A stretch of DNA of 40,030 nucleotides from assembly GCA_947627205.1 (NCBI GenBank), contig CANQVE010000018.1:1-40030 (forward strand). The letters run 5' to 3'. This document shows, piece by piece, positions 1-40,030 of this stretch. Within the stretch, counting starts at the first letter, position 1, and every line of letters begins with the position of its first letter. Below the pieces are notes generated by a model. That model ran no database searches. It saw only the letters and a list, made by a program, of their open reading frames with translations, and had not been told where the DNA came from. The DNA is from an uncultured Clostridia bacterium. GTDB lineage: Bacteria; Bacillota; Clostridia; Oscillospirales; Ruminococcaceae. Both the position numbers and the translations under genes were made by a program.

Positions 1-464
1 TCCAACAGTTTTTGTCCCTCGGATCTTAGCCATTCGATGTTGTTGTATTCGGACTCGGAAAGCACTCCGCGAACGTTTAGCATATGAATTCGTCCGATGC
101 GTTCAAGGTCGTCTGTATCCTCGATAAGCGTATATCTCGGCAAATTGAAAGTGAGATTGATAATGCTTTTCAAATTCCATTTATTGCCAAGTTTGTCACA
201 CGATAATACTGCCAGAAACTTATTTAGTTCACGTTTGTCCATTCCGTCCACATGCTTGCCGAGGTAGTTCAGCGCATCAAGGCTCACCTCGCTGTCAACG
301 AGCATTGACAGTTCCGAGGGTTCGATTTCAAGCACCGTCGCCACAGGCGCGAGGTGTTCCTTATTCATACCGAGTTCGCCGAGTTTGTCGGAAAGTTCCG
401 TTTCCGAACAGGGGAAACATATTTCCGTACTGAACGAACCATTCCCAATTGTAGTTTTAATCAT
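1..464 (-). CDS. Mobile-element protein, ArdA-like (3' end outside window)
   Basis: An open frame runs leftward from an ATG at 464 to the window edge, about 154 residues with no stop. A TCCTCC complement at 471-476 gives a strong ribosome binding site 6 bases from the ATG. The product begins MIKTTIGNGSFSTEICFPCS and contains LDALNYLGKHVDGMDKREL and INLTFNLPRYTLI. From memory this resembles proteins annotated as ArdA-type antirestriction proteins on conjugative elements of gut Clostridia, but I could not search. If so, it would mimic DNA and protect an incoming element from restriction. A 12-base palindrome CTCCGCGCGGAG at 490-501 lies just upstream and could be an operator. The gene may mark the right edge of an integrated element to the left of the window. 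The open frame is certain; the family is a moderate guess. Confidence 0.55.
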   Translation of the reverse strand, partial: MIKTTIGNGSFSTEICFPCSETELSDKLGELGMNKEHLAPVATVLEIEPSELSMLVDSEVSLDALNYLGKHVDGMDKRELNKFLAVLSCDKLGNKWNLKSIINLTFNLPRYTLIEDTDDLERIGRIHMLNVRGVLSESEYNNIEWLRSEGQKLL

Positions 465-524
465 TGTAATTCCTCCAAAATTATATTTACTCCGCGCGGA
501 GTTTATTGCCATTTTCTCTGAAAA

Positions 525-578
525 CAAAAAAAGCCTGCAAATTGACTTCCTTATAATTAGAAAAGCAATTTACAGGCT
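525..578 (-). terminator. Intrinsic terminator, leftward
   Basis: Arms AGCCTGCAAATTG (532-544) and CAATTTACAGGCT (566-578) pair with one mismatch. On the - strand the hairpin is followed by a T tract (complement of 525-531). It would stop leftward transcription before the ArdA-like gene. It belongs to the first unit of the diverged tandem repeat described for 530-790. Confidence 0.7.
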
Positions 579-790
579 CTTATTTAATATGTGTAATCTG
601 CACAATTTCCACAGCAAAAATTTTGTTGCCAAAGGGTTCAAATCCCGTTAAAATCTTTTTTGTAGGTTTTCGGGAAATAAAAAGTCGCCTGTGAACGATT
701 TCTCAAGGACGAGAAATGATTCACAGGCGATTTCGGCAAAATATACAATTTCAACCATGAAAATTTTGCAGGGAGGGGGTTCAAGTCCAC
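530..790. repeat. Diverged tandem repeat with terminator hairpins and tRNA T-arm-like motifs
   Basis: Two units of about 145 bases can be aligned. Each has a hairpin ending in ACAGGC (572-577 and 723-728), then ACAATTTC (602-609 and 745-752), then AAAATTTTG, then GGGTTCAA followed by TCC (634-645 and 777-788). GGTTCAAATCC resembles the T-arm and loop of a tRNA, but neither copy extends to a complete tRNA. No gene is visible from 465 to 903 on either strand. The pattern would suit remnants of attachment sites left by elements integrating at a tRNA 3' end, since it lies between a mobile-element-type gene and a real tRNA gene. That reading is inference. Confidence 0.6.
678..730 (-). terminator. 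Intrinsic terminator, leftward
   Basis: Arms TCGCCTGTGAA (685-695) and TTCACAGGCGA (720-730) pair perfectly. An inner helix ATTTCTC/GAGAAAT follows, closed by AAGGAC, with one two-base mismatch step between the helices. On the - strand the stem is followed by TTTTTATTT (complement of 676-684). It is the second hairpin of the tandem unit. Confidence 0.75.
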
Positions 791-840
791 TTTCGTGTCG
801 AAAATATCTACGGACGGTGATTTCTATTTTTCGTAAGATT

Positions 841-892
841 TATGCCCACAAATGGCTTTGTACAGCCGTTTGTGGGCATAATATCTTTTTTG
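841..892. terminator. Hairpin terminator downstream of tRNA-Leu(UAG)
   Basis: TATGCCCACAAA (841-852) pairs with TTTGTGGGCATA (869-880), with a further inner helix around GGC/GCC. On the + strand it is followed by ATATCTTTTTT, a good U tract. On the - strand, where it would end the tRNA-Leu transcript, the tail is weaker (AAATCTT). Confidence 0.65.
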
Positions 893-903
893 TAAACGTT
901 AGT

Positions 904-986
904 TGGTGCGAGTAACAGGACTTGAACCTGCACACCGAAGTAACGGCACCTAAAACCGTCGCGTCTGCCAATTCCGCCATACTCGC
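904..986 (-). tRNA. tRNA-Leu (anticodon UAG)
   Basis: The acceptor stem GCGAGTA/TACTCGC pairs over 7 bases, with discriminator A and an encoded CCA at 906-904. The anticodon stem ACGGT/GCCGT holds the loop TTTAGGT, giving anticodon TAG, which reads CUA and related Leu codons. A long variable arm and the T-loop GGTTCAAGTCC complete a class II tRNA of 83 bases. It lies 73 bases downstream of metK on the same strand and has no obvious promoter of its own, so it may be cotranscribed with metK. Confidence 0.95.
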
Positions 987-989
987 AAG

Positions 990-1016
990 TTGCTGTTGTT
1001 TAACGGTCAACAGCAA
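990..1016. other. Perfect 9-bp inverted repeat between metK and tRNA-Leu
   Basis: TTGCTGTTG (990-998) and CAACAGCAA (1008-1016) form a perfect stem with a 9-base loop. There is no T tract on either side, so it is a weak terminator at best. It sits directly ahead of the tRNA 5' end and could guide processing of a metK-tRNA transcript. That role is a guess. Confidence 0.5.
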
Positions 1017-1059
1017 ACCGTGTGTTTTTTTAGTATCAGGCTTCTAGAAAAGAAATCTA

Positions 1060-2232
1060 TCAAAGGTATTTCTTCAGCGCTTCCGCCTTGTCGGTCTTTT
1101 CCCAAGCAACGCCCAAGTCCTCGCGTCCCATGTGACCATAAGCCGCTACCTGACGGTATTGGGGCTTTCTAAGGTCGAGAGTTTCGATTATTGCGGCAGG
1201 TCTAAAGTCAAATTCCTTTACAAGCGCCTCGGCAATCTTTTCGTCCGGTATCTTGCCCGTTCCGAAAGTATCGACCATTACCGAAACGGGATTTGCAACG
1301 CCTATTGCATAAGCAAGCTGAATTTCAGCTCTCTCCGCAAGTCCCGCGGCAACTATGTTCTTTGCAGTATAACGCGCCATATAAGCCGCCGAGCGGTCTA
1401 CTTTTGTCGGATCTTTTCCCGAAAACGCTCCGCCGCCGTGACGTGAATATCCGCCGTATGTATCAACGATTATCTTGCGTCCCGTAAGTCCGCTGTCGCC
1501 CATAGGACCGCCTACTACAAAGCGTCCTGTCGGGTTTACAAAGTATTTTGTGTTTTCGTCGAGAAGCTCTGCGGGAATTGTAGCCTTTATGACTTTCTCA
1601 ATAATGTCTGCTCTGATTTGTTCAAGTGTAGCGGAAGCAAGGTGCTGTGAGGATACAACGACCGTATCAACACGAACGGGCTTGTTTCCGTCGTATTCAA
1701 CGGTAACCTGCGTCTTTCCGTCGGGAAGAAGATAGGGTATCTCGCCGCTCTTGCGGACTTCGGTCAGCTTTTTGGAGAGCTTGTGAGCAAGGCTTATCGG
1801 CATGGGCATAAGCTCGGGAGTTTCCGAGCAGGCAAATCCGAACATCATTCCCTGGTCGCCCGCGCCCGTGTCGCAGGCGTTTTCTTCTCTGCCCTCAAGC
1901 GCATTGTTTACGCCCATAGCGATATCGGGCGACTGCTTGTCTATCATTGTCACAACAGCGCAGGTGTTCGCGTCAAATCCGTATTCGCTGTCGGTATAGC
2001 CTATCTTGCGTACCGTCTGCCGTGCAATTTCGGCTATATCAACATTTGCAGTTGTCGTAATTTCGCCCATAACGGAGATAATTCCCGTTGTCGTGGTAGT
2101 TTCACAAGCAACGCGCCCCATAGGATCCTGTGCTAAAATTGCGTCAAGAACTGCGTCGGAAATGTTATCGCAGATCTTGTCGGGGTGTCCCTCGGTCACA
2201 CTTTCCGAGGTGAACAGTTTTTTGAATGCCAT
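1060..2232 (-). CDS. metK: S-adenosylmethionine synthetase
   Basis: The 390-residue product is close to the usual length (about 380-400). It makes S-adenosylmethionine from methionine and ATP in the cytoplasm, releasing phosphate and diphosphate. Hallmarks are [16 protein letters not shown] at the N terminus, the [16 protein letters not shown] loop near residue 120, and the [19 protein letters not shown] segment near 265, which carries substrate and metal-binding residues. The start is supported by a TAGGAGGA ribosome binding site just upstream. Expression is very probably controlled by the SAM-I riboswitch in its leader (2335-2671) and the terminator at 2291-2317, so the enzyme is feedback-regulated by its product. 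tRNA-Leu(UAG) lies immediately downstream. Confidence 0.98.
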
Positions 2233-2290
2233 AGTTTTCCTCCTAATATAAATCTTTCTTTCTTGCGGTCTCTTCTTTTTACCGCCTGCA

Positions 2291-2317
2291 AAACAAAACG
2301 CTCACAAGGAGTGAGCG
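2291..2317 (-). terminator. Riboswitch-controlled terminator before metK
   Basis: CGCTCAC/GTGAGCG (2299-2317) closes a 5-base loop and is followed on the - strand by TTTTGTTT. Its 5' arm contains TCACTCCTT, which can pair over 9 bases with AAGGAGTGA (2338-2330), the sequence overlapping the 3' strand of riboswitch P1. Terminator and antiterminator are therefore mutually exclusive. Confidence 0.85.
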
Positions 2318-2334
2318 GTAAGATCCTCTTCACT

Positions 2335-2671
2335 CCTTATCTCTCGGCGGAATTTAACAATAACCGCCGCAGGACGTAGCACCTTGCATTCGGAAAACCA
2401 AGCATACAAAATTTGCAAATAAACTTTGCACTGTCATTATTGCTCGATACCTATGTAGGTTGCCGGGCTTAATAGGGACCAGTCCCCTTTCCGCAAACCT
2501 CAGACTGCCGATAAAGCCTCATTCGCGTCGTCAACGCACCACCGACAGCCACCAAGCCACAAAGGCTAGTCGTCGGCGCGTTTCCTAGCGCCTGAGACTT
2601 TCTCGGCAGTCTGAAAAGGCTTTATAAAACAAACTGAATTATCTGCGGAACATCAGCCGCTCTTGATAAGG
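2335..2671 (-). promoter_or_regulatory. SAM-I (S-box) riboswitch with a ~150-nt insertion in P2
   Basis: On the - strand the leader carries CTTATCAAGAGCGGCTGA, then GGGACTGGTCCC, then AAGCCCGGCAACC, then GGTGCTACGTCCTGC, all core S-box motifs. P1 is CCTTATC (2671-2665) with GATAAGG (2341-2335). A normal aptamer is about 100-130 bases; this one is about 337. The extra length lies between the CTGA of the kink-turn strand and GGGACTGG, bounded by a new stem TTCCGC (2650-2645)/GCGGAA (2494-2489) and filled by the structured element at 2501-2613. SAM binding should stabilise P1, free the terminator and switch metK off. The riboswitch identity is firm; whether the insertion still permits SAM binding is not known. 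Confidence 0.9.
2501..2613 (-). ncRNA. Structured hairpin element, copy 1 (inside metK riboswitch)
   Basis: A long imperfect hairpin closed by CAGACTGCCGA/TCGGCAGTCTG, containing further helices AAAGCCTCA/TGAGACTTT, CGC/GCG, AACGC/GCGTT, CCGAC/GTCGG and AGCC/GGCT. The second copy at 31796-31900 has the same architecture with compensatory changes in several helices and conserved internal-loop sequences (TTCCTAG, GACTTTCTC). The C-A mismatch in the second helix is a U-G pair on the - strand, which points to the - strand as the RNA. That is also the strand transcribed as the metK leader. I do not recognise the family. Confidence 0.75.
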
Positions 2672-2686
2672 CATTTTGTTATTAAC

Positions 2687-2715
2687 AGTATAGCATATAC
2701 ACAACATATTGTCAA
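2687..2715 (-). promoter_or_regulatory. metK promoter
   Basis: On the - strand TTGACA (2715-2710), a 17-base spacer, and TATACT (2692-2687). Transcription would begin about ten bases before the P1 strand of the riboswitch. Confidence 0.85.
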
Positions 2716-2746
2716 GAGTTTTTCGTGAAAAATTTTAAAATCCCCC

Positions 2747-2775
2747 TTGACAAATAAATTTCTTCGTGTTATAAT
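2747..2775 (+). promoter_or_regulatory. leuA promoter
   Basis: TTGACA (2747-2752), a 17-base spacer and TATAAT (2770-2775), a consensus sigma-A promoter. It is divergent from the metK promoter, 31 bases away, and feeds the T-box leader. Confidence 0.9.
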
Positions 2776-2783
2776 AAGCTAAG

Positions 2784-3092
2784 TTGATATTTTCAAATGC
2801 GTGGAAGGGGAACAAGACCTTGTATGTTCTTTCAGAGAGCCGTTGTTTGGTGCGAAACGGCAGAGCGGCAGGGAGATGACTCGCCCCCGAGCAGAACGGG
2901 CGAACGCCGCGTTTTGACTTGCAATATTGCAAAATCAAAACAAGAGGCAAATAGTCCGTTACGGGTTTCTCCCGTTAAAGAGAAGCGCGCTGTCTGGCGC
3001 GGCTGAGGCGAATTTCCGAAAGGCTTTTCGCAAATTGGAGTGGTAACACGGGTTAGTTCTCGTCCCCAAGTTTGGGCGGGGACTTTTTTATT
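2784..3092 (+). promoter_or_regulatory. Leucine T-box leader with terminator, upstream of leuA
   Basis: The leader carries the stem I signature AGAGAGCCG...GGTGCGAAACGG (about 2834-2860). Next comes the specifier context GATGACTCGCCCCCGAG, where CTC at 2880-2882 is a leucine codon, then the GTTACGGG...CCCGTTAA stem, then the T-box GAGTGGTAACACGGG (3038-3052) with TGGT to pair with an uncharged ACCA tRNA end. The terminator GTCCCC/GGGGAC (3062-3083) is followed by TTTTTT. Uncharged tRNA-Leu should stabilise the antiterminator and allow leuA transcription. The specifier was placed by pattern, not by folding. Confidence 0.9.
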
Positions 3093-3164
3093 TGTGGTGC
3101 CATATTAGACGATTTGATCATATTGACTGATAATTCTACATTTTTATGTAAAGGAGAATGTCTT

Positions 3165-4826
3165 ATGAAATTTGCAGACAAGTATCAGAAACGTTATTTT
3201 ATGCCTCCTTATCCTTGTCTTGAATGGACAAAAAAGGAGAGCATAGAAAAGCCCCCCGTATGGTGCAGCGTAGACCTGCGCGACGGAAACCAGGCGCTTA
3301 TTATTCCCATGTCGCTCGAAGAAAAACTTGAGTTTTTCAAGGTGCTTGTAGACGTTGGTTTTAAAGAAATAGAGATAGGTTTTCCTGCCGCGTCTGACAC
3401 GGAATATGAGTTCTGCCGTGCGCTTATTGAAAAGAATTTGATCCCCGATGACGTTACGGTACAGGTATTGACGCAGAGCCGAGAGCATATTATAAAGAAA
3501 ACGTTTGAGGCGCTTGAGGGCTGTAAGAATGCCATTGTCCACCTGTACAATTCTACCTCCGTCGCACAGCGCGAGCAGGTGTTCAAAAAGAGCAAGGAGG
3601 AGATAATCGAAATTGCGACGAGCGGAGCAAAGATGCTGAATGAGTACAAGGCGAAAACAAAGGGCAATTTCCGCTTTGAGTATTCTCCCGAGAGTTTTAC
3701 GGGAACAGAGCCCGAATTTGCCGCGGAAATATGCAACGCCGTTATCGACATCTGGAAGCCTACTGCCGACAACAAGGTAATAATTAACCTGCCCGTTACC
3801 GTTGCGGAAAGTATGTCGCATGTCTATGCACAGCAGATCGAATATATGTGCAAAGAACTGCACGACCGCGGGAACATTATTGTTTCGCTCCACCCGCACA
3901 ACGACCGCGGCTGTGCCGTGGCTGACACGGAATTGGGCTTGCTCGCGGGAGCGGACAGGGTAGAGGGTACGCTTTTCGGAAACGGCGAAAGAACGGGAAA
4001 TGTTGATATTATAACGCTCGCTCTCAATATGTACACTCACGGCGTTGAACCTAATCTTGATCTGACAAACCTGCCGAAGCTGACGGAAATATACGAAAGA
4101 CTTACAAGAATGAGAGTTTACGAGCGTATGCCGTACAGCGGACAGCTTGTTTTCGCGGCGTTCAGCGGTTCACATCAGGACGCAATAGCAAAGGGCATGC
4201 ACTATCGCGAAGAAAAAGATCCCGACCACTGGAACGTGCCGTATATCCCCATTGATCCCCACGACCTCGGCAGGGAATACGAGGGCGACGTTATCCGCAT
4301 AAATTCCCAGTCTGGCAAGGGCGGGATAGGCTACCTCATGGAGCAGAATTTCGGCATAGTTATGCCGAAGAAGATGAGCGAACATTTCGGCTATACCGTA
4401 AAGGGAGTTTCCGACCGCGAGCATAAAGAGCTCCACCCAGACGAGGTCCACGCTATTTTTGAAGAAACGTATGTGAATAAGCACACGAAGTTCTCCGTTC
4501 CCGAGGCGCATTATAAACAGGGTGAATGCATAACCGCCGAAGTCACCGTAGAAAAGGACGGCAAAAGAAACGTATTTACGGGGCAGGGCAACGGCAGGCT
4601 CGACGCTGTTTCAAATGCGGTAAAAGATGGTCTCGGACTTGAATACACGATAAACACCTATACCGAAAACGCAATTGAGGAAAGCTCTAAATCAAAGGCT
4701 CTCTGCATGATAGGCATAACTTTAAAGGACGGAAGAGTTTTCTGGGGCGCGGGAATTGATACGGATATAATAAATGCTTCAATTTACGCTCTCGTGTCGG
4801 CGATAAATAATTCCGATCTTGTATAA
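3165..4826 (+). CDS. leuA: 2-isopropylmalate synthase, long (yeast/actinobacterial) type
   Basis: First committed step of leucine synthesis: acetyl-CoA plus 2-oxoisovalerate gives 2-isopropylmalate. The 553-residue protein starts at ATG 3165, chosen because AAGGAG lies 8 bases upstream; an upstream in-frame ATG at 3072 falls inside the T-box terminator region. The TIM-barrel domain opens with PPVWCSVDLRDGNQAL (metal-binding Asp, catalytic Arg). It also has SLHPHNDRGCAVADTELGLLAGADRVEG with the HxH metal ligands, and GNGERTGNVDI. The C-terminal third (YVNKHTKFSVPE onward, ending in VFWGAGIDTDIINASIYALVSAIN) is the regulatory LeuA dimer domain that binds leucine. It stands alone, with a terminator after it, so leucine controls it by the T-box and probably allosterically. 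Confidence 0.96.
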   Translation: MKFADKYQKRYFMPPYPCLEWTKKESIEKPPVWCSVDLRDGNQALIIPMSLEEKLEFFKVLVDVGFKEIEIGFPAASDTEYEFCRALIEKNLIPDDVTVQVLTQSREHIIKKTFEALEGCKNAIVHLYNSTSVAQREQVFKKSKEEIIEIATSGAKMLNEYKAKTKGNFRFEYSPESFTGTEPEFAAEICNAVIDIWKPTADNKVIINLPVTVAESMSHVYAQQIEYMCKELHDRGNIIVSLHPHNDRGCAVADTELGLLAGADRVEGTLFGNGERTGNVDIITLALNMYTHGVEPNLDLTNLPKLTEIYERLTRMRVYERMPYSGQLVFAAFSGSHQDAIAKGMHYREEKDPDHWNVPYIPIDPHDLGREYEGDVIRINSQSGKGGIGYLMEQNFGIVMPKKMSEHFGYTVKGVSDREHKELHPDEVHAIFEETYVNKHTKFSVPEAHYKQGECITAEVTVEKDGKRNVFTGQGNGRLDAVSNAVKDGLGLEYTINTYTENAIEESSKSKALCMIGITLKDGRVFWGAGIDTDIINASIYALVSAINNSDLV

Positions 4827-4848
4827 ATAAAAGTTTGCACCGATAATT

Positions 4849-4885
4849 AAACCGCAGATAAGTAACTATCTGCGGTTTATCTTTT
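4849..4885 (+). terminator. Terminator after leuA
   Basis: AAACCGCAGATA (4849-4860) pairs perfectly with TATCTGCGGTTT (4867-4878), followed by ATCTTTT. Confidence 0.9.
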
Positions 4886-4946
4886 AAAAAATGCTTTTTT
4901 GTTTTACATTCCCTACAAACATTTTCAGCATAATACACAAAAGCAC

Positions 4947-4975
4947 TTGACTTTTTTAGAAAATTATGTTACAAT
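4947..4975 (+). promoter_or_regulatory. Promoter of the EAL-barnase gene pair
   Basis: TTGACT (4947-4952), 17-base spacer, TACAAT (4970-4975). The leader to the ATG at 5089 is about 105 bases. I see no GEMM c-di-GMP riboswitch or other known motif in it. Confidence 0.8.
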
Positions 4976-5088
4976 ATTATAAATGTTATAGGTGAAAATT
5001 TTTGTGTTACGGAATTTTTCACTTGCTTTAGATCAGGCGTGTAATTTTCAATTAAAGTCAGTTAAGAACAGATCGGAGGCGGTCAAAG

Positions 5089-6747
5089 ATGCGGACGGCT
5101 GATATTCCCGAAAAATACCGCGATATGTTTATGAATATACTCGACGGGAGTTCTGCGGCGCATATCCTCTGGATATGCGGCGAGGAAAAGACGGTTTCGC
5201 TCGGAAAGCCGCTGCTGCCCGATGATGTGACCGAACCGCTCGATTATATCCGCGAGAACGACCTTTTGTCCGAAACATCAAAGGACACGTTCAACGTTTT
5301 TGCGGCGCATGTAGAAGAGGGAATACTTTCGGGCATCGGGCGCGAATATGTTTCTACGGACGTAGAAATAAAATTCCCCGGAGAGGATACATATACATTG
5401 AGCCACTGCTTTGCGCTTTTCAGATTTGATGAAAATAAGCGCGTAGACGCGGTCTTTATAAGCGTGCGACCGTTTAATAATCTCCAGTCTTTCCATAGAA
5501 AGGTAGTCACGGATTTTACGTCCGACAAAGCGCCCGCGCTTCTCGGAAAACGCTGCAGAGACGTATATGACGAACACCCCGATGAGGAGATAGCGTACAT
5601 TCAGTTCGATATAGAGCGCTTTAAGCTGATAAATGAGAAATACGGCGTTGAGATAGGCGACGAGCTTTTAAAGTTCATAAACGACTCTTTGAGCGTTATA
5701 TGCGGAGATAAAATACCTTTTTGCCGTCTCACCGCAGACGTATTTATGATGGTTATGGCTTTCAGGGAAAAAGAGGAAGTCACAAACTTTATACGCAGAG
5801 TTGAAAGCATGATAATAGGCTATAAGGGCTTGGATTATCATCTTGTATTCGGCGTTGCGGTAGTTGAGGACAGAACGCTCCATACCCGCAGATGCGGAGA
5901 TAACGCTTCGCTTGCGCGTCAGGAAATGCACGGAAACGCCCTCGAAAATATAGGCTGGTATAACGGCACGCTCAAAAATGAGCTGAAGAAAATGCAGAGC
6001 ATAGAAGAGGATATGAACAAGGCTCTTCTGAAAAACGAGTTCTTGATGTATCTCCAGCCGAAGTTCAGCATTTCTTCAAACCGCATAATCGGTGCGGAAG
6101 CGCTTGCCCGCTGGAAACACACGAAAAAAGGAATGATCTCTCCCGCGGACTTTATCCCCGTGTTTGAAAAGAACGGGTTTATATTAAAGCTCGACAGGCT
6201 GATGTGGGAAAAGGCTTGTATGCAAATTCGCGACTGGCTCGACAGGGGAATAGAAGCCGTTCCTATCTCGGTAAATATCTCGCGCGAGTATGTAAAGAGC
6301 TTTGATGTAGTAAGCTATATGCTGGAGCTTGTAAATAAGTACGATATACCGATAGAGCTTTTAGAGCTTGAGATAACGGAAAGCATGGATGCCCTCGGCA
6401 TTGACGAGGTAGTCGCAAAGATGAAAAAAGCAGGCTTTACTATGCTTATGGACGATTTCGGTTCGGGTTATTCTTCGCTCAATATGCTCAAAACAACGCA
6501 GTTTGATGTGCTGAAAATAGACAGATTGTTCTTAAATGAATTTATGGGCAGCGACAGGGGCAGAAAGATAATCTCACACACTATCTCAATGTCGCAGGAT
6601 ATCGGCATAGGAATAATAGCCGAGGGCGTTGAGACTCGCGAACAGGCGTGCTTCCTGGAAAAATGCGGGTGTGATATGGCACAGGGATTTTATTATTCAA
6701 AGCCCATACCCGTAGATGAGTTTGAAAAGCGTCTGCTCGGTGAATAA
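5089..6747 (+). CDS. c-di-GMP phosphodiesterase, degenerate GGDEF + EAL
   Basis: A 552-residue soluble signalling protein predicted to hydrolyse cyclic di-GMP to pGpG. Residues 1-150 form an N-terminal domain I cannot name. Residues about 165-290 form a GGDEF fold (FDIERFKLINEKYGVEIGD), but the active loop reads TADVF (215-219) in place of GGDEF, so cyclase activity should be lost. The EAL domain (about 305-552) looks intact: EAL at 337-339, NIS at 396-398, LEIT at 428-431, DDFGSG at 455-460, KIDR at 477-480, then AEGVET and QGF, which supply the metal and general-base residues. GGAGG precedes the ATG. The barnase lipoprotein starts 12 bases downstream and shares the operon. There are no membrane segments, so the input signal is unclear. 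Confidence 0.93.
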   Translation: MRTADIPEKYRDMFMNILDGSSAAHILWICGEEKTVSLGKPLLPDDVTEPLDYIRENDLLSETSKDTFNVFAAHVEEGILSGIGREYVSTDVEIKFPGEDTYTLSHCFALFRFDENKRVDAVFISVRPFNNLQSFHRKVVTDFTSDKAPALLGKRCRDVYDEHPDEEIAYIQFDIERFKLINEKYGVEIGDELLKFINDSLSVICGDKIPFCRLTADVFMMVMAFREKEEVTNFIRRVESMIIGYKGLDYHLVFGVAVVEDRTLHTRRCGDNASLARQEMHGNALENIGWYNGTLKNELKKMQSIEEDMNKALLKNEFLMYLQPKFSISSNRIIGAEALARWKHTKKGMISPADFIPVFEKNGFILKLDRLMWEKACMQIRDWLDRGIEAVPISVNISREYVKSFDVVSYMLELVNKYDIPIELLELEITESMDALGIDEVVAKMKKAGFTMLMDDFGSGYSSLNMLKTTQFDVLKIDRLFLNEFMGSDRGRKIISHTISMSQDIGIGIIAEGVETREQACFLEKCGCDMAQGFYYSKPIPVDEFEKRLLGE

Positions 6748-6759
6748 AAACGAGGTAAG

Positions 6760-7335
6760 ATGAAAAAATTTAAACTGACATTTTGCGTCCTCCTTTTGCT
6801 TGTCGCAGCGCTGTTTACCTGCGGCTGCGACAAGCTCGCGTTTGTGGAAAGCAGTGACATTGTTTCACAGTCCGAGCGTATGGAGGAATTAAGCTCCGCC
6901 CCCGAAGACAGCGAAGAAAGCAGTTATGAGAGCAGTGACAGTTCTTCATCAGAAGAAAGCAGTTCCGTGACTGAGAACAGCGAAGCGCCGATAGACGAGG
7001 ACGGGAGCTATACATCAAAAGAAGACGTTGCGCTTTATATTCACACATACGGAAAACTTCCGAACAATTTTATCACAAAAAAAGAAGCCGAAAAGCTCGG
7101 CTGGACAGGCGGTTCACTTGAAAATTACGCGCCGGGAAAGTGCATAGGCGGCGACCGCTTCGGAAACTATGAAGAACTTTTACCGACAAAGAGCGGGAGA
7201 CAATATACCGAATGTGATATAGATACGCTCGGAAAGAAATCACGCGGCGCAAAGCGAATTGTCTTTTCAAACGACGGGCTGATATTCTACACCGACGATC
7301 ATTATGAGAGCTTTACTCAGCTTTATCCCGAATAA
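6760..7335 (+). CDS. Secreted lipoprotein with barnase-family ribonuclease domain
   Basis: A 191-residue protein with a signal peptide and lipobox-like FTCGC (Cys23 the likely lipidated residue). A Ser/Glu-rich linker (about 40-78) follows, then a barnase-like domain (about 85-190). Alignment from memory to Bacillus amyloliquefaciens barnase is strong: ALYIHTYGKLPNNFITKKEA, PGKCIGGDRFGN, LPTKSGRQYTECDI, AKRIVFSNDGLIFYTDDHY. The catalytic set appears complete: Lys107, Glu151, Arg162, Arg166 and His181 match barnase K27, E73, R83, R87 and H102. It should cleave single-stranded RNA outside the membrane. No barstar inhibitor gene is visible nearby. GAGG precedes the start, 12 bases after the EAL gene. 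The family is clear; lipid anchoring is inferred. Confidence 0.92.
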   Translation: MKKFKLTFCVLLLLVAALFTCGCDKLAFVESSDIVSQSERMEELSSAPEDSEESSYESSDSSSSEESSSVTENSEAPIDEDGSYTSKEDVALYIHTYGKLPNNFITKKEAEKLGWTGGSLENYAPGKCIGGDRFGNYEELLPTKSGRQYTECDIDTLGKKSRGAKRIVFSNDGLIFYTDDHYESFTQLYPE

Positions 7336-7341
7336 TAGAAA

Positions 7342-8454
7342 TCAGGCGATCTTCAGGGCATATACCGCGAGGATAAGCAGGGCAAGCACAGCGAAATTAT
7401 AGAGGGTGAATTCCAAGAAGAATTTGCCCTTTTTTGCTTTTTCGGAGCGGGAGTAGAGCTTAAAGGAAATAAGACTCGCGAGAGAAGCAATGAGCGTTCC
7501 CATACCGCCGATATTAACGCCTATAAGCAGTGAATTTGCATTTTCAGCGCCTATAAATCCTGAAAGCATTATCGCACACGGAACGTTGCTTATTATCTGC
7601 GAAAGCCCGCAGGAAACAAGCATTTCGCGCCCGAGGAGAATGTTGCTTATAAATTCGCTTACGGCGGGAACTGCCGAGATATTGCCCACAAAAATAAAGA
7701 AGCAGACAAATGTTGCAAGCAGAGCATAGTCGGGTTTTGAAAGTATTTTTCTGTCGAAAATAAGGACCGCGATAAGCGTTATAATCAGGCATATCCTGTA
7801 GTCAAGAAATCTTGCGACGGAAGTTATGCATACTAAAAATATAACAAGATATACGAAGAAATTCCGCGTTGGAGAAAATTTTGCCGACGTTTCGCCGTGA
7901 GATATCTTTTCATTCGGAATGAGCAAAAGCGAAAGCATGAGAATAAAAAGGCTTATAAGGCTTATCGGGAGCATTGTTCCGAAGAAATCGCCGAGGGAAT
8001 AGTTGTAGTTGTTGTAGATGAAAAGGTTTTGAGGATTGCCTATAGGAGTAGCCATAGAGCCGAGATTTGCCGCGGCTGTTTCAAGAATGATACAGCGGAT
8101 AAGTATTTTTTCACGCCCGTTAAACAGCGCAAGCGTCAGCGGTACAAACGTAAGAAGCGCAACGTCGTTTGTTATGAGCATTGCCATAAAGAAGCACAAA
8201 AGCGTGAGCGCCGCGGAGAGCGCTCTTGAATTTCCAAAGCGCCCCGTTAGCTTTCGCGACAGAAAATCAAACAGCCCTGTTTTGGCAAAGCCCTGGACAG
8301 TCACCATAAGGCAAAAGAGCGTAGCGATGACAGAATAGTCTATGTAGCCGAGATAATCCGCGCTCGGCGGCGTTATAAACATAGAAACGACCGCTAAAAC
8401 AAACGCTATGCATAAAACCGTTTCGGCTTTAAGAAACTTTTTTATTTTGTTCAT
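7342..8454 (-). CDS. SLC13/ArsB-type anion permease
   Basis: A 370-residue polytopic membrane protein with about ten hydrophobic segments. MAMLITNDVALLTFVPLTLAL and AANLGSMATPIGNPQNLFIYN are the paired signature regions of the ion transporter superfamily, which includes ArsB, CitM and SLC13 carriers. A second such motif follows late in the protein (SNVPCAIMLSGF and NIGGMGTLIASLASLISF). Substrate cannot be assigned; candidates are di- or tricarboxylates, sulfate or arsenite. There is no neighbouring arsR or two-component system. At 370 residues it is a little shorter than the usual 400-430. It converges with the barnase gene with only 6 bases between stops, and no terminator is visible there. 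Confidence 0.85.
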   Translation of the reverse strand: MNKIKKFLKAETVLCIAFVLAVVSMFITPPSADYLGYIDYSVIATLFCLMVTVQGFAKTGLFDFLSRKLTGRFGNSRALSAALTLLCFFMAMLITNDVALLTFVPLTLALFNGREKILIRCIILETAAANLGSMATPIGNPQNLFIYNNYNYSLGDFFGTMLPISLISLFILMLSLLLIPNEKISHGETSAKFSPTRNFFVYLVIFLVCITSVARFLDYRICLIITLIAVLIFDRKILSKPDYALLATFVCFFIFVGNISAVPAVSEFISNILLGREMLVSCGLSQIISNVPCAIMLSGFIGAENANSLLIGVNIGGMGTLIASLASLISFKLYSRSEKAKKGKFFLEFTLYNFAVLALLILAVYALKIA

Positions 8455-8560
8455 TATATATCCTCAAAAGCAATAATCAGAACGCTTACCGCATTTTCTT
8501 CAACCAAATCAAAAAACGTTTTAATTTGGAAACAATAGACCAAAACTACTTTTCGGGCAG

Positions 8561-8928
8561 TGCACATTTTTACGGTTTTGCGCTTTTAGAGGTAAGAGAT
8601 AAGATGTAAGAGGTTAGAAATGAGCGAACAACCGTTTGGCACAAATTCTAACCTCTTATTTCTAAATGTCTAATCTTTACGAAATAGATTTTTGTAAGTT
8701 AGAATTTAAAACCACGTTTTGGGAAGTGCACATTTTTACGGTTTTGCGCTTTTAGAGGTAAGAGATAAGATGTAAGAGGTTAGAAATGAGCGAACAACCG
8801 TTTGGCACAAATTCTAACCTCTTACCTCTAACCTCTTATTTCTAAATGTCTAACCTTTACGAAATAGATTTTTGTAAGTTAGAATTTAAAACCACGTTTT
8901 GGGAAGTGCACATTTTTACGGTTTTGCG
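8561..8928. repeat. Two and a bit direct repeats with internal hairpin (units of 166 and 180 bases)
   Basis: TGCACATTTTTACGGTTTTG begins at 8561, 8727 and 8907. Units 1 and 2 are nearly identical; unit 2 has an extra CTTACCTCTAACCT. Each unit carries TAAGAGGTTAGAAAT facing AATTCTAACCTCTTA, an inverted repeat built from the 7-base TAAGAGG motif seen elsewhere in the window, with a 30-base loop. No gene lies in 8455-9011. Short frames that cross the repeat and the tRNA have no support. Confidence 0.9.
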
Positions 8929-8978
8929 AAGCAAAATTGAATTGCCATTAGAGCAATTCAAAGTAAAAATGTGCAGCG

Positions 8979-9007
8979 TTGAAGCCCACCGTAAAGGTGG
9001 GCTTCAA
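8979..9007. terminator. Perfect 12-bp hairpin downstream of tRNA-Leu(CAA)
   Basis: TTGAAGCCCACC (8979-8990) and GGTGGGCTTCAA (8996-9007) pair perfectly around GTAAA. It lies 4 bases past the encoded CCA on the tRNA strand and probably ends that transcript, although the T-rich tail (ATTTTTAC) starts about 10 bases later. Confidence 0.65.
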
Positions 9008-9011
9008 TACA

Positions 9012-9098
9012 TGGTGCCGGTGGTGGGACTTGAACCCACACGCCGTTGCCGGCAGCGGATTTTGAGTCCGCCTCGTCTGCCAATTCCAACACACCGGC
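9012..9098 (-). tRNA. tRNA-Leu (anticodon CAA)
   Basis: The acceptor stem GCCGGTG/CACCGGC is followed by discriminator A and an encoded CCA (9014-9012). The anticodon stem GCGGA/TCCGC holds the loop CTCAAAA, anticodon CAA, which reads UUG. A long variable arm and the T-arm GTGGG-TTCAAGT-CCCAC complete an 87-base class II tRNA. A consensus promoter lies just upstream. Confidence 0.96.
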
Positions 9099-9110
9099 TA
9101 AAGCTCTCTT

Positions 9111-9139
9111 ATTATATCACCATTTTCTGATTTTGTCAA
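9111..9139 (-). promoter_or_regulatory. Promoter of tRNA-Leu(CAA)
   Basis: On the - strand TTGACA (9139-9134), 17-base spacer, TATAAT (9116-9111): a perfect consensus, as expected for a stable RNA gene. Confidence 0.92.
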
Positions 9140-9232
9140 GAGCTTTTTTCATAAAATTGCAATAGCCGAATATAAGCGTTATTATTCAAAACTGCATAAT
9201 ATCCTAAATTTCGGGCTGTAAATAAAGCCTTA

Positions 9233-11131
9233 TCATGCTTCTTCTGCCGAACGATAGCGCTGTGCCTGTGTCGTGAAAAGCTGATAGTATTCTCCGTGCG
9301 CTTTCATAAGCTCGGAGTGAGAGCCTGTTTCCTCGATAGTGCCGTTGTTCAGTACGATTATCTTGTCGGCGGTGGTGGCACTTGAAAGCCTGTGCGAGAC
9401 GAAAACGGAAGATTTTCCTCTGCGCAGTGTCTCAAACTGCGCAAATATCTCCTGCTCGGCTATGGCGTCGAGAGAAGCTGTCGGCTCGTCAAGTATGAGT
9501 ATATCGGAGTCGGAATAAAACGCTCGGGCGATCGCTATCTTCTGCCATTGACCTATGGAAAGCTCCGTTCCGCTGTCTTCAAAATAGCGCATGAGCGGGG
9601 TGTCGTATTGCTGGGGAAGTCCCTCTATAAAGCCTTTGGCGTTGCTGTGAGCGGCGGCGGCTTCTATCCTGCCGTTGTCTATGTCCTTTGAAATTTCGCC
9701 GAAAGCAATGTTTTCGCGGACGGATACGGCATATTTCCCGTAATCCTGAAATACAATTCCGAACATATCATAAAGCTCTTTTACGTCATATTCCCTTATG
9801 TCATGATCGTCGAGCAGAATAACTCCCTCTGTCGGATCATAAAGCCTCATGAGCAGTTTTATGAGCGTGGTTTTTCCCGCGCCGTTGAGACCTACAAGGA
9901 CTACCGATTCATTCGGCGAGATAGTGAGGTTTATGTTTTTGAGGACATAGTGTTCTGTCTGCGGATATTTAAAGGAAACATTCTCGAAAACAATAGTGTG
10001 TTGTCCTCTTTCGACTTTTCGCGGAGGGTTTATTATAGGAACTATCTTCGGTTCTTCTTTCATAAAGGATATCATGTTGTTTATAAAAAGCGTGGATTCG
10101 TAGATAGAAGCGGTCGTTGTTATAAGCGAGGCAATTCCCGAAGCTATGGAATTTAATGCTCCCGTATAAAGCGCGTAATTTCCGACTTCATACTGACCGT
10201 TAAAAACGCCTTGCGCTATCATTACAAACAAAACGCAGTTCACGGCAGTAGACAGAATGCCCGCGCCTATGTTCCAAAGACACTCAAGTATCATAAGCTT
10301 TTTCAGCCCGCGGAAATATATCCCGAAAACGTTTTTGTACTTGTCAATGAACGTGTCCGTAAGGTCAAGAGTGCGCATTTCCTTTACAAGGTCTTTGTTT
10401 GTGATAAGCTCGGAGTAATAGGCAAGCTGTCTGCGCTCCTTGCTTCGGCGGGAAATATAAGAGTGGTTCTTTCTGCGGAAATAGAAGTTTATAACGGTAG
10501 ACGGTATTGCTACGGCAATGATTATCAGCGCGGGAAGTATGCCGATAGCAAGAATAACGACAATATAGCTTATCATGCTTATGAGAGAAGAAATAATGGA
10601 GAAAGTCGCCGTAAGGGATTCTATAGGTCGGCGGGCGGCCTCGCGCGTTGCATTTTCGAGTTTTGTGTAATATTCGGGGCTGTCATAGCTGGATAGATCG
10701 ACCTCTTTTGATTTTGTCATCAGCTTTATCTTTATGTGATTTGACACAAGCTCGCCCGAAATTCTCAGTACCGTTGAATAAACGCGCGAAATGGCATCCT
10801 TAAAGAGAAGATAAATAAACTGAAAAATAAGGAGCACCGCGATTATTTTAAAGCTGGTAAGCTCCTTGTCGTAGGCTTTCGCAAGGTCGTTTAAAATTTC
10901 TTTTCCTATAAGCGAGCCTATAACGGGCATAATTCCGTTAAACAGCGTCATAAACGCCATAACGAAAAGCACCCCGCGGTTAGCCTCCCAGACGAGCTTT
11001 ATTATGTAGAACATACGCTCGCCCGTGTCGGTTATAAGTTCTTTTATGTATTTTGGGATATCTTTGAAATGCTTAGGGGGCTTTGCGCGGTAGCGGTCGT
11101 TTATTTGACCGCTAGGAGGGGACATGTTCAT
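9233..11131 (-). CDS. ABC exporter, fused membrane and ATPase domains
   Basis: A 632-residue half-transporter that should work as a dimer to export a lipid, peptide or drug. The N-terminal membrane domain (to about residue 330) has six hydrophobic segments. The ATPase domain has Walker A GLNGAGKTTL, the Q-loop region FQDYGKYAVSVRENI, a signature written LSIGQWQKIAIARA instead of LSGGQ, Walker B ILILDEPTASLD and the switch histidine in VFVSHRLS. I chose the ATG at 11131, about 10 bases from AAGGAG; the frame stays open 13 codons further, to 11170, with no better start. It is the last gene after gltX and the MATE gene, separated from them by a terminator-like hairpin. The substrate cannot be told. 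Confidence 0.9.
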   Translation of the reverse strand: MNMSPPSGQINDRYRAKPPKHFKDIPKYIKELITDTGERMFYIIKLVWEANRGVLFVMAFMTLFNGIMPVIGSLIGKEILNDLAKAYDKELTSFKIIAVLLIFQFIYLLFKDAISRVYSTVLRISGELVSNHIKIKLMTKSKEVDLSSYDSPEYYTKLENATREAARRPIESLTATFSIISSLISMISYIVVILAIGILPALIIIAVAIPSTVINFYFRRKNHSYISRRSKERRQLAYYSELITNKDLVKEMRTLDLTDTFIDKYKNVFGIYFRGLKKLMILECLWNIGAGILSTAVNCVLFVMIAQGVFNGQYEVGNYALYTGALNSIASGIASLITTTASIYESTLFINNMISFMKEEPKIVPIINPPRKVERGQHTIVFENVSFKYPQTEHYVLKNINLTISPNESVVLVGLNGAGKTTLIKLLMRLYDPTEGVILLDDHDIREYDVKELYDMFGIVFQDYGKYAVSVRENIAFGEISKDIDNGRIEAAAAHSNAKGFIEGLPQQYDTPLMRYFEDSGTELSIGQWQKIAIARAFYSDSDILILDEPTASLDAIAEQEIFAQFETLRRGKSSVFVSHRLSSATTADKIIVLNNGTIEETGSHSELMKAHGEYYQLFTTQAQRYRSAEEA

Positions 11132-11182
11132 ATATTCATTTCTCCTTTTCGGTTTAATTATAGTGTTCAATTGCAGTTATGT

Positions 11183-11219
11183 ACTATAAAACGGCGTTCA
11201 CAGCAAAAAGCGAACGCCG
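11183..11219 (-). terminator. Terminator between the MATE and ABC exporter genes
   Basis: CGGCGTTC (11192-11199) pairs with GAACGCCG (11212-11219). On the - strand the stem is followed by TTTTATAGT. The ABC exporter may therefore depend on readthrough or its own promoter in the short gap. Confidence 0.75.
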
Positions 11220-11252
11220 CTTTCATAAACGTATAATAAGCCGAGTTGCGTG

Positions 11253-12626
11253 TTATTGTCCAAGTCTTTTCCTGACGTGATTATAACACGCAAAAAACGC
11301 AGGAATAAGGAACATATCGGCTAATATCCACGCCATAGGGTTTGCATAGCATACCGCCTCAAATCCGAATATCGGCACGAATACTATCGCCACAACGCCC
11401 CTTGCAACAAGCTCGAATACTCCCGCATAAAGAGCCACCTGCGAGGAGCCCATTCCCTGTATCATAAATCTTACGATATTTACAAACGCAAGCGGGATAT
11501 AGAACAGCGCGTTTATAACGAGAAAATGCCCCGCATATTCCTTAATAAGCTCAATGTTTTCGGCAGTTTTCGGATCGGACGGATCCAAAAACAGCGAAGC
11601 CAGATCGCCTCCGAAAAGAAGAGCAATTGCCAGCGCCAAGACCGACCAGATAATTCCCAGCAGTATGCAGTCGAAAAGTCCGCGCTTTACGCGTTTAAGT
11701 TCTCCTGCGCCGACATTTTGCCCGCCGAAAGTCGCCATTGTGCTTCCCATTGCGTCAAACGGACAGCACATAAATTGTCCGACCTTGCTCCCTGCGGTTA
11801 TTGAAGCCATGTATACCGAGCCGAGACCGTTTACGGCGGTCTGTATGATGATAGTGCCTATAGCCGTTATCGAATACTGAAGCCCCATGGGAAGTCCCAC
11901 TCCGCAGAGCCTCCCGATATAGTAAAAATCGGGCTTTAAGTCCTCTTTCCTGAGATGAAGAATTTCAAAGCGCTTTATTATAAAGATAATGCAAAGCAAG
12001 GACGAAAAAGCCTGCGAAATTACAGTTGCCCAGCCTGCCCCCGCTACGCCCATATTAAGTACGACTATGGTAAATATATCCAGCACGATATTCAAAAGGC
12101 TTGAAATAACGAGGAATATAACGGGCGTTTTGCTGTCGCCGAGCGAGCGGATAAATCCCGAAAGAATGTTGTATAAAAACGTAACGGGTATACCGAGGAA
12201 TATGACGAAAATATAATCGTATGCCTCTTTGAAAACATCTTCGGGAGTGTTCATCCATTCGAGTATCTTCCCGCACAAAATGCAGGTCGCCGCCGTAAGC
12301 ACCGCCGCAAATGCGATCGACACCCAGACGGTGTTTCCTACATACTTTTTAAGCTGGTCTATATCCTTAGAACCGAATTTCTGCGCGACGGGTATTGCAA
12401 ATCCCGCGCACATTCCTATGACAAATCCCAGCACAAGAAAGTTTATTGAGCCTGTAGAGCCTACACCCGCCAAAGCGTTTAAACCTATAAAACGTCCGAC
12501 GACTATTGTGTCCACCATATTGTAAAACTGCTGGAACAACATTCCGAGAAGCAGAGGGAGCATAAATCCCAGAATGAGCTTCATCGGATTTCCTTGCGTC
12601 AGGTCGCGGACAGATGACCTTGACAT
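11253..12626 (-). CDS. MATE family efflux transporter
   Basis: A 457-residue, 12-segment membrane protein of the usual MATE length. The opening MKLILGFMLPLLLGMLFQQF, then YNMVDTIVVGRFIGLNALAGVG, is the typical first helix pair. IPVTFLYNILSGFIRSLGDS and FGGQNVGAGELKRVKRGL are the matching signatures of the two halves. It should export cationic drugs or metabolites using a sodium or proton gradient. An AGAGGTGATTT ribosome binding site precedes the ATG. It starts 24 bases after gltX on the same strand and is probably cotranscribed with it. No regulator is adjacent. Confidence 0.93.
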   Translation of the reverse strand: MSRSSVRDLTQGNPMKLILGFMLPLLLGMLFQQFYNMVDTIVVGRFIGLNALAGVGSTGSINFLVLGFVIGMCAGFAIPVAQKFGSKDIDQLKKYVGNTVWVSIAFAAVLTAATCILCGKILEWMNTPEDVFKEAYDYIFVIFLGIPVTFLYNILSGFIRSLGDSKTPVIFLVISSLLNIVLDIFTIVVLNMGVAGAGWATVISQAFSSLLCIIFIIKRFEILHLRKEDLKPDFYYIGRLCGVGLPMGLQYSITAIGTIIIQTAVNGLGSVYMASITAGSKVGQFMCCPFDAMGSTMATFGGQNVGAGELKRVKRGLFDCILLGIIWSVLALAIALLFGGDLASLFLDPSDPKTAENIELIKEYAGHFLVINALFYIPLAFVNIVRFMIQGMGSSQVALYAGVFELVARGVVAIVFVPIFGFEAVCYANPMAWILADMFLIPAFFACYNHVRKRLGQ

Positions 12627-12650
12627 GGAAAATCACCTCTGTTTAAAACC

Positions 12651-14288
12651 TTAAACCCACTTTTCGAGTCTTCCGAGCATAAGTTCTTTTCCGAGAACAT
12701 GGCTTATCTCCCAGATATCGGGAGCGTTTGAATGTCCCGTGAGAGCAATTCGGAGCATATTTGTTATATGAACGATGCTTCCCTTATACTGCTCGGGATT
12801 TTTCTTATAATCCTTGGGCTTTGCCGCAAAGCCGAGCTCGGAGGTTATCTGCTTTACTTTTTCAAACCACGCCGGCTGGTCGTCGCTGTGGTCGTAGCTT
12901 GCGATATATTTTTCAAAGAACAGCTTTCTTGTCTGCTCGTCAACCTCTGCGGGCATTTCGTCGAAAATTTCAAACGTTTCGTCATAGTAGAACGACATAA
13001 AACCGCACGCCTGTTTCCAGCTCGTTATGTCCTTTCGGGGGTTGTTTCCGCTCTTTCCGACGCCGAGAGCCTTTATTGTACGCTCGGGGTATTTCTTCAG
13101 AAGCTCTGCATATTGCTCGTTATACTTTTCGCACCATTCGAGCCACATCTTATAGACTTCTTCGGGCGGCATTCTTCCGATAACTTCTTTTGAAATATTG
13201 TTCAGTTTATCAAGGTCTACGAGCGCGCCCGAATTTGACATTTTTTCAAGAGAGAACTCAAAGTCAAGATAACTGCTTTCGGGATTAGCAATACGCCATT
13301 CCTCAAAATTCGAGTTAAGAATAGTAAGCAGAAATTCCCACACAGCCTCTTGATAATAGCCCTCCTGCTGATAGAAAGCTAATGACAGCTCGGGATCTTT
13401 GCGCTTTGAGAGCTTGCGTTTTCCGCCGTTTTCGAGCTTCTGGAGCGTAGCCGTGTGGCAGTATATCGGCATTTCCCAGCCGAATTTATTGAACAGCTCA
13501 ACGTGCATGGGAAGCGAGGATATCCATTCGTCGCCGCGTATGACGTGAGTAGAGCGCATAAGATGGTCGTCAATGACATGCGCAAAATGATAGGTAGGAA
13601 TTCCGTCGCTTTTCAGAAGAACAAAATCCATGTTGTTCCTCGGCATTTCGAGCTTTCCTCTTATCGCGTCGTTTACGCAGATATACTCGTCCGTCATTTC
13701 TCCGCGGTAGCGCAAAACCCACGGTTTTCCCGCCGCGAGGTTTTCTTTTATCTGCTCAATGGTAAGAGAACGGCTCTTTTCGGCATATTTTCCGTATATT
13801 CCGGGGTTTTCCTTGTTTTTTTCCTGCTCCTCGCGTATGGCGGAAAGCTCTTCTTCCGTCAAAAAGCAAGGATAAGCCAGCCCGCGCTCGGTGAGCTGTT
13901 TTGCAAACACATGGTATATCTCCCTGCGCTGACGCTGGCGGTAAGGACCGTAGTTTCCCTTGTCGCCGTCTGATACAGCGCCCTCGTCAAAAAGCACGCC
14001 GTAAAAAGCCATTGAGTTTATTATCGTTTCGACAGCGCCCTCAACCTCGCGCTTGTTGTCGGTGTCCTCGATCCTAAGGTAGAAAATGCCGTTTGATTGA
14101 TGTGCGAGACGCTCGGCAATTATCGCGTTATAAAGGTTTCCCAAATGTACAAAGCCCGTGGGAGACGGTCCTATTCTTGTTACAAAAGCATTTTCGGGGA
14201 GTTCTCTTTTCGGAAAGCGCTTTTCCATATCCTCGGCAGAAAGCGTTGTCTCGGGAAAAAGAAGCTCGGCTAACTCTTTATAGTTCAT
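12651..14288 (-). CDS. gltX: Glutamate--tRNA ligase
   Basis: Class I aminoacyl-tRNA synthetase that charges tRNA-Glu (and in many Clostridia tRNA-Gln, later amidated by GatCAB). The HIGH-equivalent motif is RIGPSPTGFVHLGNLYNAI near residue 40; the KMSKS equivalent is KRKLSKRKDPE near 295. The zinc-finger and anticodon-binding regions follow. At 545 residues it is longer than the common 470-500 form; the extra length is mostly in the C-terminal half. I chose the ATG at 14288 because AAAGGA is 8 bases upstream; another ATG two codons earlier is too close to it. The leader is short (about 45 bases) with no T-box. The MATE gene follows in the same transcript. Confidence 0.95.
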   Translation of the reverse strand: MNYKELAELLFPETTLSAEDMEKRFPKRELPENAFVTRIGPSPTGFVHLGNLYNAIIAERLAHQSNGIFYLRIEDTDNKREVEGAVETIINSMAFYGVLFDEGAVSDGDKGNYGPYRQRQRREIYHVFAKQLTERGLAYPCFLTEEELSAIREEQEKNKENPGIYGKYAEKSRSLTIEQIKENLAAGKPWVLRYRGEMTDEYICVNDAIRGKLEMPRNNMDFVLLKSDGIPTYHFAHVIDDHLMRSTHVIRGDEWISSLPMHVELFNKFGWEMPIYCHTATLQKLENGGKRKLSKRKDPELSLAFYQQEGYYQEAVWEFLLTILNSNFEEWRIANPESSYLDFEFSLEKMSNSGALVDLDKLNNISKEVIGRMPPEEVYKMWLEWCEKYNEQYAELLKKYPERTIKALGVGKSGNNPRKDITSWKQACGFMSFYYDETFEIFDEMPAEVDEQTRKLFFEKYIASYDHSDDQPAWFEKVKQITSELGFAAKPKDYKKNPEQYKGSIVHITNMLRIALTGHSNAPDIWEISHVLGKELMLGRLEKWV

Positions 14289-14338
14289 GATCATTATCCT
14301 TTCTCTGACCTGAAGTCTGACTTTATACAGTCTGATTT

Positions 14339-14367
14339 ATTTTACTATTTTTAAGGGAATTTGTCAA
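14339..14367 (-). promoter_or_regulatory. gltX promoter
   Basis: On the - strand TTGACA (14367-14362), 17-base spacer, TAAAAT (14344-14339). Confidence 0.82.
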
Positions 14368-14451
14368 GCGATTTTTTAGTAAATCGGCGAATGTTAAAAA
14401 TAATTGTAACAACCCCCAAAATGCCTGCCCCTAAGAATTTTAACTTTGCTA

Positions 14452-14480
14452 TTGAAAAAAATAACATAATATGGTATAAT
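14452..14480 (+). promoter_or_regulatory. Promoter of the BrxD-like ATPase operon
   Basis: TTGAAA (14452-14457), 17-base spacer, TATAAT (14475-14480). The leader to 14545 contains a 7-base repeat array and a small hairpin over the ribosome binding site. Confidence 0.88.
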
Positions 14481-14498
14481 ATTTCTATACTCTAAAAC

Positions 14499-14525
14499 TC
14501 TTATTTCTTACCTCTTACCCCTAAA
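14499..14525. repeat. Heptamer repeat array (CTCTTAC/TTCTTAC) in a leader
   Basis: CTCTTATTTCTTACCTCTTA is the reverse complement of the TAAGAGG/TAAGAAG motif found at 8586, 19066, 25466 and 39949. It lies inside the untranslated leader of the BrxD-like gene. Confidence 0.8.
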
Positions 14526-14540
14526 AGGAGGACACCTTTT
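14523..14540 (+). promoter_or_regulatory. Ribosome binding site inside a short inverted repeat
   Basis: AAAAGG (14523-14528) and CCTTTT (14535-14540) flank AGGACA, so the AGGAGG Shine-Dalgarno sequence is partly paired when the 6-bp stem forms. The spacing from AGGAGG to the ATG is a long 13 bases unfolded. Confidence 0.5.
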
Positions 14541-14544
14541 AAAA

Positions 14545-15855
14545 ATGAAGATACCTAAGAGAATAGCAAGCACTGTCATTAACGCTCTAAAAGGCGGCGT
14601 TGTGCCGCGCGTGGGGCTTGGATATATAGCTGTCGGAAGAACAAACGAGATAAATGCTCTTCTGCATGATGTTTCTATTGCAGAGGACGGCGGAGCGTTC
14701 TTTCGTTTTGTCGTGGGAAAATACGGCTCTGGAAAGAGCTTTCTTATGCAGATAATGCGCGCAAACGTTATGGACAGGGGTTTTGCGGCGGCAGACGCAG
14801 ACCTTTCTCCCGAGCGCAGGCTTATGGGAACAAAAGGGCAGGGGCTTGCGACATACCGCGAGCTTATGCGCTCTCTTTCCGTAAAGGCAAAGCCCGACGG
14901 TGGCGCGCTTCCGCTTATACTTGAAAAATGGATAGACGGTATAAGAAGCGAGGTTATTTCCGAGGGCACTTCCCGCGAGAATACGTTTTTCGATGCGGCG
15001 GTAGAAAGAAAGATCTACGAAAAAATAAACTCGCTCGAAAATATGGTTCACGGGTTCGATTTTGCGGCAGTCATTACGGCATATTACCACGGGCTTTCGA
15101 GCGGCAGCGACACGCTTTCGGCAAGCGCCGTGAAATGGCTTCGCGGTGAGTTTGCAAACAAGACCGAGGCAAAAGAAGCCCTCGGCGTAAACGTTATAAT
15201 AACGGACGATAATTGGTATGATTATATAAAACTTATGACGGCGTTTCTAGTCAGCGCGGGTTATAAGGGGCTTGTCGTTATGATAGACGAGCTTGTAAAC
15301 ATAATGAAGATACCTCACTCTGTAACACGGCAGTATAACTATGAAAAAATTCTTATGATGTACAATGACGTTATGCAGGGCAAAGCCTCGCATTTAGGAA
15401 TAATTATGGGCGGTACTCCGCAGTGCGTTGAGGATACGCGCAGGGGATTATTCAGCTATGAAGCTCTGCGTTCCAGACTTGAACGCGGAAGATTTGCCAC
15501 AGACGAAACTTATGATTTATTAGCGCCTATAATAAGGCTCGAACCGCTTTCTTATGAAGAACTTACGGTGCTTACGGAAAAGCTGTCGGAAATTCACGCC
15601 GTGCTTTATGAATACGAGCCGAGAATAACGCTCGAGGACAGGATATTTTTCGTAAAGGCGGAGTTTGAGCGCGTCGGTGCGCAGACAAACATAACCCCGC
15701 GCGAGATGATAAGGGATTTTATAGAGCTTTTGAACATAGCTTACCAACATCCCGAAAAGTCTTTTCCTGAGCTTATGGGAGAGGAGAGCTTTAAATTCTC
15801 CGAGAGCAGCGGTGATAACGGCAATAATGACGGCTTTGAGGATTTTGAACTATGA
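14545..15855 (+). CDS. BrxD-like P-loop ATPase (DUF2791 family), orphan
   Basis: A 436-residue AAA-type ATPase that I recognise as the BrxC/BrxD (DUF2791) family. Walker A is GKYGSGKS (58-65); Walker B is GLVVMIDE (242-249) with Asp248 and Glu249. The segment LGIIMGGTPQCVEDTRRGLF (284-303) is typical, with Arg299/Arg300 likely finger or sensor residues. BrxD occurs in BREX phage-defence loci, and related proteins occur beside TerB-domain proteins and helicases in Firmicutes. None of those partners is in this window: the gene is followed by a lipoprotein (ATGA overlap), folD and pyk. Its role here is therefore open, either a remnant of a defence locus or a housekeeping form. The C terminus ends in an acidic, low-complexity tail (SSGDNGNNDGFEDFEL). 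Confidence 0.82.
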   Translation: MKIPKRIASTVINALKGGVVPRVGLGYIAVGRTNEINALLHDVSIAEDGGAFFRFVVGKYGSGKSFLMQIMRANVMDRGFAAADADLSPERRLMGTKGQGLATYRELMRSLSVKAKPDGGALPLILEKWIDGIRSEVISEGTSRENTFFDAAVERKIYEKINSLENMVHGFDFAAVITAYYHGLSSGSDTLSASAVKWLRGEFANKTEAKEALGVNVIITDDNWYDYIKLMTAFLVSAGYKGLVVMIDELVNIMKIPHSVTRQYNYEKILMMYNDVMQGKASHLGIIMGGTPQCVEDTRRGLFSYEALRSRLERGRFATDETYDLLAPIIRLEPLSYEELTVLTEKLSEIHAVLYEYEPRITLEDRIFFVKAEFERVGAQTNITPREMIRDFIELLNIAYQHPEKSFPELMGEESFKFSESSGDNGNNDGFEDFEL

Positions 15856-16586
15856 AGAAAATAAAACTTGCAGTAATTTGCATTATATCTGCACTGATGC
15901 TGTGCGGGTGTGAAGAATACAAAGAAAATTCGCGGACGGAAATTTCGGACAATGAACAGCTTTACGAAAATTTCGCAGACGAATTTCAATGCAGTGACGC
16001 TGACGGCGGGATTGTTATCGAAAAATATACGGGGAGCAGCGAAAATGCCGTCATCCCTAAGCAAATAGACGGGAAAGACGTTGTTGAAATAGGGAGCAGG
16101 GCGTTTGAAAACTGCGGTGAGATAAAGCGTATAGAGATACCCGAAACTGTCGTGAGGACAGGAAAAAGCGACTGCCTTAAATTTTACGAAGGCAGTGAAC
16201 AAAACGCCGAAAAGCTGATATTTGACGGCAGGAATGTACAGGACGCCGGCGCGTTTTATGACAGCAATAACGGGGAGTACGGCGTTCAGCTTGAACTTGA
16301 CGAAGAGGGAACAAAAATCTTTGCGGAAGCGACAGAGAGGCTTACAGGTCAGGTGATTTCAATATGGGCGGACGATGAACTTTTAATCGCGCCGACTGTC
16401 GCAAATCCTATAACAGACGGCATGGCGGTAATATCGGGCAGTCTGACAGTTGAAAGCGCGATGGAGCTTAAGGATAGAATCCTCGGAAATCCGTTTGTTT
16501 ACTGCAAAAACGCAAAATTCACCTACAAAGGCAAAACCTATGGATATGACGATATTGACGAACTTTATTCCGTGATAAACGGTTAA
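15852..16586 (+). CDS. Lipoprotein with LRR_5 segment and SecD P1-like domain
   Basis: A 244-residue exported lipoprotein: the signal peptide ends in LCGC, Cys20 likely lipidated. Residues about 65-102 (IPKQIDGKDVVEIGSRAFEN, then IKRIEIPETV) are one to two BspA-type leucine-rich repeats. Residues about 118-212 (LIFDGRNVQDA, VQLELDEEGTKIFAEATERL, IWADDELLIAPTVANPITDG, VISGSLTVESAMELKDRI) match the periplasmic P1 head of the SecD translocase subunit. There is no SecD membrane part, so this is not SecD itself. The ATG overlaps the stop of the ATPase gene (ATGA), which implies translational coupling. Function unknown; the SecD-like head suggests binding of unfolded or extended peptides outside the membrane, which is inference. 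Confidence 0.8.
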   Translation: MKKIKLAVICIISALMLCGCEEYKENSRTEISDNEQLYENFADEFQCSDADGGIVIEKYTGSSENAVIPKQIDGKDVVEIGSRAFENCGEIKRIEIPETVVRTGKSDCLKFYEGSEQNAEKLIFDGRNVQDAGAFYDSNNGEYGVQLELDEEGTKIFAEATERLTGQVISIWADDELLIAPTVANPITDGMAVISGSLTVESAMELKDRILGNPFVYCKNAKFTYKGKTYGYDDIDELYSVING

Positions 16587-16604
16587 ATTGAAAGGAGAAT
16601 AAAA

Positions 16605-17447
16605 ATGGCACAGATCATTGACGGAAAAGCCGTTTCGGCGGCGATCAAAGAACAGGTGCGCGACGAGATAGCGCGCGATAACATCAAGGCGGGGCTTGCG
16701 GTAGTTATTGTAGGAAACGATCCCGCAAGCAGGGTTTATGTCAACAACAAGAAAAAAGCCTGCGAGTTCTGCGGGATAAAGAGCTTTGAATACGCTCTGC
16801 CAGAAGAAACAACTATGGAACAGCTCTTAGAGCTTATAGATACGCTTAACGCAGATAAGAACGTAAACGGTATACTTGTTCAGCTGCCTCTTCCGAAACA
16901 GCTTGACGAAAAGGCGGTTATCGAGCGAATTTCGCCGAAAAAGGACGTTGACGCATTCCACGAAACGAATGTCGGAAAGATAATGATAGGAAACTATTCG
17001 TTTTTGCCCTGCACGCCAGCGGGCTGTATGGAGCTTATCCACAGCACGGGAGTTTCCGTTGCGGGAAAAGAGTGCGTTGTCATAGGACGCTCGAACATTG
17101 TCGGAAAGCCCATGGCTATGCTTTTGCTCCACGAAAACGGAACTGTCACCGTCTGCCACAGCAAGACGAAAAACCTCGCCGAGGTTTGCAGACGCGCGGA
17201 CATTCTCGTTGCCGCGGTAGGAAAGCCGAATTTTGTTACCGCCGATATGGTCAAAGAGGGCGCGGTGGTTATTGACGTAGGAATTAACCGTCTTGAAAAC
17301 GGAAAGCTCTGCGGAGATGTAAAGTTTGACGAAGTAAGCGAAAAGGCGTCGTTTATAACTCCCGTTCCCGGAGGCGTTGGACCTATGACTATAGCCACGC
17401 TTATGAAAAATACGCTCACGGCGGCTAAAATTCAGAACAATGAATAA
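16605..17447 (+). CDS. folD: Methylenetetrahydrofolate dehydrogenase / methenyltetrahydrofolate cyclohydrolase
   Basis: A bifunctional cytosolic enzyme of one-carbon metabolism, converting 5,10-methylene-THF to 10-formyl-THF via the methenyl form with NADP. The 280-residue length is standard. Signatures: YVNNKKKACEFCGIKS with the catalytic Lys and Tyr, then ILVQLPLPKQLDE, then PCTPAGCMELI, and the nucleotide-binding VIGRSNIVGKPMAMLL. The C-terminal signature PGGVGPMTIATLM is intact. AAAGGAG precedes the ATG by 7 bases. It lies between the LRR/SecD lipoprotein and a small membrane protein whose ATG overlaps its end. Confidence 0.97.
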   Translation: MAQIIDGKAVSAAIKEQVRDEIARDNIKAGLAVVIVGNDPASRVYVNNKKKACEFCGIKSFEYALPEETTMEQLLELIDTLNADKNVNGILVQLPLPKQLDEKAVIERISPKKDVDAFHETNVGKIMIGNYSFLPCTPAGCMELIHSTGVSVAGKECVVIGRSNIVGKPMAMLLLHENGTVTVCHSKTKNLAEVCRRADILVAAVGKPNFVTADMVKEGAVVIDVGINRLENGKLCGDVKFDEVSEKASFITPVPGGVGPMTIATLMKNTLTAAKIQNNE

Positions 17448-17616
17448 TAATAATTCAAAGGCATTTCTCCGCAGCGCTGTAATACTTTCTATTGCTCTTT
17501 TCGTTATCATATTCTTTATGAAAGAATGGGGAGCGGTACAGGTAATTATAGTTGTCCTTGTCGCGCTTCTTGCGGCGGGGCAGTGGGCGCTGTATTTTTA
17601 TCTTAGGAAGAAATGA
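17440..17616 (+). CDS. Small membrane protein, 58 residues
   Basis: ATG at 17440 overlaps the 3' end of folD (stop at 17447). The product begins MNNNNSKAFLRSAVILSIAL and ends in YFYLRKK. It has two hydrophobic stretches (about 13-27 and 33-53) with positively charged ends, predicting a two-segment membrane protein. No separate ribosome binding site is evident, so translation is probably coupled to folD. pyk starts 36 bases later. I recognise no family. Hydrophobicity, overlap and operon position support it as real. Confidence 0.65.
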   Translation: MNNNNSKAFLRSAVILSIALFVIIFFMKEWGAVQVIIVVLVALLAAGQWALYFYLRKK

Positions 17617-17652
17617 ATTAAAAGTAAATTGAACTAATTAAAAGGAGATAAC

Positions 17653-19065
17653 ATGAGAAAGACAAAAATAATTTGCACGATAGGTCCTGCGAGCGAGAGC
17701 GAAGAAGTATTGAGAGAAATGTGCAATGCGGGAATGAACGTTGCGCGCCTCAACTTTTCCCACGGCACTCACGAACAGCACCAGATAAAAATTGACACCA
17801 TAAAAAAGGTCAGAGAAGAGCTGTCCTTGCCTATCGCGATAATGCTCGACACGAAAGGTCCCGAATACCGCATAAAGACTTTTGAAAACCACAAAGTCAC
17901 CCTTAAAGACGGCGACACCTTTACATTCACTTCCGACGAATGCGAGGGAAACAGCGAGCGCGTTTCCGTGAGCTATAAAGACCTTGCGAAAGAAGTGAGC
18001 ATAGGCGACACCATACTTGTAAACAACGGGCTTCTGGTGTTCAGGGTAAAGGAAATACAAGAAAACAGCGTTGTGTGCGATGTTGTCGTAGGCGGAGAGA
18101 TGTCCGACAGAAAGAGCATGAATTTCCCGAACCATGTTTTAAAGGGCGATTATCTAAGCGAACAGGACAAAGCCGACGTTCTTTTCGGGATAAAAAACGG
18201 CGTGGATTTTATAGCGGCGTCTTTTGTTTCGACAAGAAATGATGTCGCCGAGTTGCGTTCTTTCCTAAATGAAAACGGCGGCGAGGATATTGACATAATC
18301 GCAAAGATAGAAAACCGCTCGGGCGTTGACAATATCGGCGAGATATGCGAAATTGCGGACGGCATTATGGTCGCAAGAGGAGACTTGGGCGTCGAGATAC
18401 CGTTTGTAGAAGTGCCGTCAATACAGAAGTATCTGATTAAAAAGTGCAGGCTTCTGGGAAAGCGCGTTATAACCGCAACGGAAATGCTCGAAAGCATGAT
18501 AGAAAAACCCCGTCCCACGAGAGCGGAAATATCCGACGTTGCAAACGCCGTTTATGACGGAAGCTCGGCGGTAATGCTGTCGGGAGAAACCGCGGCGGGA
18601 AAATATCCCGTTGCGGCGGTTAAGAATATGGCGGAGATAGCGGAGTGTACCGAAAACAATATCGACTATAAAAAGAGATTTGTTACTACGGACTATGACA
18701 TAAAGAGCAACACGGACGCTGTTTCTCATGCGACCTGCGCAATGGCGATAGACACAAAGGCGAAAGGAATAGTAATAAGCTCGCTTTCGGGAAGAACGGT
18801 CAGAATGGTAAGCCGTTTCAGACCGCCCGTTGACATAATCGGAATGACGACCTCGGAAAAGGCATGGAGAAAGCTGAACTTAAGCTGGGGAGTAACGCCC
18901 GTTCTCAGCGAGGAGTTCAATTCCGTTGACGTTATGTTCTATCACGCTATGCAGCACGCGAAGAAATATTTCGGACTTAAAAGCGGGGATAATGTTGTCC
19001 TCACCGGCGGACAGACAAGCGGAAAATCGGGTAATACAAATACTATAAGGCTGGAATCCGTTTAG
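17653..19065 (+). CDS. pyk: Pyruvate kinase
   Basis: Last step of glycolysis: phosphoenolpyruvate plus ADP gives pyruvate plus ATP. The 470-residue protein is the short form, without the extra PEP-utiliser domain found in many Bacillus enzymes. Motifs: KIICTIGPASESEEVLREM and NVARLNFSHGTHEQH at the N terminus, MLDTKGPEYR (the usual form is TKGPEIR), the active-site IIAKIENRSGVDN, and IMVARGDLGVEIPF. MLESMIEKPRPTRAEISDVA and GSSAVMLSGETAAGKYP follow. AAAGGAG precedes the ATG. It is the last gene of the rightward operon; a heptamer array begins immediately after the stop and a terminator follows. Confidence 0.97.
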   Translation: MRKTKIICTIGPASESEEVLREMCNAGMNVARLNFSHGTHEQHQIKIDTIKKVREELSLPIAIMLDTKGPEYRIKTFENHKVTLKDGDTFTFTSDECEGNSERVSVSYKDLAKEVSIGDTILVNNGLLVFRVKEIQENSVVCDVVVGGEMSDRKSMNFPNHVLKGDYLSEQDKADVLFGIKNGVDFIAASFVSTRNDVAELRSFLNENGGEDIDIIAKIENRSGVDNIGEICEIADGIMVARGDLGVEIPFVEVPSIQKYLIKKCRLLGKRVITATEMLESMIEKPRPTRAEISDVANAVYDGSSAVMLSGETAAGKYPVAAVKNMAEIAECTENNIDYKKRFVTTDYDIKSNTDAVSHATCAMAIDTKAKGIVISSLSGRTVRMVSRFRPPVDIIGMTTSEKAWRKLNLSWGVTPVLSEEFNSVDVMFYHAMQHAKKYFGLKSGDNVVLTGGQTSGKSGNTNTIRLESV

Positions 19066-19097
19066 AAGTAAGAGGTAAGAAATAAGAGGTAAGAATA
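19066..19097. repeat. Heptamer repeat array directly after pyk
   Basis: AAGTAAG-AGGTAAG-AAATAAG-AGGTAAG begins at the base after the pyk stop codon and ends just ahead of the terminator hairpin. Same 7-base family as the arrays at 14499 and 39949. Confidence 0.85.
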
Positions 19098-19106
19098 AAA
19101 AACTAA

Positions 19107-19155
19107 AAAAGCGTTTCCATTATTGGCAAGTAGTCAGTAATAGAAACGCTTTTAA
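19107..19155. terminator. Bidirectional terminator between pyk and the nucleoside phosphorylase gene
   Basis: AAAAGCGTTTC (19107-19117) pairs with GAAACGCTTTT (19143-19153) around a 25-base loop. T or A runs flank both sides, so it can serve both converging genes. Confidence 0.8.
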
Positions 19156-19171
19156 CATTTAAGGCTAATTT

Positions 19172-19984
19172 TTAGAGATGAGATTTATTATCTTCCGCAA
19201 TAAGTATCTTTATCGCGTCAATAGCGCACTGTATCGCCCTTTCGCTCGAATAGCATATTGTATCGGGAAGACCTTGCTTAGAGCGTTCCGCATTCCACAG
19301 CGCCGTTAAAACGCCTCCGCAGCGTATCTTCTTTTCTGATGTCGAGCGCACAATTCCCGCCGAATAAATCGCCGCGCACTCCATTTCGCTCGTAAGGCAC
19401 CCGCATTTTACATAGCTGTCCCAACGGCTTTTTATATTGTCGCATACCGCCGAGCGTTCGGGGTTTGTTTCGCCGTAAAAGCTGTCCTTGCTGTGGACAA
19501 CGCCAACGTGAAAGCGCGTTCCGTTTTCCGTTCCCGAAAGCTTTTCGGCAGCCTTTACAAGCGCAGACGTGACCGAAAAATCCGCAACCGCGGGATAGCC
19601 CTGCGGAAGATATTCATAAGAAGTTCCCTCCGCGCGTATCGCCGCTTCGGCAATTATAAGATCCCCTCCGAAAACGGAAAGTTCTATTCCTCCGCTCGTG
19701 CCTACTCTTATGAGCGTGTCAGCGCCGCTGTCCACAAGCTCTTCGACTGCAATTGCCGCGGACGGACCGCCTATTCCCGTAGAGCAGACGCTCACTTTTT
19801 CTCCCGAAAGATAGCCCGTGTAAATGTTGTACTCGCGGTTCTGGGCGACCTGCACCGCATTTTCGAGCTTTTCGGCAATAAGCGGCACTCTCCCCGGATC
19901 TCCCGGAAGAATGACATACCGCCCCACGTCGCCGTTTCTTATTTTAAGGTGAAATCTTACTTCGTCATTCATTATTGTTGCCAT
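19172..19984 (-). CDS. udp: Nucleoside phosphorylase, uridine phosphorylase type
   Basis: A PNP/UDP superfamily enzyme of 270 residues, likely cleaving uridine with phosphate to uracil and ribose-1-phosphate for salvage. Motifs: YVILPGDPGRVPLIAEKL (phosphate loop), VCSTGIGGPSAAIAVEELVD, TLIRVGTSGGI, SKDSFYGE, and TSEMECAAIYSAG carrying the ribose-binding Met-Glu pair. I start at ATG 19984, 8 bases from AAGGAG. A GTG three codons upstream overlaps the preceding gene and is less likely. It follows the small membrane protein gene with a 5-base gap, in the ttcA-like operon. Purine specificity cannot be excluded, but the motifs favour uridine. Confidence 0.88.
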   Translation of the reverse strand: MATIMNDEVRFHLKIRNGDVGRYVILPGDPGRVPLIAEKLENAVQVAQNREYNIYTGYLSGEKVSVCSTGIGGPSAAIAVEELVDSGADTLIRVGTSGGIELSVFGGDLIIAEAAIRAEGTSYEYLPQGYPAVADFSVTSALVKAAEKLSGTENGTRFHVGVVHSKDSFYGETNPERSAVCDNIKSRWDSYVKCGCLTSEMECAAIYSAGIVRSTSEKKIRCGGVLTALWNAERSKQGLPDTICYSSERAIQCAIDAIKILIAEDNKSHL

Positions 19985-19989
19985 AAGTA

Positions 19990-20550
19990 TCACTCCTTTT
20001 TGTCATTTTCATTATTATCATCATTTCCCAGAATGCTCGGCGCTTTTTCGCTGAGCTTTCTTTCTCTTTTATCGAGCCACTTCGGAACGTTAATCACAAG
20101 CATAACAGCAAGCGTCATAAGCGTTATGAAAATGCACGGCATAAATAAAATCGCAGGTCCGTTCGTGGTAGGATCGTCCGCATATAACTGCTGATAGTTC
20201 GCATAAGTGATAAAAGAACCGACAGAAGCAACCGTGTGAATTATCAAAGCTATTTTTGAGTTTCCGAGCATAAGCGCAAAAAATCCTATAATGTAAAGCC
20301 CCGATGAAATAAGCCAGAAAACGCCTGCTCTTACCGCTTCGGGGAGAGGATCCTCCGAGCCTGCAAACACGCTTATCGGCGCGAATATTCCGAGAAAAAG
20401 CCCGAAGATAGTAACTAGTATCATCTCGAACATTTTTATTGTCGTAACAACGGCGAGCGCTTTTCCCGTGACGTGTTCCGCGGAGAAAAATCCTCCGCTC
20501 TCTCTCGGTGTGTATTCAACTTTCTTTTTTAATTTAACTTGTTTTCTCAT
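19990..20550 (-). CDS. Four-segment membrane protein, unknown
   Basis: A 186-residue protein with a basic N terminus (MRKQVKLKKKVEYTPRESGG), four hydrophobic segments (about 42-64, 74-96, 99-118 and 131-154) and a charged C-terminal tail ending in NENDKKE. No motif tells me its function. Its start overlaps the stop of the TtcA-like gene (4 bases), and the phosphorylase follows, so the three genes form one operon. Confidence 0.8.
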   Translation of the reverse strand: MRKQVKLKKKVEYTPRESGGFFSAEHVTGKALAVVTTIKMFEMILVTIFGLFLGIFAPISVFAGSEDPLPEAVRAGVFWLISSGLYIIGFFALMLGNSKIALIIHTVASVGSFITYANYQQLYADDPTTNGPAILFMPCIFITLMTLAVMLVINVPKWLDKRERKLSEKAPSILGNDDNNENDKKE

Positions 20551-21293
20551 GACTGTTCCTCGTCCGAATTGTTGTTTTTATAGCCCCAGCGGTCAATTCC
20601 CGCTCTCCTCATTGCCCCGAAAATGCGTTCTTTAATTCCTCGGTCGTTATGTTCAAGCTCCCGCAGAAACTCTTTTGTCCATTGACGTTTTGTGGTTTTG
20701 TCGGCGGGACATTTGCTCTTGACGATTTCGAGCGCGTTTCGCTTTGCACATGACATAACGGCGCTTTCTGGCGCAAAGACGAGCGGTCTTATTACCGTAA
20801 CGCCCATTCTTGAAAGATATGAAATCGGCGCAAAACAGCCTATCCTGCCCTCGTTGAATAGGTTCATGATAAATGTTTCAATAGCGTCGTCGTTGTTGTG
20901 GGCGAGTGCAAGTTTGTTGCACCCCATTTCCTTTACCGCGTCGCATAGCGCCCCTCTGCGCATTTTCGCACATAATGAACAGGGGTTTGTTTCCTTTCTG
21001 ATGTCGAAAACTATCTCCCCTATATCGGTCTTTACTATTTTATACGGCACGGAAAGTTCACTGCAAAGTTTTTCAACTGCCGAATAATCGCACTCAACTC
21101 CGCCGAATTTCGGATCGATAGTGACGGCATATACCTCGTACTTTTTTTCATAAAAACGGCGCATTTTCGCAAGCGCGCACAAAAGCACAAGGCTGTCCTT
21201 GCCGCCAGAAACGCCTACCGCTATTTTATCTCCGTCCTCAATAAGGTCAAATTCCTGACAAGCCCTGCGGACGTATCCCAACATTTTCTGCAT
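20547..21293 (-). CDS. TtcA-family tRNA sulfurtransferase / PP-loop ATPase
   Basis: A 248-residue PP-loop ATPase. VGVSGGKDSLVLLCAL (about 28-43) is the adenylation P-loop; NPCSLCAKMRRG near 105 gives a CxxC pair; KLALAHNNDDAIETFIMNLF is the second family signature. TtcA enzymes use an iron-sulfur cluster to thiolate cytidine 32 in some tRNAs; Firmicutes also have related proteins of unproven role, so the target is inferred. A second Cys pair typical of TtcA (CxxC late in the protein) is not clearly present; a single Cys lies in KSKCPADK. It heads a leftward operon with the membrane protein and the phosphorylase. Confidence 0.82.
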   Translation of the reverse strand: MQKMLGYVRRACQEFDLIEDGDKIAVGVSGGKDSLVLLCALAKMRRFYEKKYEVYAVTIDPKFGGVECDYSAVEKLCSELSVPYKIVKTDIGEIVFDIRKETNPCSLCAKMRRGALCDAVKEMGCNKLALAHNNDDAIETFIMNLFNEGRIGCFAPISYLSRMGVTVIRPLVFAPESAVMSCAKRNALEIVKSKCPADKTTKRQWTKEFLRELEHNDRGIKERIFGAMRRAGIDRWGYKNNNSDEEQS

Positions 21294-21316
21294 TTTTTAT
21301 CACTAATTCGCTTTCC

Positions 21317-21343
21317 AAAGAGTTTTATGTAAATCGGCATTTA
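21317..21343. repeat. Cassette boundary repeat A, copy 1
   Basis: AGAGTTTTATGTAAATCGGC... matches 21827-21853 at 25 of 27 positions. It covers the stop codon of the acetyltransferase gene, just as copy 2 covers the stop codon of the neighbouring gene. Confidence 0.8.
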
Positions 21344-21775
21344 CAGCCATTGTATAAAAGCTGTCTTATCATTTTTGTTATATCCCGCTTGTTCATAAAA
21401 ATCAAGGGTATCTTTACTTTTTGAGCCGGTCAGCAACATCATCTTGTAGCAATTTTCGCGCAGGGCAATTTCTTTTGCAAAATTCAGACAAGCCGTCGCA
21501 TAACCTTTTTTCCTGTAATTTTTGTTGGTAATAACGTTTTCGATAAGAGCGTATGGACGCTGTTCATGCGTCAAATTCGGAATAATAACGCATACGCAAG
21601 AAGATACTAAAATACCGTTTTCATCTGCAACGATTAAATGATGATTTTTGTCATTGAGGATATTGTTCCATATTGAAATAACTCTATCGTCTTTATCGGG
21701 AAACGGATTATCGTGCAGCTGCATATAAAGCGACAAAAGACCGTCAAAATCATTTTCTTCAATTTCTCTTATCAT
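21341..21775 (-). CDS. GNAT family N-acetyltransferase
   Basis: A 144-residue acetyltransferase of normal GNAT length. The acetyl-CoA loop is YRKKGYATACLNFAKEIA, after a beta strand ending LIENVITNKN. The late segment MLLTGSKSKDTLDFYEQAGY is the usual motif B. It transfers acetyl from acetyl-CoA to an amine; the substrate cannot be told. An AGAGG site lies a few bases ahead of the ATG. The gene sits in a unit bounded by repeat A (downstream) and repeat B (upstream), shared with the unrelated next gene, and looks like an accessory insertion between the TtcA-like gene and yebC. Confidence 0.88.
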   Translation of the reverse strand: MIREIEENDFDGLLSLYMQLHDNPFPDKDDRVISIWNNILNDKNHHLIVADENGILVSSCVCVIIPNLTHEQRPYALIENVITNKNYRKKGYATACLNFAKEIALRENCYKMMLLTGSKSKDTLDFYEQAGYNKNDKTAFIQWL

Positions 21776-21790
21776 AACATTATACCTCTG

Positions 21791-21853
21791 TTAAATCCCG
21801 ATTTATCTTACCTGCAACGCCCTCAAAAAGAGTTTTATGTAAATCAGAATTTA
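21791..21853. repeat. Cassette junction: repeat B copy 1 + repeat A copy 2
   Basis: Repeat B (21791-21820, containing CCGATTTATCTTACCTGCAA) is followed after 6 bases by repeat A (21827-21853). TAAATCCCGATTTA and TAAATCAGAATTTA face each other as an imperfect inverted repeat, so the junction could fold as a hairpin on single-stranded DNA or RNA. B also occurs at 22252-22281 (24 of 29 identical) and A at 21317-21343. Confidence 0.75.
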
Positions 21854-22228
21854 GGCAGATGTTCCCCATTGATAGAAAATGTATTCTGACTTTGTTTCAA
21901 TCCCTATAGTAATATCATTCCATTCCGGAGCAATAATATGAACCGCACTAATAACAGGTTCATAGGCAATGCTTATACGTTGATCCATTTCTTCTAATCT
22001 TGATTTCATCCATTCCCTTCCTTCTTCATCAATGGGTGAATATATACGGTTTTTGTACATCTCATTCCATGCATCACAAAACTCTGGATTTGATTCCAGA
22101 TAGTTCAATGCGTGGGTTACAAAATCATCCATTGATGAATAGTCCTTTTTGGGAGCTAACACAATCAGGATACTTTGCTCACCTGATGGACGATTAAAAC
22201 AAAGATGTCCGAAATGGATCGCAACCAT
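21851..22228 (-). CDS. Hypothetical protein, 125 residues
   Basis: Starts at ATG 22228, 7 bases from a strong GAGGAGG. The soluble product begins MVAIHFGHLCFNRPSGEQSI and ends EYIFYQWGTSA, with many acidic and aromatic residues and no membrane segment or signal peptide. I recognise no family; the composition would suit an immunity or small accessory protein, but nothing proves that. Its stop codon is supplied by repeat A copy 2, and repeat B copy 2 lies upstream. Confidence 0.78.
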   Translation of the reverse strand: MVAIHFGHLCFNRPSGEQSILIVLAPKKDYSSMDDFVTHALNYLESNPEFCDAWNEMYKNRIYSPIDEEGREWMKSRLEEMDQRISIAYEPVISAVHIIAPEWNDITIGIETKSEYIFYQWGTSA

Positions 22229-22251
22229 ACCATTTCCTCCTCTATTATATT

Positions 22252-22281
22252 GCAAATTCCGATTTATTTTACTTGCAACAC
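22252..22281. repeat. Cassette boundary repeat B, copy 2
   Basis: CCGATTTATTTTACTTGCAA matches the copy at 21791-21820 with only transitions. It marks the right end of the second unit, before the yebC promoter. Confidence 0.75.
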
Positions 22282-22341
22282 GATTATTATTAACTCTATA
22301 ATATCACAACCCGACGTTTTTGTCAAGCAGAAGAAAAATTA

Positions 22342-22370
22342 TTGACAAGTCGGGAAAAATGTTGTATAAT
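22342..22370 (+). promoter_or_regulatory. yebC promoter
   Basis: TTGACA (22342-22347), 17-base spacer, TATAAT (22365-22370), a full consensus. Confidence 0.9.
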
Positions 22371-22438
22371 ATATTTTAGGTGTTTGTATTTACAACCTTA
22401 TAAATTTACATATCAAGAAAATCAAAAAGGAGAATATT

Positions 22439-23191
22439 ATGTCGGGACATTCAAAATGGAGTACGATAAAGCGCAAAAAGGGCGAAAAGGACGGCGCGCG
22501 CGCAAAGGTTTTCACAAAGATAAGCCGCGAGATACTTGTATGCATAAAGGAAACAGGGAGCGCCGATCCTTCCAACAACTCTAAGCTCGCCGCGCTTGTC
22601 CAGAAAGCAAAGTCGAACAACATTCCAAATGACAACATAGACCGTCTGCTGAAAAAAGCGGCAGGCGACGCAGAGAAAAACGACTATGAAAACTGCGTTT
22701 ACGAGGGCTACGGACCGGGCGGAGTTGCGGTAATAGTCGATTGTCTGACGGACAACAGAAACCGCACCGCGGGCGAAGTTCGCCATTATTTTGATAAATT
22801 CGGCGGCAATATGGGAACAACGGGCTGCGTTTCGTTTATGTTTACCTTAAAGGGAGTTATCGTTCTAAACAACGAGGACGGCGACATTGACGAGGACAAG
22901 GCAATGGAGGACATTCTCGAATCGGGAGCGGAGGACTTTTCGTTTGAGGACGGAGTTGTCGAGATAACGACCGATCCCGCCGAGGTTGACAATGTTGCGG
23001 CGGAGCTGAGAAAGCGCGGCTATGACGTTATATCCGCAGAGGCAGAGCAAGTGCCGTCAACATACACGACGCTTACAGACGAAGACCAGCTGAAAAAAAT
23101 GGGACTTCTCCTCGAGGCGCTCGACGACAACGACGACGTTCAGAACGTGTGGCATAACTGGGACGAACCCGAGAGCGCAGACGAGGACTGA
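22439..23191 (+). CDS. yebC: YebC/PmpR family protein
   Basis: A 250-residue cytosolic protein of the standard length. MSGHSKWSTIKRKKGEKDGA, then KVFTKISREILVC, is the family start, and YEGYGPGGVAVIVDCLTDNRNRT the central signature. The acidic C-terminal domain (VPSTYTTLTDEDQLKKMGLL) is also typical. Members were named as transcription regulators; some paralogues act on ribosomes stalled at proline runs. Which applies here is not decidable. AAAAGGAG precedes the ATG by 6 bases. It is monocistronic, with a consensus promoter and a terminator. Confidence 0.95.
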   Translation: MSGHSKWSTIKRKKGEKDGARAKVFTKISREILVCIKETGSADPSNNSKLAALVQKAKSNNIPNDNIDRLLKKAAGDAEKNDYENCVYEGYGPGGVAVIVDCLTDNRNRTAGEVRHYFDKFGGNMGTTGCVSFMFTLKGVIVLNNEDGDIDEDKAMEDILESGAEDFSFEDGVVEITTDPAEVDNVAAELRKRGYDVISAEAEQVPSTYTTLTDEDQLKKMGLLLEALDDNDDVQNVWHNWDEPESADED

Positions 23192-23205
23192 TAATGATCT
23201 AATAA

Positions 23206-23247
23206 AAACAACTCCCGATCCTTTAGCGGTTCGGGAGTTGTTTATTC
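23206..23247. terminator. Terminator shared by yebC and the XRE gene
   Basis: AAACAACTCCCGA (23206-23218) pairs with TCGGGAGTTGTTT (23231-23243). It overlaps the stop codon of the leftward XRE gene. Confidence 0.85.
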
Positions 23248-23517
23248 CTGTTTATGTTCGGAGATGAAAGCTTTTATATCTTTGAGCAGTTTCATATCAT
23301 CGGCTGAAACGAATTCAAATTCTTCAAGGTCGAGCAGATAACGCGGATCTAATTTCAGCACCCGACATATTTTTCTAAGCTGCGTCATATTGGGTTCTTG
23401 AACGTTGCGTTCGATTTTGGAGTAATTAGATTGGTTCATTGAGATGAGCCTTGCCATATCCGACTGCAATAAATCCATATCCTCGCGTGCGTTTCGTATC
23501 TTCTCGCCTAAAGTCAT
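23242..23517 (-). CDS. XRE family HTH regulator
   Basis: A 91-residue protein, essentially one helix-turn-helix domain: LGEKIRNAREDMDLLQSDMA, then NQSNYSKIERNVQEPNMTQL (turn and recognition helix), then ICRVLKLDPRYLL, with a short acidic tail. CAGGAGGTG precedes the ATG. It is divergent from the AT-rich hypothetical at 23648. The gap holds a palindrome TAGTTAA-ATA-TTAACTA and an extra TTAACTA half-site near this gene's own start, so it may repress both directions. That is inference from position. Confidence 0.9.
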   Translation of the reverse strand: MTLGEKIRNAREDMDLLQSDMARLISMNQSNYSKIERNVQEPNMTQLRKICRVLKLDPRYLLDLEEFEFVSADDMKLLKDIKAFISEHKQE

Positions 23518-23564
23518 AAAAACACCTCCTGTTTAATTTATTATAACTTTTTTAACTAAAAGTA

Positions 23565-23593
23565 TTGACAAAATTGCGGAAATGTTATATAAT
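23565..23593 (+). promoter_or_regulatory. Promoter of the 182-residue hypothetical
   Basis: TTGACA (23565-23570), 17-base spacer, TATAAT (23588-23593). Confidence 0.88.
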
Positions 23594-23603
23594 AAAATTG
23601 CGA

Positions 23604-23620
23604 TAGTTAAATATTAACTA
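23604..23620. promoter_or_regulatory. Candidate XRE operator
   Basis: TAGTTAA-ATA-TTAACTA is a perfect 7-base inverted repeat starting about 10 bases after the -10 element, over the expected transcription start. A half-site TTAACTA lies at 23552-23558, on the XRE side. Confidence 0.55.
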
Positions 23621-23647
23621 CAGTTGTAATTACGATAGGAGATTTTT

Positions 23648-24196
23648 ATGGACGAAAAAGAAATAGACAACATTGCGAGAGAAATTGTAGCTTATTATAT
23701 GGAGTTCAGAAATGTATTGGATAATAATAACTGGAGAAATAGATTTAAATTTTCATATTTTTCTTGTTCTTGCAAATGTGATTGTGGATTTTCTAAAGAA
23801 CTTTATTATGAATGCAGAGTTGAAATTCCAAACAGAGGAATTTATATAATTGATGGTAAACAAGTAATCAATGAGCCAATCAGTGAAATTATAATGCATT
23901 GGAATAATGAAGTACAATATATTGCCCCACATTTTAAAGTTGTTAAGGAATATGAAAGCGATCGTGAACTTAGAGAATTTCTTCAAGACGGATATCATTA
24001 TTATCTTGAAACGAATACATTGACAAAACTGTTCTTTTTTCATATATCGTATAAAAAGCGTGAAAAAATAACAGATATGATATTTTCAAGTGTTAGGAAA
24101 TATCTTCCTAAGGACGCAAAAATTTATGATCCTCGCGAAGGTGGTTTAAATTATGGACCTGACGGATGGTTTTTTAGCTTGGAATTTGGCATTTAG
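23648..24196 (+). CDS. Hypothetical protein, AT-rich, 182 residues
   Basis: A soluble protein starting MDEKEIDNIAREIVAYYMEF with a strong AGGAGA site 5 bases before the ATG. A cysteine cluster SCSCKCDCGFSKELYYECR (about 39-57) could bind metal. The rest is rich in aromatic and charged residues, with ISYKKREKITDMIFSSVRKY near the end. The gene is visibly more AT-rich than its neighbours, in base and codon use, which suggests recent transfer. I recognise no family; size, composition and the divergent XRE gene recall immunity or toxin-neutralising proteins, but that is only a resemblance. Confidence 0.8.
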   Translation: MDEKEIDNIAREIVAYYMEFRNVLDNNNWRNRFKFSYFSCSCKCDCGFSKELYYECRVEIPNRGIYIIDGKQVINEPISEIIMHWNNEVQYIAPHFKVVKEYESDRELREFLQDGYHYYLETNTLTKLFFFHISYKKREKITDMIFSSVRKYLPKDAKIYDPREGGLNYGPDGWFFSLEFGI

Positions 24197-24280
24197 AGTG
24201 TAAATGGTATACTTTTGTAGCAATTCCCAAACTTATTATCTTAATGCTATATCTAAGTTGTTGGGAGGAGGTGAAAAACT

Positions 24281-24460
24281 ATGGCGCGCTGTCCTTATCT
24301 GGATTATGAATCAAACAGTTATATCGGCACAAGCTCTGATAAGTACATATGCAAGGTGACGGGAGAAAGAATGTATTCAGACGATTATAAGGCTAATAAT
24401 TACTGCAAATGCGATTATGGCGAGAAATACAAATCCTGTCCCGCTTATCAGAGCAAATAA
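24281..24460 (+). CDS. Cys-rich small protein, 59 residues
   Basis: ATG 24281 follows GGGAGGAGG with a 9-base gap, an unusually strong ribosome binding site. The product begins MARCPYLDYESNSYIGTSSD and has cysteines at 4, 24, 42, 44 and 53 (YCKCDYGEKYKSCP). The spacing could form a small zinc or iron-sulfur site. I recognise no family name. A terminator follows 5 bases after the stop, so the transcript ends with this gene. No clear promoter of its own is visible in the 84-base gap upstream. Confidence 0.75.
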   Translation: MARCPYLDYESNSYIGTSSDKYICKVTGERMYSDDYKANNYCKCDYGEKYKSCPAYQSK

Positions 24461-24465
24461 ATCTC

Positions 24466-24498
24466 AAACGGACTGCTTTTTACGGCAGTCCGTTTTAG
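24466..24498 (+). terminator. Terminator after the Cys-rich small gene
   Basis: AAACGGACTGC (24466-24476) pairs with GCAGTCCGTTT (24485-24495), with T residues after it. Confidence 0.85.
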
Positions 24499-24571
24499 CT
24501 ATTTGAAAAACGCGAGGCGAAGTACATAAATGAGAAAGCCATTTTCAAAAGGATATAACCACATAAACCCC

Positions 24572-24600
24572 TTTACATTATCAAAAAAATGTGGTATACT
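24572..24600 (+). promoter_or_regulatory. Promoter of the 235-residue protein
   Basis: TTTACA (24572-24577), 17-base spacer, TATACT (24595-24600). Confidence 0.75.
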
Positions 24601-24624
24601 GTGAACGAAAGGTGATGTGATGTT

Positions 24625-25332
24625 ATGAAAAAATTTCACGGGTATTATAAGAACGATCAATACGGCGTCGGCTGTAACGGAAAAACAATTTACATATACG
24701 ACAGCAAAAACACGGAAATAGCCAAATTCTCGGACTTTCCTTATGCGTACAACGCGGCGTTCATGCCGGGCAGAAATATAATTGCCGTAAAGTCAATTGA
24801 GGGCTGTCTGGGATTTTACGACCTTGATAAATTATCGCTTATCAAACTGCATACTATCACAAAGATCGGCTGTCAGGACGAGGGCTTTGCGTTTTCGCCC
24901 GACGGTGAATTTTTCTACAACATTGAAAAACCGCGCTCCAACACCGAAACCGAGCTTTCCGTCTATGAAACAAAGACGTTTTCAAAGATTGAAACGCTGT
25001 TTGCGGACGATGAAAAAATGGTTTTGGACAGCCTTGAATTCGACCCCGAAACGGGCGTTTGCTATATACTCGGCTTTATGCGCAACGAAAAGGGAATTAT
25101 CGACTACGGATTTACGGCAATTTTCGACCGCGAAAACAAAGCTATAACCGACATTCGCAGGCTTGATTATGAAACCTATGAATATCTTGAGGCTTATGAA
25201 AGCTGGGTACGTGACGGCTTTACCGAAAAGGGACTTAAAAGTAATTTTATCCTGAGCGAACTTTCGGAAATAAAAAAGACGAGCATAAAAGAGGAATTTG
25301 ACAAATGCGCTGACAATGCTTCGTCAAAATAA
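24625..25332 (+). CDS. Hypothetical protein, beta-propeller-like
   Basis: A 235-residue soluble protein, MKKFHGYYKNDQYGVGCNGK onward. Repeating blocks such as KTIYIYDSKNTEIAKFSDF, GFAFSPDGEFFYNI and LDSLEFDPETGVCYILGF resemble WD40/YVTN propeller blades (FSPDG is a frequent blade motif). Only about four blades fit, so it would be a partial or small propeller. There is no signal peptide, so it is probably cytosolic. An AAAGGTGATG site precedes the ATG. It is monocistronic, with its own promoter and terminator, in the accessory patch. Function unknown. Confidence 0.78.
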   Translation: MKKFHGYYKNDQYGVGCNGKTIYIYDSKNTEIAKFSDFPYAYNAAFMPGRNIIAVKSIEGCLGFYDLDKLSLIKLHTITKIGCQDEGFAFSPDGEFFYNIEKPRSNTETELSVYETKTFSKIETLFADDEKMVLDSLEFDPETGVCYILGFMRNEKGIIDYGFTAIFDRENKAITDIRRLDYETYEYLEAYESWVRDGFTEKGLKSNFILSELSEIKKTSIKEEFDKCADNASSK

Positions 25333-25356
25333 ACTCGCTGTTGTTTAATATAGGAG

Positions 25357-25395
25357 AGCGTACAAGACCTGTTGGTTTTGTACGCTTTTTCTTTT
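25357..25395 (+). terminator. Terminator after the propeller-like gene
   Basis: AGCGTACAA (25357-25365) pairs with TTGTACGCT (25378-25386), followed by TTTTTCTTTT. Confidence 0.88.
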
Positions 25396-25403
25396 CCGCT
25401 CTA

Positions 25404-25502
25404 AATTCTAGCCTCTAGCCTCTTTCTCTGAAAATCAGATAACTTTTCCTCCAAAACAACCTTTGACTTCTTACCTCTTACTTCTAACCTCTTACCTCTA
25501 GC
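25404..25502. repeat. Heptamer repeat arrays (CCTCTAG, CTCTTAC types)
   Basis: TTCTAGCCTCTAGCCTCTTT (25406-25425) and, at 25466-25501, CTTCTTACCTCTTACTTC followed by TAACCTCTTACCTCTA. Same family as the arrays at 14499, 19066 and 39949. Confidence 0.8.
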
Positions 25503-25503
25503 A

Positions 25504-25646
25504 GGGAAAACTCTTGTTTTCCCCGCACCCAGGTTCAATGCCGTAGGCATTTAACCTGATGCGCTTGCTAACGCGTTTGCGGGGACTCCGTCCCCGCACC
25601 CCTGCCAGAGGGGAAAAATTTTTTGAAAAAAATTTTTCCCCTCTGG
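25504..25646. repeat. Cluster of four palindromes, REP-like element
   Basis: GGGAAAA/TTTTCCC (about 25504-25523), CAGGTT..AATGCC/GGCATT..AACCTG (25530-25558), GCGGGGAC/GTCCCCGC (25579-25597), and a 42-base near-perfect palindrome at 25605-25646 with arms CCAGAGGGGAAAAATTTTT. The block has no coding support; a short open frame across it is low complexity. It resembles dispersed intergenic palindromic repeats. Confidence 0.75.
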
Positions 25647-25751
25647 ACTCCCTTTTCAAAAAACTTTTGTGCGCCGCTCGTAATGCGGTTATAAACTTGA
25701 AAGCGCTTTCCCGCTCAAAACAGTTTCTAGCCCCTATTTTCCTTTTTGCTC

Positions 25752-25780
25752 TTGAATTTTATCTCTAAATGGTGTATAAT
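25752..25780 (+). promoter_or_regulatory. nadE operon promoter
   Basis: TTGAAT (25752-25757), 17-base spacer, TATAAT (25775-25780). Confidence 0.85.
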
Positions 25781-25819
25781 ATTGTCAATGATGAGATTTT
25801 TCACAACAAGGAGTTCAAA

Positions 25820-27736
25820 ATGTTCGACGGATTTATAAAGACCGCGGCAGCCACGCCCGAAATAAAAGTTGCCGACTGCGAATATAACACGGGAAAAATT
25901 ATCGACCTCATAAACGAAGCAAAGTCAGAGCGGGTAAAAATTCTTGTTTTCCCCGAGCTTTGCATAACAGGCTATACCTGCGGCGACCTGTTTTTTCAGC
26001 CGTCTTTGCTTGACGGAGCGGAAAAAGCCCTCTTGAATATCGTAAATGCAACCGAAAACTGCGACATGACAATAACTGTCGGCGCGCCGCTCAGAGTAAA
26101 CGGAAAAGTTTATAACTGCGCCGTTGTTATCCAGAATGGGGCAATTCGCGGCGTTGTTCCCAAAAAATATCTCCCGAATTATAACGAGTTTTACGAAAAG
26201 CGCTGGTTTATGTCAGCGCCCGACGAAAACACCGAAGAGCTTATTTTAGGACATTCAGTGCCGTTCGGTATGAACATTGTCTTTGAGTTTTCGGGGATTC
26301 CCGAATTAAAATACGCCGTGGAAATTTGCGAGGACTTGTGGTCGCCGAAACCGCCGTCAATTGACCTTGCGCTCGCGGGAGCTACAATAATCGCAAACCT
26401 CTCCGCTTCAAATGAAACGATAGGCAAGGACGAATACCGCGAAAGCCTTATTTCGGGGCAGTCGGCGCGCCTTATCTGCGGTTATGTTTTCGCCTCGGCA
26501 GGCGAGGGAGAAAGCACCGTAGACCTTGTTTTCGGCGGTCACAGAATGATAGCCGAAAACGGAAAAACGCTTGCCGAAAGCGAGCTTTACACAACAGGAC
26601 TTACCGTTTCGGAAATTGACGTTAAAAAGCTGTATTCCGAGCGTTTAAGAAATACTTCTTTTGAATGCAAAAGCAGTGTTTCTGTCCGCAGAGTTATTCT
26701 TGAAATAACGCCCGAAATTACGGAGCTTACAAGAAGCGTTGAAGCCATGCCGTTTGTTCCGACAGAGGACAATGAAAAGAACTCGCGCTGTGCGAAAATT
26801 CTTGCAATGCAGGCGCACGGCCTTGCAAAACGGCTGAAGCATATAAACTCGAAAACTGCCGTTATCGGCATTTCGGGCGGACTTGACAGTTGTCTTGCAC
26901 TGCTTGCAACAGTTGAAGCCATGAAGCTCTTAAAACGCCCCATGACCGATATTATTGCGGTATCTATGCCGTGTTTCGGAACTACCGTCCGCACAAAGAC
27001 AAATGCCGAAAGGCTTTGTGAAACGCTCGGCGTAACGTTTAAGACAGTGGACATAGCCGAAGCCGTAAATATCCACCTGCGCGATATTGAACACAAAGAC
27101 GGAGAACTTGACGTAACATACGAAAACGCCCAGGCGCGCGAGCGCACGCAATTGCTCATGGATATTGCAAACGAAACAAACGGAATTGTCGTGGGAACGG
27201 GCGATCTTTCGGAGCTTGCTTTAGGCTGGGCGACATATAACGGCGACCATATAAGCATGTACGGCGTAAACTGCTCCGTTCCGAAAACGCTTGCAAGGCA
27301 TATTGTCCGTTATTTTATGAACGTTTCGGAGAACAGCGAGCTTAAAACTGCGCTGAATGACATACTCGAAACGCCCGTAAGCCCCGAGCTTCTCCCCGCA
27401 AAGGACGGAGAGATATCTCAGAAAACAGAGGATATAGTAGGTCCTTATGAACTGCATGATTTCTTTTTGTACAACGGCATACGCTGGTGTTTTTCGCCGA
27501 AGAAAGTTTATAGGCTCGCAAAGTATGCGTTCGGTAACGCCTATTCTCCCGAAATTATTTTAAAATGGGAAAAGATCTTTTACAGGCGTTTTTTTGCACA
27601 GCAGTTCAAGAGAAGCTGTCTGCCCGACGGCGTAAAGGTCGGCTCGGTATCTTTATCGCCCAGAGGCGACTGGAGAATGCCGTCCGATGCACAGGCGGCG
27701 CTATGGCTTAAAGAGCTTGAAGATATAGAGCTTTAA
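25820..27736 (+). CDS. nadE: Glutamine-dependent NAD+ synthetase
   Basis: Final step of NAD synthesis: nicotinate adenine dinucleotide plus ATP plus glutamine. The 638-residue two-domain form is normal length. The N-terminal nitrilase-type glutaminase has the Glu in VFPELCITGYTCGD, the Lys in GVVPKKYLPNYNEF and the Cys in YAVEICEDLWSP. The C-terminal synthetase has the P-loop GISGGLDSCLALLATVEA and GTGDLSELALGWATYNGDHI. The start at 25820 is supported by AAGGAG 6 bases upstream; an earlier in-frame ATG at 25769 lies within the promoter. It heads an operon with a membrane protein, a Gx transporter, polA and a PAS protein. Confidence 0.97.
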   Translation: MFDGFIKTAAATPEIKVADCEYNTGKIIDLINEAKSERVKILVFPELCITGYTCGDLFFQPSLLDGAEKALLNIVNATENCDMTITVGAPLRVNGKVYNCAVVIQNGAIRGVVPKKYLPNYNEFYEKRWFMSAPDENTEELILGHSVPFGMNIVFEFSGIPELKYAVEICEDLWSPKPPSIDLALAGATIIANLSASNETIGKDEYRESLISGQSARLICGYVFASAGEGESTVDLVFGGHRMIAENGKTLAESELYTTGLTVSEIDVKKLYSERLRNTSFECKSSVSVRRVILEITPEITELTRSVEAMPFVPTEDNEKNSRCAKILAMQAHGLAKRLKHINSKTAVIGISGGLDSCLALLATVEAMKLLKRPMTDIIAVSMPCFGTTVRTKTNAERLCETLGVTFKTVDIAEAVNIHLRDIEHKDGELDVTYENAQARERTQLLMDIANETNGIVVGTGDLSELALGWATYNGDHISMYGVNCSVPKTLARHIVRYFMNVSENSELKTALNDILETPVSPELLPAKDGEISQKTEDIVGPYELHDFFLYNGIRWCFSPKKVYRLAKYAFGNAYSPEIILKWEKIFYRRFFAQQFKRSCLPDGVKVGSVSLSPRGDWRMPSDAQAALWLKELEDIEL

Positions 27737-27762
27737 AGGGACTTAGGGGCTAAGAGGCTGTT

Positions 27763-28338
27763 ATGTTTGAGAAAACCAAAGAGAAGTTTTTGAGCCGTGC
27801 GCTTGAAGATGATTTTACCGAATACAAGAACAGAAAGTGCAGAGCTTTTAGAAATGTTATAAGGTTATGTTTTTTCTTTCACCTTATCTGCGGGCTAGCC
27901 TGTACGGCGGCGGGGTTTGCGCTTGGGTTTGAATATTCCGCAAATATAGCGGTATGCGTCGGTCTGGATATTGTTATAGCATTTTTTGCCTCGGGCGGGG
28001 AAATGTCGACAAAAGGCTCGCTGGTAGCTCTTGACATTATTCTCGCTGCAGGGGGAATAACATACGGCGTTTTGCTTTCGGGAAACGACAGGCTTATATG
28101 CATAGCGAGCGGAGCATCGGCAATTATAGGCGCATTGCTCGGAACAGCGCAAATGAGAGCGGTTTATCTTCGAGAATATCTTAGAAGCATAACATCGGAC
28201 GGAGCTGAAAAAATGCCTGTTAAGAAAAAGATGAACAAGAAAACCGCAGTAGCAGTGAACAGCGAAATGCGTGAGCTTGCGAAAAAGTTTAAAGATGTTT
28301 TAAACGGGAAGCCCGAAAGCGAGTCGGACAGCGGATAA
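27763..28338 (+). CDS. Membrane protein, unknown
   Basis: A 191-residue protein with a charged N terminus (MFEKTKEKFLSRALEDDFTE), four hydrophobic segments between about 32 and 132, and a basic then acidic C-terminal tail (KKKMNKKTAV, ending ESESDSG). No motif gives a function. It starts 26 bases after nadE with a weak AGAGG site and precedes the Gx transporter gene by about 50 bases. Confidence 0.78.
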   Translation: MFEKTKEKFLSRALEDDFTEYKNRKCRAFRNVIRLCFFFHLICGLACTAAGFALGFEYSANIAVCVGLDIVIAFFASGGEMSTKGSLVALDIILAAGGITYGVLLSGNDRLICIASGASAIIGALLGTAQMRAVYLREYLRSITSDGAEKMPVKKKMNKKTAVAVNSEMRELAKKFKDVLNGKPESESDSG

Positions 28339-28389
28339 AACTCCGCATTCGCGTGGCTTGATTTAATAACACAAAAACGGAAAACAATT

Positions 28390-28935
28390 ATGACAGTAAA
28401 GAAAATTACGCTTCTGGCGGTGTTTATCTGCTTTGCGGGAGCGCTGTCGTCGCTCGAAACGCTCTTGCCGCCGATAGTTCCCATAGCGGGAATACGCGTG
28501 GGGCTTGGAAATATCGTAACGCTGTTTATTCTGTATGCGGGCGGGCAGTGGAAAATATATGACGCTTATATTGTCGCGGTGCTTAGATGTTTTCTGGCGG
28601 CGCTTATTACAGGTTCGCTGATGAGTGCGATTTACGGACTTGTCGGAGGCGTTTTAGCCTGTACGGCTATGCTCACAGCGAAAACGCTTTTCCCAAAGGA
28701 CAACGGCAAATGCGACACAAGATTTCTTCCGTTTACGGGAGTATGCGGAGCGATTTTTCATATTGCGGGGCAAATGCTGACGGCGGTTTTTTTATACGGC
28801 TCAAAGTACGTTTTAGCTTACACTCCCGTTTTTCTCGCAAGCGCAATAATCGGCGGAGCATTTACGGGAATATGCACAATGCTTCTGCTGAAAAAACTGC
28901 CGAAAAAACTTTTGGAACATATAAGGAACAAATAA
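28390..28935 (+). CDS. Gx transporter family protein
   Basis: A 181-residue membrane protein recognised as the Hpre_diP_synt_I / Gx transporter family. SSLETLLPPIVPIAGIRVGL, then GNIVTLFILYAGG and the repeated Gly-rich helices GSLMSAIYGLVGGVLA are typical. The old name, heptaprenyl diphosphate synthase component I, is probably misleading; the fold suggests an energy-coupling-factor-like substrate-binding component. Usual neighbours (NusG domain II protein, ApbE) are absent here. About six membrane segments. It lies 10 bases before polA and shares its operon. Confidence 0.85.
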   Translation: MTVKKITLLAVFICFAGALSSLETLLPPIVPIAGIRVGLGNIVTLFILYAGGQWKIYDAYIVAVLRCFLAALITGSLMSAIYGLVGGVLACTAMLTAKTLFPKDNGKCDTRFLPFTGVCGAIFHIAGQMLTAVFLYGSKYVLAYTPVFLASAIIGGAFTGICTMLLLKKLPKKLLEHIRNK

Positions 28936-28945
28936 CGGAGGGCTT

Positions 28946-31432
28946 ATGAAACTTCTTCTAATCGACGGAAATAGTATAATGAACAGAGCGTTTTACGGGA
29001 TACGCCTGCTTTCAAACACAAAGGGCGTTCATACAAACGCTCTCACGGGCTTTCTGAACATCTATATGAAACTTCTGAAAGAAGAACAGCCCGACAGGGC
29101 AGCGGCGGCGTTTGACCTGAAAGCTCCGACATTCCGCCATAAAATGTACGAAGAATATAAGGCGGGACGGCATAAAATGCCCGATGAGCTCGCGGAGCAG
29201 ATGCCGATAATAAAGGATATACTGCGCGCCCTTGGCGTAAGCGTACTTGAAACAGAGGGCTATGAAGCCGACGACATAATCGGCACTCTTTCGAGAACTG
29301 CAAAGGAAAACGGCGCGGAGTGCATTATAAGCACGGGCGACCGCGACAGTTTCCAGCTCGTAAACGAAAAAGTAACGGTGCGCCTCGCGTCAAATAAAGA
29401 GGATGTAATCTACACTCCCGAAAAGATAGCGGAAGTTTATGGAGTAAAGCCCCTTGAAATGCTCGAAGTAAAAGCGCTTATGGGCGACAGCTCCGACAAT
29501 ATCCCCGGAGTAGCGGGAATAGGCGAAAAGACCGCGCTTTCTCTTATTTCAAAATATCATTCGGTCGAGTGGATATACGGACACCTTGACGAAATAGAAG
29601 CCTCAAAGTCCGTAAAAGCAAAGCTAGAAAGCGGAAAGGAAAGCGCATTTCTTTCGAGAAAGCTGGGCGAGATATGCCTTAATGCGCCTGTTTCGGAAAA
29701 TCTCGACGACTACAAATTCGGCGAGGGTGACAAGGCTCGGGCGGCGGGAATACTGCGCGAGCTTGAAATGAATTCGGCGCTCAAAAAACTAGGTCTTGAC
29801 GGGGAAAAGGCAAAGGCTGTAAAAATAGCGCCGAAAACGGAAAGCAAACCCGAAACCGCCGCAAGAGCGGATATTATTCCCGACAAAGAAGAGTATGACA
29901 AAGAGGCTCTGAATGTCTTGATTGAAAACGGAGAAATAGCGGTTTATCGCGGAAAAGAAATGTTAAGCGGCGAGCTTAAAGCTGTCCTCGAAAGTGACGA
30001 GCCAAAGCACACCGACAACGCCAAAGCCGTTTATGCAAAATGCCTTAAAGAGGGCATAGAGCTTAGAAACGTAACGTTTGACACAACGCTCGCGGCGTAT
30101 CTGCTCGACGTAAACGCAAAGGATTATGACATTTCGGGCTTGCTCGCAAAATATTCAGCGGACGATATAAGTATGCTCAATGTCATTCTCTACAGCAGGA
30201 TATGCTCTCTCGGAATGTTAAAAGTTTTGCGTGAGATAGAGATACCTCTTGCAGAGGTGCTGTCCTCCATGGAAAAAGAGGGAATTGCCACAGACTCGGA
30301 GAGCCTTAAAAAATTCGGAGATGAGATATTGCCGAAAATAAGCGGAATTGAAAAAGAAATTTATACTCTCGCAGGTCACGAATTTACCGTGGGAAGCCCT
30401 AAACAGCTCGGAAAAGTTTTATTTGAGGAGCTTGGTCTCCCGTCGGGAAAGAAGAGCAAAACAGGCTATTCGACAAATTCGGACGTATTGGAAGAAATCG
30501 TCGACAAGCACCCGATAGTGCAGAAAGTAATAGATTGGCGGAAACTTACGAAATTATACAACACTTATGTAAAAGGGCTTCTTGCAGCAGTTTCCGAGGA
30601 CGGGAGAATGTACACGACCTTTAAGCAGACCGAAACGCGCACGGGCAGAATTAGCTCCGCCGAGCCGAATATACAGAACATTCCCGTAAGAACGGAAATG
30701 GGCAGAGAATTCAGAAAGTTCTTTACGGCAGGGGAGGGGAAACTCCTTTGCGACGCAGATTACAGCCAGATAGAGCTTAGAGTTCTTGCGGCTCTTGCTG
30801 ACGACAAAACGATGATAAGGACGTTTGAGGAAAACCGCGATATTCATGCTGAAACTGCCTCTTCTGTATTCAACCAGCCGATAGAGTGGGTGGACGACGA
30901 TTTGAGGCGCAAGGCAAAAGCGGTAAATTTCGGGATAGTATACGGCATAGGCGCGTTTTCTCTGGCTAAAGACATAGGCTCGTCGCTTTCCGAAGCCAAG
31001 AAATATATAGACGATTATCTTGTGCATTTTTCGGGAGTCAAGACATATATGGAAAAGGTATGCGCGTCTGCCGAAGCCGACGGATATGCGGTTACCTTGT
31101 TCGGAAGACGGCGCTTTATCCCCGAGATACTTTCGCAGAATAAGACCGTAAAAGCCCTCGGAAAGCGCATAGCGATGAACACCCCCATTCAGGGAACAGC
31201 GGCGGATATAATAAAAATAGCCATGGTGAGGGTATATAAAAGGCTGAAAGCGGAATTGCCCGAAGCAAAGCTGATACTGCAGGTACACGACGAGCTTATA
31301 GTAGAAGCGCCTGAAGCTCTTGCGGACAAAGCGGCGAAAATTCTCAAAGAAGAAATGGAAAACGCCGTAAAACTATCCGTCCCTCTGCCCGCAGAAGCAA
31401 AGGTCGGAAAAACTTGGTTCGATGTACACTAA
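28946..31432 (+). CDS. polA: DNA polymerase I
   Basis: Repair and Okazaki-fragment polymerase, 828 residues, slightly short for the family. The N-terminal 5'-3' exonuclease (1-290) has the metal-binding motifs LLIDGNSIMNRAF, AAAFDLKAPTFRHKMYEEYK, YEADDIIGTL and KALMGDSSDNIPGVAGIGEK. The middle proofreading domain is shrunken and lacks the DEDD carboxylates, so proofreading is likely lost, as in many Firmicutes. The polymerase domain has motif A DADYSQIELRVLA, the O-helix RRKAKAVNFGIVYGIGA and motif C QVHDELIVEAPEA. It lies in the nadE operon, with the PAS gene 9 bases after. Confidence 0.97.
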   Translation: MKLLLIDGNSIMNRAFYGIRLLSNTKGVHTNALTGFLNIYMKLLKEEQPDRAAAAFDLKAPTFRHKMYEEYKAGRHKMPDELAEQMPIIKDILRALGVSVLETEGYEADDIIGTLSRTAKENGAECIISTGDRDSFQLVNEKVTVRLASNKEDVIYTPEKIAEVYGVKPLEMLEVKALMGDSSDNIPGVAGIGEKTALSLISKYHSVEWIYGHLDEIEASKSVKAKLESGKESAFLSRKLGEICLNAPVSENLDDYKFGEGDKARAAGILRELEMNSALKKLGLDGEKAKAVKIAPKTESKPETAARADIIPDKEEYDKEALNVLIENGEIAVYRGKEMLSGELKAVLESDEPKHTDNAKAVYAKCLKEGIELRNVTFDTTLAAYLLDVNAKDYDISGLLAKYSADDISMLNVILYSRICSLGMLKVLREIEIPLAEVLSSMEKEGIATDSESLKKFGDEILPKISGIEKEIYTLAGHEFTVGSPKQLGKVLFEELGLPSGKKSKTGYSTNSDVLEEIVDKHPIVQKVIDWRKLTKLYNTYVKGLLAAVSEDGRMYTTFKQTETRTGRISSAEPNIQNIPVRTEMGREFRKFFTAGEGKLLCDADYSQIELRVLAALADDKTMIRTFEENRDIHAETASSVFNQPIEWVDDDLRRKAKAVNFGIVYGIGAFSLAKDIGSSLSEAKKYIDDYLVHFSGVKTYMEKVCASAEADGYAVTLFGRRRFIPEILSQNKTVKALGKRIAMNTPIQGTAADIIKIAMVRVYKRLKAELPEAKLILQVHDELIVEAPEALADKAAKILKEEMENAVKLSVPLPAEAKVGKTWFDVH

Positions 31433-31441
31433 GGAGAATTT

Positions 31442-31795
31442 ATGCAGGACATTTATCTTTATTTCAAGAGCATTGTCGAGCAGGACAGGTGCGCCGTTGT
31501 TATCTGCGACATGAACGACATTATCATTTATATGAACCCCGCCGCGAAAGAGCGCTATAAAAAGCACGGCGACCTTATAGGCAAGAGCATTATGGACTGC
31601 CACAACGAGCGTTCCTGCCAAAAGATACGAGAAGTAGTCGAATGGTTTAAACAGAGCGCGGAAAACAACATTATGTTTACCTATCACAACCCCAAAGAAA
31701 ACAAAGATGTTTACATGATAGCGCTTCGCGATGACAATAAAAAGCTGATAGGTTATTACGAAAAGCACGAATACAGAACGCCCGAAATCGAATAA
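31442..31795 (+). CDS. Single-domain PAS protein
   Basis: A 117-residue protein made of one PAS fold: AVVICDMNDIIIYMNPAAKE, then LIGKSIMDCHNERSCQKIRE, then IALRDDNKKLIGYYEKHEYR. The DCHNERS segment resembles the PAS domain of DUF438-type and some heme- or redox-sensing proteins, where the His or Cys may bind a ligand; that is inference. There is no output domain, so it probably signals by partner binding. AAGGAG is 6 bases before the ATG, and it is translated from the polA operon. The structured element at 31796-31900 starts at the base after its stop codon. Confidence 0.85.
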   Translation: MQDIYLYFKSIVEQDRCAVVICDMNDIIIYMNPAAKERYKKHGDLIGKSIMDCHNERSCQKIREVVEWFKQSAENNIMFTYHNPKENKDVYMIALRDDNKKLIGYYEKHEYRTPEIE

Positions 31796-31900
31796 CAGAC
31801 TGTAGATAAAGCCCCATCTACGTTGTCAGCGTAACTGCGGCAGGCACAAAGCCTAGCCGCAGCCACGCTTCCTAGTATCTGGGACTTTCTCTACAGCCTG
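31796..31900 (-). ncRNA. Structured hairpin element, copy 2 (beside mazF)
   Basis: Same architecture as 2501-2613. Outer helix CAGACTGTAGA/TCTACAGCCTG, then AAAGCCCCA/TGGGACTTT, TAC/GTA, AGCGT/ACGCT, CTGCGGC/GCCGCAG and AGGC/GCCT. The TAG/CTA, TAC/GTA, AGCGT/ACGCT and CCC/GGG pairs replace different but complementary bases in copy 1. The A-C mismatch in the outer helix and the C-A mismatch in the second become G-U and U-G on the - strand, which argues that the RNA is leftward. On that strand it lies 3' of mazF, beyond the mazF terminator. Confidence 0.75.
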
Positions 31901-31928
31901 AAGCAGGACTTTTTATACAGTATGAGCG

Positions 31929-31954
31929 AATAATAAGCCCCCGCCGAAGCGAGG
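31929..31954 (-). terminator. Terminator after mazF
   Basis: On the - strand CCCTCGC-TTCG-GCGGGGG forms a tight tetraloop hairpin followed by CTTATTATT. Confidence 0.75.
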
Positions 31955-31964
31955 GTGTGAAAAA

Positions 31965-32306
31965 TTATAAACCGAGGCTTGTAGAGAGGGCGTTGTCCAC
32001 CTCATGCATAGACGCGCTGTCAAGCTCGCCCATTCGCTCTTTAAGGCGTCTTTTATCCAATGTACGGACCTGTTCCAACAGCACCACCGAGTCCTTTGCA
32101 AGCCCGCAGGAAGAACCCGTAACGGAAATGTGCGTTGGAAGCCCTGCTTTTTCCTTTCGGCTTGTGATAGCTGCGGCAATTACGGTCGGGCTGTGCTTGT
32201 TTCCGATATCGTTCTGAACGATAAGCACAGGTCTTATACCGCCTTGTTCCGAGCCGACAACGGGACTTAAGTCCGCATAATAGATCTCACCGCGTTTTAC
32301 TAACAT
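31965..32306 (-). CDS. mazF: MazF/NdoA-type endoribonuclease toxin
   Basis: A 113-residue member of the MazF/PemK family, which cleaves mRNA at short specific sites. Motifs: [51 protein letters not shown] and [16 protein letters not shown] carry the conserved catalytic Arg and Thr/Ser. ATG 32306 is chosen because AGGAGG lies 6 bases upstream. The antitoxin gene that usually precedes it (ndoAI/mazE) is absent: the next gene upstream is the divergent dGTPase. The antitoxin may be encoded elsewhere. It is monocistronic. Confidence 0.93.
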
Positions 32307-32402
32307 AAAAATTCCTCCTAAAAAGTTGATTTTTTGTTGTATTCGTATTATTGACATAAGGAAAATAATTATTCAGATTTTCGGAAAGTTGAGTGTGAAT
32401 TT

Positions 32403-33842
32403 ATGCTTAAATGGGAAAAACTTTTATGCTCCGAGCGCGAGCGCAGGAGCGCCTCTGAAAATACCCGCGATATACGCTCGGAGTTCAGAAAGGATTATCA
32501 CAGGATAATCGGGAGCGCGTCTTTCAGACTGCTCCAGGATAAAGCCCAGGTCTACCCGCTTTACAGAGGAGATTTTGTGAGGACAAGGCTCACTCATTCT
32601 CTCGAAGTAAGCTCCTTTGCGGGAAGCCTCGGAGATACCGTCTTTACGCGCCTTATTGAAGCGGGAAAGGCGGGCGTTGACGAAAGAGTAAGAGAAAACT
32701 GCTGTGATATTTTAGAGTGCGCGGGACTTGTCCATGACATAGGAAATCCGCCTTTCGGGCATTTCGGCGAGTTTTCTATCAGACAGTGGTTCAAGGATAA
32801 TTTGCAAAGACTGAAATTTAAGGGCATTCCTGCCTCCGAGCTTCTGACAGACGAGATGAAAGCGGACTTTTTAAACTTCGAGGGCAACGCCCAGGCTCTT
32901 AGAGTGCTTTCAAGACTGCATTGCCTTATGGATATGGAAACGGGAATGAACCTTACTTTCGCGCTTTTGAATACCATTGTCAAATATCCCGTAGGCTCGA
33001 CGGAGATAGACGCTTCTTGCGGAGATATATGCAAAAAGAAAATGGGGTATTATGTTTCCGAAAAGGAGCTTTTCGGGAAAATTACGGAAAAGACAGGAGC
33101 AACAGGCTGCAGATATCCGCTTACTTTCATTCTCGAAAGCGCGGACGATATTGCCTATAAGACCGCCGATATAGAGGACGCGGTAGAAAAGGGGCTTTTG
33201 TCGTATGACATCATTATCCGCGAGCTTCAGAGTGAGAAATATGTAAATAAATGCAAAAACAGTGACGAGCGAGAGGCTCTTTCGGACGCCGTAAATATGC
33301 TTATGAATTCGCGCGGTTCAGCCGAAAGGCTCCGCATGGATTCCCCCGACAAGGCGGCTGTTTCGAGGTGGATAATAAAACTTCAGACGAAAATGCTTTA
33401 TGCCGCGGCAGACGCATTCTGCGACAATTATGAAAGTATAATGAACGGCGAGTTCAGAACAGAGCTGCTTTCAAAATCTTCCGTCAGCGTTCTGTGTTTC
33501 GCTTTGGGGGATATTGCATACAGATATGCCTTTCGTTCCGACGGAATAATCAGAAGCGAGCTTTCCGAAAGCTCCGTCATTTCATTTTTGCTCGATAAGA
33601 TAACCTCCGCGGCGCTGTCGTTCGATACGGACGAAATGACTGTTTTTGACAGAGATATGATCGAAGTCTTGTCGAAAAATTTTCTCGAAATATGCCGAAG
33701 AGCCTGCGAGGGAAAAACGGATGCAGAGCAGTGCTATTACAGGCTTCTTTTCGCAACAGACTGTGTATGCAATATGACAGACAGATTTGCGAGAGAGTTT
33801 TTTCTTGAGCTTCAGGGTGTAAAAATTTCGCAAAATTATTGA
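32403..33842 (+). CDS. dgt: Deoxyguanosinetriphosphate triphosphohydrolase-like protein
   Basis: An HD-domain dNTP triphosphohydrolase, 479 residues, releasing triphosphate from dGTP or other dNTPs and so lowering the dNTP pool. Signatures: ARG-rich start (SERERRSASENTRDIRSEFR), DYHRIIGSASFRLLQDKAQV, RTRLTHSLEVSSFAG (His of the HD pair), LVHDIGNPPFGHFGE (second HD motif), FEGNAQALRVLSRL, and FILESADDIAYKTADIEDAV. The start is weakly supported by an untidy upstream site. A TTGACA at 32351-32356 has no good -10 partner. It is divergent from mazF; galM follows. Confidence 0.93.
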   Translation: MLKWEKLLCSERERRSASENTRDIRSEFRKDYHRIIGSASFRLLQDKAQVYPLYRGDFVRTRLTHSLEVSSFAGSLGDTVFTRLIEAGKAGVDERVRENCCDILECAGLVHDIGNPPFGHFGEFSIRQWFKDNLQRLKFKGIPASELLTDEMKADFLNFEGNAQALRVLSRLHCLMDMETGMNLTFALLNTIVKYPVGSTEIDASCGDICKKKMGYYVSEKELFGKITEKTGATGCRYPLTFILESADDIAYKTADIEDAVEKGLLSYDIIIRELQSEKYVNKCKNSDEREALSDAVNMLMNSRGSAERLRMDSPDKAAVSRWIIKLQTKMLYAAADAFCDNYESIMNGEFRTELLSKSSVSVLCFALGDIAYRYAFRSDGIIRSELSESSVISFLLDKITSAALSFDTDEMTVFDRDMIEVLSKNFLEICRRACEGKTDAEQCYYRLLFATDCVCNMTDRFAREFFLELQGVKISQNY

Positions 33843-33867
33843 CTTTATTTCTTAAATGTGATATGAT
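33839..33867 (+). promoter_or_regulatory. galM promoter
   Basis: TTGACT (33839-33844, overlapping the stop codon of the dgt gene), 17-base spacer, TATGAT (33862-33867). Confidence 0.75.
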
Positions 33868-33879
33868 TTAATTAGAGTT

Positions 33880-33898
33880 TTTCAAGCAATACTTGAAA
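33880..33898. promoter_or_regulatory. Inverted repeat in the galM leader
   Basis: TTTCAAG-CAATA-CTTGAAA is a perfect 7-base inverted repeat just after the expected transcription start. It could be a repressor operator; no regulator gene is adjacent. Confidence 0.45.
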
Positions 33899-33974
33899 TA
33901 AATTTCGGGCAGGCGGAGCCTTTTGAAATTCGGGCGCTGTTTTGTCTTAAAACAAATTACTTTGGAGGTTTTTT

Positions 33975-35009
33975 ATGAGTACCGAAATATCAAAATTTGG
34001 TTTTTTTCAGGGGTATAAATGCTTTCTTGCAACGCTTGCGAACAGAAGCGGTCTGTCCGTGAGCATAACGAATTTCGGCGCGGCAATTCAGTCGCTCACC
34101 GTTTTGGACAGAAACAGACAGCCTGTCGATGTTGTTCTGGGATATGGCTCGGTAGAGCAGTATGAAGCGGGAAACTCGGCGTTCGGCGCGACTGTCGGAA
34201 GATTTGCAAACCGTATCGGCGGCGCGAAGTTTACGCTCGGCGGGAGAACTTTTGAGCTGTCGAAAAATGACGGAAACAACACCCTCCACGGCGGAACGTT
34301 CGGTTTCGGAAAAAGAATGTGGACAATAGACGACATTGAGGACGGTCCCGAGCCTTATGTAACTTTCGGATACAAAAGCCCCGACGAAGAAGAAAACTTC
34401 CCCGGAAACCTTTATCTTAAAGCAAAATACACGCTTCTCCAGAACGGTCTGAAGATACAGTATTTCGGAAAATGCGACCAGGACACCATTTTAAACATAA
34501 CGAACCACGCATATTTCAACCTTAAAGGCGAGGGCGTGGGCGACATAAAAGACCACCTTATAAAGATAAACGCCGAGAAGTATACACCTGTTGACAGCGA
34601 GCTTATTCCTACGGGTGAGATAGCGGACGTTGCGGGAACGCCTTTTGATTTCCGCGAGCCGAAAACCATACGCACCGAAATGGATAACGGACGTCTGCCA
34701 AAGGGTTATGACCACAACTTCCTGCTCGGTATGACGCGCGAAATGCGGACGGCGGCTTATGCATACGAACCTACTCACGGAATTATCATGCAGATGGACA
34801 CCGATATGCCCGCTATGCAGTTCTATGTAGGCATAGGTCTTAATGAAGAGCCCGGGAAGAACGGTCATGTTTATCCTCAATACGGCGGATTTTGCTTTGA
34901 AAGTCAGTTCTGCCCCGACAGCCCGAACAAACCGCAGTTCCCGAGCTGTGTATTAAATGCCGACGAGGAAGTCTGCTTTACAACTACATACACATTCAGC
35001 GCAAAGTAA
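33975..35009 (+). CDS. galM: Aldose 1-epimerase (mutarotase)
   Basis: Interconverts alpha and beta anomers of galactose and other aldoses. A 344-residue, beta-rich fold of the usual length. Motifs: SITNFGAAIQSLTVLDR, GATVGRFANRIGGAKF, the substrate-binding NNTLHGG, NITNHAYFNL with the catalytic His, KGYDHNFLLG, and PAMQFYVG. A late glutamate in FCFESQFCPDSPN is the catalytic base. GGAGG lies 7 bases before the ATG. No other galactose genes are near, so it is probably a general sugar mutarotase. It converges on the hydrogenase operon through a double hairpin terminator. Confidence 0.95.
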   Translation: MSTEISKFGFFQGYKCFLATLANRSGLSVSITNFGAAIQSLTVLDRNRQPVDVVLGYGSVEQYEAGNSAFGATVGRFANRIGGAKFTLGGRTFELSKNDGNNTLHGGTFGFGKRMWTIDDIEDGPEPYVTFGYKSPDEEENFPGNLYLKAKYTLLQNGLKIQYFGKCDQDTILNITNHAYFNLKGEGVGDIKDHLIKINAEKYTPVDSELIPTGEIADVAGTPFDFREPKTIRTEMDNGRLPKGYDHNFLLGMTREMRTAAYAYEPTHGIIMQMDTDMPAMQFYVGIGLNEEPGKNGHVYPQYGGFCFESQFCPDSPNKPQFPSCVLNADEEVCFTTTYTFSAK

Positions 35010-35064
35010 TCAGAAAGCGTCTCCCCGAAACGAACAGTACGGGGAGGCAAATTATAATAAAACA

Positions 35065-35112
35065 GATAAAAAACTTTCTCCCCGAAACTTTCATTTCGGG
35101 GAGAATTTTTAT
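35065..35112. terminator. Bidirectional terminator between galM and hydA
   Basis: TTCTCCCCGAAA (35076-35087) pairs with TTTCGGGGAGAA (35094-35105), with TTTTTATT after it on the + strand and TTTTTTATCTG on the - strand. A second hairpin CTCCCCG/CGGGGAG (35021-35046) lies just upstream, without a T tract. Confidence 0.85.
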
Positions 35113-35118
35113 TATGCT

Positions 35119-36858
35119 TTAACGATAGAGCTTCTGCTCCTTATAGCTTGTATGAAGAACTTCGTGTGCCTTATGAGAATTAGGCTCGCCGAAGAACTCC
35201 TTGTAGAGCTTCTGAATATCGGGGTTCTCGTGAGAACGGCGGTGTTCGCATTTCTCGTCTATGCCGTAAAGAACTTTCGCTCTCTCTGCACGAATGTCGG
35301 TAAAGTTGCGTACCGAAGCGGGCTGGATTATCTGTCCGCCGCCGTTTACACATCCGCCCGGACAAGCCATGATCTCGATAAAGTCATAGCTTGCGTTGCC
35401 TGCCTTTACGTCCTTTAAGAGCTTCTTTGCGTTTGCAAGTCCGCTCGCTACGGCTACTCTTACGGTCTTTCCGCCGACTTCATAGGTAGCAGCCTTAACG
35501 CCCTCAACTCCGCGTACTTCCTTGAAATCAACGGGAGCGTCGTTGTTTTCGCCCGTGAGCTTCCATGCGGCTGTTCTGAGAGCCGCCTCCATAACTCCGC
35601 CCGTTGCGCCGAAGATAACTCCCGCGCCCGAATATCCTCCGAGAGGAGAATCTGCCTGCTCGTCGGGAAGCTCGTTGAACATAATTCCCGCTCTCTTTAT
35701 GAGATTTGCAAGCTCGCGTGTTGTTATAGCAATGTCAACATCGGGAACTCCGCCTGCGTTCTGGTCGTCTCTGCCTATTTCAAACTTCTTTGCCGTGCAG
35801 GGCATTACCGAAACACATACTATGTCTTCGGGGTTTCTGCCTTGCTTCTTTGCATAATATGTCTTTACGACAGCGCCGAACATCTGCTGCGGCGATTTGC
35901 AGGTAGAAAGGTTCGGAATAAACTCGGGGAAGTAGTTTTCGCAGTAGCGAACCCAGCCGGGACTGCACGATGTTATCATCGGGAGCGTTCCGCCGTTCTG
36001 AACTCTGTCCAGGAACTCGTGAGCTTCTTCCATTATGGTAAGGTCAGCAGAGAAGTTCGTGTCAAATACCTTGTCGAAGCCGAGCCTGCGCAGAGCCGCG
36101 ATCATCTTGCCCTCAACGTTTGTGCCGATCGGCAGACCGAACGCCTCGCCGAGAGAAGCGCGTACCGCAGGAGCCGCCTGAACAACAACGAGCTTTTCGG
36201 GATCAGCAATAGCCTCAAGCACCTTTGCAGTGTCGTCCTTTTCGCTGAGCGCGCCCGTAGGACAAGCCGTTATGCACTGTCCGCAGGAAACGCACGCAGT
36301 ATCGGCAAGATCCATATCGAACGCCGACGCTATCTGAGTAGCAAATCCGCGCTCGTTTGCGCCGATAACGCCTATGCCCTGTGTTACTCCGCATGCGGCA
36401 ACACAGCGTCTGCAAAGTATGCACTTCGAGTTGTCGCGGTACATATGCGCTGCGCTGTAATCTATTTCGGGCGTCGGGTTTTCGCCCTCGAATTTATGCG
36501 GATCAACTCCGTATTCGTTGCAAAGCTCATGAAGCTCGCAGTTTCCGCCGCGCGAACAGCTCAGACAGCTTATGTTGTGGTTGGAGAGGATAAGCTCGAG
36601 AGTTGTCCGTCTGCTTTCAACGACCTTAGGAGTATTTGTAAAGATCTCCATTCCCTCGTTTACGGGGTAAACGCACGAAGCAACGAGCGATCTTGCGCCC
36701 TTTACCTCAACAACGCAGATACGGCAGGCGCCGATCTCGTTTATATCCTTTAAATAGCACAGCGTCGGGATCTTTATGCCCGCGATCCTTGCCGCCTGGA
36801 GGATAGTAGAATCATCGGGAACCTGATATTCCGCGCCGTTTATTTTAATATTGACCAT
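35119..36858 (-). CDS. hydA: [FeFe] hydrogenase catalytic subunit, HydA (trimeric type)
   Basis: Hydrogen-producing subunit of an NAD- and ferredoxin-linked hydrogenase, 579 residues. The N-terminal [2Fe-2S] domain has Cys34, 45, 48 and 62. The His-ligated cluster is in NHNISCLSCSRGGNCELHEL, then two 4Fe-4S sites (CILCRRCVAAC and CVSCGQCITACP). The H-cluster domain has TSCSPGWVRYCENYFPEF, SVMPCTAKKFE and EIMACPGGCVNGGGQ, all intact. Start ATG 36858 is used with an AAAGGA site; an in-frame TTG six codons earlier is less likely. Last gene of hydCBA. The class is confident; whether the complex bifurcates electrons is inferred from its partners. Confidence 0.95.
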   Translation of the reverse strand: MVNIKINGAEYQVPDDSTILQAARIAGIKIPTLCYLKDINEIGACRICVVEVKGARSLVASCVYPVNEGMEIFTNTPKVVESRRTTLELILSNHNISCLSCSRGGNCELHELCNEYGVDPHKFEGENPTPEIDYSAAHMYRDNSKCILCRRCVAACGVTQGIGVIGANERGFATQIASAFDMDLADTACVSCGQCITACPTGALSEKDDTAKVLEAIADPEKLVVVQAAPAVRASLGEAFGLPIGTNVEGKMIAALRRLGFDKVFDTNFSADLTIMEEAHEFLDRVQNGGTLPMITSCSPGWVRYCENYFPEFIPNLSTCKSPQQMFGAVVKTYYAKKQGRNPEDIVCVSVMPCTAKKFEIGRDDQNAGGVPDVDIAITTRELANLIKRAGIMFNELPDEQADSPLGGYSGAGVIFGATGGVMEAALRTAAWKLTGENNDAPVDFKEVRGVEGVKAATYEVGGKTVRVAVASGLANAKKLLKDVKAGNASYDFIEIMACPGGCVNGGGQIIQPASVRNFTDIRAERAKVLYGIDEKCEHRRSHENPDIQKLYKEFFGEPNSHKAHEVLHTSYKEQKLYR

Positions 36859-36897
36859 CAGAATTTTTCCTTTCAATTCAATTTTAAATGGTTGGAA

Positions 36898-38799
36898 TTA
36901 TCCCTTTGAGATAGCGTTGAACTTGCAGTTGTCCATACAAGCTCCGCACTTAACGCACTTCTGCGAGTCGATAGCCATTGCCGCGAGCTTCTTTCCGGGA
37001 GCGACATAGTCCGTTCTCGTAATAGCGGAAGCGGGGCAGTTTCTTGCGCACAGTCCGCAGCCTACGCACTTATCCTTGTCTATCGTAAAGTTCAGAAGCG
37101 ACTTGCAGACGCCTGCGGGACATCTCTTTTCCTTTATGTGAGCCTCGTATTCATCTCTGAAGTAGCGCATTGTGGAAAGAACGGGGTTCGGAGCAGTCTG
37201 CCCGAGTCCGCACAGTGCGTTGTCCTTGATGTAATAGCAGAGCTTTTCGAGCTTGTCGAGGTCCTCCATTGTCGCGTTGCCCTTGGTTATTTTCTCGAGC
37301 ATTTCGTACATTCTCTTTGTGCCTATACGGCAGGGAGTACATTTTCCGCAGCTCTCATCGACTGTAAAGTCAAGGAAGAACTTCGCAATATCGACCATGC
37401 AGTTATCCTCGTCCATTACGATAAGTCCGCCCGAACCCATCATGGAACCTATAGAAATAAGGTTGTCATAATCTATCGGGATATCGAGGTGCTGTGCGGG
37501 GATACATCCGCCCGAGGGACCGCCTGTCTGCGCCGCCTTAAACTTCTTTCCGTTCGGAATGCCTCCGCCGATATCTTCGATAACTGTGCGGAGCGTTGTT
37601 CCCATAGGAACTTCTACAAGACCTGTGTTATGGATCTTTCCGCCCAAAGCGAATACCTTTGTTCCCTTTGATTTTTCCGTACCCATAGAAGCGAACCAGT
37701 CCGCGCCGTTAAGGATTATCTGGCATACGTTCGCATAGGTCTCAACATTGTTAAGTACCGTGGGCTTTCCGAAAAGACCTTTTACAGCAGGGAAAGGAGG
37801 ACGAGGACGCGGTTCGCCGCGGTTGCCCTCGATAGAAGTCATAAGAGCTGTTTCTTCTCCGCATACAAATGCGCCTGCGCCAAGTCTAAGACCGAGACGG
37901 AAACTGAAGCCTGTTCCGAAAATGTCGTCGCCGAGCATTCCTATTTCCTCTGCCTGACTTATAGCAATTTTCAGACGTTCAACTGCGATAGGATATTCCG
38001 CTCTTACATAAATATAACCCTGGTTTGCGCCTATTGCATAGCCTGCTATAGCCATTGCCTCAATAACCGTGTGGGGATCTCCCTCAAGCACCGAGCGGTC
38101 CATAAACGCCCCGGGATCGCCCTCGTCGGCGTTGCAGCATACATACTTCTGGTCTGCGTCTTTTACAAGATTTCTCGCCAGCATCCATTTCTTTCCCGTG
38201 GGGAAGCCTGCGCCGCCGCGTCCGCGAAGTCCTGAATTGAGGATAGTTTCAATTACGTCGTCGGGAGTAAGTTGTGTAAGGCATTTATACAGCGCCTGAT
38301 ATCCGTCGCGCGCTATGTACTCTTCAACATGCTCGGGGCTTATAACACCGCAGTTTCTGAGAGCTACGCGGTGCTGATTAGCATAGAAAGCGGTCTCGTT
38401 AAGCGATTTTATCTCGTCGCCGCTTACTGTCTCGGCATAGAGATATTTCTTTACGGGCTGACCGTTTTTCAGGTGCTGTTCAACAATTTCGGGGATATGC
38501 TCGGGTTCTGTCTTTGAATAGAAAGTACCCTCGGGATAAACTATCATGATAGGACCAAGAGCGCAAAGACCGAAGCAGCCCGTCTTTATAACGTTTACCT
38601 TGTCCTCAAGACCGTTTTTCTTTATTTCTTCTTTAAGTACGTCGATTATCTTCATAGAGCCGCTCGAGGTACAGCCCGTACCGCCGCACACCAGAACGTC
38701 GCGGACGCCGTTTTCCTTTCCCTCTATGCGGGTGCCTACTACGTCGGCGTACTTCGCCTTTACGGCGTTCAGCTCGTCGATTGTTTTAATAACGTTCAT
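36898..38799 (-). CDS. hydB: NADH-binding hydrogenase subunit HydB (NuoF-like)
   Basis: Diaphorase subunit that passes electrons between NAD(H), FMN and ferredoxin-type clusters, 633 residues. The N-terminal thioredoxin-like [2Fe-2S] domain has VCGGTGCTSSG and KTGCFGLCALGP. The NuoF core has GRGGAGFPTGKKW, NADEGDPGAFMDRSVLEGDP and GAGAFVCGEETALMTSIEG for FMN and NADH. ESCGKCTPCRIGTKRM binds a 4Fe-4S cluster. Two C-terminal ferredoxin sites, CVGCGLCARNCP and CVKCGACMDNC, are the extension found in bifurcating HydB. It starts 19 bases after hydC on the same strand, and hydA follows. Confidence 0.95.
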   Translation of the reverse strand: MNVIKTIDELNAVKAKYADVVGTRIEGKENGVRDVLVCGGTGCTSSGSMKIIDVLKEEIKKNGLEDKVNVIKTGCFGLCALGPIMIVYPEGTFYSKTEPEHIPEIVEQHLKNGQPVKKYLYAETVSGDEIKSLNETAFYANQHRVALRNCGVISPEHVEEYIARDGYQALYKCLTQLTPDDVIETILNSGLRGRGGAGFPTGKKWMLARNLVKDADQKYVCCNADEGDPGAFMDRSVLEGDPHTVIEAMAIAGYAIGANQGYIYVRAEYPIAVERLKIAISQAEEIGMLGDDIFGTGFSFRLGLRLGAGAFVCGEETALMTSIEGNRGEPRPRPPFPAVKGLFGKPTVLNNVETYANVCQIILNGADWFASMGTEKSKGTKVFALGGKIHNTGLVEVPMGTTLRTVIEDIGGGIPNGKKFKAAQTGGPSGGCIPAQHLDIPIDYDNLISIGSMMGSGGLIVMDEDNCMVDIAKFFLDFTVDESCGKCTPCRIGTKRMYEMLEKITKGNATMEDLDKLEKLCYYIKDNALCGLGQTAPNPVLSTMRYFRDEYEAHIKEKRCPAGVCKSLLNFTIDKDKCVGCGLCARNCPASAITRTDYVAPGKKLAAMAIDSQKCVKCGACMDNCKFNAISKG

Positions 38800-38818
38800 T
38801 CGTAAACTTTCCCTTCTA

Positions 38819-39313
38819 TCAGTTATATTTTGCGAGGATAGTGTCTATATCGTCGGGCGTGAGCCTGCCGTAGACTTCCTCGTTTATCGTCATAACGGGA
38901 GCAAGTCCGCACGCGCCTATACAGCGGCACGCGTCAAGCGAAAACTTTCCGTCGGACGTTATTTCTCCTCCTGAAATGCCGAGCTTTTCCTGGAGCTTTG
39001 TGTAGATATCTCCGGATCCCTTTACATAACAAGCCGTGCCGAGGCAAACCGAGATCTTGTATTTGCCTTTGGGGTTAATGGAAAACTGCGCATAGAAAGT
39101 GACCACTCCGTAAACTTTTTCGAGCGGTATTTCCATTGCGTCTGCGATCATCTGCTGGACTTCTATCGGCAGATACCCGTAGATCTCCTGTGCACCCTGG
39201 AGAATGGGCATAAGCGCACCGGCGTCGTCCTTATGCTGAGCGATGACCTTTCTGAGCTGTTCTTCCTGTTCGGGCGTTCCCGAAAAAGGAACCGCACTCT
39301 TTTTAAAAGCCAT
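38819..39313 (-). CDS. hydC: Hydrogenase [2Fe-2S] subunit HydC (NuoE-like)
   Basis: A 164-residue thioredoxin-fold subunit. The [2Fe-2S] ligands fall in CLGTAC and CIGAC. PILQGAQEIYGYLPIEVQQM and VYGVVTFYAQFSINPKGKY are the NuoE family signature. Start ATG 39313 has AAGGAGG 7 bases upstream; the frame stays open to 39415 but that part includes the promoter. First gene of hydCBA. The order C-B-A, with NuoE, NuoF and a HydA with extra clusters, is the usual trimeric hydrogenase arrangement of fermentative Clostridia, used to reoxidise NADH and reduced ferredoxin together. Confidence 0.95.
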   Translation of the reverse strand: MAFKKSAVPFSGTPEQEEQLRKVIAQHKDDAGALMPILQGAQEIYGYLPIEVQQMIADAMEIPLEKVYGVVTFYAQFSINPKGKYKISVCLGTACYVKGSGDIYTKLQEKLGISGGEITSDGKFSLDACRCIGACGLAPVMTINEEVYGRLTPDDIDTILAKYN

Positions 39314-39403
39314 TATGTAGCCTCCTTGTTTTTTCCGCGTTATTGCGGATATTTTGCGAGATAATTCGTGAAACAAACAGTTGTTCCACATCCATACTAT
39401 ATT

Positions 39404-39432
39404 ATTATAACACAACCTTTAAAAAAAGTCTA
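39404..39432 (-). promoter_or_regulatory. hydCBA promoter
   Basis: On the - strand TAGACT (39432-39427), 17-base spacer, TATAAT (39409-39404). The leader is about 85 bases. I looked for a Rex-like operator and found no convincing one. Confidence 0.65.
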
Positions 39433-39678
39433 GAGTTATCAAGAATTTCTCAAGAATTACCTATAACATTTTAAAGAGATTTTTTTCACTATTTTTTGTG
39501 CAATTTCTACAAAAACTACCTATTTGTATAGTATTTGTATACTTTTTTCACATAGTTTACAGAAACAAAAATTACATGAACTTTATCAAAAGCCTCAAAT
39601 CGGAATTTTTATTTAGTCTGCAATTTTTAGAAAATCTTTCAAAATAATTACAATATAATTACAGTTTTGTAATAAATG
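39433..39678. other. AT-rich gene-free stretch between the divergent promoters
   Basis: About 246 bases with runs of T and A and no supported frame. It includes TTGTATAGTATTTGTATAC and TTACAATATAATTACAG, which are partly repetitive. I see no defined element; it may be a regulatory region for the hydrogenase operon or for the rightward transcript. Confidence 0.5.
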
Positions 39679-39707
39679 TTGACTTTAGGGACATATATGA
39701 TTATAAT
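39679..39707 (+). promoter_or_regulatory. Promoter of a gene-free rightward transcript
   Basis: TTGACT (39679-39684), 17-base spacer, TATAAT (39702-39707). No gene follows within the window. Confidence 0.8.
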
Positions 39708-39713
39708 AATATC

Positions 39714-39949
39714 AAGAGGACGAAAAAGCAATCATCTCGGTTCTGATCTTAAAAAACATTCCACTCTTCTCCGCGAAAAATGTTCCATTGATAATTAACA
39801 GTATCTTTTGACCGGTCCTCACCCCTTCCATTTTTCGAAACCGCGCGGGTTTTTACATATACTTCTTGGTTTTTATCTCCTTCCATTTCCTCCCCGCTGC
39901 GGTTTCAGAATAATTTGCTCCCGAACGGTAGCTCGGGAGCTTCTCTTTT
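39714..39949 (+). ncRNA. Candidate small RNA between promoter and terminator
   Basis: A consensus promoter is followed by about 235 bases without a supported reading frame and ends at a strong intrinsic terminator. The middle is rich in C/U stretches, for example TCCTCACCCCTTCC and CTCCTTCCATTTCCTCCCC. Such unpaired C-rich runs are known in Firmicutes small RNAs that bind Shine-Dalgarno sequences. Expression and structure are untested. Alternatively it could be a leader whose gene lies past the window edge. Confidence 0.5.
39917..39949 (+). terminator. Intrinsic terminator
   Basis: GCTCCCGA (39917-39924) pairs with TCGGGAGC (39933-39940), followed by TTCTCTTTT. Confidence 0.88.
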
Positions 39950-40030
39950 AGAGGTAAGAGGTAAGAAGTAAGAGGTAAGAAGTAAGAGGTAAGAAGTAAG
40001 AGGTAAGAAGTAAGAGGTAAGAAGTAAGAG
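39949..40030. repeat. Tandem heptamer array running off the window end
   Basis: At least 11 heptamers, mainly alternating AGGTAAG and AAGTAAG (a 14-base higher unit), start right after the terminator and continue to the last base. This is the longest array of the family in the window; its full length is not visible. Confidence 0.95.

Follow-up and report, generated by a model that had tools for sequence, protein, structure and literature searches.

The two imperfect hairpins found in the analysed stretch of 40,030 nucleotides from an uncultured Clostridia bacterium (contig CANQVE010000018.1; hereafter the window) are copies of a short mobile element of ca. 129 bp that comprises a leader of around 24 nt and a hairpin of 105 nt and carries no transposase gene. 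All parts of the reading taken jointly, we consider it probable that this element is a small non-autonomous MITE that is moved in trans by an IS1182-family transposase, targets hairpins, and needs its own fold for its propagation. The ends, copy number, target duplications and empty sites described below, as well as a sister-species transposon with similar ends and a doubled palindrome, were read directly from sequence.

The hairpin core of copy 1 is located at 2501..2613 (minus strand, 113 nt; 111.4 bits with our covariance model R1) and that of copy 2 at 31796..31900 (minus strand, 105 nt; 122.3 bits), with the additional 8 nt of copy 1 residing in the upper part of the hairpin. Hairpins had been predicted at exactly these positions and are real, given that for each of the four combinations of copy and strand, 200 shuffles yielded no equally good fold. 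For both copies, the minus strand is the better-folding one (-72.7 and -71.6 kcal/mol, z -8.1 and -10.5, for copies 1 and 2, compared to z -7.8 and -7.6 on the plus strand). Between the two copies, 10 of the 37 predicted pairs are altered on both sides, in line with the proposed compensatory changes. While the predicted span fits the core, the element as such is longer because it also includes a leader of 23-24 nt that forms its left terminal inverted repeat and is found at 2614..2636 (minus strand, degenerate; CAGTTTGTTTTATAAAGCCTTTT) and at 31901..31924 (minus strand; CATACTGTATAAAAAGTCCTGCTT). We count this leader as part of the element since the target duplication of copy 2 lies outside of it, with a left copy at 31787..31795 (ATCGAATAA; neither copy has a strand) that shares eight of nine letters with the right copy repeated in the other flank at 31925..31933 (AGCGAATAA). 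The stop codon of the open reading frame at 31442-31795 falls within the left duplication. The leader of copy 2 matches the end consensus in 17 of 18 letters and that of copy 1 in 11 of 18, below the threshold for leaders, and a search for a direct duplication in the flanks of copy 1 found none.

That the family had not been recognised agrees with Rfam 15, in which scanning the window (including copy 2) at gathering scores returned only two tRNAs and a search around copy 1 with E-values up to 10 gave nothing relevant to the hairpin. Viral relatives of the element were likewise unmatched at gathering score, as was one of them in an E-value search. The listed titles and abstracts of open-licence articles in PubMed Central contained no description of the element.

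The idea of a family with just two copies proved wrong. After BLAST had revealed further copies in the genome, the covariance model (R1), for which we used nine copies, detected 36 full-length copies in the 2.25-Mb source assembly (G000) together with three reduced or degenerate matches. Within the genus, matches with an E-value of 0.01 or better occur in 39 of 43 genomes (all but G015, G027, G036 and G042). The original prediction had named the lack of further copies anywhere as an outcome that would speak against it, and the search of the genome and its relatives with the covariance model instead gave many. In a sample of the family, matches at E 1e-4 were found in two of 148 genomes, which both belong to the genus of the source genome (one of 123 genera), and in a sample of the order two of 245 genomes match at E 0.001, namely the source genome and G320 from another genus. 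An exact motif match to named records identified five metagenome assemblies, i.e., the uncultured Clostridia bacteria Lapin-019 bin13, Lapin-005 bin94 and Lapin-033 bin23, whose isolate names suggest rabbit origin, and the Oscillospiraceae bacteria HAN072 and HAN073. BLAST searches of plasmids and phages did not find the element. For further comparisons, we combined the 36 copies of the source genome with 78 of 127 matches to a set of 114 copies, leaving out opposite-strand matches to the palindrome, those truncated at a contig end, and those seen in two loci.

Exactly 105 nt long are 70 of these 114 copies, which align to each other without gaps and were used to analyse covariation (65 distinct sequences; the other 44 copies were not counted). 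From the base, the core consists of 11 bp, a G-A mismatch, 9 bp, a GA/GA loop, 3 bp, a 2x3 loop, 1 bp, a second GA/GA loop, and an upper stem that contains a bulged U and is capped by a UUUGU loop, and all of these loop features are conserved. Across the 65 distinct copies and 42 pairs, 97.4% of 2730 cells hold standard pairs and 34 of the 42 pairs show double changes, with 394 doubly changed cells compared to 102 in shuffles. The observed covariation was not reached by any of 500 shuffles, which take no account of kinship, and pairing drops to 27-44% when the partners are slid against each other. Even among nine representatives of less than 75% identity, 27 of 42 pairs show two or more Watson-Crick types. 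A leftward polarity had been proposed from G-U pairs and is upheld by the larger set, where the orientation of each copy was fixed by its asymmetric loops: Read on the minus strand of the window, G-U cells are more numerous than A-C cells (135 vs 24), also among the nine representatives (22 vs 4). It is thus strongly supported that this is a structured family whose fold was retained through compensatory changes on one strand while the sequence changed.

Covariation without selection could arise if template switching, which is known to correct the arms of palindromes in bacteria, had rewritten one arm of this near-palindrome from the other. Such a process would erase mismatched internal loops. 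Instead, their columns rank with the best conserved ones of the alignment, the loops are more alike than the stems within all five sets of copies, and the same loops recur with other stems in viral contigs. It also predicts equal numbers of G-U and A-C cells, unlike the excess of G-U that we observed. Because mismatches are kept and G-U is in excess, we regard a mutational artefact as very improbable.

How long this constraint may last is illustrated by the copies in genome G009, which differ from each other at ca. 31% of stem positions and have mostly lost their leader and CAG/CTG ends while the fold is intact, with 95.5% of cells paired. This is more pairing than decaying relics should hold, a point against our preferred reading of the element, and these copies argue for a lasting constraint on the fold.

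Long copies carry extra arms. Among the 114 copies, 30 measure at least 123 nt, and their additional arm is found only in the 5' loop slot (six copies), only on the 3' side (nine), on both sides (13), or elsewhere (two). At one site common to three genomes, G000 has the arm (134 nt) and the other two lack it (105 nt), indicating that arms come or go in place. We considered whether the arms of type GTTATCCGC...GCGGATAAC are independent inserted mini-palindromes and rejected this because eight of the nine loci where they were found lie within copies of the element, of which they hence are parts.

Several lines of evidence identify the element as mobile. Its terminal inverted repeats are formed by the leader and the 3' arm of the hairpin (CAGNYTGTATAWAAAGYC), and the leader was detected in 61 of 112 copies (51 lacked it at the threshold used). 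We looked for direct target duplications with a cut-off score of 6 in 112 of 113 non-redundant copies and found them in 40, compared to a mean of 1.5 and a maximum of 5 in 50 shuffles; the other 72 had none at this threshold. Instead of the fixed length of 9 bp that a first reading of few copies had suggested, the duplications show two size ranges, with 23 of 6-11 bp and 14 of at least 16 bp that score 13 or more (range 16-29 bp; 13 of the 14 measure 20-29 bp). Judged by a simple arm measure, for which there is no separate null, 12 of these 14 long duplications are palindromic, and many of the palindromic ones resemble terminators. Inverted repeats across the insertion were seen in 12 cases at score 9 (0.3 expected), in part in copies that also have duplications.

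Comparisons between genomes revealed sites with and without the element. Out of 27 loci found for the site of copy 2, we chose 15 and read nine, of which L130, L131, L132 and L135 are empty in close alignment while L133, L134 and L136 also lack the insertion. At another locus (L114), the terminator ATCCGCTCTCTTATTTTGAGAGCGGAT flanks the element on both sides in G031 and is present only once in G000, G041 and G040. These duplications and empty sites rule out an RNA gene family without mobility. The element hence displays all four hallmarks of a MITE, being short, multicopy and devoid of a transposase, with terminal inverted repeats, target duplications, and empty sites. In the original prediction, identity with a MITE had been listed as a finding that would overturn it, and with these hallmarks and a plausible IS1182-family partner this has largely come true. 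The strand-specific covariation is untouched by MITE status, and "structured RNA or structured single-stranded DNA" therefore still describes what is conserved.

Matches to the end motif in the source genome are paired as well as unpaired. The unpaired ones could have marked a larger transposon with the same ends but led to other short repeats, and among the open reading frames listed there we recognised no transposase by eye. Similarly, contig breaks at end motifs in relatives turned out to fall within the element or within a second repeat. This second repeat (L157, L158 and L170) has the same ends (CAGACTGTATATAAAGCCTAATCAGAGTTGTATGG...) with other contents, often lies beside terminator-like hairpins, and is probably another MITE of the same transposase. 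We further noted elements of ca. 45 bp that are flanked by the same end motif (L159 and L162) and, at L165 (G000:C20, about 20567-20886), three tandem repeats spaced by 152 bp that contain an end-like CAGACTGTAAACAAAA.

A plausible partner was found among transposases with the PF13751 domain, which have matches in 12 of the 43 genomes of the genus (11 above the cut-off). The same search gave no match in G000, a draft assembly that may lack repeats, so that the partner would be either absent from this genome or unassembled. At L219 in a sister species (G034), the ends CAGTCTGTATATAAACCCC and CAGCTTGTCCAAAAACCCC lie between two copies of a 34-bp palindrome, and at L217 in G026 the ends CAGCCTGTCGAAAAAGTC and CAGTCTGTCGAAAAACGG lie between two copies of a 21-bp palindrome. 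The proteins of L219 and L217 belong to the IS1182 family according to NF033551 (379 and 325 bits, cut-off 270). One end of L219 is identical to the compared end motifs over 15 nt and the other is less alike. The two ends of the partner transposon match those of the element only in part. Two others of the four long PF13751 loci differ in that L216 has no such ends and L218 has an end on one side only. For an element derived from the IS1182 family, we thus have similar ends and palindromic targets, though not a transposase in the same genome.

The proposed mechanism is that an IS1182-family transposase would act on the ends of the element in trans and select hairpin-forming DNA, possibly as a cruciform, with terminators among its targets. 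Insertion may then either duplicate the target stem-loop or occur in or near its loop with a short duplication. In the model proposed for IS1272 by Wan et al. 2017 (PMC5678879), attack on a cruciform can replace a stem-loop, duplicate it, or duplicate its loop, and terminator hairpins have been described as targets that suffer partial deletion rather than duplication by Furi et al. 2016 (PMC4923244). The copies of our element fit the duplication outcomes of this model.

The likeliest reason why the fold has been kept is that a folded single strand of RNA or DNA would be needed for the element's own propagation, a role that we prefer because insertions have no preferred orientation relative to host genes. 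With neighbouring genes called by a codon-score script, both neighbours have the same strand as the element in 29 cases and the opposite one in 29, with 22 divergent and 20 convergent arrangements besides eight incomplete and five overlapping ones. The lack of orientation bias disfavours a host role via co-transcription and in general speaks against the view that each hairpin serves the host at its locus, e.g., at transcript 3' ends, and that mobility merely spread these hairpins. A host-function RNA would explain the covariation with its strand bias and the well-paired G009 copies. It would also agree with two orthologous cores, L102 and L122, that are identical over 105 nt between flanks of 91-93% identity, but gene conversion between copies could equally cause this identity, and one of three orthologous copies in a riboswitch (G041, see below) has partly lost an arm. 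Overall, we consider such a host function unlikely.

Another option is that the fold is a single-stranded DNA site that a strand-specific recombinase cuts and joins, like integron attC sites or the ends of IS200/IS605 elements. Integron attC sites are imperfect hairpins with fixed unpaired bases in which shape is conserved over sequence and one strand is active. The fixed geometry of our element with unpaired bases, sequence-free stems and one favoured strand shares these traits, and unrelated viral contigs hold copies without IS1182-type ends. The recent copies differ, however, by target duplications and IS1182-type ends, which the enzymes of attC sites or IS200/IS605 elements are not known to leave. 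Nor is there a replication-strand bias, with positive GC skew along the strand of the element in 19 of 50 cases (p 0.12). A recombination site of this kind thus seems improbable to us, even more so than a host function, and we retain the IS1182-mobilised MITE as our preferred reading. Within contigs, the orientations of copies are weakly concordant (50 of 75 pairs in five genomes, p 0.009), a post hoc observation with partial lists for three genomes that was first noticed in G000 (contigs C1, C3, C12 and C13) and G009 (contig C16). GC skew does not account for this concordance, which counts against our preferred reading.

Compared to known systems, the element resembles the IS1272/IS1182 family in its hairpin or terminator targets and the stem-loop or loop duplication model, and IS1182-family transposons of the genus have ends similar to its own. 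It differs in the lack of a transposase and in its duplications, given that IS1272 reportedly replaces the hairpin it targets or deletes part of it (PMC5678879 and PMC4923244). The BOX, RUP and SPRITE repeats of pneumococcus are likewise small, interspersed, and strongly structured at the level of predicted RNA, and the optional modules of BOX resemble the extra arms of our element. The relevant part of that account mentions no compensatory changes and no clear target duplications (PMC3049150), whereas our element carries its arms in fixed slots of one hairpin and has clear duplications. ERIC and QMITE2 are MITEs of intergenic regions that would fold into stable hairpins when transcribed, with duplications of 7-9 bp for QMITE2, and we set them beside the element by description alone; hairpin-duplicating insertion is not described for them in the corresponding part of the source (PMC10969869). 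As a MITE, our element is of a known kind with unusually well documented insertion into hairpin targets, and the new part is the strand-specific covarying core that is common to unrelated genomes. It joins two topics that are usually studied separately, i.e., insertion enzymes that choose hairpins and strand-specific covarying structure inside a mobile element. With its many duplicated-terminator insertions and empty sites, the element allows a direct test of the model of stem-loop and loop duplication that was proposed for IS1272.

Related cores were found in another genus and in contigs of a viral collection. Genome G320 has five matches (E 4e-9 to 3e-7), and the three that we read (L283-L285) keep the lower loop motif with a different apex and lie within a larger palindromic repeat with other ends. 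They form 15-16 of 29 lower pairs in the end-anchored register and 22 of 29 after a two-base slide, so that their outer stem is shifted. A motif scan of the viral collection identified the contigs L286, L287 and L288, some of which may be host DNA. L286 and L288 carry the same 104-nt element, on L286 in a contig with a tRNA cluster and a DNA methylase, and L287 holds three copies that adjoin phage portal and scaffold genes. Of the lower pairs, L286 forms 27 of 29 and the copies of L287 form 28-29 of 29. Compared with the window copy, nine pairs (L286) and 14 pairs (one L287 copy) differ on both sides and still pair. The core hence occurs in an IS1182-type MITE of the genus, in two lineages of phage-like contigs that share its geometry with different stems, and, with its outer stem shifted, in a composite repeat of the other genus. 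Somewhat against our own expectation, we entertain the possibility that the core is a new class of nucleic acid defined by shape, with one fixed geometry of helices and G-A loops, and free in sequence, which would occur in unrelated mobile and viral genomes, be read as a polar folded single strand, and switch between vehicles. If the core class is common to phages, this would constitute a structured nucleic acid missing from Rfam.

Further viral scans added no certain members. The exact apex pattern had no match in the viral contigs. A relaxed scan gave 25 stretches. Two of these, L286 and L288, fold like the element, and L311 just passed the pairing threshold but has a G-A at the N-N position. 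A second one gave 54 stretches with only L286, L287 and L288 passing, a further relaxed motif scan gave zero, and another gave two, with L312 resembling coding sequence and L313 being uncertain. On the phage-like contig of L313 (about 2540-2720), whose membership in the family is uncertain, a long hairpin with a similar loop motif lies after a terminase gene that looks truncated and before DUF2924 and a serine recombinase.

Copy 1 exemplifies the entry of a self-folding insert into a regulatory RNA. It interrupts the P2 of a SAM-I riboswitch (RF00162) at 2334..2672 (minus strand; 30.6 bits, E 1.1e-4) that scores below the gathering threshold of 44.4 and spans the copy as a 179-nt insertion. 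The downstream gene (ORF 1060-2232, minus strand) is presumably metK, which we assume from the riboswitch and a sequence motif. In minus-strand letters, copy 1 is flanked by TTCCGCA upstream (2644..2650) and TGCGGAA downstream (2489..2495), an inverted repeat of score 7 from which we infer insertion into the loop of a P2 side hairpin; where relatives lack the element, a short hairpin occupies this position. Among 30 leaders of the downstream gene that we read, three have the element in the P2 side hairpin (G000, G041 and G031), with two copies in tandem in G031 and part of one arm lost in G041. More generally, SAM-I riboswitches of the genus (window 2334-2672 and L186-L215) have an extra P2 side hairpin of very variable length, from the short GCCGAAAGGC type up to several hundred nt (G033 and G039). 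We also note a T-box leader (RF00230) at 2793-3070 on the plus strand, upstream of the open reading frame at 3072-4826, which reaches 88 bits compared to a gathering score of 93.
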